Notes under the pieces: generated by a model
The model's database searches: none
What the model saw: only the letters and a program-made list of their open reading frames with translations
Told to the model about the DNA's origin: nothing
NCBI GenBank assembly: GCA_001931905.2
Contig: MSJI02000886.1
Location: 1-64,000, forward strand
Source of the DNA: Cladosporium sp. IMV 00045
Lineage: Eukaryota; Ascomycota; Dothideomycetes; Cladosporiales; Cladosporiaceae
Length of the DNA stretch: 64,000 nt
Direction of reading: 5' to 3'
Program-made: the position numbers and the translations under genes
Part shown: in pieces, positions 1-64,000 of the stretch
Position numbering within the stretch: position 1 is the first letter of the stretch
How the letters are laid out: every line of letters starts with the position of its first letter

Positions 1-1713
1 GTGGGGATCTTGTCCTGGTGCATGGGAGGGGTGCTGACGCCGACCTTCTCCTCTTGGCGGGCGGCGATGATGTTGGAGGGACGCTCGACGGGTTTGGAGA
101 TCTCTTCGAAGGGACTGGAAGGCTCCTCGTCGGAGGACTGGGCATCTTTGTCGGCGAACTTGTTGGCCATGTCAGACATGGACTGCTGGTTGTCCTTCAT
201 GGAAGGGATCTCGCGGGGAGTGGCAGGCTGGGACTCCTCTTGCTTCGGCTCGGCCTTGGGAGCAGCCGCGGGCGCAGGCGCAGGGGTACCGACGGTCTTT
301 GCGGGAGCTGCCTTAGGAGCTGCCTCGGCAGCGTATTCTTTCGGCGCCTGGCCCTCATGGAGGTCGCCCATGTCAACCTTGGCAGGACGAGCAGTCTTGC
401 CCTCCAACCATTCGGCGCTGGACATGGCAGGCTTGATGCCAACGGCGGGAGGGTAGATGTCGTCCTGGAAGACTTCGGCGCGTCTGGGCACGACGAAAGA
501 GATAGGCTCGATAAGCGAATCGTTGACGGTCTTGAAAGCGCGCATGACCTCGTTGGCATGAGTGTTGACGCCACGCTTGGGCATGAACGCGATACCACGT
601 TGAGGTTCAGGAGACTTGTACTCGCTGAGTGGCTCGAACTTGTCGTTCTCATATTCGTAGTAGCGGATGTTGCCGTCACCCTTGCCGGCAAGGTAGAGCA
701 TCTGGCTGCCGTCATCCCAGAAGGGCATGCAGATACCAGATTGAGAGTCAAGGTAGGTGAAGTCGCCAATGGGCGCAGAGGGGTTGCGAGGGTCCCAAAG
801 ACCGAGCTGGCGATCGCTCATCTTGCTGAAACCGGTGGTGGCGACTCTGTCGTGGTCGCCGAGCCAGCAGACTCTGCTGCTCTTTGCGCCGCTGTGGCCA
901 GCCACCTCGTGGGCCGGCTTCTCCTGGCGGACATCCCAGAATCGCAGCTTCTTGTCGCGAGAAGAAGTGACGAGCATGTTGCCCTCGGAGCTCCATGAAA
1001 GCGATTGAACCATGTCGTTGTGCTTGAGAGTGATCTTAGGCTTTCCATCTTCCAGATCCCAGACCTTGACAGTGTAGTCGCCAGACGAGGACGCAAGGAC
1101 GTTCTCAGCGGCCGGGTTGAACAGCACGTGGCCAACCTTTCTGCAGGGAGTCAGCCACCGTTTGCGACTAGAGGTATACACCCAATGTTATCCATCCTAC
1201 CTTCCATGTCCGGTCAACTTTCCAACCGGCATCACATCCTCGGGCTCCTCGGCATCGGTGCGCAGGGTGAAGTTGTCCGGCACCTTCCACAAGCACACCT
1301 TTCCGTCGTCGCTGGCACTGGCGACAATGTCATCGTCGAAAGGGCTCCAGTCGTGATCCAGCACGGCGGCAGTGTGTCCCCTGAACAATGGCATCACCTC
1401 CGGCAGCTTTCCACGCTCCTCCAGAGGGATGACGGCGAATGCGCCGCCGCCCGAGGCCTCCCAGTTGACGGACAGGTATTTGGGGTTGCATTTGACGAGG
1501 TTGGTGTCCCAGGCGTTCTTGCTGATGCGCAGGTTATCGTAGCATTGTTCGCGTCTGCTCGGCTGTCCGAAGACGTGCCCTGTGTGTGTCGCGTGGTCAG
1601 TACCTACTGTTCATGCTCATATGCGACGACTCGGCCGCGATGCGATGATCGAGGGGCTGGTGTTGGTCGGCGGGCTTACGATACTTGGACGCTCTCACGA
1701 AGCGGCCAGACAT
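1..1713 (-). CDS. crn1: Coronin, actin-binding WD40 protein (5' part; C-terminus lies outside the window)
   Basis: Coronin binds and bundles F-actin and regulates Arp2/3 and cofilin at cortical actin patches. Exons read on the minus strand are 1713-1680, 1579-1201 and 1140 to beyond base 1. The start encodes MSGRFVRASKYR, continuing after the first intron with HVFGQ, the near-invariant coronin N-terminus. WD40 segments follow, including GHTAAVLDHDWSPFDD, VCLWKVP and, across the second intron, GHGRKVGHVLFNP. The part nearest base 1 is the Ala/Pro/Glu-rich linker that precedes the trimeric coiled coil, so the coiled coil itself is missing from the window. Both introns have GT/AG ends, and about 517 codons are present. 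The gene is head-to-head with the fucosidase gene. Identification is secure; only the exact junctions are inferred. Confidence 0.93.
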
Positions 1714-2373
1714 GTTTGTGTCTCCTTTATGTGTGCGAAAAAGGCGTTGTTGGGGAAAAGAATGGCGGCGGTGGTGTCAATTGGCGATATGCAGTGTGTT
1801 TTTGTTGTCCTATTCCAGACCCGGCCCTGTCCAGCTTCCACCTGTGCTTTGTCCCTCTGGCTGGCTGGCGACTTGTAAGGGTGGCAGGGTGGGTCCTTTG
1901 ATGAATCCGGCCCTAGCGCGGTGGAGCCTGCCCCAAACGCAGGGAGAACTTCACAATTGCATGAGCAGCCTCTCCTTCTTCAGTAATTCCATTAATCAAT
2001 CCATTAATCAATTCTGTTGTACCTCACTTGACATCTTGGTGAGGACATCATCATCGATTCGTGCATACTCGGTCCCACTTCACTCCGAACTCTATCTTCT
2101 CGACGATCACCTTGTTATGTTACCTTTCCATCTCCACCGTCAGCCCCAAACACTGCGGGGAAGCATACGATATGCCTCTTGACAAGGAGACAAGCATGCA
2201 TCGCCGTTGGGCCCTTTATCCAAGCTTTGACACGATGTCACCTTGAATCAAGTTGTAGGCATGAATATTAGGCAGTCGATGTAGTCTCTCCCTGCTACAT
2301 ATAGGGTGTCGTCTCTACATGTGGCCCCGTCACCGAAACGTTTCACTCGTGTTGTAGACCTCAGTCTGTTCGC
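1714..2373. promoter_or_regulatory. Divergent intergenic region between coronin and fucosidase
   Basis: These 660 bases lie between two divergent start codons and must hold both promoters. A TATA-like ACATATAGG sits near 2297-2305, about 70 bp before the fucosidase start. The rest shows T/C-rich stretches and no convincing open frame or RNA gene. Confidence 0.5.
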
Positions 2374-5049
2374 ATGCGAGTTTCAAAGAGTTGCAACATG
2401 AAACGATCCACACTAGCTCTTGCTGCAGCTCTAAACATATTCCATTCTTCCTGTGTGGCTCAGGATGGGCTCGTCATCAATCCGAAAAATGCAGACCATG
2501 GCGGTAGTGGTGGGCGCACCATCCCGATGGACCTGTCCGATCTAGTCAACAACCGTGCGTTTGCCATGTCGTCCGGTGATGCAGATTTCGATGGATTGCA
2601 CTCAGGATACCCAGCACAATATCTGCCAGAGGCGGAATTCACATACTCTGGAGTGAGATACAACTTCCCTCAATACCAGGAATCGGGCAACGACAATGTC
2701 CTCGCACAGGGCCAAAATCTCAGACCGGAGAAGGGTCGTTATATCAGCGTTCACATGCTCGCAGCAGCCGAGAGCGCCATAGCTACTGGTTTCGTCAACA
2801 CCACGTATTCGGACAACTCCACGGCGTCTGCTCCAATTCTTATTGACCCCTACAAGGATTGGCCGTACCCTTACGGCGGCGACATCATCTTTCCGTACAC
2901 TCTTGCGAATGACAGCGTAGACTATAATCGATCTATGATTTTTCAGAGCGTTACTTGGCTGGACTCTTCCAAGGAACTCACCAGTCTCCAGCTACCCAAC
3001 GTCACTTCTGGTGCGGCCGGTGACCCAGGTGGTGAAGCTGAAGACACGAGATTGCACATCTTTGCCGTGACACTGGTCCCCGCAACAGAGACTGGAATCG
3101 CTCTGGAAGTGCAGTATGCCCGATCGACTCAGATGTGGGTAGAGGGTACGAACAAAACTCAAATTGTGGAGGCTGTGATCAACAATGTTGGCGAGGAGTG
3201 GGTGCTTGCCAACAACAGCGTCCGCGTCACAGTCGAATCTCCAGGACTCAGAACTGTCCAACCAGGCGTGATCAATCGACTGAGGCCAGGTGATCAAGCG
3301 CGTGTCCAAGTTGGTGTCGTCAATGCCAACGGTACCGCTGCGGGAACAAGTGGTCAGGCGACTATCCGCATCAACGGACAAGGCGTGCAAGCCAGCTATC
3401 CCTTCAATGCTACATACGGCATTGCCCCGTACGAAGCGACATATGAGAGCATCTACAGCCATGAAAGTCCGACATGGTTCGGTACATCAGCAAAGTACGG
3501 CATCTTCATTCATTGGGGAGTATACAGTGTACCTGCCTGGGGTAATTCCGGCGAGAATGGTCAGTACATCATGCCTTTACAGAACCCATCATACTGACCG
3601 AAATAACAGAATCCTACGCCGAATGGTACTGGTGGAGGCAGAATCAAGGCCCAGGACAATCAGATCGAACCTGGGAGTACCACCTGGAAACGTACGGCGA
3701 GAACATCGTGTACGACGATTTCATCGAAAACTTCACCGCCTCAGTGTTCGAGCCCAAAGAGTGGGTGGATTTATTCGCCGATGCGGGTGCGCAGTATTTT
3801 GTGCAAGTCTCGAAACACCACGACGGCTATGCCATCTTCGACTTGCCAGCGAATGTCTCGAACAGAACGAGCGTTGCGCTTCCTCCCCATCGGAACCTTC
3901 TTCAGGAGATCTTCGATGCTGCAGACGAGTATCAACCGCATTTGCACAAGGGAACTTATTACTCTCTACCAGAATGGTTTCACCCAGATTACAAGGAATA
4001 TGGCTTCGGTTCATGGTACGTTCCACCAAAGCAAAACAACCAACTTCCAAACCTCAACCTAACCCCCTCCCAGGCCCGGCGGCAACGCTACCAACCCCTA
4101 CACCAACGCCACCCTCCCCTACACCGGCTACGTGCCCGTAAAAAACTACATCAGCGACCTCATCATCCCCGAAATGCAAACCCTCGCCTCCATGGGCACG
4201 GAAATAATGTGGTGCGACATCGGCGGCCCCAACCTAACAGCAGACTTCGCCGCCTCCTACTTCAACAACGCCGCTGCCTCGGGCAAACAAGTCCTCCTCA
4301 ACAACCGCTGCGGCCTGCCGGGCGACTTCGACACGCCCGAATACGCGCGCTACGACGCCGTCCAAGTGCGCAAATGGGAAAGCAACCTGGGCATGGACCC
4401 CTTCAGCTACGGCTACAACCGCGCCACGCCGGACGAGGCCTACCTCAAACCGGGCGCGATCGTCACGAGTCTTGTGGACATTGTGTCGAAGAATGGGAAT
4501 TTTTTGTTGGATGTCGGACCCACCGCGAATGGGACGATTATTGCAATCCAGCAGAGGAACTTGCGTGAAGCGGGGACGTGGATTAAAGAGCATGCGGAAG
4601 CCATCTTCAATACGACGTATTGGTTCGTGACGCCGGAGGAGGGGCAGGCGGTGCGGTTCACGCAGAGTCAGGATGCGTTTTATATCACTACGCTGTATCC
4701 GCCGAATGGAACGTTGGTACTCGACTCGCCGGTGCCGTGGATGGAGGGGGATGATGTGAGGGTTGTGGGAGGGAATAGGAATGGGGAAGTGGTTCCTTCG
4801 AGATTGCTGGGGAATGGGAGTTTGGAGTTGACGGTTGGGGAGGAGGTTAGGGATGCGGATCGGTATGCTTGGGTTTTCAAGATTGATTTTGGGGGAGTGC
4901 AGGCTGGGAATGGAAGTGCGGTCACAGGCACGAGGCCTGGTGGGACGGGTGGGCCTGTTGATACGCAGACGACGAGCGATGGTGGTCGGTTGGAGGCTTG
5001 TCTGGGCATGATGCTGGCTTTGGTTGTGTTGATGGCGTTCGTCGCTTGA
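2374..5049 (+). CDS. Secreted, probably GPI-anchored alpha-L-fucosidase (GH29)
   Basis: GH29 enzymes remove alpha-linked L-fucose from glycans by a retaining mechanism. Exons are 2374-3559, 3610-4015 and 4074-5049, giving 855 aa; the sum is a multiple of three. A signal peptide follows the first Met, and the second Met at 2398 (MKRSTLALAAALNIFH) is an equally good start. About 350 residues of N-terminal accessory sequence precede the catalytic barrel, which opens with WFGTSAKYGIFIHWGVYSVPAW. SKHHDGYAIF holds the conserved His-His pair, and the Asp of EIMWCDIGGP fits the family's nucleophile. Many N-glycosylation sequons are present. The C-terminus has a Ser/Thr/Gly-rich spacer and then a hydrophobic tail (CLGMMLALVVLMAFVA), which is the layout of a GPI-attachment signal, so a plasma-membrane or wall location is inferred. 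Confidence 0.9.
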
Positions 5050-5289
5050 GGCTCCATGTCGACGATCTAGACAATACAGTGGCAGTGTCAACGAATGAAA
5101 TTGTTTACGACTACGCACATGATGATGCAAATAATTGTCTTGAGCGCAGAGTGAATGACTTTAGTGAACGTATTTGGTCAGTATCGGTGAACAAAAGGGG
5201 TGTACAAGCATGTTGAGATGCCTAAATGTGATGCGTGTGGCTGTTGAAGGCACAAAAGAATGAATTTTATTCCACTCCTGACATCTTGA

Positions 5290-6900
5290 TCAGTAGTCAT
5301 CTCCACGAGAGATGATCTCTTTGCAGTTCGGCTTGAGCAGAACAGTCTGTGAAAAGTAAGTTATGTCAGTAACCATCTCCAGACCTTATCCAACTCGGAA
5401 GATTACTCACATGCTCAAACTGCGCAACATACGAGCCAGGAATATCCACCAACGGCTCGTAGTAGTCGACAATGCCTTCCGAGATGAGAGACTTCATGCC
5501 AAGATGATAGTTCTTCACACCCAGATGCTCCAGATAGCGTCTGGAGAACACCAGCGTCCCGAAGTTCTCATCAATCGTCTTGAGCAAAGCCCTAGCAGGC
5601 CCGGATCTCACGTCAGAGGTATTGACGTTCTCGACGCGGCCATAGCCATAGACTCCAACATCATCTCTGATGCGAGCCCTGCCCGTGCTGCCGAAAGTTT
5701 CGATGGCGAAAACGTCGCCTTCTTCCATGCGTTGATTGGTCACCGCCTTGACGAAGGGGACTTGCTTGTCTCCGTGGATTTTGTAGCGCAGGATGTCGTG
5801 GCCTGTGAGGCCGCGGATTGCTTTGACGGGGATGGTCTTGCCTTTCAGCTCGACTTCGTAGCTTTCCATTGTTTCTTGGATGACCTCGCTGATGTGGTCG
5901 ATGCGGGCGTCGATGCCGGCTTCCTGTGGAAAGGGTTAGCTGAGTTGCTATAATAAGTTTGCAGCTTTTCGCCTACCTGAAGTCCAGCATTCGTCGCTGC
6001 CTTTACAGCAGCGATCAGGTTGTCATAGACAGGATTGGCAGCCACAGTGAAAGCGCTATCAACAATCCTGCCGTTGACGTGGACGCCGAAATCAATCTTC
6101 AGCACATCGTCGTGTTGGAGAATGACTTCCTTCGCTCCCGGGTTGGGAGTCCAATGGGCAGCTACGTTGTTGAGAGCCAAGCCGGTGGGGAAACCCATGC
6201 CAGCCTTGAGAGCGTCGCCAGTTTCAGTGCCTGCATGCCCGACCAGAGCACGTACGCCCGTTTCGATCTCTTCGGCCAGCTTACTCATGGTGACGCCTGG
6301 CTTTGCAATCGTCTGAACATATTGACGGACCTGGCGGTGAGTTTCGGCGGCTTTGCGGTAGTCTTTCAGGAAGTCGCCATCCATCTTCGCCATGGCCGCT
6401 TCGTGACGGAGTTCCTCGGCCGTGGTGCGCTGGAGGTTCTCGTTGCTTGCCCGATACTCAACAAGCTCTCCCTCTGGACAGCTTTCGTCCCGAAAAATGT
6501 TGCCGAGCTCGACTCGCGGGGGCACAGTCTGCTGCCCACCGGAAGAGCTCGACTTCTTTTTCTTCTTGTTGTTCTTGCGTTTTTTCTTCTTGCCTGCGAG
6601 AGTCAGATAATGAAGGGCGAGTGATATGCAAGAGAGCCTACCAGCATTTGGCTCACCGTCGAGCTTTACGGCGGCCTCGGCGTTATCGTCGTCGTCATCT
6701 CCATCTTCACCCTCGCCCACGAGCGTTCCAAGCAGAAGTCCACTTGCTGCAGCTGATTTGGGAGGGTTGACGTTGGCGATGGCAGCTCCAGCTGACGAGC
6801 CGCCTACAGGAACGTTAGCTTTGCACAAACGCATGTTACGGAGCTGTCACTTCATACCATTTGGGCCTTCATGGCCTCCTTCTGGTGTTTTCGATCCCAT
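5290..6900 (-). CDS. map2: Methionine aminopeptidase 2 (MetAP2)
   Basis: MetAP2 is a dinuclear metal enzyme that removes the initiator Met from nascent proteins on cytosolic ribosomes. Five exons (6900-6858, 6803-6642, 6593-5977, 5923-5411 and 5346-5290) join to 463 aa, and every junction has GT/AG ends. The N-terminal extension carries an acidic run (EDGDDDDDN) followed by a poly-Lys block ([13 protein letters not shown]), which is typical of eukaryotic MetAP2 and absent from MetAP1. The catalytic domain shows AAHWTPNPG with the active-site His, [18 protein letters not shown] with metal-binding Asp residues, and a C-terminal ending in RGDDY. It shares a 351-bp divergent promoter region with the acyltransferase gene. 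Confidence 0.95.
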
Positions 6901-7251
6901 GACGTGCACTGATCAGTCATACCACGTCTTCCACTTCTTGATGTCACAGATTAAATCAGGAAGGCTTCTGGTTTCTTTATATAAAAATCTCACCTTAGCC
7001 TTGTCATGGCGCAGGGCGTGAATCGGATTGTCGCCAGGCTCAATCTGGTTTAGCGCACACAACCCTAAAAGTGCTTCATCTCTACAATTGATAGGGAGTA
7101 GACACAGAAAGACTTGTAAATCCTTCGTCGCTACGCATTGACCCTCGGTCAACGCCGGTGCCGAGCCACAGGCAGCAGTATCAATAAACCCATTTTTACC
7201 AAATAGCAATCACGAGTTCTTTGTGACATATTAACCCACTCCGCATCAGAG
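6901..7251. promoter_or_regulatory. Divergent promoter region of MetAP2 and acyltransferase
   Basis: This 351-bp gap separates two divergent starts. It contains TTTATATAAAAA at about 6976-6987, a TATA-like element near the MetAP2 side. No gene is seen here. Confidence 0.45.
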
Positions 7252-8833
7252 ATGTCCACTCTTGATCAATCAAACCTTCTTATCACTGGGAGAAGACGAA
7301 AAGCCGGTAAGGCTCGAATAGTCGCTCAAGACGAATGCCGCTGACACTGAGGAAGGCTGCAGTGAGCGTCGTTGCATCACAAGACAAGATGTTGGTCACC
7401 AACACACATTGGTTGTTGGCGGTGTATACACATCGAACACAACCAACGATTTGCTCAAACTGAAAGATGGCAAGCGACCATTCGTTGCAGCATTGAGGCT
7501 CTGCATAAAAGAGCATCCGATTCTGAGTACAGTCATCATCGGAGGAGATACTGAGTCCCCTGAGTTCGCTACACCGAAGACGCTGGACCTCAACAAGCAT
7601 ATTGAAATTCGGAACTCTTCAGATCTTCCTGAAGATAAGCAAATCGAGAGACATCTTGAGGCAGTCAGTGATGACCAGTTCTCGTTGTTGCATACAACGC
7701 CGCCATGGAAGGTCGTGCTCGCACCTCTGAATCCCGGAGAGAATTCTGCGCCTACGAGACTACTGGTCCTGTTCGCTTACTACCACTCGCATGGCGACGG
7801 AAAATCAGGCCTTGCGTTCCACAAGTCATTTCTGAGAGGACTCTCTCAGCAATCCGCAAGGCATTTTGATCCCAGCAGCTCAGTTAGTTTCATTTGTGAG
7901 CCGCCTGCAAACAAGCTGTTACCTCCGATTGAAGAGGCGGGTAAGCTGTCCTTGTCCTGGTCGTATCTACTTTCACCTTTGATCGGGGCTTATCTTCCAA
8001 CTTCAATTGCCTCATTACTTGGGATCCGCGCCACTTGGATCCCTCAAGGTGGCAATGTATGGCGAGGACGAGATCTCACTTTCGACCCAAGCAACTTTGT
8101 CACTGGCCTTGTGTCACTGAGCATTGATCCTACCACCATGCGTGGAGCACTCGGTTGTTGCAAAGCACAGCGGGCAACCTTCACCGGCGTTCTTACGCAA
8201 CTGATTGTTCGAGTATTGAGCGCATCAAAAAGCGAAGCCAATGCGGCAGATATCTTCACCTCTCAGATAGCGGTGAACATGCGGCACTTGTTCAACGGCG
8301 CATACTCAGACGACAGCATGACAAACTGTGTTACGGGCTACAGTGAGACTATTCAATGTCAGCCTTATCATCGATCGACTGGATGGGCAACACATGATTC
8401 AGACTTCTGGGAAGCTGCGCGTAGTACCAGTGCAAATCTGGCTAGAGCAGCGAGCACTCTACACAACCAGCCTATCGGTCTGCTGCAATACCTTCAAGAG
8501 TTCCGTCCTTGGACTCTCGGGCAGATCGGAAAAGAACGCGAGTCCTCGTTTGAGATCAGCAATCTGGGCGTCTTTTCTCCCGATGCTCCGCCAAGTAAAG
8601 AAGAGCAGTCGATCAAGATAGAGAAGGTCGTTTTCTCCCAACCGGCCAATGCGTCAGGGGCACTGCTGAACTTCAACCCAATTTCCGTGAAAGGCGGACC
8701 ACTGGTGATGACCGTAACGTGGCAGCGCGGAGTCTTAGATCTAGCAGAAGGTGAAGACGAAGACACGTTTGTACGAAAGGTGTGCTCGGCTTTAGAGGCA
8801 GATATCCGTGAGCTTGCAGAGTTTGCTTTGTAA
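7252..8833 (+). CDS. Alcohol acetyltransferase-like HxxxD acyltransferase (AATase family)
   Basis: This protein resembles fungal AATase-type (PF07247-like) O-acyltransferases of the BAHD/condensation superfamily, which move an acyl group from CoA to an alcohol or amine. Exons 7252-7306 and 7356-8833 give 510 aa. The short first exon is inferred from the only nearby ATG, a GT donor, a CTGAC branch site and an AAG acceptor; it puts CITRQDVGHQHTLVVGGVY in the place where family members have a similar N-terminal strand. The active-site motif is visible as HSHGD (HxxxD) in YYHSHGDGKSGLAFH. The substrate is unknown. It faces the ToxD-like reductase tail to tail. Family placement is fairly sure, while the first exon and the substrate are not. 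Confidence 0.75.
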
Positions 8834-9504
8834 CCCTTTGCCAGTGAGCTTTGCCTTAAACAAGTGCGGACGGGATATAGATCAATGTACACTACACTAC
8901 ATTAATGTTTAGATCACTCTTACTTGGCTTTCCGAAAACACAGCATCATTCAAAACTTGAACTCTTACGAAGAAACGTCGATTGTAAGATTAGATTGCGT
9001 TCATGTTGAATACCTTTCAAGGCTCTCGTCGTTATAAGATTTAGGAATCATCTTTTGCCTTACTTGATTTAGAAGAATTTTCGAAGTGCTCAGGAACATC
9101 GAGAGAAGCATATGTGCCTGCATTCTGTCAGTTCCAGGCATACTCATGTCTGATCACGGGAGTATCCCACCCGCATGTATATGATGATATTGATGACATG
9201 TATAGCCCGTCAATCCTGCTCTCGGCACCTTTCGCAAGGCTCGATGCGCGAGAGTCAATTCCGCCGTTCTACCGTCCTTGCATCAACAGGAGAACAATGC
9301 TTTCAATGGGACAGCTAAGCTCGAAGGTAAGTGCTCATCGTAGAATAGTCGTCAGCGATCATCCTGATCGCCCGATCCATATCGAACTGGAAGGTAAAAC
9401 GGAACTGCAGACTCTCACAACGACAGTAACAATTCGTTGCCTTCAAAGCCTATAGATACGACTCAGACCCCTCCTATGGTCGATCAACAACAACGAAACA
9501 ACCC
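8834..9504. other. Convergent 3' intergenic region
   Basis: These 671 bases separate the 3' ends of the acyltransferase and the ToxD-like reductase. The stretch is moderately A/T-rich and has only short frames lacking an ATG or recognisable sequence. No RNA gene or repeat was recognised. Confidence 0.4.
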
Positions 9505-10804
9505 TCACGCAGTCTCCCCAACCCTATAAACCAACTTCTCACCACTGACCTTCCCCATCTTCAACAGCTCCAACCCCTCCAAAACGCCCTGCAAACCCCC
9601 AGCGCCAATCTTAGGCGGATGCGGGCGCAGTTTGCCCTCAGCATAAAGCCTTGCAGCAACATTCGCAAACTCTGACGCGATCTTATAATCGTCTGGTTGA
9701 GCCGGAAAGTCCCTTCCGAACTTGGTGAAAGCCTCGCCCATGGCGGTGTAGCCGAAGACGTGCTGTGATGTGTCAGATGCAATGGACTCAAATGGTAGTG
9801 GTGGTGGTGGTAGTTGGACGGCGATCTCACCTCATTCTCAACATCAGCACGACTGTGTTTGGCGTCAAGGAGGTAGACGACCTTGCCTCCGGACGAGGAG
9901 ACAGCGGCGCAAGCGATTTCCGGCGAGCCGTTTTCGCTAATGGTATCGAAAACGTATTTTAGGCGGTCGTTGGTGAAGGAGTTGATTTTCTTGCCGCACT
10001 CTGGGTCGTTGTAGTCGAAGGCTGCTTGGGCGCCGAGGGATTTGACGAACTTGTTCGGATTGTTAGGTGGTGTTTTCAAGACCTTCTGTCCGATCAAGTA
10101 TGATACTCACGTCGAAGTTGCGAGGGCTGCAGGTGGTGACGACCTTGTACCCGGACCTGGCAGATATAGTCAGCTTTGCTCCAGCGAGGGGTTTCAGCAA
10201 ATCACTCACAGCCTAGCACACTGAATCGCCATAGTACCCATAGCAGTACTACCACCATAGACAAAAACCCACTGATCGCTCTCGCCCTTCTGCGTGCCAG
10301 GAAACGGCAACGCGAGCTTCTGATACAATCCCAGACCAATCGTCACAATAGCAACCCCAGTCGTGGCAGCTTCGTCGGCAGAAAGGCGCTCCGGCACCTT
10401 GTACGTACCGCCTTCTTTGACCATGCAGTACTCGGCAAAACAGCCATCTTCGGGCTCAGAAGAGTTGGAGCCATGAGTGACGCCAGCGATCAGATCGCCG
10501 GGTTTGTAGTCTTTGGTGCATCCTGGGCCGAGGGAAACGACGGTGCCGCTGAAGTCGCAGCCGACTGTGACGCCTGGGGTTGCGAGCTGTGGGACATTGA
10601 CGTGTTTCCTACATGCAGGTTAGCTTCGATTTAAATCGACAAACCACATACTTGTTTGCGACTGTACCAGTCCGTTGGATTGATCGCAACACTCTTCACT
10701 TTGACGAGGATGTAGGTGTCTCGCAACCTGGGCAATGGGACGGTTTGCACCTCGGCTTTGCCGGGCGATACGATCTTGATGGCTTTCATGGTTTGGGGTG
10801 CCAT
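9505..10804 (-). CDS. ToxD-like zinc-binding-type enoyl reductase / quinone oxidoreductase (MDR)
   Basis: This belongs to the medium-chain reductases of the ToxD/trans-enoyl-reductase group, NADPH enzymes often found beside polyketide genes. Exons are 10804-10668, 10608-10210, 10156-10111, 10049-9831 and 9762-9505, giving 352 aa in frame throughout. Landmarks are [14 protein letters not shown] at the start, NPTDWKHV across intron 1, [10 protein letters not shown], a Rossmann segment [26 protein letters not shown], and [13 protein letters not shown]. No structural-zinc Cys cluster is present, as expected for this branch. One acceptor, AACAAG before FVKSLG, is AAG rather than CAG. A TATA-like GGATATATAA lies about 100 bp upstream on this strand. 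No backbone synthase is nearby, so its pathway is unknown. Confidence 0.85.
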
Positions 10805-11512
10805 TTTGATATATATTTCTAGTCTCAAGCAAGTCGACAGGTAGGTAGAAGAGCGAGATAGGTGTTTCTGTGAAAATGGACTGAACGCTGCCCCGCTCGA
10901 TTATATATCCTCTTTACTGCGGTGCTTATGCTGACATACCCTGAGCCAACATATGCACTTCAGCTTGAAGGATTCCGGTTTCGCAAAAGAGCGGCATTGT
11001 CCCAATTCCTAGGTCATGGTGTGGCTGAACACCTTGTATTCGCTTAGTACTTATTGACTGCGACTCTGAGGGCATTTTATGTCCGGGCCATTTATGCAAT
11101 TGAAAACAAAGTGAGTGATGTAGCTTCGTGAACTGGATATCGTTATCCCAGATGCATCGCCGACGTTGCTTAGCAATCATGCCAGATCGGCGGCATAAGC
11201 TCGAGGCGAAATCCGGCTCATCGATCCTGCCATCTCGTTGTTTTGATAGATCTCACAAAGAATGATGAAGGCGTGCTTTCGGTGTGCGGATTGCATCGGT
11301 TTAGCTGCAGTAGGCCGAGGATTCACATTCATGAGGCTTACGAACTGCTTCATGCATAATAATGCACAAGTTGATAGTGATAGACAGTCATGTTCTTTTC
11401 CGCCAGTACAAATTGACTTCTAGCAATAATCGTACAGATATGCGGCTTGTCAAAGCTGCGTTTATCAGCCTGCTACTGTGTACGCAGCCATTCGCTCACA
11501 GGCGTGTTTCCA
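10805..11512. other. Intergenic region upstream of the ToxD-like gene
   Basis: This 708-bp region holds the ToxD-like promoter (TATATA at about 10901-10908) and the 3' flank of the DUF1772 gene. Nothing else was recognised. Confidence 0.4.
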
Positions 11513-12187
11513 TCACTCAGTCAAAGTAGCCCACAGTCCCAACACACCAGCGACGAGCGGTGCGAGCACTCTAATACCGTTGCGTCCATTCCATTGCTTG
11601 AGCATCTTCTGTACCTTTGCCTTCTCATACTCCTCTGCACTGAAAGGCGAGTCCTCGAACGGCTCAAACTCCTCCACAGGCGTGATCGCAGGCCTCTTCT
11701 CACTGCTCTGACCGGGCACGCTCAACAGACCTCCTGTGGTGCTTGTCTCTGGTTTGTGCTCGAGAGATGGGGTTGCTTGCGGCTTGTGGGCGGGCGCATC
11801 GGCGAGTCGCACAAGTTTCTCTGTTGCTTCGCCCATAAGCACGACCGTCCAGGGGATGACGCTGAACATGGCTGCTGCGGCACCGGCGTATAATTTCCAT
11901 GTTGAAGGCGATCGGGCGTTTTGATGCGAGTGGTATGCGAGGAAGCCGAAGGCGACGACGGAGAGGATCTCGGCGGGAGGGAGGGTTCTCTTGCCAGCGC
12001 GGTAGGTCAGGGCGAATTGCTGAGCGGCGGTTTGGGCGGAGGAAGCATCGTCGGTGGTGCTGTGCAGGATGCTGGGGATTATGCCGGCAGAGGTGGTGAA
12101 GAGGCTACCGGCTGTGATGAATGAAGCGGCGATTGCGAGGCCTTTGGTGGCCGCCACCAAGGTTGGTGAAGGCGAGGTTGTTGCCAT
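11513..12187 (-). CDS. DUF1772 (anthrone oxygenase-like) membrane protein
   Basis: This single-exon gene encodes 224 aa. Hydrophobic segments lie near residues 12-35 (ATKGLAIAASFITAGSLFTT), 75-85 (ILSVVAFGFLAYH) and 100-120 (LYAGAAAAMFSVIPWTVVLMG), with a fourth at the C-terminus (IRVLAPLVAGVLGLWATL). This layout, with the sequence SVIPWTVVLM preceding a charged segment, matches the DUF1772 family. That family includes small membrane oxygenases that oxidise anthrones in aromatic polyketide pathways as well as many uncharacterised proteins. A polar Pro/Thr/Glu insert of about 70 residues separates the third and fourth membrane segments. Catalysis is not shown by the sequence, and no polyketide synthase is present. 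Family assignment is moderate to good. Confidence 0.7.
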   Translation of the reverse strand: MATTSPSPTLVAATKGLAIAASFITAGSLFTTSAGIIPSILHSTTDDASSAQTAAQQFALTYRAGKRTLPPAEILSVVAFGFLAYHSHQNARSPSTWKLYAGAAAAMFSVIPWTVVLMGEATEKLVRLADAPAHKPQATPSLEHKPETSTTGGLLSVPGQSSEKRPAITPVEEFEPFEDSPFSAEEYEKAKVQKMLKQWNGRNGIRVLAPLVAGVLGLWATLTE

Positions 12188-13459
12188 TGTGATATTTTAT
12201 GGCTTGTGAAGAGAGTAACTTCAAGATTGTACTCAATGCATATATACAATGCCACGAACTTTGGCCGTCTTCAGGGGTTGTAAACATTGATGAAGACGCG
12301 GCAGCTACGTCGTGGGTTGGTTACGTCACCGAGACGCGCCATCCTCAGCTCCAGTCTCTCCTCATATCGCTTGCATCCAGCCACGCGAAACCAGCACCGA
12401 CCACCTTTGAGATCTTTCAACAATTGGTAGAGAAGGATTATTGAAGAGCTATGTCTTTCTCTAAGATCCCATAAATTCAGCACGTATGGGGCAGCATGGT
12501 TGAACCAGCCTAGACTCTGCACGCTGTCATCACCATCGAACCCTTGACAGAGAGATATAACCCTCTGCAAAATGTCTGGTGCAAGTGGGTCTGCCGGGAG
12601 GTAATGGATTTTACTGGATTTTGCGACTATCGAGCGCCTAAAAGGAGCTCCTTACTTAGTTTCAAAGGTCTATAGAGACTATGTAGTCTTAAAAACTTAG
12701 TGAGATACTACTTAAGCTTACTGCTTTACTTAGATACCTTTTTTAGAGAGCAAAACTAAATATATATATCCATTTACGGGTATCCGACCAAATTCTGGCT
12801 CAAAACTGGCTCGAATTTGTGTACCCCACTTGCACACGACATTTTGCAGGTGATTGTAGGACTACCCCCATGACAAGCATTCGATAGCACCCTGCAGCTA
12901 CCAGGAAGTTCAGACCAATGCACCTCTTCAGTCACTTGCGGGGGCCCTTTCGTTCTTGCTAGGGCAAATAATACCCGACAGAGTTGAGGCATGCATTAGC
13001 CCTAAGAGTTGCGGTATGCAATCCAGCAGCAAGTGAGCCTTCGACATGCATTGGCAAATACGAACGATGCGGATCTGGTTAGAATTCTATGATGGAAATC
13101 AGCTATTGGCAAACGAGCGTTCACATCTTATTATCTTCACCAGATCAAACGCGACATCTTCACATTTGTTTTTGTTCCACAATCGACGAGAGATCGGCGA
13201 GCTTGTGGCGGAGAATTCGCCGGCTGTGGAGGGGGATCGACCCATCGAGGGAGGTTGGCGTGAGTTGGCACGCTTCTGATGTCACTCTCGGACGAGAGTT
13301 GGAAGACATCTTGCTCCATGTCCAGGTTTGACGTTTCCTTTGTCTTGTTTCTGTAGGTTTTTGTCAAGTGTTTCATTGAGTTCTATACCGTTGCCCCTAC
13401 CGACCTCTGAATCGTAACGATACCCCAGTTATCGAAATATCTGCCACGGCCAACACAAG
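12188..13459. other. Long intergenic region with an A/T-rich, possibly RIP-affected patch
   Basis: These 1.27 kb lack a supported gene. From about 12600 to 12780 the base composition shifts sharply to A/T with many TpA steps, including repeated ACTTAG/CTTAAG words and a run of TATATATA. This looks like an old repeat decayed by C-to-T change. The remainder holds the promoters of the DUF1772 gene and of the gene at 13460. Confidence 0.45.
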
Positions 13460-14743
13460 ATGAGCACTACAACACCACCAAAGAAGCGTCGCTTGAGCAA
13501 CCTTTTCGGTGCAAAGAAAGACAAGAACAAAGATCTATCACCGAACGGCGCAAATCATGAACTTCACCCTTCAACAAGCACACAAACCCAGCTCGACTCG
13601 GCCTACGCCAGTAGCGCTCCCACATCATCCAAAAGAAACTCCAATTCGGACGTAGTTCCCGTTGAGAACAATGGCAACATCGAAGGTGTCAGTCCGGACC
13701 GCAATCTCGCGATAAACAAAAACACGGGACAAGTCGTGGACGACGATACAGGTCAAGTCGTCGTCACGACCACAACGACCACCACGACGACAATGACGAC
13801 AAAGCCTGGACAGAAGAATGCGCAAGTCGAAGTCTCAACACAAAAAGATGGCCAACCCGTCCTCGCCGAAGCACCAGGCGACATGCCACAAGCGAACAGC
13901 TCCACATCTCGTTCGCCTGTCGCTCCGTCTGGACCCTCTCCTAGTAATGTCAGTAGTTCACCTGTTGGACCTCCCGCTCTGCAGCAAACCAACAGCGCTG
14001 GTCCACCACAGCCTCTTGCCCCACCACGACCAGAACCCGAGGCATACCCAGTCCCAGCACGGAACCCAATGCGCGAACGCGAGCCCATGGACCCAGTCAG
14101 TCCGATTCGTCCCAACTTCAGCTATCCCAGTCGGTCAGATCTAAGAGAAGAGCCGATGCCTCAACATCCCGCCCCCAAAAGCACATTCGGCAATCTAAAA
14201 GCCGCAGCGCAAGGTCTACACGTAAGTCGCTATCCACTCCAAGCGCCATCTCTCTTGCAAATAATCTGACTTCAAACACAGGGCGTCGGCGAAACCGTTC
14301 GCGGCACATTGAACAATGAAATCGACACTCGCTTCCCCCGAAGCAACAGCCAAAAAGCCTCCGCGGCCAACGCCAAAAACCAAGCAGTCCTCGACAACGG
14401 CAACCGCGAAATGAGCCACATGAGCATTCGCCGCTCGCAGCAATACGACAACCCGCAGGCGCCCCCAGTGCAATCTCCTGCTGCTCGTGATTCCGTGCCT
14501 TCACAATTGTTGCCTGGACAGCCGCCGCGACAGAACGTCCCGCAGCAACAGCAGCAATTCCTCCCACCGCCTCGTGAGGAGCCGGAGCTTCCTTATGGCA
14601 GCAGTGGCTCGAACGTTGGTAACGGGTCGAGCAGCGAAATGAGTCAGGTGCCTTCTTCGTTTTCGCCTGAGTCCAGCGCGCCGGAGAAGAAGCCGGGCGG
14701 GCTGAAGAAGTTGATGAAGAGGAGGCCTGTTGGGCCGACCTAA
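13460..14743 (+). CDS. Disordered Pro/Ser-rich conserved fungal protein, function unknown
   Basis: Exons 13460-14221 and 14282-14743 give 407 aa, with a clean GTAAGT donor and a phase-0 junction. The N-terminus is basic (MSTTTPPKKRRLSNLFGAKK), and a Thr run, VVTTTTTTTTTMTTK, lies near residue 100. The middle is Pro/Ser/Gln-rich and low in hydrophobic residues. Around the intron is a more ordered box, NLKAAAQGLHGVGETVRGT followed by LNNEIDTRF, which resembles a short segment I associate with otherwise disordered ascomycete proteins. The C-terminus is basic again (GGLKKLMKRRPVGPT). No domain, signal peptide or membrane segment is visible. I do not recognise a function; a scaffold or nuclear role would be a guess. 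Confidence 0.75.
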
Positions 14744-15437
14744 GAAAAGTCCCCTTGCACCCGGATCATTGACATCGAAATATTTTCTTTGGCTGCGGCT
14801 TGCAAGCAATGGAGCCGAAATCGTAGGGATCACCGGACCTCGCATATGCCTCCAACGATATATCAACGCCAGTCTTGATTTCCGAATGGGGAATCATTGT
14901 ACGAGCAACAACCGAAGCCCGACGAGCCATTGCAACAGTCTTCACTGTAGATCCCACGAAGTTTACGGTATGACGTACTGGGCTCGTCCAACTGTTCTAG
15001 AAATTCACTCCGTGCCCTTTGGCTATGCTCCAAAGCTGGCTTTCGGCACTTGAACCATGCGAATCGTTTCGATTCGCAGAGACGAACACATGATATGACC
15101 TGGAACACACGCCTACAAAACACCCCGGCTCTGGCTCTGGCTCTGCTGCAAGCTTTCTGAATGATTAATGAAGGATGACGGACGGAATTGCGAAAAAGGA
15201 AACTTACGGTCAGGACTAGTAGCTATTACGACAGGTATCCAGCACATTTATATGATGAATTTGTACGAACAATGCTTAGACCACAGTCATGCTCATGATG
15301 CGATAAATCTCAGACGAAGGTAGAATCCCCATAACGTTCCATTTCCTAATTGCTCGTAATCTAAACGTAAACCCCGAAAAAGCCTTCTAAATTTCTTTCA
15401 TCTATTCGTGAAATCCCCCCATCGCAACCCAACCCCC
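14744..15437. other. Convergent 3' intergenic region
   Basis: These 694 bases lie between two convergent stop codons. No gene, RNA or repeat was recognised. The last 100 bases are C-rich and pyrimidine-rich and run into the 3' end of the SDR gene. Confidence 0.35.
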
Positions 15438-16361
15438 TCAATAAACACCCGGCAACTGACTCAACCTCCCACCATCCGTCACAAGCGTCTCACCATTAAC
15501 GAACGCCCCCGCCCTACTCGCAAGATACAGCACCGCACCCGCAAAATCCTCCTCACTCCCCGTCCTCTGCGCCGGCGAATTCTCCTGTGGAACCACATGC
15601 GCGCCCTTGAAAGCTTCTTCATGCCCAGGCACGCCCTTGAAACCGTCCAAAGCCGCCGTGGTCTGCTCCGTCATTTCGCTGGGATACAGCCCCGGCGCGA
15701 TGACGTTAGCGCGAATGTGATAACCCGCCTGCGCGAAGTAGGTCGCGAGCATTTTGACCAGGTGCGTCGTGGCGGCCTTGCTGCTGCTGTACGCGAAGCT
15801 GCTGGCCAGCTGGCGGCTGAAACCCGCGATGGAAGAGGTGACGAGGATTTGCGAGTCCTGGGGCACGTTGCGGGCTGCGTTTCCCGCGGCGAGGAGGTCG
15901 AGGAAGGCGACGGCCGTGTAGAAGACGGCGGAGTTGTTGACGTGCGCGGCGGATGTGAAGTCTTCGATCGAAGGGTCGAGCATGGCTTTTTGGAATTCTT
16001 CGACGCTCGGTTTGCTGCCGTCTTCTTTCTTGAGGAGCGAGGCGTGTTTGGGGCCCATGACGCCTGCATTGGCGAAGAGGAGGTTGATATGTCCTTGCTC
16101 CTGGCGGATTTGGGAGGCGATGTTGGCTAGGGAGGTTTTGTCCGTTACGTCGCCGACTAGGGGCTTGATTGTGCCGTTAACGCCGGTTTTGGCGGCTTCT
16201 TGGAGCGCTTGCTCGCGGCGGCCGACGATGTAGACGGCTTTGGCACCGTTTGCGTCGAGGGCGCGGGCAGCGTAGAGGCCTAGGCCTGAGCCTCCTCCGG
16301 TGATGACGGCGACGAGGCCGTTGACGTTGAACAAGTCTGCGGCTTTGTTGAGAGGAGGCAT
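15438..16361 (-). CDS. Short-chain dehydrogenase/reductase (SDR)
   Basis: This is a single-exon gene of 307 aa; the ATG at 16361 encodes MPPLNKAADLFNVNG. It is a classical SDR with the NAD(P)-binding motif TGGGSGLG near residue 25, a conserved Asp in LVGDVTD, the NAG motif in LFANAGVMG, a catalytic Ser in VTSSIAG and the YxxxK pair in AYSSSKAA. IAPGLYPSEMT follows as in the family. The Arg at the end of strand 2 (YIVGRREQ) would favour NADPH, which is an inference. An insert of about 20 residues after NAG (KHASLLKKEDGSKPSVEEF) is longer than in most SDRs. The substrate is unknown. It is head-to-head with another reductase at 17277 across 915 bp. Confidence 0.9.
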   Translation of the reverse strand: MPPLNKAADLFNVNGLVAVITGGGSGLGLYAARALDANGAKAVYIVGRREQALQEAAKTGVNGTIKPLVGDVTDKTSLANIASQIRQEQGHINLLFANAGVMGPKHASLLKKEDGSKPSVEEFQKAMLDPSIEDFTSAAHVNNSAVFYTAVAFLDLLAAGNAARNVPQDSQILVTSSIAGFSRQLASSFAYSSSKAATTHLVKMLATYFAQAGYHIRANVIAPGLYPSEMTEQTTAALDGFKGVPGHEEAFKGAHVVPQENSPAQRTGSEEDFAGAVLYLASRAGAFVNGETLVTDGGRLSQLPGVY

Positions 16362-17276
16362 TGTAGTTGGTAGCTGGTGGAACACGTATTGAGTCGTTGG
16401 GTTTCCTTTCTTAAAAAGTCCACGATTTCCTGATATGTCAACTGTCGTGAGGTGATGTGATACGATGTGGATACCTGAGATGTCGTCATTTCAGCAGCGT
16501 TTTGGCCTAAAAAGGCAGGTGCTCGATTGAATGATATATTCATCTTGCCCATAGATATATCTCCAAAATCGCTACTCTGCACTTCAGCTTCAGCAGAAAT
16601 TCTCGAAGCCTATTACTATGTCAAAAAATTGCCTGACGAACAAGACTCCGACATAAACGGCACGACTGGATCACACTTGACAACTAGCCGGTGCACATCG
16701 AAGTCTTGATGGTACACGACACCACTCGAGATGATCGGGCATTGTGGCGGTGTCAAAGGAATTTTGATGAAACTGTCCGGCTCGATGTCAGTCCATGGCG
16801 TTTCCGAAACGTCCTGAATTGTTCTGGTGCAGCACATGATGTTCGTCCCGGCGAGAATCGAACGGAATGACGGCGCCTAATTCTATCTCCGAGCTCCGGC
16901 CATTCCTCCTGAGATGCGCTAACCTCCTCACGGATATGCTCCCATTTGATTGGCTGCGTGTACAAGCATAGTGAAGCTTGGCCGATCCTTAAGTGGACCC
17001 TCGTCGATCTCACCTTGTCTTCGTTTACAAACCAAACGATGTATTTTCGTACACTCAACTCCGACTCCACTCCTTGCAATACTCAAGCCGCCAATCAAAC
17101 ATGAACCTACGCGACATGGAGTTAGAGCACTGTCTTCGCTCAAATGCGCTCCACGAGTCTTTACTGGCGAGGTCAAGTATATAAAAGCATACAAATGTCA
17201 TCTCTGGATATTCCTTGAATCACAATCCACCTCTCAAGAACTATCCTCCCTCAAAAGCATCACCTCAACCGCAACC
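16362..17276. promoter_or_regulatory. Divergent promoter region between SDR and MDR genes
   Basis: This 915-bp region lies between divergent starts. TATATAAAAG at 17178-17187 is a good TATA box about 90 bp before the MDR start. On the minus strand near 16840-16860 there is a T-arm-like GTTCGATTC, but no tRNA fold around it. Confidence 0.5.
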
Positions 17277-18456
17277 ATGAGCAATCTCGCAGCCTGGCAA
17301 ACCTCCTTCAAGAGCCACCCTTTCACCATCTCCCCCGCCCCCATGCCCAACCCCAAACCCCACCAAATCATCATCCAAACCCGCTCAATCGGCATCAACC
17401 CCGCCGACGCCGCCGTGCAGCACCTCGGAATGGTGTACAACGACAACGAAGACAAGTTCCCCATGATCCTCGGCTTCGACGTGGCAGGTTCCGTCCACGC
17501 CGTCGGTTCAGAAGTGACGAGATTCAAACCAGGTGACCGCGTCGCATCTTACTCCATAGACATTACGCCGGAGAAGTACGAGAGTCCGCGCGGGTGTTTT
17601 CAGCTGTATTGCGCTGCGAACGCAGCGCTGACATTCCATGTGCCGGAGAAGGTCTCGTTCAGCGAAGCGGCCGTCTTTCCCTCCTGCCTGTGCGTCGCCT
17701 CCTACGCTCTCTTCCTGCAGTCCACTCTAGCCATGACCCTTCCCCCAACTACAGGAGCAGGAGAGCCCAACGAAAAAGTCCTCATCGTCTGGGGCGGCTC
17801 ATCCGTCGTCGGCAGCTGCGCGATCCAACTGGCCCGATTGGCAGGTTACAGCGTGATAGCGACCTCAAGCGAATTGAATTTCTCACACTGCCTGAGTCTA
17901 GGCGCGGAGAAAGTCTTCAACTACAAAGACGCCAAAGTCGTCGAGGATATCATCGCGGCGTGCGAAGGGAGACAGTCCGCGGGAGTTTTCGTCGCGTACT
18001 ACAACAACGACAGTACGATCGCATGCGCCGAAATCGCAAGCCGAGTGGCGGGGAACAAAACAGTCGCTACAGTCGCGCCGCCTAACATGCCCCCGCCAGA
18101 AGTATCCGATAAGTCCGTCAAAATCGTAGCCAGTAAGTCCCCCCTTCCCTCCCCCTCCACCCAAACTTATTGAACCCAACCACTAACTCCCTCCTCCAGA
18201 CTGGGCCCCCGCCCTCGGCAGCACACCAGAAGGCACGCACCTCCTAACCAACTGGCTCACGCCCGCTCTCTCCGATGGACGCTTCCAACTCTCACCGCGT
18301 CCGGAAATCTTGGGCCAAGGGCTCGAAGCTCTGCAGGGCGCGGTGGACACGATGTTTGAGAGGCTGCATACGCTGGGCCCGAATGCGAGGGCGAGAGCGG
18401 AGGGAAAGTCAATTGCGCCGAGGAAGATTGTTGTTGAGGTGGGGGGAGGGGAGTGA
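17277..18456 (+). CDS. Medium-chain zinc-type alcohol dehydrogenase-like oxidoreductase (MDR)
   Basis: Exons 17277-18132 and 18200-18456 give 370 aa. The start ATGAGC (MSNLAAWQTSF) follows a TATA box, and the upstream in-frame sequence looks non-coding. The GroES-like half carries PKPHQIIIQTRSIGINPADAA, ILGFDVAGSVHAVG and FKPGDRVAS. The Rossmann half has VLIVWGGSSVVGSCAIQLARLAG and SLGAEKVFNYKD. No Cys cluster for structural zinc is seen, placing it with the enoyl reductase/quinone oxidoreductase-like MDRs rather than the true zinc alcohol dehydrogenases. The C-terminal exon contains NWLTPALSDGRFQLSP and LQGAVDTMFERL. Codon usage is strongly C-rich. The substrate is unknown; it may act with the divergent SDR. 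Confidence 0.87.
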
Positions 18457-18910
18457 GGGGGAGGTGGCTTAGTCGTTGCTGTGAGCAGAAAGGGGGTGAA
18501 GTGGCGGATTTGGTTGGGTTGAGCAAGGGCTGGAGGGGCTTTATGCATGTTGGCGATGTTGTGCAGCTAGTTGTATTCTTAGGTAGGTGGCATAGATACA
18601 TTTGAGCCACGAAGCGGCACAGACTTGCTCCATGATCGCCCACATCGGATGCTGAGGTTTGACAGCAGAAGAATGAGGAAAGTGAAATCAAATGAGATCC
18701 GATCCGTGAAAGAAAATGACAAATGTATTCGCGACACTAAACGCAAACAGTCTAATGCAATGCAATGCAGCACCATTCTGCAGTGCGATTGCCCTTACCA
18801 ACCAAAGAGAAAGTATCAATGACAGCAGTAAAAGTACACCTTTCTCTCCCTTTCCAAGTAAACACAACCCATGCACCCCAAACAACCCCCTTCAACAGCA
18901 ATCATCACAA
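18457..18910. other. Convergent intergenic region
   Basis: These 454 bases lie between the 3' ends of the MDR and NUP145 genes. There is a CTTAGGTAGGTGG word at about 18578-18590, similar to words near 28015, 28665 and 31885. No gene was recognised. Confidence 0.35.
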
Positions 18911-21900
18911 TCACACCACCCTCCCCAACGCCCTCCTATACCCCTCCAAAAGCCCTCCCACGCCCTCCAACCCCCCACTGACCTCCTCGCCCTCGTCAAA
19001 GTCGAACTTACTCCCCATGCCCGTCTCCCTCTCAACCTCCCCCAGCACCTTCCAAACCTCCCCCATCGCAACCCTAACTTCCAAACCCACCTGCCCCACC
19101 TCCAACCCCTCAACACCCTGCAGCCCCTTCCTCAGCACCCAGCAAACATTCCTCCCATCGCGCCCCGCGCGCTTCGCACCAGGCAAGTCAATCAATCTCA
19201 AAAAGTCGGCGTAGATTTTCCCGCCGTGCTTCCAGCCGGCGAAGTCCTGCGCGCCGTGCTCGTCGAAGCAAGCGAGCAGAGCGCGCAGGTCGTCGTAGTC
19301 TTTCTCGATGACGGCGCGGGGCCCGACGGTGTTGCAGAGCACGTCGTGCGCGGCGGCGAAAGACGCGTCGGTCCCCGTGTACAGGAGCCATTGGGCTTGC
19401 AGGGCGGGTTCGCGGAGGACGGAGTGGGCGTAGATCGCTTTGGCGGACCAGATTAGGGAGGTGGGGATGTGTGTGCTGGTCAGGCTCCAGGAGGTGGAGT
19501 CTTCCATGAGAGTGTTGTCGTGGTCGAGGGAGGGGGAGGGGAGTTGTGCGGCGTTGCGCTCGAGGAGGTTTTGGACGGCGATGGTGCGCGAGGAGGAAGA
19601 GCTGAGGTGCAGGAGGGTCCAAGCTGCTTTGGTCCAGGCGCCGGCAGTCTCGAGCTGAGAGGCGAAGTCGAGGGTAAGAGCATCCATCTTCTCGTCGGTG
19701 AAGTCGCAGAGGTCCTTGGCATCGAGCGCGGTGGCGAGTTGCCATGCGAGTCTGCTGTTCAGAGCGGAGCCTGAGACGGCGGCAGCGTCGAACAGGCGTT
19801 CCACTTCAGCCTCTCTCAGGGCGTACAAGCGGAGAAGACCAAGGAGCGTGTTTTCGCCGTCACTAGCTCCATTTTGTGGCAGGGGTTTCACTGTCTCGTT
19901 GCCATTCTTGAGATTAGCAACATATGCACTCACTGCATGGATGATGCTCTCATGGCCGCCGTACTGCATGCACAAAGCCAGGGACATTTGCCAGTCGAGG
20001 CCGAATCGCTCGCTCAGGCAGAATGGTTGTGTGCGATCTTCCGCGGCGCCGGTCAAACCAGAAACAACGCAGGTTTCGCCGGCGAGAATTGAGTAGATGG
20101 CCTTGTGTGCGTCCGAGAACTCGCTCCAGTCCTTGCGTTCCTGCCACATCTGAATCTGCTGCTTCATGACTTCTCTGCTCGTCTCACTGCCTGGGAGTTG
20201 CGAGACCAGGGTAGCAAGCTTGATATCGCCAGCATCCATCAGCAACTGGCAAGCAGTAGTGATGTCTCCCTTCGTGACAAGAAGAAGCGCTCTCTCTTCG
20301 GCCGACTTGACCTTTTTGATCAGATCGTCAACGGCAGGAGCTATCTTTGCAGACCAGAAGCTCTGGAAGCGATCGAGACGGAGTCTGGGCTCGTACTCGT
20401 CGATCTGGTCCTGCGACATGCCATCGAGCAGATCCGCGGCGCAGACATCGAGCGAGTCGAACAGGATGGAAGACAATTCCCAAATGGCCTTCTCCTGGAT
20501 ACCATGCGGAGATGACTCGACTTCGACTTGGGCGAGCGTTGCAAAGTTGAGCTCCGACGGTGCAACAGCGCGCGGCACTTCTTGGTCGTTCTCGCTCAGT
20601 AGCAGTTCCGTATGGCTCTTCTGCAGCTCCAGAGTCTGGGAATCGATTCCGGTAAGAGCTGCAAACTTGGCGAATCGAATGTCTCGGCCGCCAGCGAGTA
20701 GAGGCTTGATGACTTGCTTCATCTCTTCCGAGGAGTGGGTCGCGGTGCCAGTTGCCGAATAGACCAAGACGTTCTGGCCGTCGAAAGAAGGTTTGAAGCT
20801 GTCATGGAAGGCGGCGTCATTTCCGTTCACGTCTAAGGCTGAAACGCGGCGGCGCTTGGATGGGTATGGCATCTGTTAATCGTTTCAGCTATCTGACCTA
20901 TGTATCGTGCGATTTGATGTGCAAACGCTGGGTGAAGTGTCGTGAAAATCGGGAGTGATGTTTTTGACAAGGGTATGTAGTGCGGTGAAGTGGAACGCCC
21001 AAAATGTGAATGAAAAGGCCCAGATTATCCTCCGCCACAGCCATCATTATGCCGTATCGTTCTATCTAAAAGGGAATTTTTGTGCTTCGATCACGTGCAG
21101 GGGAGAGTGATCATACCTCTGCTGAAGCGTTCTTGGCCTTGGTCTCTTTCTGAGGCTGGCCCCAGAGGGAGTTGATGAGATCCATACCGGTGGTGAAGGC
21201 CTGCGACTTGCCCAGGTTGGCGTCGGCGCCCATGGTGCTCGCACCGAAGTTGGCGACGTTCTTCTTAGCGCTCTTGGTCGCGAGATGGCTCTGGCCGAGC
21301 TGGCTGCGGCTGAAGAGAGATTTCTTGAGGGGAGACTCAGTGGACTCCTCGTTAAGCTGAGGGAAGGCGAGGGAACCTTGCATGTCTCTGAGCGCCTGGC
21401 GATCACGCTTCTTCGGGGAGATGGTACGCTGAAGCTGCTCCTCCCAGGGGAGTTCTGCGACCTTCTCCGGAGAGGCAAAGCTTTGGAAGTTCGCGGTGGG
21501 CTTGAGGATGCTGCGAGGCGGCAGCGGCTCCGCGAGATACGAGCCGGGGACCTCGGACTCGTCGACATCTTCGTCGCTCTCGACAATGCTGCTGTTGTAT
21601 TTTTGCATCGCGCCAGGGCTAGGGGCCTGAACCGCACCGCCGGCCTCGATGAATGGGTCGTCCATGTAGGAATCACCAAGTCCACCAGACATGATCTGCT
21701 CATCTTGCTGGGCATCCTGGGCAGACTCGTCGTCGTACTGGAAGTTGGTCTTCGCCTGGCGCTGGGAGTCTCCAAAGCCGCCTGGGACAGTCAAGTCTCC
21801 CTGCTGAGAACGCCTGGAGAGCTTGAACTCGAAGGTGTCCTCCGGCTCGCCAAGGTCGGGGCTGTCCATATCGCTGTCCTCCGACTCTTCAGAGCTCTGC

Positions 21901-24900
21901 GACTTGGTGTGAGATTGGGTAAGGCCAGAGGTGCGCATGTTGCCGGGGATCTTGGGCTGCAGGTCAAGCATATCGGTGCCGTCCTCCAGCTCCTCCTCGT
22001 CATCGCTGTCGTCCAGACCGTAGGTAGTGAAGTGCTCAACGGTAAAGCTCCAAACGCCAGTGGCGGGGTCGTAGTCCTTGAAAGTCGTACCGTGGACTCT
22101 AGCAAGACGGCGCTTGTGAGTCTCAAGCTCTTTGGCACTTGGAGGCTTGGCCTGAGGAGTGCCGCCGCTGGCCCTGGAAGAACGGGGCCAGCTCTGCTCG
22201 AGATAGATGGTGGACGGAACGTTGAGACCTTCGCCCATTGGCGGCTTGTTGTTGTCGTCTTCGTAGACCGTGGCGTTCCTGGGGTTGAGGCGGACAATGT
22301 CGCCACAGATCTGGTCGAGGGGAACGGTGCTCAGGTCGACCTCGCCGTTGCGGCCGAACTCGACACGGCCGACGTTGTGCTTGCCGACAGTGAAGTGGCC
22401 AATGCTCTGCAGCTGCTGGCGCGACATGCTCTCGAGCTGCTTGAGCGGCGGCGAGGTGAAGTACTCGCCAGACTCGAGTGGCTTCCTCGTACGGGGCGAA
22501 GCGTGAGAAGCCTTGGGAGTAGCAGATTCTTCCGGAACCGAGTCGAGACCATTGCCGTTGACGTGAGCGTTTTCAGGAGTACCAGCCGGCGTGGTCTCCT
22601 CATCTTCGCGAACAACCAGCGAGTTGGCTGCAGATGGAGTGGCGTTGGCGTCTTCCGCGCTGTGGTCGAAGCTCACACGCTTGCGCAGGGAGTGCTCCTG
22701 ATCCTTGGCAGCTTCAATCTGCTTCTGCTTGGGGGTGTTGTCGCCAAAGAGGTCGGTCCTGAGCTGGCGGTCAATCTTGAGCTTCCTGGCACTGCCTGTG
22801 CCGTTCGAGCCGTTGCCAAGGAGAAGCGACGATTGGCCAGCACCTGGAGTCTTGAGGAGGGATTGACCTTCGGCGCCGTTGTCATTACGCAGGTTGGAGG
22901 TGGAGAAGCTCTTGGAGAGTCTACCAGAGAGCGAAGAACCGAGTGACCCAGTGGGACGCAGAAGGCCTGCAGCTCCAGGCGTGAGCGCTTGTGCGCCAGA
23001 ACCAGGGCTGTTGTAGGTGCTGTAGGAGAAGCCGTATCCAGGACGAGTCCTAGGCGTCATGGATTGGCTTGCACCAAGCGAAGGAGTGCCGCCGCGAACG
23101 GAAGACAGGAGCGAAGTCCTCGGCTTGGGCGGCGCCTTAGCACCGCTGAGGGGAGTAGCCAGGGGACCGACAGGCGGGCTAGGCGCTGCGAGGGAGGAGA
23201 AGAGCTGAGCGTTGCCGTAGGGATCGCCGGTCAAGGTGGCAGTGAGCTGGTTTTGCTGCGGCTGCTGTTGCTGGCTGCCACCGAAGAGGCTGGAGCCGGC
23301 ACCTTGGTTCTGATTCTGGTTGTTACCGCCAAAGAGGCTGGAGCCACCGCCTTGATTTTGGTTGTTGTTGCCGCCACCAAACAGTCCTCCGCCGCCAGTG
23401 TTCTGCTGCTGGTTGTTGCCAAAAAGCGAGCCACCAGCGCCAGTGCTGCCTCCAAAGAGACTGCCGCCCGCTGGCTTGTTCTGCTGGCCACCGAACAGAG
23501 ATCCACCAGTGCTCTGCTGGTTGTTGTTGCCGCCAAACAGCGATCCTCCGGTGTTCGAGCTTTGCTGTTGGTTGTTGTTACCGAAGAGGCCACCGCCAGT
23601 GTTAGTACCAGTAGTGCTTGCGCCAAAAAGGCCACCACTAGCGGGCTTGTTCTGCTGACCACCAAAAAGACCGCCACCGGTGTTGGATTGCTGGTTGTTG
23701 TTGGCACCGCCGAAGAGACCTCCGCCAGTGTTGGTGGTCGATTGACCGAAGCCAGTGCCTCCAGTGTTTGCGTTCGTGTTGTTCGCACCACCACCGAAGA
23801 GTCCACCGCCGGTGTTTGATGCTCCCGTGTTGCTGCCGCCAAATAGTCCACCTCCAGCAGGCTTGTTTTGCTGACCACCGAACAGAGACCCACCAGTGCT
23901 GCCACCGCCAAAGCCACCAGTCGTGTTGGAAGTGCTGTTACCGAACAGACCACCTCCTTGCTGGGGAGTGCTGTTGTTGGTTTGGCCGAATCCTCCAGTG
24001 GCGCCGGTGTTTGTAGTAGACTGGCCGAATCCGCCGAATGCAGGCTTGTTCTGAGTCTGGTTGTTCTGGCCGAAGAGTCCTCCACCTGATGTGTTGTTGG
24101 TGTTTGAGGCTCCAGCGCCGAAACCGCCAAAGCCGCCTCCTGTGCTGGGTTGCTGGTTGGTATTGTTGTTACCGAAGAGGCCACCTCCGCTGCCAGATGT
24201 GGCTCCGAAACCTCCCGTAGAAGTACCACTGCTCGCTGCGTTGTTACCGAATAGTCCGCCGCCAGTTGCAGCAGGCTTAGCGCCAAACAATCCTCCACCG
24301 GTGTTGCTGGATCCGAAACCAGAGCTCGTGTTGTTGTTGGTTGCGCCAAAGCCAGTGCTGGTGTTGTTGTTGGTGGCGCCAAAACCACCAGTCGTGCCAG
24401 TGTTGCTGCTGCCGAACAGCCCGCCGCCAGTCTGAGCTGCGGGTGCAGCAGTATTGCTTTGTCCAAACCCACCAAATGTGCTTCCACCACCGAAGCTTCC
24501 GCTCTGAGGCAGACGACGATTCTGCATGTAGTCTTCCACTCTCAGCTCTTCGAAGCTCTTGTTCTGGTAGGCGGGCATCATCGTGATACTTTGGTAGGCG
24601 CTGGTCGAACTAGAGCCAGCACCGCCATCTTTCTCGGTGAATGGTGCGAAAGGAGTGGCCGCGGTGCCTTGGTTCGTGCTGCTAGTGTTCGCAGCAGCAT
24701 TGTTGCCGCCGCCGAATGCGAATCCTGAGCCTGCATTGCTAGTGTTGTTTGCGCCAAATCCGGTGTTCGTAGATGTGCTTCCACCCCCAAAGGGATTGCT
24801 TGCGCCGGCGGTGCTGCCACCGAATGGGTTGCTCGTGGTGTTGTTGTTTGTGGAGCCGAATCCACCACCGGTGTTGGACGAGCCGAACAGGCCGCCGCCA

Positions 24901-25369
24901 GTTGTGCCAGTGGTGCTGCTACCAAATCCGCCGGTTGCTGGTTTGCTTTGACCGAAGAGGCCGCCCCCTATGCGCAGTTAGTGAGAGCTCCTTGTTCCAT
25001 TGCCTCCAACCATAACATACCTGAGGTGCTTGTTGAGCCGAAGCCAGTGCTTCCAGCGTTATTGTTGCTTCCAAATCCGCCGCCGCCGCCGAAGCCACCA
25101 GTGGTACTCGTCTGTCCTGAACCGCCAAACATGCCGCCGCCCGTTGTAGTAGCAGCAGGAGATCCAAAAGTGGTCTTCTGGCCGCCGAATGGATTGGTCG
25201 TGGTTGTGCTTCCGAATCCACCAGTCGCGCCTCCACTGCCAAAGCCGCCTGAAGTCGAAGTGTTTCCTCCAAAGAGCGAGCCTCCGGATGTGTTCGTGTT
25301 GTTGTTATTGGTGCTGCCGAAGCCGCCGAAGGTTGAGCCTGTGTTACCACCGCCAAAGCCGAACGACAT
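18911..25369 (-). CDS. NUP145: Nucleoporin Nup145 precursor (Nup98-Nup96 type), self-cleaving
   Basis: This precursor yields a GLFG nucleoporin of the pore channel and a scaffold member of the Y-complex. Exons 25369-25021, 24967-21117 and 20872-18911 give 2053 aa. The first junction joins TSG to GGLFG, and the second (phase 0, GTATGA...TTAACAG) joins NASAE to MPYPSKRRR, a recognisable Nup145 bridge. About 550 residues of GLFG/FG repeats are interrupted near residues 222-272 by a GLEBS motif ([23 protein letters not shown]) that binds Gle2/Rae1. The autoproteolytic domain contains [15 protein letters not shown] and ends at HFTTYGL (residues 1095-1101), so cleavage would fall between F1096 and T1097. 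The C-terminal half is the helical Nup96/Nup145C domain. Thr replaces the Ser nucleophile known from yeast and human. Confidence 0.95.
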
Positions 25370-26579
25370 TGTTGTGTTGGGAAGATGCGCGGATGCGCTG
25401 AGAGCTCGAGGTCTAAGCCACTTGCGCGGAGCGAGAAAGTCGCAGCGGGGTGTTTCGCGTGCGAGTGTAGTGAAAGCACAGGGCGTGAATGAATCGCCTG
25501 GTCAGAGCTTCTGCAAATGGTGAGTTAGTGATGACTCGAGATTGTGAGACTTTCGAGTCCCGGCAAAAGTGAAGTCGAGTGCTTGAGGCGCTGGGAGCTT
25601 TCCGTTCTCGGCACGGCGAAAAGATCGCGCGATGCCAATGGAGAATCGCAGGACGTCGTCCACACGGCCGAAAAGAGAGGGGTGTCGGTAGTCGTACCTT
25701 TCTGAATGACAGGATGCTGTAAAGTCGAGTAGCAGACGCGCTTCCGTGAAGAGGCGTCACAGGAGAGCTGAATGAAGGATGCTCTGCGCGCCGCCGATGT
25801 TGGGCGCAAGTCGTGAGACCGGCTGTAATGTACAGTGTAGAAGGAGAACAAGGAGGTTAGTAGTGGAGAGGAGGAGGAGAGAGCGCAGCGCGCAGGTTGC
25901 TGGTGGACAGCTTTTTCTTGTAGGCGTTCTGTTCTGGTGCTGCTTCACTTCTGCGCTGGGCTGGCGAGAAAGCGAGGCAGGCGCGTTCGTTGTTGCAAAG
26001 CTGCAGCCAAGCCCGACCTGAGGACACGCTAAACCGCTTTCGATCGGTCCAGCTTCTGCCTCTGCCCTTCAGCCTGATGGATGCCTTCACAACAATAGAG
26101 CTCAACAATAAGTGAATTTAGGTGTGTGACCAAGTATTGTTCGTTAGGCTTTGAGCAGATCTGACTTATGTCACTGGAGAAAAGCCATTCACTGGACCTT
26201 TGTCCCCTTTCACCAAAGTTTCAGCAGATCGTTTTGACTCCATCCATTTCCATTTCATGTGTTTTTAGCGGATGAAGCGAACCCAAAAACTCATGAGATC
26301 CAACTTATGCTAGCAGGCGGACGCCAGGCATCAGCAGGGAATATCATCAGTACTCAATCCAGACCTCAAGACCGCCCAATCTTCACGATCAGGTTCAAAA
26401 ACATGGTCATTCGCAGGCAGACATAGGCTTCGCTGTACAAAATGCTGCCTTCAATAATCTAATCATTACTTATTACTACTATACCCAGTTACCCGAAATT
26501 ATCTACGACCAAGCCTCCTCCATCAAAACAATCACCAACCTAACAATATCCCACTCAAACCCCCTCCTCACCTTCATGT
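25370..26579. other. Intergenic region upstream of NUP145
   Basis: This 1.2-kb region contains the NUP145 promoter and leader and the 3' flank of the methyltransferase. The 200 bp next to NUP145 are G/C-rich; further upstream (26100-26560) the composition is more A/T. No gene was recognised. Confidence 0.4.
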
Positions 26580-27500
26580 CTACCCCCTCTTCTTAACCAT
26601 AACCACCACCCCCGGCGTCGCGCCCCTCAACGCATCCTCATCCTCCTCCACCCCCGCCTCCGTCAACAACCTCTCAATCCCCCTCCTCAACACCCTAACC
26701 ACATCCCTCTCCGTGCCCACATCCCCCTCATGCGCCTCCCTCCACCTCGCCACCGGACTAGACGTCGCCAGCATCCTCTCCAACATCTCCATCCCAATCG
26801 GCCTCTCCTGCTCGACGTGAAACGGCTCCGCGAGCTCCCAATCCTTCCTGAATAGCGAGTCCGGATCGAAAGCTGCCAGCGCCGGCTCCACGGTCCAAGG
26901 CATGGGGAGATTCCTGTAGCGGTCGCTGGTGAGGAAATTCCCCGGCTCGAAGAACGGTTTCAAGTGCTCGTCCTCGACCTCCTCCCAGAGCGCATTTATG
27001 GCAGCGGCATTAGGCGTGTCCGGATGTGCGGCCGGGCGCCCGCTGGACCAGAGAGCGACGCTGCCGCCCGGTTTGAGGACTTGGGCGGCGCGCCGCCAGA
27101 AGGCCGGCATGTCGAACCAGTGGGCGGCGTTGGCGGCTGTGATGAGGTCGACGGATGAGTCGGCCAGACCGGCCATTTCTTCGGCGGAGGAGAGGGAGAA
27201 AGTCACGGGTTCGTCCGTGGCAGTTTTCAGTGAGGTGAGTCGCGCTGCTTCTAGCATGCCTTTGCTGGGATCCATGCCGGTGGCGTGCTTGAAGTGGATG
27301 GCGAGGTCGCCTGTTGCGAGGCCGGGGCCGCAGCCTAGGTCGAGGAGGGTGTCGAGTTGGCCGGAGGTGGAGGTGTGGTGGTCGATGATGGTGGAGTAGA
27401 CGCTGGGGTGGTAGGCCATGCGGTGTTGGGCGTAGTGTTTGCCTTTCTCCTTGGTGTAGTCGCGAAAGGTTTTTTCGCTTACGTGCGTGGTGTCGGACAT
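26580..27500 (-). CDS. Class I SAM-dependent methyltransferase (trans-aconitate methyltransferase-like)
   Basis: This is an intronless gene of 306 aa. Motif I for S-adenosylmethionine is LLDLGCGPGLAT at about residues 52-63, followed by the acidic loop GMDPSKGML, motif II in SSVDLITAANAAHWFD, and motif III in LKPGGSVALWSSGR. The AAHWFD sequence and overall length match fungal Tmt1-like/methyltransferase-11 proteins, whose best-known member methylates trans-aconitate in the cytosol. The substrate cannot be read from the sequence. The C-terminal third is rich in acidic residues (EAGVEEDEDALRG). Confidence 0.87.
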   Translation of the reverse strand: MSDTTHVSEKTFRDYTKEKGKHYAQHRMAYHPSVYSTIIDHHTSTSGQLDTLLDLGCGPGLATGDLAIHFKHATGMDPSKGMLEAARLTSLKTATDEPVTFSLSSAEEMAGLADSSVDLITAANAAHWFDMPAFWRRAAQVLKPGGSVALWSSGRPAAHPDTPNAAAINALWEEVEDEHLKPFFEPGNFLTSDRYRNLPMPWTVEPALAAFDPDSLFRKDWELAEPFHVEQERPIGMEMLERMLATSSPVARWREAHEGDVGTERDVVRVLRRGIERLLTEAGVEEDEDALRGATPGVVVMVKKRG

Positions 27501-28277
27501 GGTGAGGTTGGGTGGTCAATGAACGATGTAATCAAGTATGAGGTTGATGAGGTAATGACTTTGAGATTGATGTGAACTGGCGAGGTTCGAACGAATGGCT
27601 GGCTGGGAACTATTTATCGAGCCGTCGTCTGATTCATGTCAATGTTGTTGGGATAAACCTCGTACGAAGGATCGAAAGTGATACTCAACAGCGGGGTTTC
27701 GGAACAGGCAGCGCTTTTAGCTGTGGGCAAGTCCTTGTCTGTAGGATCGCACAAGCGCCATCGGTTGTTTAAGCGAGAACGCCCATCCATGACATGAGAG
27801 GTAGATGGTCCACGCATTGATCGTTACTCTAGCAAAGCTGTTGCGAATGTTGATGCCTAGGACGACCATATACGAGAAGACGTTTGCGGTTGTCGAAGTG
27901 CCTCGACCGCGGATCTCGGAGCTTTTTACTAGCGAGAAGCGGTATTGAGTTGCTGTGTGACATTTGGAAACATGAGTTGTCGTCCAGTCATCTCTTGGCC
28001 TAGCTACTGGGTACCTAGGTACATGTAGGTAGGTAGCTGCATTTGTTCCTATCTCGAAGTTGAAGTAACCCCTACCCTAACCCTACGTTCGGTATACCAA
28101 CCGTGATCGATCAAACGTCTCCGATATCAAACAACGTCATGTTCCACGCTCATTTCGCGAAGAGGCATGAAAATAATGCCTCAGACACCTCTCTTGAACC
28201 CACCCAAATGGAGCGCAATCGAGGAACAAAACAAAAACGAAACTCTCCGTAACGTAGAAGAAGAAAGCAAAAGAAAT
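27501..28277. other. Intergenic region with telomere-like and CCTAGGTAGGTA words
   Basis: These 777 bases lie between the methyltransferase start and the tRNA. They hold GTACCTAGGTACATGTAGGT-type words at 28011-28036 and a degenerate telomere-like stretch (TAACCCCTACCCTAACCCTA) at 28066-28085. No protein gene was recognised. Confidence 0.4.
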
Positions 28278-28358
28278 CGACACCTGTGTGATTCGAACAC
28301 ACGCTCCCGAAGGAACTGCCTTAGCAGGGCAGCGCGTTAACCACTCCGCCAAAGTGCC
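28278..28358 (-). tRNA. tRNA-Ser(GCT)
   Basis: The minus strand folds as a class II tRNA. The acceptor strand GGCACTT pairs with AGGTGTC (with G-T wobbles) and is followed by discriminator G. The D arm is GCG-GAGTGGTTAA-CGC, and the anticodon arm CTGCC-CTGCTAA-GGCAG has anticodon GCT, reading serine AGY codons. A long variable arm (TTCC...GGAG) and the T arm GTGTG-TTCGAAT-CACAC complete it. The long variable arm and D-loop sequence fit serine. There is no intron, and CCA is not encoded, as usual in eukaryotes. Confidence 0.96.
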
Positions 28359-28749
28359 GTGGTATGGTTTGTAAGATAATGAATCCTGTGGCTTTGAACA
28401 TTATATAGCTTGGTGTTTGATCCATCTCATCAAGCCGACATGGTACAGAGGGGATGATGTCGAAGTACCAGAAAATCGTTCATAGATAGGTATGTTTTTC
28501 AAAAGCAAACGATGAAATGAAGATGCGTTTCATAGATATTGATTCAGAAGAAAGAATTCCGCGACCAGCGCGCACAATAACACCAGGTTATCTTCTTGCT
28601 TTTGCTACGATCATGCAGTGCAATACTATGCCAATGTCACGACCGATCAAAACGCCCTCATATCCTAGGTAGGTAGCTCGGGATCACAATCACCCCATCT
28701 CGCAAGCCCCTGCAACTCTCCTTCACTTTCCACAGCACGAACTGTCCCG
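28359..28749. other. Intergenic region between tRNA-Ser and the 28750 gene
   Basis: This 391-bp gap contains a CCTAGGTAGGTAGC word at 28664-28677. No other structure was recognised. Confidence 0.35.
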
Positions 28750-30591
28750 CTAAAACCTCCCCTTCAACCACTTCCTGAACTTCCCCCGTTTCTTCTCCTG
28801 CTGCTCCGTAACAAGACCGGCTTGCTTCTTCTGCGCGGCGATCTCACCGCTCGTGGCGTTCGAGCTGCTGGCGCTTGTGGTGCTTTGCTCTCGCGCTCCC
28901 TTGCTTCGGGGCTCTGGCGTGTTCGCTCTCTCATCAGCGGACTCCGGTTCCGGGTCTGGGAGCACGCTGGCTCGTCGGCTTGAGTTGCGCTTGGATTGGT
29001 GGGTTGGGGCTGGACTGCTACTTTGCTGCTTCTTCTGCTGCTTGGCATCGAGCACCGGCGTTCCCTCGCGGCTCGTTTCGCGGACTTCGTTCTGCGCGTC
29101 GGCGGAGAGGAGGTCGGGTCGCCAGGTGGCTTGGGCGCGGTTGTTGCGGCGGTTGCTGGCGGCGCGGTGGACGAGGACGGTGGAATTCGAGTCCGCGCGG
29201 GCGCGCGTGGCTTGTTTGGGCTGGCTGTGGGAGGGTGAGCGAGAGGGCGAGGTGTTGTCTGATGGGTCGGGGTGGTCGAGGGTGGAGAAGGTGCTGGTGC
29301 GGTTGCGCAGGCTGCCTTTGCGAAAGAGACTGGAGCCGACGGAGAGGATGGAGGCGCGCTTGTCGATGGGTGCTGGGTTGGGGGAGGCGGGTGGGGTGGC
29401 GGAGACTTGCGAGTGGATGCTGTTGCGACGGGAGGTGGAGGTGGGTGGGGGGTCGTCGTATTTGAAGGAAGGGGACCAGCCTTCTTTGAAGGCGACCCAG
29501 ATGCTGCTGATGGTGATTATTGAGCGGAGTTGATCGGTGGTTTGGCGGATTTCCTGCTTGGAGGGGTTGTCGTCCGAGTCGTCTTCCAGAATGGTAGGTT
29601 GTTGTCTTGGTGTGGCTGTGGGAGTCGAAGTGGAGAGGTCGGGCATCTTGTAGGAGTCATGGATCGTGAGGGAAGTCTTGGAGAGATTGGCAATGACCGG
29701 GTGACGGCGGGTGTTGGCGGAGATGGTGGAGAAGTTGAACCGCTTCTTCTCTGCTTTGGCACCGCCCTCCTTTTTACATTTCTTCGGCACCCAGCGGACT
29801 GTCAATCCGAGACCATGTTCATCTGTGCTGAAGAACTCGTAACCGCCGTTCATGAGCGGATATGCCTCCCATTCTCCTCCGTCGGCCATGCAGATTTTTG
29901 CTTTTCCAGTGGCAGCGCCGTCCTCCTTGCGACCCTTGCAGATCAATGCGACGACATCGCGAGCCTCCTCGTGATCCTCTGGTTCCTCCGTGAAATAATC
30001 CTCCGCCCGCAAAACAACCAGATCGTTAGGGCACAGGCTGTGCTTAGCTCTGAAAATCTTTGTGGTGGCTCGTGTCAAACGAACGCTGAAATTTGCGGAT
30101 GGGATGACCTCGAAAGCCGGCAATGGTCTCGCATTTGAAGTAAGCTTGTGCAGCTGGAGTAACGATCGCGGACGTCTGTGCAACTTTTGCCTGGCGGAGG
30201 ATGCAGGCGGCGGGTGGCAGATGCTGAACGAAGTCTTGGGTCGGTTGCTTTTCTTGGAATTTCTCTTGCCGTCAATGCTGCCCTCGCGAGAGCCGCTCAC
30301 ACTGGTACCTTGCGACTCGGGCTCGGCAAACATGATAGAGCCAGTGCTCTTTGTAGGCGAAGGCGGGCCTGAATCTTGACCCATCACGGATAGGGTGTTG
30401 CGTTTTTGAGCACCATCCTGCTGTAATGTTTCGTCGGAGGCATCCTTGGAGGTTTCGGCGGTAGCGAAAGGATTTAATGAAGCGATCAGACTTGTCGGAA
30501 GCGAGGGCACCCAGCGCGCCTGGCCGAACGAAGGCTGCTGTTGTTGTTGTGGTTGCTGTTGCGGCGGGCTTGCAGCAGCAGCGGCGGCCAT
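28750..30591 (-). CDS. Conserved fungal protein of unknown function, disordered with one ordered core
   Basis: This is an intronless gene of 613 aa. The N-terminus is a poly-Ala/poly-Gln stretch (MAAAAAASPPQQQ). A more ordered block at about residues 115-275 contains TSFSICHPPPASSARQKLHR, RPRSLLQLHKL, PAFEVIPSANFSVRLTRATT and LCPNDLVVLRAEDYF, followed by VALICKGRKED and YEFFSTDEHGLGLTVRWVP. I recall this block as common to uncharacterised ascomycete proteins. The remainder is Ser/Arg/Pro-rich and probably disordered, ending in a basic tail (KKRGKFRKWLKGRF). No signal peptide, membrane helix or named domain is seen. No function is claimed. Confidence 0.82.
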   Translation of the reverse strand: MAAAAAASPPQQQPQQQQQPSFGQARWVPSLPTSLIASLNPFATAETSKDASDETLQQDGAQKRNTLSVMGQDSGPPSPTKSTGSIMFAEPESQGTSVSGSREGSIDGKRNSKKSNRPKTSFSICHPPPASSARQKLHRRPRSLLQLHKLTSNARPLPAFEVIPSANFSVRLTRATTKIFRAKHSLCPNDLVVLRAEDYFTEEPEDHEEARDVVALICKGRKEDGAATGKAKICMADGGEWEAYPLMNGGYEFFSTDEHGLGLTVRWVPKKCKKEGGAKAEKKRFNFSTISANTRRHPVIANLSKTSLTIHDSYKMPDLSTSTPTATPRQQPTILEDDSDDNPSKQEIRQTTDQLRSIITISSIWVAFKEGWSPSFKYDDPPPTSTSRRNSIHSQVSATPPASPNPAPIDKRASILSVGSSLFRKGSLRNRTSTFSTLDHPDPSDNTSPSRSPSHSQPKQATRARADSNSTVLVHRAASNRRNNRAQATWRPDLLSADAQNEVRETSREGTPVLDAKQQKKQQSSSPAPTHQSKRNSSRRASVLPDPEPESADERANTPEPRSKGAREQSTTSASSSNATSGEIAAQKKQAGLVTEQQEKKRGKFRKWLKGRF

Positions 30592-32416
30592 GGTTGGTGA
30601 TGTTGATATTGTTGCTCAGCGAAGTTGGCTAACGTTAAGCAATTGGGAAAGGAGACGACATGAAGGGTGTTTGGGTAGAATGGAAGCCAGCCTTCAGCTG
30701 GCCAGCAGCAGGGCTGGGTATGTTTTTGAGGCACAAGGCGGTGATGCAGAAGGAATCGTACAGCCTCCTATACTAGACGATCGCTGGGCAGAGGCTAGTG
30801 GAGGTGGTGCTGAGGCTGGCGATTCAGGATACCCCACATTGAACGATCGGCTCTGGCTGTGATGTGGCTGTGAGACACGACAAGGCTGGGATAAGATGTG
30901 TAAGGCTGGCGGTCCTGAGGAATTTGAGGGGAAACAACAATGATGACATGAGAGTCGATGTGTTGGTGCCGCTTGATATCTTCCGATCAGAAGAGTAGGA
31001 GGTAGGTGTGAGTAATGTCGAGGGGTGTCAGAAGGACAAAGAGTGAAAAATCGTTCCACTTCTGCTTATGCCGGTGGTGAATAATAATGCTGCGCGGGTG
31101 GTGTGTACATGTACCACCGTGCCCTGTTTGCGGCCGGCAAAGAGCATCAGCGTCAGCAGACTAAAACTGCCTTAAGCGTGGATGGCTTTTTGTACGCGGC
31201 TGGCATTGTTCCCGTCTTCCTTTCTCTGCCCTCGTCTGCCCTCAGAGCCTTCTTGTCCTTTGTCCCACCATGCCGGCACATCCGGATCTTGGCACACGCA
31301 TTAGATCTGATCAACACGCTGCATGGCCGGTCATGGCCATCATCATATCCAACCGCCCGCCTGCTTTCTACTCACTAGTACTACCTGATCCTTCATCATC
31401 ACACCCGTATCCGCTCTCCCAGCCTATGACATAGGCCGGTCATCGTGTTCCGCCCTCCCCCATCGCCGTATGGCATATTTGTTTTGGCTCTTTTCTTGGT
31501 CAGCGTCATGTTCATGTCAACAGCCTCACAACAGAACAGACCCCCTGTTCTTACACAAGGGAACCATTCCTAGCAGGGAGGTCCCGTCCTGTAGGTTTTT
31601 GATCAAGCCAATGCTTAGCTTCGGATGCGAAAACGAGGCAACAACAATAATAACAACAACGCGAGGGAACGCGAAGGAATGGTCGACCGACCTCGCATTC
31701 CCATCGCACCGGTGTGCGAAGCAATTAACGCATCGTACCACTAATGCACAAGTTGGCGGAACGGCTCTCTCCAGCTGCAGCCGACCGCTTTGGCTAACAA
31801 TGCCGTTTTGGCCCTCGTTGTTGCGGCCCTACACAGCGCAGAGCCAGCCATGCAGAGAACATGCCTGCACATCTCCTGCAATAGTACCTAGGTAATGGCA
31901 CATTTATTCTGCATAAGCATGCATACGTAGGTAGCTAACTCCGAGTCAGCCAGCGTTCTGTTCCACCGCGCATACCGCTTGAACAGAATTTTCACGTCGC
32001 TTGCTTGCAATCTTCTTTGCATGCAACTTCGGCCGTATCTGTTACGGTCAATACGGAGGTACCAGATCCTGCTAATACCTCGGCAACCACTTTTCCCCCT
32101 GCTTGGCATCCGTCCAATCGCCCGGCCAAGTCTGTATCCGCTTTTTCTTCGACCTCACTACTGACTGTTTATCTGCCGCCCGTCTAATTGGTGCGCCCGT
32201 TGACTTTCGCTCTCTCGCACGAAAAATCTGGGCCCGCCGTCTTCCGACTTTCCGGCGCTCGACGTTTATTTCGCTGCCTGGCCTTGCGAACTACGGGGCA
32301 TCGGCAACCTTTGTCGTCCGGTCCCGTGATATCCACTTCACTCCATACAACCGACTGCTGGCCTCGCAGTACCGTGTCTGTAATCGGGCACCGCTACCAA
32401 AGAGACGAACGCGACC
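30592..32416. other. 1.8-kb divergent intergenic region
   Basis: This is the longest gene-free stretch in the window, between divergent starts. It includes GTACCTAGGTAA at about 31884-31895 and ACGTAGGTAGCTAA at about 31925-31938. The last 400 bases before 32417 are pyrimidine-rich, as in a leader or promoter. No frame here has family resemblance and no RNA gene was recognised. Confidence 0.4.
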
Positions 32417-33969
32417 ATGGATGTCCTCAAAAGTTACATCAGCCCTACACGCATAGGCGGTCCGGCCGTGAGAAAGTCCAAGCAACAGACTCCCTCGTCT
32501 CCAACCAAGCCTTATCTCACTTGGCTGCTGGCATTCTTCGCCGCGTGGAAGCTACTGCTACTCTTGGTGGCCTATGCTAGTCCAGGCCCTGGGTACGACA
32601 CGTCTACCCGTATTCTATTCGAGCAATACAACACGCGGCCGCACTCTTGGCTTGCTGGCATCGTGCAAAACATCACATTGCGTTTGACTAGATGGGATGC
32701 TATCTACTTTTCCACCTCCTCTGAGCGAGGTCATCTGTATGAGCAAGAATGGGCGTTCAGCTGGTTCATGTCCAGATTGACGGCCTTGCTGTCAAACGGT
32801 GCGTGTTTGCACCTCATGCTGCTTGTAGTATTTCACGGGCTAAGTACCATTTTTCAGTGTTTCCTTCGTTTTTGCACCATTCGCCTATCGTTAGACATGC
32901 CTTGGCTGGTGTGTTGATCTCGCATATTTCCCACTTAGGGGCTGTGATCACTCTGTACGGTTTAGTCCGACATGTCGTACCGTACGGTCTTGAGAGGAAC
33001 CGGCAAATCGCTTTTATTGCAGCATGCCTGCATACCATTTCCCCAGCAGGACTCTTCTTGTCCGCCTCATATGGAGAAAGTACGTTCGCTTTCACTACCT
33101 TCATCGGCATCTACTGCTACGTACGCGCCCAGAATTTGCTTTCGCAACAATCAAACCTCTCCGCTGTATGTTGGACGCTTCTATCTGGTCTCTCCATTGC
33201 ACTTTCCACCTTACTCCGATCCAACGGCCTTCTCAACGGCACATTATTCCTCTTCGACGCCTTAACCACCACCCAACATATCCTCACGACCCGAAGCGCT
33301 GCTCGCATACCGCATCTGCTCAGCACAATCCTCGCGGGCACCTCTCTCGCTTTCGCCTTCGCTCTCCCGCAAGCAGTAGCTTACTTCGAATTCTGCTCAC
33401 CAACACCGACTCGTTCATGGTGCACCCACTTCCCACCTAGCATCTACACCTGGGTGCAGAAGCACTATTGGCATGTCGGGTTTCTGTCCTACTGGACACT
33501 CAACAACGCGCCTCTCTTTCTCCTCGCAGCCCCAATGCTGGTCGTCATGGTCACCACCGGTGCGGTGGGACTGCTAAACCCACGGGGTATCTTCTCCAAG
33601 AGCAGCACGATCTCACCAGCCTCTGCTCACGAGAAATCTCAACCCAAACCCAAGGACTCCACCACCAATGATCTCGCAGTGCACCTCCTCCCCCGCCTCG
33701 CCGTCCCCCAACTCATCCTCTCCCTAATGGCACTCACGAGCTTCCACGTCCAGATCATCAATCGCATCAGCTCTGGGTATGCGCTCTGGTATATTGTCCT
33801 TGCGGCTGCTCTGAACGGGTCAAATCAGGGTGGGAATTGGAGCGGCGGTGGCGGAGTTTTGGGAAGTGTGTTTGGCAACAGGAAGAGGGTTGAGGTATTG
33901 GTGAGGCTCATGGCGATGTATGCTGTTGTGCAGGGTGGGTTGTATGCGGCGTTTTTGCCGCCGGCGTAG
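32417..33969 (+). CDS. GPI18: GPI mannosyltransferase 2 (PIG-V/Gpi18 family)
   Basis: PIG-V/Gpi18 adds the second mannose to the GPI anchor precursor on the luminal face of the ER. Exons 32417-32798 and 32858-33969 give 497 aa; the 59-bp intron begins GTGCGTG and ends TTTTTCAG, and the frame is restored exactly. Multiple membrane segments are visible, among them YLTWLLAFFAAWKLLLLLVAY near the N-terminus, ALAGVLISHISHLGAVITLY, LLSTILAGTSLAFAFALPQA and APLFLLAAPMLVVMVTT. The family signature RWDAIYF follows the first helix, and HVQIINRISSGYALWYIV lies near the C-terminus. The long insert between the late helices is polar. The fucosidase in this window is a plausible client of the same pathway, which is general biology rather than linkage evidence. 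Confidence 0.9.
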
Positions 33970-34284
33970 TGGTTTTGCTGTTTGGATGGGATGGGATATG
34001 TTGGCGGTGGAGGTTGGTGGAAGCTTTAATGGGTTATTTGATTGATGGATTCAATCCGCAGAAATTGTGCGTCGACTGCTCCCTTGATCAGTGCTGCATT
34101 GAGTGGAGCGAAGGTCAAAGACTGCGTGATGGATGGACGTTGGTATGCCCAAAGTCACCAACCTTGATGAATCAACAAAAGATAGATAGGACAACTCTAC
34201 GTACACCATAAGCCATACCCCACGAGGGAAACTCTGTCCTCAAGACTCACCAATAGGTGAAAATATGAAAAGATGATTCTTTAC

Positions 34285-34286
<2 letters not shown>

Positions 34287-34324
<38 letters not shown>
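34287..34324. repeat. (CA)19 microsatellite
   Basis: There are nineteen uninterrupted CA dinucleotides. Such tracts are length-polymorphic. Confidence 0.98.
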
Positions 34325-34326
<2 letters not shown>

Positions 34327-34924
34327 TCTATCATACCTGTATCCTACCGGTTCCAATCCCATAAAAACCCTCCATACCAAATCCACAACCACGTGAACGC
34401 CCGCTCCACTCAATCTCATCAGCAAACCAAACCAAACCGAGATGTCCCATCTCGTCAAAACACAACGCAAGAAACCCCACCTCCACAGCCCACCTCCACT
34501 CACCCCGCACTTTCCCGCCCAAAGAGTGGATCTTCGTACCCACATGCCATTGGCCAGCCCACTTCAGCGTGAGAAACTCTCTCTCGACTTCCCTTGTTCA
34601 CATGGTGCGAGAACGAGGATCGGATGGACATGGCCGAGCAATGGCCCCCAATCCCCCTCTGCAATTCGTATTGCAGACTCCCGCCGAAGGAAGCTGGGCG
34701 CGCGGACGGCCGCAGCGCGCACGTGTTCGCTCATCGCCACGCGCTCGCTTGTTGTCGCTGCTCGCCGGTTGCCGTTGTTCGCCGCTGGTGCGAAAGTGAG
34801 GGGGATCGAGCGTCGCGAGGAAGGTTTGTCTGCGCTGCAAGAGCTGGGAGAGCTCTTGTGATGATGATGGCCGATGGCTGGATGGGCGTCTGTCTCCCGC
34901 GGGAGAATTTCCATCGCGGGCCAA

Positions 34925-34943
34925 GAGAGAGAGAGAGAGAGAG
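34925..34943. repeat. (GA)n microsatellite
   Basis: A short GA run of nine to ten units follows CCAA. Confidence 0.9.
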
Positions 34944-35292
34944 CTAGGGGTAGGGGGATTGATGAGCTCGGTTCATGGAGTATGAGATGCAGACGGAGAG
35001 GAGAAGTGCTTGCTGCCGTGCCATCGCCGCTGCGGGTGCCGCCTATGTAATCAGGGCTTGGTAAGGTCAATGGTCGGATATGGTAGGTTTATTACTGGAG
35101 CTCTCTGTGGTTCGCCTTCTTTCTACTTTCCTCTCTTCTTCAATTACCTCAACTGTTCTGAACTTGATTGAGAGCTTGACTTGATTCTCAAGATATCGTT
35201 TGCTAACCATATACTTACTACCCGTCGAGAGACGACTACAAGAAGACGAATTCCACTGGAAATTACGCTACGCATACCATACGACCGGCAAG

Positions 35293-36515
35293 ATGCGTGC
35301 AGCTAGATATTACGGCAAGGAAGATGTGCGGATCGAGCACGATGTCCCTGAACCGCCGCAGCAATTGGGCGAAGGGATGGTGAGAGTGAAGCCTGCATTC
35401 GTGGGTATTTGTGGAACTGGTATGAGTGCACGATATTTGCTGGTTGGTGTAGAGCAATGCGCTGATGGCCATGACTCCAGATCTACACGAATACTTCGCC
35501 GGACCAAAGTACGCTCCATATCCGACTCAATCTCTCCTCAAGACGAGATCCTGACCTGACACCCACCAGCTTCTCCCCCGTAACCCCCCACCCCATAACC
35601 AAAGACACACTCCCCATAACGATCGGACATGAATTCAGCGGCACCATCGTCTCCCTCGGGCCCAAACCACCCCGCCACCTCCGTCCCGGCATGAAAGTCG
35701 CCATCCAACCCTCAATCTACTGCGGTGCGTGCCCGAGCTGCAAAATCGGCGCCGAGAACGTATGCCCTTCCGGCGGCTTCGTCGGCCTCTCCGGCGGCGG
35801 CGGCGGCATGAGCGACGAAGTCCTCCTCCCCTCCGAAGCCTGCCACCCCTTACCCTCCAACGTCGGCCTCGACGTCGGCGCGCTCGTCGAACCCCTCGCC
35901 GTCGCCTGGCACGCCGTCGACGCCAGTCCCATAGCCGACTTCGAAGGCAAAGAAGAAGGCGCCAAATGCCTCGTGCTCGGCGGTGGGCCCATCGGCCTAG
36001 CCGTAGTGCAAGTCCTGCAAGCCCGCGGCGCGAGCAAAATCATCGTCAGCGAAGTGTCCGGCAAAAGGCAGCAATTCGCCCGCCAGCTGGGCGCCAGCAA
36101 CGTTCTCGATCCCAGACAATTCGACATGGTAGCGTCCGCGCGCCAGCTGACGAACGGCGCCGGGCCAGATATCGTCTTCGACTGCGCCGGCGTGCCGCAG
36201 TCGCTTGAGACTGCTTGTCGGGTCGTGAGGGCGCGTGGTGCGGTGATCAACGTTGCCATATGGGAGGATAAAGTGCCGTTTGATCCGAATTGGCTGGTTT
36301 TCAGGGAGGCGCGGTATAGTGCTGTTTTGGGCTATCAGAAGAAGGATTATGAGGGTGTTATCGAGGCGTTGAGGACGGGGAGGATTGCCGCGCCGGAGAA
36401 GATGATCACGAGTCGGATTGGGTTGGACGATTTGGTGGAGAAGGGGTATGGTGAGCTGAAGGGGGAGAGGGAGAGGCATATCAAAATTTTGATCGATATG
36501 AGTGTTGGTGCTTGA
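35293..36515 (+). CDS. Zinc-dependent (R,R)-butanediol/sorbitol-type dehydrogenase (MDR)
   Basis: This is an NAD(P)-dependent polyol/diol dehydrogenase. Exons 35293-35419, 35481-35508 and 35570-36515 give 366 aa; the 28-bp middle exon is required to rebuild GICGTDLHEYFAGPN. Catalytic zinc ligands are seen in GICGTD (Cys) and GHEFSG (His-Glu). The structural zinc site is complete in YCGACPSCKIGAENVC, a Cx2Cx2Cx7C pattern. The coenzyme fold has LVLGGGPIGLAVVQVLQARG. The EPLAVAWHAV and GVPQSLETACRVVRARG segments match the butanediol dehydrogenase branch more closely than xylitol or sorbitol dehydrogenase, but the sequence does not fix the substrate. Confidence 0.88.
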
Positions 36516-37147
36516 GAGGGGGCCTGACGATTCTATGATTTTTTTTTTTTTTTTTGTTTTTTTCATTGTGGTCTTCCTCTCATGGGGCCTGATACGTAAT
36601 TATCTTACGGACGATTGGTATGAGAGTCATGGTATTACGAGCGACTGAAAACTATGAGCGTGGAACTGGGTCTACAATTGCTTTTTGCTGGTTCCGTTGC
36701 CCTTCCATCATCAATCAGTGATCTATTATTTGCCACATGTTTTGTTCCCGCGGACAGGTATCTCAATATTTATAGGGGATTTTGGCGTATCAATGGAGGG
36801 GGTATGAGCACGAAGGGTGCGGAGATAGAGGTGTTTGGGAAAGGGATATCTCAATGGCGCTACCGTCTTCGGGGGGAATTGAAAAGCTAATGATAATAGT
36901 TGTCGTGGGTCATGTTAAATTTCAATATGGCCAGTAGCAACAAGGTCAATAAATCCTCCCTTCGGATACTTGCTTAGCATGCAGTCCACTGAACGGAGGT
37001 CTGCAGGATTGAAGGTTGTTTACATTGGAACGAGACCGGTAGTATGTACATGAAGTCTTGCATGCCATGGCCATGAAGTGATTCCCCGATGCCTATTGAT
37101 GGGGCAATGCCTCTATTTCGGTCGTGCTGGTCGTTGCAGCAGTGTAC
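36516..37147. other. Convergent intergenic region with a T tract
   Basis: These 632 bases separate the 3' ends of the dehydrogenase and the NLR. A T-rich run starts at 36539 (seventeen T, then G, then seven T). No gene was recognised. Confidence 0.4.
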
Positions 37148-39640
37148 CTAGACCGATTCTACTGGGGAAGCCGTGTCAAGGGGACTATCCCAGCCTGAAG
37201 AAAGGCTTTCATCGGAATCGGAGAATGACACTTCGCATCCTAAAAGGGCGTCGTTGTTGTATCTAGACTCGGACCACATGGGGTCGAGCTTCCTCAAGGA
37301 GGCGGCGGCTGACTGGTCCCCGAAAAGTATTACCGCCTCGCGGAGAGTGGGCAATTTGTCGCTGACACTTTTGGCGTCCATTACCCTCCTAACATCCCGT
37401 GGTCTGAGGGCATTTTTACCAAGCCGAGTGTATAATCTCGAATCGTTCTCGCCAAGCCTTGCGTTGTTGTTGACCAAAAGTCGGGCTAGGTCTAGACTGT
37501 CATGAAGAAGTGCATTTTGCACTGCCGACTTTCCTTTTGAGTCCAAGAGATCGAGGTCAGCACCGAGTTTGATTAAGAATCGCAGTTCATCATTACGATT
37601 GTTGTTTGTCGCGACATGCACTCTCGTGTCTCCCTCACCATTACGATCGTTGATACCAGCTCCGAAGCTCTGAAGATGTCTGGCAATGGCAAGTTGTCTG
37701 GATTTAATGGCGATGTCAAGCAGTTGTTTCCCGTTCGCAAGAGCAACATTGGGGTCTGCTCCAACCTCAAGCAGCAATCGCACCACTGTTGCTCGATCGG
37801 CCAGAACAGCCCGTTCGAGTGACACCTGAAGATGGGAGCGAGCTTCTTCCAAAGGCTGATTGCTCAGCAGGAGCTTCAGGATCCCCCCTGATTCACTCTC
37901 TGCAGCATACCTCAGCGGGGTCCATCCGCCTGAGCACTCTTGGTTCAAGACTACGGCTGGATCTTCGTCCGAGTCGACATTCTTGTGCAGCAAAATCCGC
38001 ACCCAAGCTTCGAAACCTAGATGACAAGCGATGTGCAGTCGCGGAGGCGCTGTCGTTGGCAGGTCTCGGAAGTTCATGCTATATTTGCGCCACCAGTCGT
38101 CGCGTACTGGAGCGTTCGCCGCAAAAAAGAAGCTCGCCTGTTCGATCAGAGTCGGAGCAAGTGTAGTGAGGCATGTCGCGTGCTTTCGCCAGTTCAGAAG
38201 TGCGTAGTATTGAAGATGCGTACCAGCCGCGAGGGCCTCCAGACAACGCAGTGCAATGTGCAAGTGCGCTTCATCCGGCTTGATTCGAAATTCTTCCAAA
38301 ATGGGATTTGCGTCCACTTCTGGCCGAAGCAGGTAGTCTTTGACCGACTGGTGTACGAATGTCAATCCTAGGTGGTGTGTTTGTACCATTGGCGCACAAA
38401 TTGAGATCTGGTCAAGTGTAGCTTGCTCTTCGTCGATACCCTCCGAAGCATGGCAATCCAGAATGTCAGCAAAAGTCTTGAGGGAAAGCCTTTTCCGAAA
38501 ACCCATTGCTACCCAAGTGAGCAGATGGACGCTTTTTGCCCTGTCTTCCACCCCAATATTTTCCAGCATTCGTGCGTAGTAAGCCGGGAGGCCTTTGGGG
38601 AGAATAGAGAGGGCTTGCCTGACTTGCGTGCTCGTTCTTTTTCGAGAGAGCTCGGCCACGACGAACCCGACCCATAGGAATGTGCCTCCCGATTGTTTGA
38701 GGAGTGTCTCGACAACGTGTTCTGTAAACCCCGGGCTAAAGTGAAGCTTCTGGGAGAGCTGACGTACTTGTGTCCGAATGTACATCTCAACATCGGCACT
38801 GACATGCTCACTGTTGTCCGGGTCAAGCCTTATGCAGGCACTTCCTCCGAGTGCCGCGATGTCCCGGCTGAGGACCATTATGCACAGGTTTGGGGAATCA
38901 TCGTCCAGCCCCGAATGAGCAAGTCGGGACGCGAGCCAGAGGGAGGAGTCTTCATCACACTCGTCCAATCCGTCAATGACACAATGCAAGCTCTTGTCGG
39001 TCGACCGGCTCGCCAGATGCTGTAGGAGATGCCACAGGGTTTCCTCTGAAGCAAGCGTTGCGTCTCGCCGTTCTGGAGGATCGAAAAAATGCAGCACATG
39101 TTGAGTTAGGTCTGGATGCTGATTCAAGATCTGCCACAACAAGGTTCGTAGCACGGCGGCGGCATTATTGCGCCGCTCATCTTGGCCATGGCAGAAGTAA
39201 TACGCCAGTGTGCCATTCTTAGGCAGCTTTATTTCCTTTGTAAGAAAGACTGACATCATGGTCTTGCCTTTACCAGGACCGCCGCGAAGCCAGAGCAGTT
39301 TCAGATCTCCTTGTAGCCATGACTTGAGCTTTTCGTCCTCCAGGATCCACTCGCACGTTCCTTTGACCCTGTCTCCCTTTGTTCGAATTATACCGTCTCG
39401 ATCGATGCTCGGATCTGTCAAAAACAGGGCGTTGCGGCAGTTTCTAAGTGCTTTGCTATGATCTAAGAGATCGAATCAGCTCAATGAAACATCTGGCGAG
39501 AATGAGCGGAGCGCAGTGTATATCTGACTCTCACCTTCTTTGTGATCTTGGTTTCCGAAGAAGTTGACATCTCCGTGGAAACAGCCTGTGGCGGCTTGTG
39601 AATGATCCTTTACGCTCGTGTTTCCAATTGTCAACGCCAT
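37148..39640 (-). CDS. NLR-type STAND protein: N-terminal short signalling motif, NACHT ATPase, ankyrin repeats
   Basis: Fungal NLRs sense non-self or altered-self ligands and activate cell-death executors. Exons 39640-39535 and 39462-37148 give 806 aa, the first exon encoding only the first 35 residues. That exon contains TIGNTSVKD...SQAATG...HGDVNFFG, a polar Gly/Asn-rich stretch like the amyloid signalling motifs found at the N-terminus of HET-S-partner NLRs. The NACHT domain shows the P-loop GGPGKGKT (96-103) and Walker B CVIDGLDECD (196-205), then WVGFVVAEL and FVHQSVKDYLL, typical of fungal NACHT proteins. The last 270 residues hold ankyrin-like repeats (GWTPLRYAAES, LLLEVGADPNVAL, FLIKLGADLDLLD). 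It starts 443 bp from the divergent Helo-like gene. Confidence 0.9.
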
Positions 39641-40083
39641 GCTGACAGTCCGGCATATAATGCTAGGCTGAGCACTGCTCGAGGTGATATAAATTGTTGT
39701 CGCAGCTGAGCTAGTCTGTCGCACGTTCGAGCGTGACCATGATGTTACTCAGTCAAAGCAAATCATCGCGTACGAACAGTCGCTTCCACGGGTCGACATA
39801 GAACAAGAGCATATATTGCTCAGAAGAAACAACTCTCGACAAAACTAGGCTGAAACTGCTCAGCCCCACCATAGCACGCAGCACATGCATACATGATGTC
39901 TAGCTGCAGGATGGGCGTCAAGCATAGCCGCCGAGCTGAACATAGGCGAGGCAGTGTCAGCGATCTCGAAGCGCTCGACTCTATCAGCCGAACCGGGAGC
40001 ATGCTACAAAAAGCCGAGAAATCCTCTTTGAAGCACATTGTGAGTGTAAAATCAATTTGTATAGCAACTTCGAGTTGAGAACC
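39641..40083. promoter_or_regulatory. Shared divergent promoter of NLR and Helo-like genes
   Basis: The start codons of the NLR (minus) and the Helo-like gene (plus) are 443 bp apart, consistent with coordinated expression. No clear TATA box was identified. Confidence 0.5.
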
Positions 40084-41053
40084 ATGGATCCTTTCAGCAT
40101 CGCGACAGCCGTAATCGGCTTATCGGGCCCAGCCTTAAGCAGCATTTCCAGGCTTCAAAAGGTCATTTATGACTTAGGAGAAGCAAAAGAAGAAGTCAAG
40201 GACATTCAAACGCACCTTGAAGGCATTCAGACTCCACTCCATGCACTTCAAGAGATTCCCACCGTCGACCACGAGGCCGAAGAACTGTACAAGAGTGCCA
40301 TAGCAAAGACGGGTATGGCAAAAGCCGTCAACGAGTGCGGAAAAGCATGCCAGTCTTTCGAAGAAAAGTTACTGAAATGGACGAAGCGGTCCACTAAGGA
40401 CAAGTTGTCTCTCCGCGACAGGATGAATGTCGGTCTTTGGAGGAAAGAGGAAATTCGCACTTTTAAAACTCGACTTGAAACTTGCGAGCGGACTGTACAC
40501 TTTGCTGTCTCGAGTACACAGCTGTAAGTCAACACATTCGTTGAGCGTGTTATTAAGTAAAGACTAATGTCTGGGCAGGCTCCTTCAATCGAGGACATTG
40601 CGCAAGGAAAATGCCAGTGATGATGTGATCGTCCAGCAAATGAGGGCGCTTGAGCTCCAGGCAACATCGCAAATGGAGGTTTTCCAGAGGCAACGAGCAG
40701 AGACCGAACAACGCATAATAAGAGCTGCAGGAGGACAGTCCGACTCCGACGACGAAGAAAGTGCCCAGATTGCAAAAGCCGAGGACGAAGTCAGAGAGCA
40801 ATCTCGACTGCTTGACGAGATGCAGGTGTCGCTCGGTATCGTCTTTGCGCAATTGCGCGCCAGTCGCACGCATCAGGACATCGGTGATGTAATCACCGAC
40901 GGCGCATCGATGGCAATGGTTGGGTTGCCTGAGCGCTTGGTGGGGAAGATAGACCAAAGAATTGGTAATGTCACAACGACGAATAAGTCCGTTTCGATGG
41001 TCGGGGTCTTCGACCAAGGAGTTGATCTGAAAGAGTATTTCAGAAAGTCGTAG
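40084..41053 (+). CDS. Helo-like domain protein with C-terminal amyloid-like motif (putative cell-death executor)
   Basis: Exons 40084-40523 and 40579-41053 give 304 aa. The N-terminus (MDPFSIATAVIGLSGPALSS) is the hydrophobic, glycine-zipper-like start of the Helo_like_N/STAND N-terminal family. It is followed by amphipathic helices (QTHLEGIQTPLHALQEI) and a long charged coiled coil (about 150-240, rich in Q/E/R). In HET-S and HELLP relatives this helical bundle inserts into membranes when triggered. The last 30 residues form a polar tail containing RIGNVTTTNKS and GVFDQGVDL, which aligns without gaps to the N-terminus of the adjacent NLR. The cell-death function is an inference from architecture and linkage. 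The ATG at 40084 is the first in frame. Confidence 0.85.
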
Positions 41054-41084
41054 TGACCTGAGGGTTGCTGGCGCAATGTCATAT

Positions 41085-41813
41085 TCAGAATGTCGTAGTC
41101 CTCCCGAAATTCGATCCTGCAATATCATAGTCGATGCCGCCAAAACCTACTCCATCCTCCCTCTTTCCCCTCAGTGGCTCTACGATAGCCAATTCAATGG
41201 GTTCCAGCTCAAACCTCAGATTCTCATCCAATGCCTCCATCAACTGCCTCACTCTTATCAAACCCTTCACCAAGCCCCCATTCACTGGGGAAGAGCAACA
41301 ATACGACCAGGGAAGACGATCAAGGTTCGCGGATCTTTTCACAGCCCAACGACGGAGAGAGTCTCTATGCTTTTTTCCGGGATCAAAGTTCTCGAATTGG
41401 ATGTGAATGACGAGATGCGAGTTGGCGCGGAGGGCTTTCAGCTCGGATGAGTAGAAAGAGCCGATGGATCGCATGAGAGGCTTGAAGTCGAAATTGTGAA
41501 CGTGCGTTTGTACTGGGACGCGGGACAGGAGGATTGGTCGATATTCGGAGCGGATTTGGTGGTTCACGAGGAAGAGTGCTGGTGGCATGGGCTTGGGTGA
41601 GGTCGAGATGAGCGTCAAAGATTTGACTTGGTTGGCGACGAGCTCGTAAATCTGATTGCGAAGCTCAGCCGGAAGATCAAGAAATGAAGTCGGTATCGGT
41701 TTGTGTAGTGATGGCGACGAGTCTGCTCCGTTCGATACCGGTGGTGGTGATGGCCCGCCGGTGGCAAAAGTTGCGCGCAACTCTTTGCTCTTTCGCCGGA
41801 GTTTGTCGAACAT
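41085..41813 (-). CDS. F-box-like / 2EXR-type protein
   Basis: This is an intronless gene of 242 aa. After a basic N-terminus and a Pro/Ser linker, the segment FLDLPAELRNQIYELVANQV (residues 43-62) is the F-box-like/2EXR motif common in large fungal families. It is followed by PPALFLVNHQIRSEYRPILL, which is also typical. Such proteins may recruit targets to SCF ubiquitin ligases, but many are uncharacterised. The stop codon is only 31 bp from that of the Helo-like gene, so their 3' untranslated regions probably overlap. Confidence 0.83.
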   Translation of the reverse strand: MFDKLRRKSKELRATFATGGPSPPPVSNGADSSPSLHKPIPTSFLDLPAELRNQIYELVANQVKSLTLISTSPKPMPPALFLVNHQIRSEYRPILLSRVPVQTHVHNFDFKPLMRSIGSFYSSELKALRANSHLVIHIQFENFDPGKKHRDSLRRWAVKRSANLDRLPWSYCCSSPVNGGLVKGLIRVRQLMEALDENLRFELEPIELAIVEPLRGKREDGVGFGGIDYDIAGSNFGRTTTF

Positions 41814-42222
41814 CTTAGCTAGTTGCTATGATTCCCAATCCACTTTGAGCTTTGAACTAAGAGTTGGAGATGGATGCAAAGTATTCAGTCCTGTTGTGGT
41901 GTATAAGAGACAATGTTTGATGACGATTTGACTTCTAGTACCTCCGTACGGTATAGCACTGTAGCACAATACATGTATCTCAAGATCGGCGCTCAAAGTG
42001 GGGCTATGGCCTTCCACGTTGTAACACATCTGTGAACAGTGCGCGAACATTGATATAGATGTTCGTTGCTTGCGATTATAATCCTCTTTCATCAGTCGGT
42101 TAGAACCTCAGTGAACAAGAACCAGCATCAACGAGAATTTTGCTTCGAAGATTCCTCGCAGACATATCATCATACCTACCTTGTGTCTTGTCAAACCTCA
42201 ACTTGCGAATCGACTGAGCCTC

Positions 42223-42259
<37 letters not shown>

Positions 42260-42605
42260 CCCGCCCTCACGATAATCGATTCTATTTAGATATGATCTAT
42301 CAAATTGTACGAGACGCGTGTTAGATCTGTGCATACCCCGAGACAAGCTGGGAAAAGTCTGAATGAACGGTGATGACCAACTCATCACCGCTGAGCGTCC
42401 AACAAGTCTGGAAATCCCATTACTCAGAACAGGCCTAACCACGCCATCAGCACAGAATGGTAAGCTTCGATCATAGGATGCATTTCGGTATGCCTGTCGC
42501 GCACCTTGCCATATTAGACCATCAAATCCCCAGCTCATCTTTCCTTGTCTTTTTACTCTTCGTCTCTCACCACGCTCGTTCACCACACACGATCGAGCCA
42601 TCATC
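41814..42605. other. Divergent intergenic region with a poly-A tract
   Basis: This 792-bp gap lies between divergent starts. It is A/T-rich around 41920-42200 and holds an A32 homopolymer. No gene was recognised. Confidence 0.4.
42226..42257. repeat. A32 homopolymer
   Basis: Thirty-two uninterrupted A residues are followed directly by CCCCCGCCCTC. No retrotransposed gene is seen upstream of it. Confidence 0.95.
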
Positions 42606-44051
42606 ATGGCTCCTACCGATCTCAGCGGGCTTGTGAAGCCTCGCGATGCGCCTGGAAATGGCCAGGTCGATCCGAAGGGACTGAATTGCTTCAAGACTGC
42701 GGATGATACGACGATGTGCGTTGCTAGCACCAATGAGCAGCACAACACGACCGATATCTTCGAGCAAGGCGGTAAGTTATGGTCGTTGATATGACGAGAA
42801 ATACCGATGTTAATCCACAGAATACTTACTGACAATCTCGCAGGCACGTCTGATCGCCACAACGACTACGGCCACCGCGCCACCAAAGACATCGCCGGCG
42901 CCGTCCCAGGACAAAACGTAACCGAAGCGCTGCGCGCCGATGGCACTGCGACCGGTCGTCCAGGAGACACCAAATTCGGCTCTCACACCTTCAAAGAGGA
43001 CGGCGGCTTCCGCGACACGCACCAAGAGCGCCCCAAGAACGGCACCGGCTTCGTCTTCGAAGACCACAAGGAAGACTTCAACCGCAACGGCAAGCACAGC
43101 GAAGCCCACAGCGCCAACCCAGACGGCTCGCGCGTTGATGCTGAAGCCAACACATTCCACCAGGCCGACTCGCTCGCTGACGCCCAGCACAAGAACGGAG
43201 CGCTTGACTCTGCGCATAGAGAGGCGGAGGGCTCGGACTGGAGCGGTAGGTTCCAGAAGCACCATGCCGGACCTGACAATAGCGATGCCAAAGATTCCAA
43301 GATCAACGGCGACATGCGCTCCGATTCTCTGCACCAGAAAGAGGAGCATAGAGATGCCAATGTGCACACCCTGCACGAGGAATCTTCCAAGAAAGGCTCG
43401 TTTAGCTGGAATGTCGTCGGCAACGATGCGCTGAAGGACTTCGCGGCCGAGTCGAGCAACTGGCCTAAAAATGTTCCTAGGGATGCCTCGTACATCGAGG
43501 TTCGCCCTACAACGGAGCAGGATCTTGCTCGACGTGATCAGGTTGCAGAGCAGCCGATGGAGCAACAGCAAGAAGCTACCAAGGTCATCCAGCAGACCAC
43601 CGACGGAGAGCCAGTCCAGAAGGTCGAGAGGCGCAACGTCGAGCGTCCAGGCACATACGACATTTACGCCTGCGCCGGCAAGGATGAACATCGCATTTGT
43701 ATGCCCCCAATCGTCAAACGCGAAGCTCAACCGCCGTTTCCCCCCAAACCCACGCCGACCACAGAGGCAGAACTCACCGCGTGGTTCGAGATCTTGTGGG
43801 GGAACAGCAAGGCGTGGAGAGACTATGCGGGCGACTTGGAGTCTTCGAATGCGCAGTTGAAAAATGAGACGCAGAGCTTGAAAGACGACAAGAAACAGAT
43901 GATGTTCGATCACAAGCTGTTGCTCGTGACGTATTACCTGATGTTTGCATTGTTTGTCTTCAGCGTTATTGATAATAGTAGCAAGAAGAGGAAGCTGAAG
44001 CAGAAATTGGCTGAGAAGGAACTAAGATTGAAAATGCTTAATTTTTCTTAG
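42606..44051 (+). CDS. His/Asp/Asn-rich hydrophilic protein with a C-terminal membrane anchor, unknown function
   Basis: Exons 42606-42771 and 42844-44051 give 457 aa. From about residue 55 to 320 the protein is extremely hydrophilic, with many H, D, N, K and E residues and spaced repeats such as GSHTFKEDGGFRDTHQERPK and DAQHKNGALDSAHREAEGSD, so it is probably disordered. A short Cys pair (YDIYACAGKDEHRICMPP) and a coiled coil (SSNAQLKNETQSLKDDKKQM) follow. One hydrophobic helix, LLLVTYYLMFALFVFSVI, lies about 20 residues from a basic end (KKRKLKQKLAEKELRLK), which suggests tail-anchored topology. There is no signal peptide. I do not recognise the family; the LEA-like composition hints at stress protection, but this is speculative. 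Confidence 0.75.
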
Positions 44052-45141
44052 GAGTCGATGGGTTGTGGCGATGATAGGTTTGCGAATTAAGGGCTGGGAG
44101 CGAAAAGGTTGATGAGGGGGTTTTGGTGTTCCATTTTACTTTGGTTGGATTGATTCGTGTTTGACATTTTGGTGTCCGCGATTTCCTATGTCTGGCGGCA
44201 ACGAATAGCTCCCTCCAAGTGGTGGCTTTGGTCAGACACGATGACGGCACTGCAGCGTTTGTTGTTTCAGATACCACGCTTGTGAAGAATTGAATTGGCC
44301 TGTATGAGATACGTGTAGTCAGTATCATAATTGCAGTTTCGCGAAGACATCGTTGAATGATATCAGCGTCTAGTGACTCTCGCCAATGCTCGCTTAGTAG
44401 TCGTCATTGGTGCTGGCGCTTGCGTGTGGTGCCATTGTACATTTTGGTGGCGATCTCAAGCCGTAAGTGAAACAAACAGCCTTCAGTATTTACTGGTACT
44501 CAGTCCAAAAATTTCTGGTGAAATTGCCCAGTCAGCAGAAAAGATGAATTCGCCACATAGCATTTCATCCTCAGTCTTGAGCAATGAATGATTCCTGTTG
44601 GTGGTTGGGCGCCAGACACGCTGGAGCATTCTCCGCGATTGCCGGGCAACGCCGCCACCTTGTCGGTTGATAAGCTGCCTGCATGCGGTCACTGTAGTGA
44701 TCCTTCGGTGAAGCAGGACCAGTTTGAGACACCTGTTCTTCACAAGACTCCTAGTGAAGTGAACAGACGCTGACTGTTTGTCCTGTGGTTGGGTGGCAAG
44801 TGGCAAACAACGGTTTAAGATGATGACCATGGTGCCTGTCGTTTGATGATTCACTTCACTTGCACCTCGGAAGCTTCGCGTCACTTCCGTAATCGGCCTT
44901 AGGTCTGGCCGGGGAAGCACGGACCGTAGGCTGAGGCAATGAGGCAAGCGCGCATGACGCTCAGCCACCCGCCTGCCTTGGGAGCTGTCACCTTAAAGAC
45001 CACCCTCACCTTCTCTCTCTCTTCCCTGCGACATCCTCCCTCTCTCACCACAACAACTACCACACACGCTCTCTGCAACTACTTCCGTTCCAGCATCCAT
45101 CAGCAACACATCACACGAGTCTCCTCAACACCACTGCGACC
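44052..45141. promoter_or_regulatory. Intergenic region and polyubiquitin promoter
   Basis: This 1.09-kb region leads into the polyubiquitin gene. The 140 bases before the ATG are a C/T-rich leader (CTCACCTTCTCTCTCTCTTC and similar), as is common in highly expressed fungal genes. Frames further upstream show no protein resemblance. Confidence 0.5.
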
Positions 45142-45890
<749 letters not shown>

Positions 45891-46842
45891 GCGAATCGAG
45901 CGAGCGGCAACCCCGATGTTTACGATGGAGTTCTTTGATACGACATGACTTTTCTTTTGGGAATGACTGCCCGGCGTGGCGAGTCGATTACATGAACAGC
46001 CTTTTCTTCTTCAAATAGCTCTATGAATGCAATCATCCCGGCATCTTCGCTGGGCCTTGACTTGCCACCTAACTGTTCCTCCTTACTTTTGTTTACGCTG
46101 TTGTTGCCTCACGTTCGACGTCCATGACGCCAGCTCCCCTAGCGCATGTTTCGTGCCCGCTTTGCTCCACCGCCGCCCCAGAGCTCCGCTCAACCAAGTG
46201 GATGCGCGCCACAACACACGGCCGCGCGGGAGGAGATGATGGGGTTTTGTTGTTCAAGTGCCGACCAATTCGGTGTAGGTGATGCTGAACGTGCGCCGTG
46301 ATTGTTTGCGCTCAGAGTCGTGTAAAGCTACGGCGAAAAAAACGTGTTTGAAAGGACATGACTGAGGGAGATAGAACCATATTCGCGAGTCTAAATTTGT
46401 ATACGTGCATTCGCATATCATGCATGCACTGGGAGAGGTGCTACCTCCGGTAGGAGAGCCTCAGGAGAGATAGCAGATAACAGGCATTCTCAGCGTATGA
46501 TTACCCGCCTCGAAACATTGACTGGCTGTCATGATCGCTCTGATAGCATCTCTGTCATTTTCTTTTTCATTCTTCACCCCTCAAACAGTACTATAGCTAT
46601 TCCATCACAGGCGGCGCATTCATCATTCATCGCTGCTGCGTAGCTCATCAGATCCCCGCCAAGCGCCTGCGTTTCCAAAGCCCGACCGCGGCGGATTCAC
46701 ATGCTTGACTTAAACAAACATTCTCAAAATTCTTTCAACACACCACACTTACTTGAAATATGCATGAATGGCGATAACGACCTCAGACTGTCTATCACTA
46801 GTTATTGAGACAACACAATCATGAAAATCCTTGGTCACACGG
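45891..46842. other. Intergenic region between polyubiquitin and the RING-UBP gene
   Basis: These 952 bases hold the polyubiquitin 3' flank and the promoter of the next gene. No gene, repeat array or RNA was recognised. Confidence 0.4.
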
Positions 46843-48966
46843 ATGCCTTCCTACTTCTATCACCTTAGGCTTGAGCTCTACCCAGCACCAGCTCAGTCAC
46901 AACTCAAGCATCAAAGCCACTCGACTCATAAGAGCAGGAGAGACATCCACCTCCCTTCTCCTGGGACGGACATCTTCAAGACCTCACTACCCGCGCACAA
47001 AACTTCCCGGTGGTCTTCCTACTCCTTCCCCAAACACCCCTCCAACGCCGACGCATCTTCAGCTTCCGGAAGCGACTTCACGAACACACCACGACGCCAA
47101 CCGCCGACGGAAAACGCAGAGTCGCATGGCGATGCTCTACTGCTGCCTGAAAGAAGCTTGAACCTGCACAATATACCGCCTTCCCCCGCTCTCACCCCGG
47201 CGAAGCTTTCGAACGAAGTGTCGGCTAAAGACTGGCGGTACGACGCCGTCTCGATCGAGAGCATAGACATGGAAGCTCGCAGTAGCACGTCGCCAGTGGC
47301 GGCGAGTAAAGGAAGTCAAGCGAAGAGCTCGAATGGAGGACTGCACACTAAAGCGCTGTATCTGCCTTCAGATCCAAAGACTACAGACGTTGGATGGGGA
47401 GTGGTACATTTGTATCGTGATGTGGAAGAGACGAATATTTTGGAAGATCAATCACAGTCACGCAGGAGCTTGGAGAGTGCTACGCGGTCGGACAAGAAAG
47501 AGGACTTCGACCCGGACAACTGCACCACACTCTGTATCCTGGCCGTGCCGTCCTGGATGATGCCTTCGGACTTGCTCGGGTTCGTTGGAGATCAGACTCG
47601 CGAGGACGTGAGTCACTTCCGCTTGATCCGGACTGGCAGAGCCAATAAGTATATGGTGTTGATGAAATTCCGCTCGGCCAAGAAGGCAAAGGACTGGCAG
47701 AAGGCGTACAACGGTCGTCTTTTCAGCGCTGCGGAGCCAGAAAACTGCCACGTCGTGTTCATCAAGAGCGTGGAGTTCCTCGGACCCGATGACGAGGATG
47801 TCGGCAGTTTTCCACAGAATGCAAATGATCCTTTCACTCCGGCTGCCCGGTCCAGTGGCACTTCCAAGTCATTGTCGAGTAAACCGCTTGCGCCCCCACC
47901 GCCTAATTTGCTCGAGCTACCTACATGCCCTGTCTGCCTGGAGCGCATGGACGAGACGACTGGCCTGCTCACAATCCTCTGCCAGCATGTCTTCCACTGC
48001 GCATGTCTAGAGAAATGGCGAGGTTCAGGATGCCCTGTCTGCCGCTACACACATTCGCCCTCATACACATTTCCGTATCCACGACCATACGGCAACGGAC
48101 CGGAAGATGATTCGGAACCAATGTGCTCAGTCTGCGCCTCTACGAGCAACGTCTGGGTGTGCCTCATCTGTGGCAACCTAGGGTGTGGCCGATACGATTC
48201 CGCCCACGCATACGCCCACTACGAAGCAACAAGCCACTGCTACGCCATGGACATCTCAACGCAGCACGTCTGGGACTACGCAGGAGACGGCTACGTCCAC
48301 CGCCTCATCCAAAGCAAACCCGACAGCCGACTCATCGACCTCCCCTCCGAAAGCCGTCAGCGACACGAGAACGAAGCTTTCCGCTCCGAAGGCAGCGACA
48401 GCGTCCCCCGCGAGAAGATGGAAAGCATGGCCGCGGAGTACACCTACCTCCTCACCTCGCAACTCGAGGGCCAACGCCGCTACTTCGAAGAGCAAGTCGA
48501 GCGCGCCGTCGACAAAGCCTCGCAAGCCTCCGCGCGCGCCGACGAAGCCGCCGCGCAAGCGCAAAAATCCGCCACAGACGCCTCGCACGCCCAGCGCGAT
48601 CGCGAGGAAATGACCAGCACGCTCGCCCGTGCAGAGAAAGCTCTGGAGCGCAGCGAGAAGGCCCGCGAGAAATTCGAGAAGCTGGCGCGGGACATGTCTG
48701 GCCAGCTGAGGGAGGAGAAGACGATGAATGAGGGTTTGCTCAAGCGCATTCGCGCCGCGGATGAGAAGGCCGAGAGTGCGAAGAAGGAGGCGGAGAAGGC
48801 TAGGGAGGAGAAGGCGGAGGCGCAGGATATGGTTAATGATTTAACCATGTTCATCAGCAGTCAGGAGAAGGTCAAGGCGTTGCAGGAGGCGGGCGAGGAG
48901 GTTGTTGAGGGGGGCAGTGGGGTTGTGGAGGGGCCGAAGAAGAAGGGGAAGGGGAGGAAGAAATGA
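46843..48966 (+). CDS. BRAP2/Etp1-like RING and UBP zinc-finger E3 ubiquitin ligase
   Basis: This is an intronless gene of 707 aa, started at the ATG encoding MPSYFYHLRLELYP. The order of domains is diagnostic for BRAP2/Etp1. A BRAP2 RRM-like domain (CTTLCILAVPSWMMPSDLLG and YMVLMKFRSAKKAKDWQKAYNG) comes first. A RING finger of the H2 type follows from residue 362 (CPVCLERM, CQHVFHCACLEKW, CPVC). A UBP zinc finger starts at 428 (CSVC, CLICGNLGCGRY, HAYAHYEATSHCYA) and binds the free ubiquitin C-terminus. A long coiled coil extends to about residue 690, and the tail is Lys-rich. Yeast Etp1 acts in ethanol tolerance, and human BRAP2 binds nuclear-localisation signals and restrains KSR. The role here is inferred from family. 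It follows polyubiquitin in the same orientation, which may be chance. Confidence 0.94.
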   Translation: MPSYFYHLRLELYPAPAQSQLKHQSHSTHKSRRDIHLPSPGTDIFKTSLPAHKTSRWSSYSFPKHPSNADASSASGSDFTNTPRRQPPTENAESHGDALLLPERSLNLHNIPPSPALTPAKLSNEVSAKDWRYDAVSIESIDMEARSSTSPVAASKGSQAKSSNGGLHTKALYLPSDPKTTDVGWGVVHLYRDVEETNILEDQSQSRRSLESATRSDKKEDFDPDNCTTLCILAVPSWMMPSDLLGFVGDQTREDVSHFRLIRTGRANKYMVLMKFRSAKKAKDWQKAYNGRLFSAAEPENCHVVFIKSVEFLGPDDEDVGSFPQNANDPFTPAARSSGTSKSLSSKPLAPPPPNLLELPTCPVCLERMDETTGLLTILCQHVFHCACLEKWRGSGCPVCRYTHSPSYTFPYPRPYGNGPEDDSEPMCSVCASTSNVWVCLICGNLGCGRYDSAHAYAHYEATSHCYAMDISTQHVWDYAGDGYVHRLIQSKPDSRLIDLPSESRQRHENEAFRSEGSDSVPREKMESMAAEYTYLLTSQLEGQRRYFEEQVERAVDKASQASARADEAAAQAQKSATDASHAQRDREEMTSTLARAEKALERSEKAREKFEKLARDMSGQLREEKTMNEGLLKRIRAADEKAESAKKEAEKAREEKAEAQDMVNDLTMFISSQEKVKALQEAGEEVVEGGSGVVEGPKKKGKGRKK

Positions 48967-49172
48967 GGTGGAGTGGGAGGGATGCATGAGATGGCGTTTT
49001 TGTTCATGAGTGGAAGCTTGTGCTCCCTTTTGCTTTCCTATTGGTGGCTTCGAGCGATATACCCTCATGGTGTTCTTGTGGCATTGCATTCATTTGGCAT
49101 TTACAACGATTATTGAGTACCTTCTTAACTTCTGATTGGCTGAGAGCTGCTGATTTGCCCCAGACCTCACCT

Positions 49173-50714
49173 CTATTCCATACTCCTCTCCATCGCCATC
49201 TGCATCTGCATTTCTTCCAACTGCCCCTTTAGATCCTCGATCTCCTGGTCCCTTTCATTGATCATCGATGTCGCAGCTTCCAGTTGTTGCTCAAGCTCTT
49301 TCACGCGCTCAGCAGAGCTCCTCTCGAATGGGTCGTCCACCGCGGCAGCTGAGACAGTTTGCTCGCCACTCCTCGCATCTTCAACGTCTTCCTCCAGGAG
49401 TCCCGCAGCTAGGCGCTCGATGTAGCCCATTTCTTTGGGAGCCTTCTTTCGAGATGAGAAAAGTCCCGATGACGCAGGGCGTTTGAGCGGGTTCTCTGTC
49501 ATGCCGGATCCATCGCCTACGCCCAGTTCATCCTCGTGTCTCCCGGTCCTGACACCCACCGGCGAGTCGAAGATGCTAGGCAGCACCACGTCCTCCTCCC
49601 CCTCTTCCCCCACCTCCTCATCGTCATCGTCATTCTGCGCAACCCACATACTCTCCCCCTGCCCCCCTCCCCCAGGCGCCGGCGCACTAGCGAAACTGAA
49701 TCCAAAACCGCTCGCCGGCGCCAGAGTTCCACCCATTCCGCCAGTACCAACTTCATCTGCCCCCCTCGCAATCCCCACCCCACCAAAAAGTCTCTTCCGA
49801 TCCTTCACCCACGGCGGACTCGGACTACGGCGTAAGAAAGTGTTCACACGCGCACGGTACTTACCTTTCGTCTGGCTGGCGGATTGCGCGCCGTTGCGCA
49901 CGAGGAGCTCGGGGGAGGTGTACTGGTTGTGGTGTTTGTGTTTGGGCGGGGAGTCGTCTTCGTTGCCGGGTTGGGTTGGCGAGGAAGTTTGCGGTGGCAG
50001 GGCAGAGTAGAAGACAGGCGTGAAGTCTTTCTCGCCGGTGAAGGGGTACGGGGCGACTTTGGGGGTGCACTTGAAGGTGTGGTATTTCTCGCTGTCGTTC
50101 TCGGCTGTGGAGGTTGCGTTGTGGTCGTTTTTGTATGCCGGTCGTCCGCGGTGAGGGCGCCGGTGGCGCACGTTCGCTTGGCCGCTGAAGTCGTGAGACC
50201 AGCGTTTGGAGAGCTGCGCGCGCGGGATGTTGGAGGCGAGGATCTCGTGCACGGCGCGGTCGTCGAGGATCACGTTGCTGGGCGGCTCGTTGATGCGGGC
50301 TTTGAAGGGGCCTGGGGAGAGCTGGTTGGGCGAGTAATGTCAGATCTGCTTCGCAAGGATGCTGTGGCCTTCCACGGCTGTGAGGCTCCTCAGACTCGGC
50401 GGTCCTGTGATGTGGTTTCTGAAAATGCGAGATATACTGACCTGATACAGACGCCACCGTTTCCCCAGCGGCGCAACGGGCCCTTTACGCTCGAAATGGT
50501 CGTGTTCGATATCGCCATCTTCGTCTCCCGGACGCCAGATTTCACGCTGCGTTCCGCTGTTTGGATCGCGCCAGTAGCGTCTTGTGGATGTTCTTGGATC
50601 TAGTGGTGATTCTTCGCTAGAGACAAGCGACTCTTCGTCTTCGGTTGCGGCTTGCTCGGGCGGATGGATGGGAGCAGTGGGCTTTGCCTGCGACAGGACT
50701 CGTTTTGCTGCCAT
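49173..50714 (-). CDS. Conserved fungal protein with C-terminal coiled coil, function unknown
   Basis: Exons 50714-50442 and 50321-49173 give 473 aa, with a phase-0 junction from GTCAGT to AACCAG. Residues 1-90 include DPRTSTRRYWRDPNSGTQRE and WRPGDEDGDIEHDHFERKGP. The second exon begins LSPGPFKARINEPPSNVILDD and contains RRSPSPPWVKDRKRLFGG. An acidic block (DDDDEEVGEEGEEDVVLPSIFDS) is followed by basic KKAPKEMGYIERLAAGLLEEDVE. The C-terminal 50 residues form a strong coiled coil (RVKELEQQLEAATSMINERD). This resembles fungal proteins of unknown function; a microtubule- or cytoskeleton-related role is only a guess from composition. Confidence 0.78.
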
Positions 50715-51095
50715 GGTGATGGTAAGATGGTCTGATGATCTCGATGTGTTGGGGTGGTTGTGAGTGATGTGGTGATGATGACTGATGCGGCTGCATGTTT
50801 GTGTTTGAGAAAGCGTTGCATGCAAGAGGTCATGTGCAAGTCCTGTGGCGAGCATTCACTTCAGTGAAGCTGCTTATGTGAGAAACTGACATGTGATAGC
50901 CCGGTCTATTGAGGTCCGTACTTGATACACGAATGTTGATAGACAGCTTTTGTAACGAGTACTAGGTGTTTAACGGATGTTCTTGGGAATCTGATCTGCT
51001 ATTCATGGTGCACGAATTAAGGGAGGTTATTTTGCAAGACACATCAGTCCTCGCTTCTATCCAGGTCTCGCTTCCCAACCCTCATTCCACAGGCC
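50715..51095. other. Intergenic region
   Basis: This 381-bp gap holds the promoter of the coiled-coil gene and the 3' flank of the permease pseudogene. Nothing else was recognised. Confidence 0.35.
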
Positions 51096-53237
51096 TCAAT
51101 GGGCAAACCGGAAATCAAGTCTCTTGTTGCCCTCATCCGTGGTAGTCTCCAAATACTCTCTCTGTTCCTTCTCGCTCATCGCATCCCAGATCTTGGCCCT
51201 GTTCTTATTCCGCCACATGTAATATCGCTTCGTCAACACATACTGTGCCATCAACATGACGCAAATACCAATCAAGACCCTGTTCCCTTCACGATAACGA
51301 GGAGCGTCTTCTTCGCGATAGACGTTAGATGCGATGATCCCGGCCGATTGCACGGTCATGTTGTAAAGGGCTGCGGAGACAGTACGCAGGCGCACGGCGT
51401 TGGAGTTGCGGGAGTTCCAGCTGACTTGGAGCGGGTGGGCTAGTTGCTACATGTTAGCATACAGGATTTCCTTGGGGCGAGTATTGTCAATTCATAGAGC
51501 ATACCGGTCGGGGTACCCAACAACAGCGTCAGGACTGCAAATGCCACCCATCTATTGATCGAGTTGATGTCCACAATTTAGAGTACGATCAGAAAGGGAA
51601 GTCTCCATAACTGCGCCGACAGCGCGGTGAATGATCTCTCATCCCATTTCTCGGATAGATACGTAATTCCCAACAAAGTGATCATGCTGAGTATCGTGTA
51701 AGGGATTGTCAGCAGATTCGTCACGAGCACACTGAAACCAAAGCTGCGGAGATTCAACGTGAAGTAGAGCGACGGAGGCGTTGCGGGAATGAGACCCGTC
51801 AAACCGATGGCGTACAATGGCCACATGTCGTAGTCTTTCATCGAGGTCCAGAGAAGCTTCGGCGTGATCGGTTGGCGGTTGTGCATGTCGCCTTTACTTG
51901 GATCGTCTCGGATTACGCGGTTAACGATTGTCCGTTCTTCTCTATTGATAGGGTTAGCGAGTGATGGATTAGGAGTTATTGACGCAATGAGGTCATCTTT
52001 CGAACCTTTCATTGAACCAACCGCTCTTCCCTCGAAGGACTCCCTTGGTCTGAGTTGGTCCTGCGGGCATCAGGAACCAGGAGAAGGCACCGACAACAAG
52101 CGTCAATAGGCCCTGTCAAAGGTGGTGTTAGCTCACGTGTCATTGCAGAATCCTGGGGATATCCAAACCTCAATCAGGAACAACCATCTCCATCCTTCGT
52201 GTCCGTGAAAGCCACGGAGCTGCAAGAGACCCGCGCCCAGGAGTCCGCTGATTATGTCTGCGAGATTGTAGGCTAGCCAGAATACTGCCAGTCGGATCGA
52301 TAGCTCGCTTGAAGTGTAGAAGTAGCTGAGGTAGAGGATCGTCTGACACTGGTGTGAGCGGTGAAATTTTAATGGAGACATCGAACGATACTTGCATCTG
52401 GGATGAAACCGCCTTGCTGCATCAACGTGTTAGAATTGCATGAGTATTCGAGACCTATAATCTCCAAGCATGACTTACGAAGAGAGCCAAAAGGGCACGA
52501 CAAACAAGGAATGAAGATTTCCCACTTAGCCAGAATTGGCCCTGTGAAAATGGTCAGTCGTGAAACAGCAATATTCGCCCAGAAAGTCTCACTGCAGATA
52601 CGAGACTCCACAGGCACAGTTGCATCGGGATCCATCGATCTGGACCCAGATACTTGCTGACAAGCTGAGAAGGTAGCTCAGCACAAAGGAAAGTTAACTT
52701 GAAGACAGTGTTTCCAAGGTTGTAATCTGGAACGTGGTCAACAAAAGTTTTGATCCGTGAAGAGTATTCAGCCATACCGTTGGTATTCATGTTCAAGTCC
52801 GACAAGAAATTGTCCGAGACAGCTTGAGACAGGTTTGACCGATCGAGCTCGAGAGCCATGAACATCAGGCAGGCAAAAGACAAGATACGCAAATCGATTT
52901 TCCTCATCACTCTGCGCTCTTCCCCAAACGTCCATCGATGAGAAGGATCGAAGCGGTGTATGTTTTCCCAGTCTGATCGAGGTTGTTACTGAGGAGCCAG
53001 TTGTTCGTTGTCGAAGACTGACTCCCGAGTGGCAATGGCATCGTTGTCTTCTCGAGCTCTGCGTTGCCACCAACTTCTGCGTTCTGCTGGTGCGGCAAGG
53101 TCACATGTGTTCCCAGGCTCGATGGCCGTCGTAGTGGCAGACGATTTTCCTGTTTGAGAAGCCTTGAGCTCGGGATGTTCCAGGGATGGCGCGGAAGTCT
53201 CTTCGACGAGGCCATGCTTCATTGGGAGCGCGCTCAT
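51096..53237 (-). pseudogene. MFS transporter of the Dal5/Tna1 (anion:cation symporter) family with two in-frame stop codons
   Basis: Eight exons (53237-52778, 52726-52593, 52541-52479, 52416-52396, 52342-52169, 52112-52006, 51941-51505 and 51439-51096) sum to 580 codons in one frame and rebuild a full permease. Landmarks are [81 protein letters not shown] and TTDEGNKRLDFRFAH at the end. Relatives import allantoate, nicotinate or similar carboxylates. Codon 84 (52988-52986) and codon 441 (51580-51578) are both TAA. Intron 4 uses a GC donor (GCAAGT) with a normal CAG acceptor. No frameshift is present and splice sites look intact, so the damage is slight. A short product starting at 52910 would still stop at codon 441, losing the last helices. 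Confidence 0.85.
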
Positions 53238-54168
53238 AATCAGGCGAGTCTTTGAAGGCCGGTCTGATCATTTTAGGCACACCGTTGAATCGATCTTTAT
53301 ATGGGAGCTCTTACGACGTTCCCACCGACTCGATAGTATCTCGGCAACACAGATGATACCATACTGTTCTAGTGTTGCTCATGAATGCCGAGTAAACGCT
53401 TGTCGTCGCTTAATTGTACGTGCAGTAGTACATATAGCACCATCGCACGACATAGATCCTGAAGACTGGAAAACAGTTCCGTAACGAGAAGCACCCTCGG
53501 GAAATCTAACGTTCGGGGTCCTCCCAAATGCATATGCCGCCAAGTATTGCTCGAATCGTTGCGATTGGCCTCTACAAATTCTCGTTGAGATGGGCGGGTT
53601 CAAGAATGTCGTGCTCTGTGTTCGCTACGAGTAGGTGGGTCAAACAGAGCGGAGAAGCATTCGAACAGTGCACCATTGAAGATAAGACTTACATTGCTGA
53701 TTCACGTTTAGAAGTTTGCATCTTTGAAGATAAATATCGCCTTTTGCCGATGCGACGTTGCATCTGCTATAAGACTAGGAAATTGAATATTGCTCCTTTT
53801 CCGGAAGATCCGCTACTTGTAGCTGTATCAAGAATTATATGACAATTGTTGCCCTACCAGAACAGATGCAGCACAATGAGAAGTTGTAGGGTCATGTTCT
53901 TGAGCAATAACATATGCAGCTAGTGGGAAGTCAGAGTCGAATGACTATGGTGTGATCGGGTGGTGGAATTGTGTGCTTTAGGTCAGGATCCCACCAAATT
54001 CATCGACATACATGACGAAGCAATCTCGCAGACTAAAAGCTATGGCGAGCTTACGATATTGTTCAATATTTGTAGCACACAAATAATCGTCCCTCTCTCG
54101 CACTTTCCCCAGATTCGTTGCAAGAGCTCGAGAAATCTTTCAATTTACCACAATACAATCGCCAAACA
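53238..54168. other. Divergent intergenic region, A/T-rich in part
   Basis: This 931-bp stretch lies between the permease pseudogene and the TauD gene and becomes A/T-rich from about 53640 to 53900. A 104-codon ATG frame at 53528-53842 has no recognisable features and is not called as a gene. Confidence 0.4.
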
Positions 54169-55379
54169 ATGTCGACAACGACTGTAGCTCAGCCTGAAGC
54201 GCCCCAAGAGGTGTCACAGACCATCGGATTGACTACCGGGTACCCCAAGTCACTGTCAACCTCTGGAGCTCTTGATGAGTTCAAGCATGACGAAGTTACG
54301 CCTGTCATTGGACGCGAGTATCCTGAGGTCAACATCGTCGACGATATTCTGAACGCGAAGAATTCCGAAGAGCTCATTCGTGATCTTGCTATCACCAGTA
54401 TGCAGCATCCCTACCAATAAGAGCGACTGAAACGCTAACAGACCGGCAGTCTCCGAAAGGGGCGTGGTGTTCTTCCGCGCTCAAGATAACCTGACAGACG
54501 ACATCCAGAAGGCGCTTGCTCAGAAGCTCGGCGAGGCGACCAAGAAACCTACAGACTCGACTCTCCACATACACCCACTTCTCAACGGCACTAACAGTGA
54601 TTTTGGAGTCTCTGACGAGGAGATTAGCACTATCTCGTCCAAGGGGTTTGGGAAGCTTTCTAGGGCCCTCAACACCAACAAGAAAGACCGTGATGATCGG
54701 AAAGCTGGCGCTGCATCGTGGCACAGCGACATTCAGTTCGAGCCGTATCCTGCTGATTACACAAGTCTGCGCTTGACCGAGCTGCCACCCAGTGGCGGTG
54801 ACACTCTGTGGGCTTCGGGTTACGAGATATACGATCGCTTCAGCGATCCGTACCAAAAGTTCTTCGAAGGTTTGACTGCCACATTCAGCGGTGACGGGTT
54901 CCTCAGAGCTGCGGAGGCCGATGAGAATGTCAAGATATTTGAAGAACCGCGAGGAAATCCAGCGAACGTCGGCCGTGAGCTGCTCGCCGTGCATCCTGTT
55001 GTTCGCACCAACCCGGTGACTGGCTGGAAGTCCATCTACGCTATCGGTAACTTCCCTAGACGCATCAACGAGTTGAGCGCGCGCGAGAGCAGGGAGCTGC
55101 TGAGCAGCCTGTATAGAGTTATTGAAGACAATCACGACCGACAGGTCAGATTTAAGTGGAAGCAGCCCAACGATCTTGGTCAGTATTCCCCTAAGCTTCA
55201 ATTCGAAAGATTCACACTGACTCAATAAAGCGATCTGGGACAACCGCAGCGTTTTCCATTCCGCCACGAACGACTACGAGAAGCTGGGCGATCGCGTTGG
55301 TCATCGCGCGGTCGGAATCGGTGAGAAACCGTATTTCGATCCTCACAGCCAGTCGAGAACCATTGCATTGGATTTGTGA
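54169..55379 (+). CDS. TauD/TfdA-family Fe(II)/2-oxoglutarate-dependent dioxygenase
   Basis: Fungal members, such as yeast Jlp1, oxidise sulfonates or related small acids, using 2-oxoglutarate and releasing CO2 and succinate. Exons 54169-54397, 54450-55178 and 55231-55379 give 368 aa. The iron triad is present as HxD in AASWHSDIQFE and the distal His in DNRSVFHSAT. The 2-oxoglutarate-binding Arg fits GHRAVGIGEKPYFD. GVVFFRAQDNLT and SGGDTLWASGYEIYDRFSDP are typical of the family. The last acceptor is AAG (CTCAATAAAG). Placement beside a carboxylate/allantoate-type permease recalls uptake plus oxidation gene pairs, but the permease here is broken. Confidence 0.9.
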
Positions 55380-55681
55380 GAAAATAGCATAGCTTGGTGT
55401 CAAGAGCGAAACACGTCAATGGACTTGTGGAAAATGAATATTTCATATTGAGTACCTACGTCAAACCCTTCCGACAGAGCAATGGCTTGTCTGAAAATTG
55501 GGATGCGGTGCCTTTGAACTTCGCCTTGACCATTTGGGACCCACTGCGTCATTGAAGTAACGGAAAAGAAAGAAAAAAATAACTTAAGTGCTGGACGCAC
55601 TTACCAAGCTCAAAGGTGCAATTGAGGACTCAACAAGAGACTCCTGTACTGATCACCGCCATGGCATCGATTTGTCGGTCT
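55380..55681. other. Convergent intergenic region
   Basis: These 302 bases lie between two convergent stop codons. No feature was recognised. Confidence 0.35.
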
Positions 55682-58600
55682 TCAAAGGTTTCCGGAGTTC
55701 GAGACGTTGAACAAGTGAGGGACGGCTGCCGCGATGGTTCTGTTGAAAGGGCCATACGGAGTTTCGCCATCCTCTGGGAATGTGATGAACTCAAGGATAT
55801 GGTGCGTCTTGTTTCCAAGCAATGGGAAGCGTGCATTGGCGGGGATCTCAGGGTTCGGAAGATACGACGCCCACTGTTTGAAAACGATGCAACCATTGGC
55901 CGGCGTGTTTAGAACATAGCCCCCGCCGTGGCTCAATGGCTCTCTCACATTGCAGAAGTAGCCGATATCGAATGCAAGGTAGCATCCGGTACCTGGGCGG
56001 TCGTCGAAGGCGAATTGAGCCTTGGGTTCACATCCAGACTGGTCCTCTGCCCACTCGACTTTGGTGAAGACGAGAATCCCACGTTTGGCATTCACAGTCA
56101 CGGAAGACATGATACCGACAGTGTTCTCTGGAATTAGAACGGCCTTCTTCGCACAGAAGGTGGAGACCACTTCGTTCGCATCATCTCTCGAGTAGCGCTC
56201 ATACTTACCGTCTGAAGGCTTGTAGCAATAGGCATCGCCTTTCTCGATGGCGGTGTTTGTCGGATAGACGATGGAGTCAGTGCTCGTTGGCCGCTTGGTG
56301 GTTTCAAGGATTGGAGAGGTTGTAGTGGGAGAAAACCAGAATAGCGTGGTCCAAGAGTGGGTCGTGGTGGGAGAGAACGAGAGTAACAGCGTCGAGGATG
56401 TGGTCGTCGGTGGGACAATCGTTGATGTGCTGGTCGGTGAGGTCTCTGTTGTAGCAAAACCAGAGGTCTGCGTTGCGGTAAGCGGTGAGGACGCCTCAAA
56501 TGAATCAGCAGTTGAAGTTCCCGACGAGCTGGCCTTAGGTAAAGCAGCTCCCCACTCATCCGATCCCATAAACCTGCCTTGCATCCAACATTCCCATCTT
56601 GCCATGGGAGGGCCTTCACGGGGTGTTTCCTCCCATCCTTCTGTCACTTGATTTGTGTAAAGCGCCATAGCATTGCCATAAGCACCATCGTATTCCACAA
56701 CCTCTGAAACACCTCTGTAGACAAAGAGCTCGATAGGGGTACTGGGGAAAAACTGTCCCAGCAGTTGCCTGATTGGAGTAAGTCTGTCAGGGTCAGGACT
56801 CCCAGGGCCATACCGGGGTGGATAGTTGCCTCTCGTTTCCGATTCGCGGAGTTTGTCCCTGCTGTAGCTCTTTTTCTCAAAGCTTAGGGACGCCAACGCA
56901 GGTGTCATGATGAAGATCCTCGTGCTGTCATCGCCTGCGAAGAGATTTTGAGCCACCATCGCAAGGACAGCCGTGTTGGACTCGACCCCGTCAATGGGAT
57001 CACGACCGTTCCGCAAGTAATCGATGATGTCGTGCTGGAATTGGGCATTGGCGTGCGAGAATCCGGGGGCCTCCCAGAGGTGACTGACCCAGGCTCCTTT
57101 TCGGGAAATCACTATGATTGAGGTACAACCGACCAAGCCTTGAACTCGCATATTCACATCTGAGGAGGCAAAAGGTTCAAAAAGCGACGATGGTATTCCA
57201 GGTCCAATTCCAGCTTGTATGTTGCGGTTGTCGTTCGTAAGGAGCTTGGTGTTTGGATTATTTGAGATATCCTCATAGTACTCAGCCATGACGCTTCCTC
57301 TGAAAGGAATACCGCGATCATGCAATGGTTGGCCAACGTAAAAGCTCTGGACGTCGCTGCGCTCATCGCTTCCAAGGTGAGATCGAACGTTGTTGGTCTG
57401 TGAGAGTACGCTGCGACGTGCAATACATTTCGGACAACTTTCAGCCGCGCACAGTTGTTGCTGCTTGCCTACTGCAGTTGACGTGGCAGTGATAGTTGTT
57501 GCAGTACAACCGGAAAAAGTAGATGAGAAGGTTGACGTCGTTGCTGTAGTTACAGTTGAGCCTGCATCGTCTGTAGCAAAGGACACGAAATAAGTGATTC
57601 GTGTCACAGTCGCTGTGGTGCAAGATCTGGAGCCCGAGGTCGAAGTTATATCATTCGTTGAGACAGATGGTTTCGTAGGGTCGGGAGATGATGACTGGTA
57701 TGATGGAATTCCGTTCGGGGCTATGGTAATGGCTGGGAACGGCGTGGCAAACCCCGGTGGCGGTCCTGCTGGAGGGAAAATGCCAGGCCCTGGAAATCCA
57801 CGAAGAATGATGCCGTTGGATCCCGGAGGACAGGACCAGCACAAAGGCCAAGGTCCAAGGACAGGGTACCCGTCAGAATCGTGGGTATTGCTTTCGACGG
57901 AAGTTGATGAGAAAGAAACACTGGGAGGGAATACAGTGTAGGTTTGTAGATCGCTTGCTTGGTTCAAGCTCGATTGTGGGCCAATGGTGATTGTACCCAC
58001 AATGATAGAACCGCTCGAGTCCGTTGCAGAGATGACCTCGAACTCCAAATTTGTAGACACAATGCTGTCCATGGTGGTCGAAGTAGGCCCTTGGACACTA
58101 GTAACAACCGTGCTTTCCAAAGTACTAGTTGGCATGGGGTTGCTGTTTGCCGGCGCTTCTTCCATGTTGGACGATTGAGAGCCCGTAGCACTCGTGGAAA
58201 TGATAGTTGTAGTTGATGCTGAAGTTTGTTTTGTATCTGCTGCGTCAGGTTGTCGACGATCCGTAGCAGTCACCGGGCTATTTGTCACAACCGGAGAAGA
58301 AATGCTGCCTGGGATGGAAGTTCGAGACCCTGGAGCGTCTGTAATCGATATTATACTGGCAGTCCCGGATGGTCCTGCTGTAGTGGAGCTTGGGACGTCT
58401 ATGGCGGCTGTGGTATCCATGTTTCCACCTGTGTTCCAGCCTGTGAAGGTGAGACTGCTAGCAGAATCAATGACCGCAATTGAATCTGTTTGCGAGGACC
58501 CAGGCTTGGTGTTAAGTTGAGAGCTTTCACCGACTGAAGGGGCAGGCGGAGCATCAGTTGGAAGATCTGGATCCCCGTCTGCTGAGCCTTGAGGTTCTTC

Positions 58601-61206
58601 ATTGTCCGGACAGATGTTGAACCACGTCCATGCTTCGTTCGTACTCGGCTTGACTGAGATGTAATCTGCCCTTCCAGCACCGTACAGATTGCCGAACTCG
58701 ACGCAGGACCCACGGCTGAAGCCTCCAGTCGCAACTACGGACCTCCATTGCCATTCGAACGCTTCATCTGAGCCTGGTGACCACCCTTCATTATGCCAGG
58801 CTGTGACAGAGCCATCGGCCATGTTAGCGTAGAGATAGTCATCCCTACCGTCGCCATTGATGTCTGCGATTCGGATGTTTTTGCGCTCGCGCCCTTCGGA
58901 ACGCTTGACGAGTCCTTGATTGACCATGTCGCCCACTCCCTTGTTGAGATAGCCAGTTACAGTACCATCGGTCTGAACGCACAAGAAGTCGGCGCGACCA
59001 TCCCCGTCGAGATCATTCCAACGGACTCCCAAGTCATGCTTGTCGGTTCCGTATCCTTGCGTGCAGGTAGCACCACCGGTAACAACACCAAGGTCGGTGA
59101 AAGAGAAGTCGCCATCCTTGTACTCGTTCTTCATGACATTGGCCGCGCCGGAGGCTCTGTCAACGAACAATATGTCGCACTTGCCATCTCCATCAAAATC
59201 CGCAAGGTGGACTGCTTGCCGATCGCGAGTGCCGTTGTAAATGACACCCCACTCCTTCCAGTGGCCCCAGTCATGTTGATTTTCGAAGAGAGTGAGAGAT
59301 CCGGATGCATCAACGAAAATGTAGTCGTCTGACCCGCTTCCTGTCATGTCGCAGTACCTTGAGCCATCTCCTTTGGTCGTGGTTGCGCCATGGTCATGGT
59401 TCTCCCATCGGTCAGTCCAGACTCTGCCATCTTTGACTGAGGCCAACGCATAGTCAGCGCGTCCGGATCCCATGAAGCGCCCAAATTTCACGTTGACTTC
59501 GTGATCGGAGCCTTGGTGAGTTACTCCTTGAGAAAGCCATTCCGGGCCTATGCCAACATCAAATCCGCGACGATTGATCCACGTGGTGACTTGGCCGTTC
59601 TTGCTAACCCAGACGAGATCATCCTTCTTATCTCCATTGAGGTCAGTGAATTGCCAACCAGACAGTTCGTGCTGGGGTAGATCCTTGAAGACGCCATTCA
59701 TCGCGTACCAGTAGGCAGGCGGGCCGTTGGACAATGCTCCATTGCGCCATCCATAGATGTTCTTAGTCTCGTCGTCGAAAACAACATAGTCGGTTCGACC
59801 ATCACCATCGATGTCTGCCAGTCTGACTTGATGTTGCAGGAATCCTTCACTTTGCTTGACAGTGCCCATTGCCACCCAATATGGGTTGAGTGGGTTAGAG
59901 CTCATTGTATTCTGCCAACACACCAAGCCACCGTCGGGTCCAAGACAACAAAAGTCGTCTCTCCCATCACCAATCATATCTGCGAATCTGATACCAGGCC
60001 TGTTGCAACGAGGTGTGAACGGGAACCATTGGTATCCGCCGAGCCCGCCTCCGCCGAGACCCAGGGCAACGCCAATGCCATTTGTCGATTCCGAACCAAA
60101 ATAAACATAGTCCTCCGTCCCATCACCATCGATATCAGCCCAAAAGACTCCTTCATGTTCCGCATTGTCGAAGCCTACACTCGGGGGGTTCTGGTACCCA
60201 GCAAACCCGCCAACCTGTGTACCGACGTGTGAATAAGGCCCGTCATCGTCACCAGAGCCCATTTGCGTCTGGAAGCGGCCGAGCGAGGCTGCAGGGATTT
60301 TGTCGCAGGTATTGTCGGATCCTTCGATCGAAGCAACGCGTAAAATGCTGACGGCGGAGCCTGATAGCCAGCCTTTGTCGTCGAGCTTTTCAATACCTTG
60401 GTACCAGACTTCGGCCATCTTGAGGTAACCCGAGTCGGCGGGGTGGGTCCCATCGCTGAGGTCCGACACTGTGAAGTGCGAGCTGGAGAAGTCGACATAC
60501 GTAATGTGTTTGCCTTGCGTCTGATATGAATGGACCATGCTCGAAATCTGCTCGTTGACAATAGCAATGTTGCTTTCAGTCTCCGGGTCTGAGTTCGGGA
60601 GCAATGTGGAAGCAACAATCGACACATCCGGTATGGCATCGAACAGACGGCTGATCAGTTGTCGAAGGCGGTCACCCACATGCTCAATGTCGATATTGTC
60701 AGCGGCGTCGTTTGTACCAGCGTGGAGCAAAACCAGATCGGGATGCGAGGGAATCGAGCGCTCAGCCGCCTTCGCGACTTCATCAATCACATAGCCCGGC
60801 CAAGCTTCACACTCATTATTTTACATTGAGCCTCCATGGTTGCTACCGATGAAATGGACTGGAGTACCACTGTTGACCAGTCTGGCCCGAAGACCAAGGC
60901 GAAACCCATTGCCGTCGGTCGAGTTTTGGCCGTAAACGATAGACGCGCCGAGTGGCAGGATCTTGAGTTGAACGCCATCGTGTAAAGTGCGTTTATTCAG
61001 AAAGCGTTCATTTGCGTTGATGCTGGGAACTGCATGGGGGGTGGAAATCCCTAAGTGACATTAGCATGACTTTTGCAGGACAAATAGCCTATTTGAACAC
61101 CTGATTGATGCCGCTAACAGACTCGAGAATCATGAAAATGAATAGTCTTACCATAGAGGGACAAAGCCCACAGCACCAGGGCGAGCAACAACAGAAACCG
61201 AGGCAT
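55682..61206 (-). pseudogene. Giant secreted SGNH-esterase/FG-GAP repeat protein interrupted by one in-frame TAA
   Basis: Exons 61206-61152 and 61050-55682 encode 1807 codons. A signal peptide (MPRFLLLLALVLWALSLYG) precedes an SGNH hydrolase domain. This has block I PLGASIVYG with the nucleophile Ser55, the GTND block at 130-133 and DGTH with the catalytic Asp/His at 218-221. Ten FG-GAP/VCBS blades follow (for example DIDGDGTEDYVYF, DIDGDGRTDYVVF, DLDGDGRADFLCV, DINGDGRDDYLYA). Then come a long Ser/Thr-rich stalk, a Cys-containing domain of unknown type (FRGSVMAEYYEDI, VGCTSIIVISRKGAWVSHLW), a second Thr-rich stalk and a C-terminal Cys-rich segment. Codon 95 (60823-60821) is TAA, between block I and GTND in a conserved stretch (GGSM-stop-NNECEAWPGY). 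The other 1,700 codons are open, so the gene could be very recently broken or read through. Confidence 0.82.
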
Positions 61207-61578
61207 ATTTCTTACAAGTAGCCGTTGCCTTCCATATGCCGCCGACTTTCTGCAAGATGGTAAGGTAATTTGTGGTGGTGCTGTACGAGACTTTGGCCAG
61301 GCAGTTGACTTGATTTGGCGAGCACGGCACACCCCACCTGTGACGCATCTCGAAAGGTCAATCACTGCATGAAGGTTTCACTTTCTCATCGTAGTGGTTG
61401 AATAGTGAGTGAATGCTTCACCCAAGCATTGGCGGGGCTCACCTGACCCTTGACTTTCTTTCCATGACCAGGTGAGCTTTTCAAGCTGCTACTCAAATTA
61501 CTTGTCGGATAGAACAGACATCCGACAACCTCAAACTCATCCAACAACTATTGCAACAAACGCAAAAGCAAAATTTCG
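61207..61578. promoter_or_regulatory. Divergent promoter region
   Basis: These 372 bases lie between the starts of the SGNH gene and the ankyrin gene. No TATA box was identified with confidence. Confidence 0.4.
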
Positions 61579-62493
61579 ATGAACCCAGATCAGATTATCG
61601 AAGCCTGCAACACCGACGATGTCAGTATGATAGCCGAATTTGTCGAGCGCGCCTCCCAGCATTCCCAAGCAACGAGGAAGAAATTGCTCGACACTGCGCT
61701 CAGGCGTGCCATCAAGAGGGATGCCATAAAAATAGTGGCATATGTTTTTGACAATGGTGCAGACTTCAGCAAACTTGATGGAAGTTTTATCACGCGATCG
61801 ATCGATTTTACTTACAAACTTCCACGGCGCGAACTGGTCGAAAAGCTCATTGCGCACGGCTGGGATATCAACAATGGCGAGGTTCCACTCCTGTGGACCA
61901 TCCTTGATGACAGAGACTGGGTTGAGTGGTGTCTGAATCGGGAAGCGAAAGTTTTGCCCCCACCCGGCACTCCTGGACATGCCTTCACCATCCGAAATCC
62001 CATCCTCCAATATCCTGCACGCAAGGGCGATATCGCGACATTTGAGCTTCTGCGAGCCAACGGTGCCCCCGTGTCGCAGGCAGTCTTACCATCAGCCGTG
62101 AGAGCAGCCAGCAAATGCGCTCCGCAGGATGGCTCAGAGTCACCAAGCACAGAGTATAAGAAACTCTTGACAATGGTTGCCCATCTGCTGGAAAGCGTTG
62201 GAATCGACGCTAATATCCCGTCGTTTGGGGCAGCGGCCGGTGTCGCGTCAGGGAGCTTTTGCAGTACTCCTTTGTGCTGCGTTGCAGATTCGTCGAAAGG
62301 AGAAACAAAAGAGTTGATATGGCTCCTGCTCGATCATGGGGCCGATCCCAATCTTCGAGGTAAATACACATCCACCAACGATCCGACGACAGAGCACAGT
62401 GTGCCCAGCGCTATGGAAGCACATCCTGACAATGAGCGGTTCCGCAAAGCTGTGGAAGATTGGATGGCGCGGAGGGATGACAGTCATTCGTGA
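61579..62493 (+). CDS. Ankyrin-repeat protein
   Basis: This is an intronless gene of 304 aa. Helical ankyrin-like units include DQIIEACNTDDVSMIAEFVE, ALRRAIKRDAIKIVAYVFDN-GADFSKLD, RRELVEKLIAHGWDINNG, PARKGDIATFELLRANGAPV and ELIWLLLDHGADPNLRG. The units are irregular, as is common in fungal lineage-expanded ankyrin genes. A segment rich in Ala, Gly and Cys (about 215-237) separates the last repeats. There is no signal peptide, membrane helix or other domain. Function is not evident; it may be a protein-binding partner. It lies upstream of the kinase-like gene in the same orientation. Confidence 0.83.
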   Translation: MNPDQIIEACNTDDVSMIAEFVERASQHSQATRKKLLDTALRRAIKRDAIKIVAYVFDNGADFSKLDGSFITRSIDFTYKLPRRELVEKLIAHGWDINNGEVPLLWTILDDRDWVEWCLNREAKVLPPPGTPGHAFTIRNPILQYPARKGDIATFELLRANGAPVSQAVLPSAVRAASKCAPQDGSESPSTEYKKLLTMVAHLLESVGIDANIPSFGAAAGVASGSFCSTPLCCVADSSKGETKELIWLLLDHGADPNLRGKYTSTNDPTTEHSVPSAMEAHPDNERFRKAVEDWMARRDDSHS

Positions 62494-62991
62494 GACTTTT
62501 TTTGGCGGTCACGGAGGGTTGGGAGGACGGGAGGTGCTCGTTGCGAGCTCACCATCTTTCATGCATAACGATCCGTATGTAGGTCTCTAAGGCGAAGTCT
62601 TTGCTATCGAGTCAAACAAGGTTAGCTGTGGCTGCAGTTGCTTTCAAGTTTAATGAAGTATTGTCACGTATCAGACGTTTTGAGAAGAGCATCTTCCTTC
62701 CAAGCTATGGATTCTTTACCTTCACTACCTCGGCGGACCGCACCTTGAATTTTCGTCGAACTGTGACGACTGTACCCTTGCGGTTTTCGAGCGAACGGAG
62801 GAGCTCTTCTCAAAACGTCTATTACAAAGACGATAGACTACTACTGTTGACAAAGTTTTGTTCAACCCTGTTATGACCAGGGTCTGCAAAGTTGCAAATG
62901 ATTGGTCAGTCTTCACCGCTTGTCGATCGCTGAGACTTTTGATGGTTCCGCCGGGTATAGTATCATCCATTGGAACGGGTCATTCAAGGTG
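62494..62991. other. Intergenic region containing an inverted repeat
   Basis: This 498-bp region separates the ankyrin and kinase-like genes. Apart from the inverted repeat listed separately, only the kinase promoter is presumed here. Confidence 0.4.
62673..62820. repeat. Perfect 18-bp inverted repeat around a 112-bp spacer
   Basis: AGACGTTTTGAGAAGAGC at 62673-62690 is matched exactly by its reverse complement at 62803-62820. The 148-bp unit would resemble a small foldback element or MITE remnant. No clear target-site duplication flanks it. Confidence 0.75.
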
Positions 62992-63882
62992 ATGAAAACG
63001 GCAGACTTCTCCGTAGGCTGTGATCTTCATTGCGATCTTGGACCCGGCTGCTCTATGACGAGCAACATCACAGCACAGCATCTTCTTGATATGAGTGGCC
63101 ACCAAGAGCACCCCGACTATCTGGTCGCGAGGGGAATACTTCTTGGAGGGGGCCTCACCGGGATTGTCGAGCTTCTTCCAGATGGAACTGTCATCAATAC
63201 CCCATGGCCGGGCGACAGGAGATTAGAAAGCCAGAAAGACATCCGAACTGAAGCTCAAGCGTATCATCGAATCGCACAACATTTCGATGGCCACATACGT
63301 TTTGTGAAGTTGATAGAATTCAGCTCAGTCGAGCATATCCTCACCATTGAATACATGCCACACGGGACACTTCGAGACTACCTGCAAAGCAACGGCCAAG
63401 ACATCACCATAAATCAGCGCTTCTCGTGGATCAAAGCAATGGCGGAAGGATTGGATCTGCTCCACTCGATCTCTATCATACATTGCGATCTAACGCCCCA
63501 CAATTTGTTCCTTGATAGCGAACTTGAACTCAAGATCGCTGACTTTGGCTGCTGCTCCATTGATCAATCAACGAGCTCAGGTGTTGCCGATGCTCGATTC
63601 TACAGACCACAAGCTTCGTGGAAATTGCCAGCCTCTTTCGACGACGATCTTTTCGCGCTGGGCTCTTGTATCTATGAGGTGCTCACTGGGTCACCTCCTT
63701 TCGAAAACATTTGCTCTCCTCAAGTGAGAGCGTTGTATAGACTCAGCCAATTCCCTGATCTCGCCGGACTGTATTTCAGTGACATCATTAGGGACTGCTG
63801 GCTGCAACGAGCAACGTCGGCGAGAAGTGTGTACAGTAGAATCTTGCAAAGTTGGCCTGCTGACTCGAATTCGGATTCTTGA
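62992..63882 (+). CDS. Protein kinase-like protein lacking the VAIK-type lysine (possible pseudokinase)
   Basis: This frame gives 296 aa from the ATG at 62992; the ATG at 63055 is an alternative start and upstream sequence lacks in-frame ATGs. The domain begins ARGILLGGGLTGIVELLPDG. The position of the beta-3 lysine reads VINTPWPGD, with Asn69 (AAT) where similar fungal kinases have Lys. The helix-C Glu is likely E87. The catalytic loop is IIHCDLTPHNLFLD (HCD for HRD; Asp and Asn kept), and the magnesium motif DFG is at 184-186. The later segment DDDLFALGSCIYEVLTGSPPFE fits helices F and G. It belongs to the fungus-specific kinase group often expanded in filamentous ascomycetes. Whether it retains catalysis is uncertain. 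Confidence 0.8.
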   Translation: MKTADFSVGCDLHCDLGPGCSMTSNITAQHLLDMSGHQEHPDYLVARGILLGGGLTGIVELLPDGTVINTPWPGDRRLESQKDIRTEAQAYHRIAQHFDGHIRFVKLIEFSSVEHILTIEYMPHGTLRDYLQSNGQDITINQRFSWIKAMAEGLDLLHSISIIHCDLTPHNLFLDSELELKIADFGCCSIDQSTSSGVADARFYRPQASWKLPASFDDDLFALGSCIYEVLTGSPPFENICSPQVRALYRLSQFPDLAGLYFSDIIRDCWLQRATSARSVYSRILQSWPADSNSDS

Positions 63883-64000
63883 TATCAAGCACGATCGGGC
63901 CACCTGACATGGGAAGACACCAAGCGAGCCGATGGATTCCGAGGGCTCTGAATGAAGTGACTGCTCCAATCCAGTCACTATCTTAACGTTGAGCCAGATT
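63883..64000. other. Window end, no feature
   Basis: The last 118 bases follow the kinase-like stop codon and show no feature. Confidence 0.3.

Follow-up and report, generated by a model that had tools for sequence, protein, structure and literature searches.

The window analysed here, a 64,000-nucleotide stretch of contig MSJI02000886.1 from Cladosporium sp. IMV 00045, contains two divergent genes, one encoding an NLR and the other a small protein with a HeLo-like domain, referred to below as the executor (Table 1). The distance of 443 bp between the two starts, reported in the initial annotation, was obtained again on re-measuring between start codons, and the 35-residue first exon described for the NLR agrees with the gene model, which gives 35 codons (39640-39535). 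Both of the terminal segments quoted there, one from the NLR and one from the Helo-like protein, were located in the translations. The intergenic stretch is presumably a shared promoter.

Table 1. Features of the NLR-executor locus (positions within the window).
Feature	Position	Strand	Basis
NLR gene, 806 aa; NACHT/NPHP3_N and ankyrin repeats	37148..39640	-	predicted gene model and Pfam
NLR exon 2, single long exon ending at 37148	37148..39462	-	gene model
NLR intron, 72 bp, GT..AG, between r0 and the rest of the NLR	39463..39534	-	gene model; homeologous copy aligns across it, same splice sites
NLR exon 1 with r0 motif, 35 codons plus 1 nt, ATG at 39640	39535..39640	-	
Stretch between divergent start codons, 443 bp	39641..40083	.	
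Executor gene, 304 aa, ATG at 40084	40084..41053	+	predicted gene model; 17 homologues, 66 with profile
Executor exon 1	40084..40523	+	
Executor intron, 55 bp	40524..40578	+	
Executor exon 2	40579..41053	+	
HeLo-like helical domain, executor residues 1-185, coding span across intron	40084..40695	+	PF17111
r1 motif, executor residues 244-264	40868..40930	+	
Six-residue r1-r2 loop, executor residues 265-270	40931..40948	+	repeat spacing 27 in 35/36 two-copy sequences
r2 motif, executor residues 271-291	40949..41011	+	
C-terminal segment past r2, 13 residues including adjacent Tyr-Phe, then stop codon	41012..41053	+	

The domain content of both proteins was established against Pfam. The NLR matched NPHP3_N (E 2.1e-38, residues 70-235) and Ank_2 (E 7.1e-20); its NACHT match reached 24.5 bits, below the Pfam cut-off of 26.7, and 27.6 bits in a six-frame genome search. 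The executor matched PF17111 with an E value of 2.8e-18. This family is PigL_N in current Pfam naming; in the text of PMC9815663 drawn on here it appears under the name Helo_like_N, with the statement that HeLo-like (PF17111) proteins carry HRAM motifs. Helices are predicted to reach residue 243 in the Cladosporium orthologue of the executor.

In the published definition, HRAM motifs come in pairs of 21 residues each, placed close to the C-terminus in proteins no longer than 310 aa whose N-terminal domain is HeLo, HeLo-like or SesA. Glycine is conserved at position 19, and positions 5, 8, 10 (sometimes threonine), 16 and 18 are apolar; the loop between the copies measures 6-18 residues in 154 of 155 cases, and in 98 of the 155 a neighbouring NLR carries one further copy at its N-terminus (PMC4518210). 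The executor, with its 304 aa and HeLo-like N-terminal domain, lies within this size limit, and its last 80 residues hold two 21-residue pseudo-repeats 27 residues apart, separated by a loop of six, which is the published HRAM layout. The internal repeat scores 42, a value reached by none of 1000 shuffles (mean 10.9, sd 5.4). The upstream copy r1, and with it the repeat in the tail, had no place in the initial annotation. r1 carries I5, V8, T10, A16, V18 and G19, and r2 carries I5, V8, T10, S16, V18 and G19, so that glycine 19 and the apolar HRAM pattern are found in both repeats with serine 16 of r2 as the sole departure. Past r2 the protein ends in a short segment containing two adjacent aromatic residues; aromatic segments in this place have been described for HRAM proteins (PMC4518210).

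A search with the executor gave 17 homologues, and a profile of 12 of these extended the set to 66. The organisms named in the two homologue lists are filamentous ascomycetes. Two motif copies were present in 36 of 68 executor-family sequences, the window included; the other 32 comprise 23 fragments without a C-terminus, P0155 and P0187 with one copy, and P0157, P0158 and P0160-P0164 with other or truncated tails. Among the 36, the spacing between the repeats is 27 in all except one, isoleucine fills position 5 of both repeats in every sequence, and glutamine 3 is found in 31 r1 and 31 r2 copies. Position 4 is acidic in 33/36 r1 copies and arginine in 31/36 r2 copies, which fits the inter-repeat charge complementarity reported for HRAM at this position (PMC4518210).

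Comparison of the tail with PDB sequences returned the HELLF prion fibril (6EKA) with an E value of 2e-5, in an alignment ungapped across both repeats, and the next match stood at E 1.1. AlphaFold2 predicted two three-strand units for the tail, built as strand-turn-strand rungs, with a block pLDDT of 82-88. Fold searches, including those with the tail model, gave no significant match, a result that would suit a truly homologous motif through which the NLR binds its partner in the usual way, with no amyloid involved; binding of that kind is nevertheless very unlikely, given that the HELLF prion domain matched by the tail was solved as amyloid fibrils and that the two-rung strand pattern accompanies the glycine-19 and apolar HRAM pattern.

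One copy of the motif, r0, lies at the N-terminus of the NLR encoded next door to the executor (NLR residues 1-21). The resemblance of the two termini had been put forward on the strength of seven identities, and seven were counted, in 21 ungapped positions. By itself this direct r0-r2 match is weak and only mildly unusual: the best ungapped 21-mer match between the 35-residue exon and the executor scored 29, and 18 of 1000 exon shuffles (mean 16.2, sd 4.7) scored as high or higher. A profile relation between both termini had been set beforehand as a test, and it was found with profiles built without the window. An r1/r2 profile of 25 columns was made from 13 of the 17 homologues, leaving out P0014-P0016 (without tail) and P0018 (broken second copy). 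It matched the window's NLR exon with 9.6 bits, a score that none of 5000 exon shuffles reached, and it matched 19 of 101 N-termini of homologous NLRs, drawn from the best 120 of 956 proteins, at E up to 10, with P0108, P0070, P0097, P0077 and P0076 as the best matches.

The reciprocal comparison started from r0. The r0 profile was built from 14 of the 21 NLRs with a gapless pattern among the best 120 of 956, all from other fungi; P0024, P0077, P0086, P0088, P0097, P0099 and P0135 were omitted as near-duplicates, gapped or doubtful, and P0035, which was retained, closely resembles the r0 of the window. This profile matched NLR residues 4-27 with 33.7 bits and executor residues 271-291 with 14.3 bits; among 3000 shuffles of the executor none scored above 4.9. 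As background, the window and further parts of its genome were translated in six frames (265,634 bases, 6514 segments). At E < 0.4 the profile matched nothing there but the NLR exon and executor tail, each in the pair and in a homeologous copy, and the next match stood at E 0.41. A 21-column r1/r2 profile found both executor tails in this background, with the next match at E 0.62, and the NLR exon was not reported by it at E up to 1 among the 6514 segments. These comparisons at the sequence level show that r0 is homologous to r1 and r2. Chance similarity between the termini of genes that are merely neighbours, which the 18 in 1000 shuffles for the pair alone would favour, was rejected on the profile tests against shuffles and six-frame background; together with the linkage of the two genes in other fungi, they leave this explanation a negligible probability.

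The r0 copy departs from r1 and r2 at positions 3, 8, 10 and 18. Its pattern is L3, I5, T8, V10, A16, T18 and G19, with two polar threonines at core positions 8 and 18; among the 14 other r0 motifs, T8 occurs in 4, T18 in 2 and Q3 in 8. The initial annotation had proposed a possibly divergent motif subtype; the motif is better read as published HRAM2 with an r0 that diverges to some extent. The executor repeats have glutamine at position 3 but none in the core, at 16 or 18, and for this reason the pair probably belongs to the HRAM2 class, as assigned from the text description of that class. The glutamine at 18 or 16 of HRAM4 and HRAM5 is absent, position 18 being valine in r1 and r2 and threonine in r0, and position 16 being alanine, serine and alanine in r1, r2 and r0, respectively. 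Corynespora cassiicola, the source of executor homologue P0148, is listed with HRAM2 only (PMC4518210). The PP core NxGxQxGxN is missing from both window proteins, as is the shorter GxQxG.

Other motif types occur among relatives of the two genes. P0157, an executor relative with a different tail, carries the NxGxQxGxN core, and NLR paralogues in the same genome, at 37-42% identity, begin with a different, G/N/Q-rich N-terminal motif. The NLR and executor families both exchange amyloid motifs, with PP-type tails among the executor relatives. Within the pair itself, positions 8 and 10 are swapped: they read threonine and valine in r0 but valine and threonine in r1 and r2. This exchange might be the sign of a separate channel within HRAM2 whose signalling is orthogonal, though that is an unlikely proposal; if it were true, this locus together with the homeologous copy would offer a natural system in which to follow the evolution of seeding specificity after duplication.

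That copy lies on contig C627 of the genome (49.9 Mb in 954 contigs), in the same arrangement. Of 811 aligned columns the two NLRs share 747, and the executors share 288 of 304. The dS between the copies is about 0.17-0.19. In the NLR, dN/dS is 0.095 over the NACHT part and 0.425 over the ankyrin part, and in the executor it is 0.114; the faster change of the ankyrin part would be expected of a sensor. At the amino-acid level the r0 exon is unchanged between the copies, weak evidence considering that it has only about 21 synonymous sites. When the own genome was searched with this exon, only two places were found, the pair and its homeologous copy, and hence a close r0 in no further NLR.

Linkage of the two genes, part of the original proposal, is kept in the C627 copy and, as judged from consecutive locus tags (Q7P37_007754 and 007755), in Cladosporium fusiforme. 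No r0 was seen in the annotated NLR of Cladosporium fusiforme because the annotated protein starts past the place of r0; the N-terminal motif of HET-eN was likewise hidden from its first annotators by a 5' intron, according to the part of PMC3321046 consulted. The homologues from Xylaria grammica (P0153 and P0084) lie on contigs of identical size (50128), read as the same contig, as do those from Corynespora cassiicola (P0148 and P0120; 95419), and r0 is present in the NLRs of both fungi (P0084 and P0120). Curvularia clavata homologues are also on contigs of identical size, but their locus tags, 08070 and 08348, are widely separated, and neither r0 in the NLR nor r1/r2 in the executor was found there.

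Covariation of the motifs between partners, also named at the outset as a check, was not seen in the three pairs compared. They showed no cognate specificity: the score of the window's r0 was 25 against the r2 of its partner and 29 against the r2 of Xylaria; the published co-evolution of HRAM motifs is at the level of classes (PMC4518210). The result would agree with an HRAM module in which signalling between the partners is relaxed or re-wired, so that a divergent r0 seeds poorly or the executor answers another NLR. The departures of r0 at four positions point the same way, as does the fact that NLR adjacency, at 98/155 in the survey (PMC4518210), is not universal. Relaxation or re-wiring is still unlikely, since the r0 exon has stayed without amino-acid change at the dS given above (a weak argument with so few synonymous sites) and since the exon search disclosed no other close r0 in the genome.

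The two genes very probably form an amyloid-signalling module for cell death of the HET-s-related (HRAM) type, the class being probably HRAM2. The view of this NLR and Helo-like gene as an amyloid-signalling pair, already taken in the initial annotation, is supported by the profiles, by the HELLF match of the tail and by the kept linkage. According to the mechanism expected by homology, the ankyrin repeats of the NLR would detect a cue of non-self or damage, and its NACHT domain would drive oligomerisation, thereby clustering the N-terminal r0 motifs. The clustered r0 would fold into a beta-solenoid and template the two-rung r1-r2 tail of the executor, upon which the HeLo-like helical domain would be released to the membrane and the cell killed. 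For this pair we infer sensing, oligomerisation, templating and membrane attack alike, and the 6EKA match and AlphaFold2 rungs simply agree with the putative amyloid formation and killing by the executor. A precedent for such a mechanism is HELLF/FNT1 in Podospora, as presented in PMC7885112.

Among the closest known systems are the HRAM2 pairs of HeLo or HeLo-like proteins and NLRs (PMC4518210), which share with the window pair a HeLo-like executor under 310 aa, two 21-residue C-terminal repeats with glutamine 3 and glycine 19, a loop length in the range of 6-18 residues and an adjacent NLR with one N-terminal copy, but differ from it in that the window's r0 has leucine 3, threonines 8 and 18 and valine 10. 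HELLF/FNT1 of Podospora anserina (HRAM5) likewise combines a HeLo-like executor with an adjacent NLR bearing r0, in the accounts of PMC7885112 and PMC7889193 used here. The HELLF tail aligns with that of the window without gaps across both repeats (6EKA, E 2e-5), but has a core glutamine at position 18 of both repeats where the window has valine, and FNT1 is an NB-ARC and TPR protein (PMC7885112) whereas the window NLR is of the NACHT and ankyrin type. HET-S/NWD2 of the same fungus (HRAM1) shares the logic and the divergent gene order, as far as described in PMC3321046. HET-S has a HeLo domain and asparagine 3 (PMC4518210), in contrast to the HeLo-like domain and glutamine 3 of the window executor, and PF11558 gave no match to the window proteins in the Pfam search at E up to 10. 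HELLP/PNT1 also employs a HeLo-like executor activated through a motif common to the NLR (PMC7885112, in the portion drawn on), but this is the PP motif, whose core both window proteins lack.

The pair is a new instance of a system described before in other fungi, 155 two-repeat relatives having appeared in the 2015 survey by Daskalov, Dyrka and Saupe (PMC4518210), and the evidence for it is now stronger than first given. It adds a clean receptor-executor pair, in which a NACHT-ankyrin NLR is combined with an HRAM2-type motif, and does so in two homeologous copies within one genome. HRAM1 (HET-S) and HRAM5 (HELLF) are described as experimentally characterised classes in the parts of PMC7885112 and PMC7889193 consulted, and the literature retrieved on HRAM2 and amyloid, to judge from the text consulted, consists of computational studies and a review. 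A compact HRAM2 pair such as this one would be well suited to the question of whether the HRAM classes cross-seed.

The NLR/executor pair is present twice in the genome of Cladosporium sp. IMV 00045: both genes occur again, as a homeologous copy of the window pair, on another contig (see the table). The proteins of this copy show about 92-95% identity to those of the window pair. Near-identical contig pairs were also seen for several other NLR loci, and the 49.9-Mb genome therefore looks duplicated or hybrid. A further divergent PF17111/NACHT gene pair was found in the same genome; an HRAM-like tail was looked for in its frames, and none was seen.

In Cladosporium fusiforme, the annotated start of the NLR homologue (P0020, Q7P37_007755) falls just past the junction expected for the exon carrying the r0 motif, and this gene model may lack a short exon at its 5' end that the annotation overlooked.

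Also encoded in the window are a polyubiquitin gene, with about three ubiquitin units head-to-tail and in frame, and a single open frame of 1712 codons which, as read from the sequence, has an esterase-like start, numerous DxDGDG-type repeats, and linkers rich in Ser/Thr.

Loci and genes in the Cladosporium sp. IMV 00045 genome
Feature	Location	Strand
Homeologous copy of the pair (L032)	C627:46807-49774	
Further divergent PF17111/NACHT pair (L051)	C385:75800-79700	
NLR paralogues with G/N/Q-rich motif (L014, L015, L016, L019, L020)	C141, C761, C516, C6 (twice)	
Further places with G/N/Q-rich motif	C724 (twice), C902, C178	
Polyubiquitin gene	window 45219-45890	plus
1712-codon frame	window 55682-60820	minus

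In NLR paralogues at 37-42% identity, the NACHT domain is preceded not by HRAM but by a G/N/Q-rich motif, which looks sigma-like; a 37-residue query of this motif matched nine places in the genome. Among executor relatives, the proteins P0157, P0160, P0162, P0163, and P0164 close with tails of another kind, including the strict PP core NxGxQxGxN in P0157 and a relaxed form of it in P0162 and P0163. These differing tails stand behind the same PF17111 domain, thus suggesting that the amyloid motif has been exchanged within one HeLo-like family.
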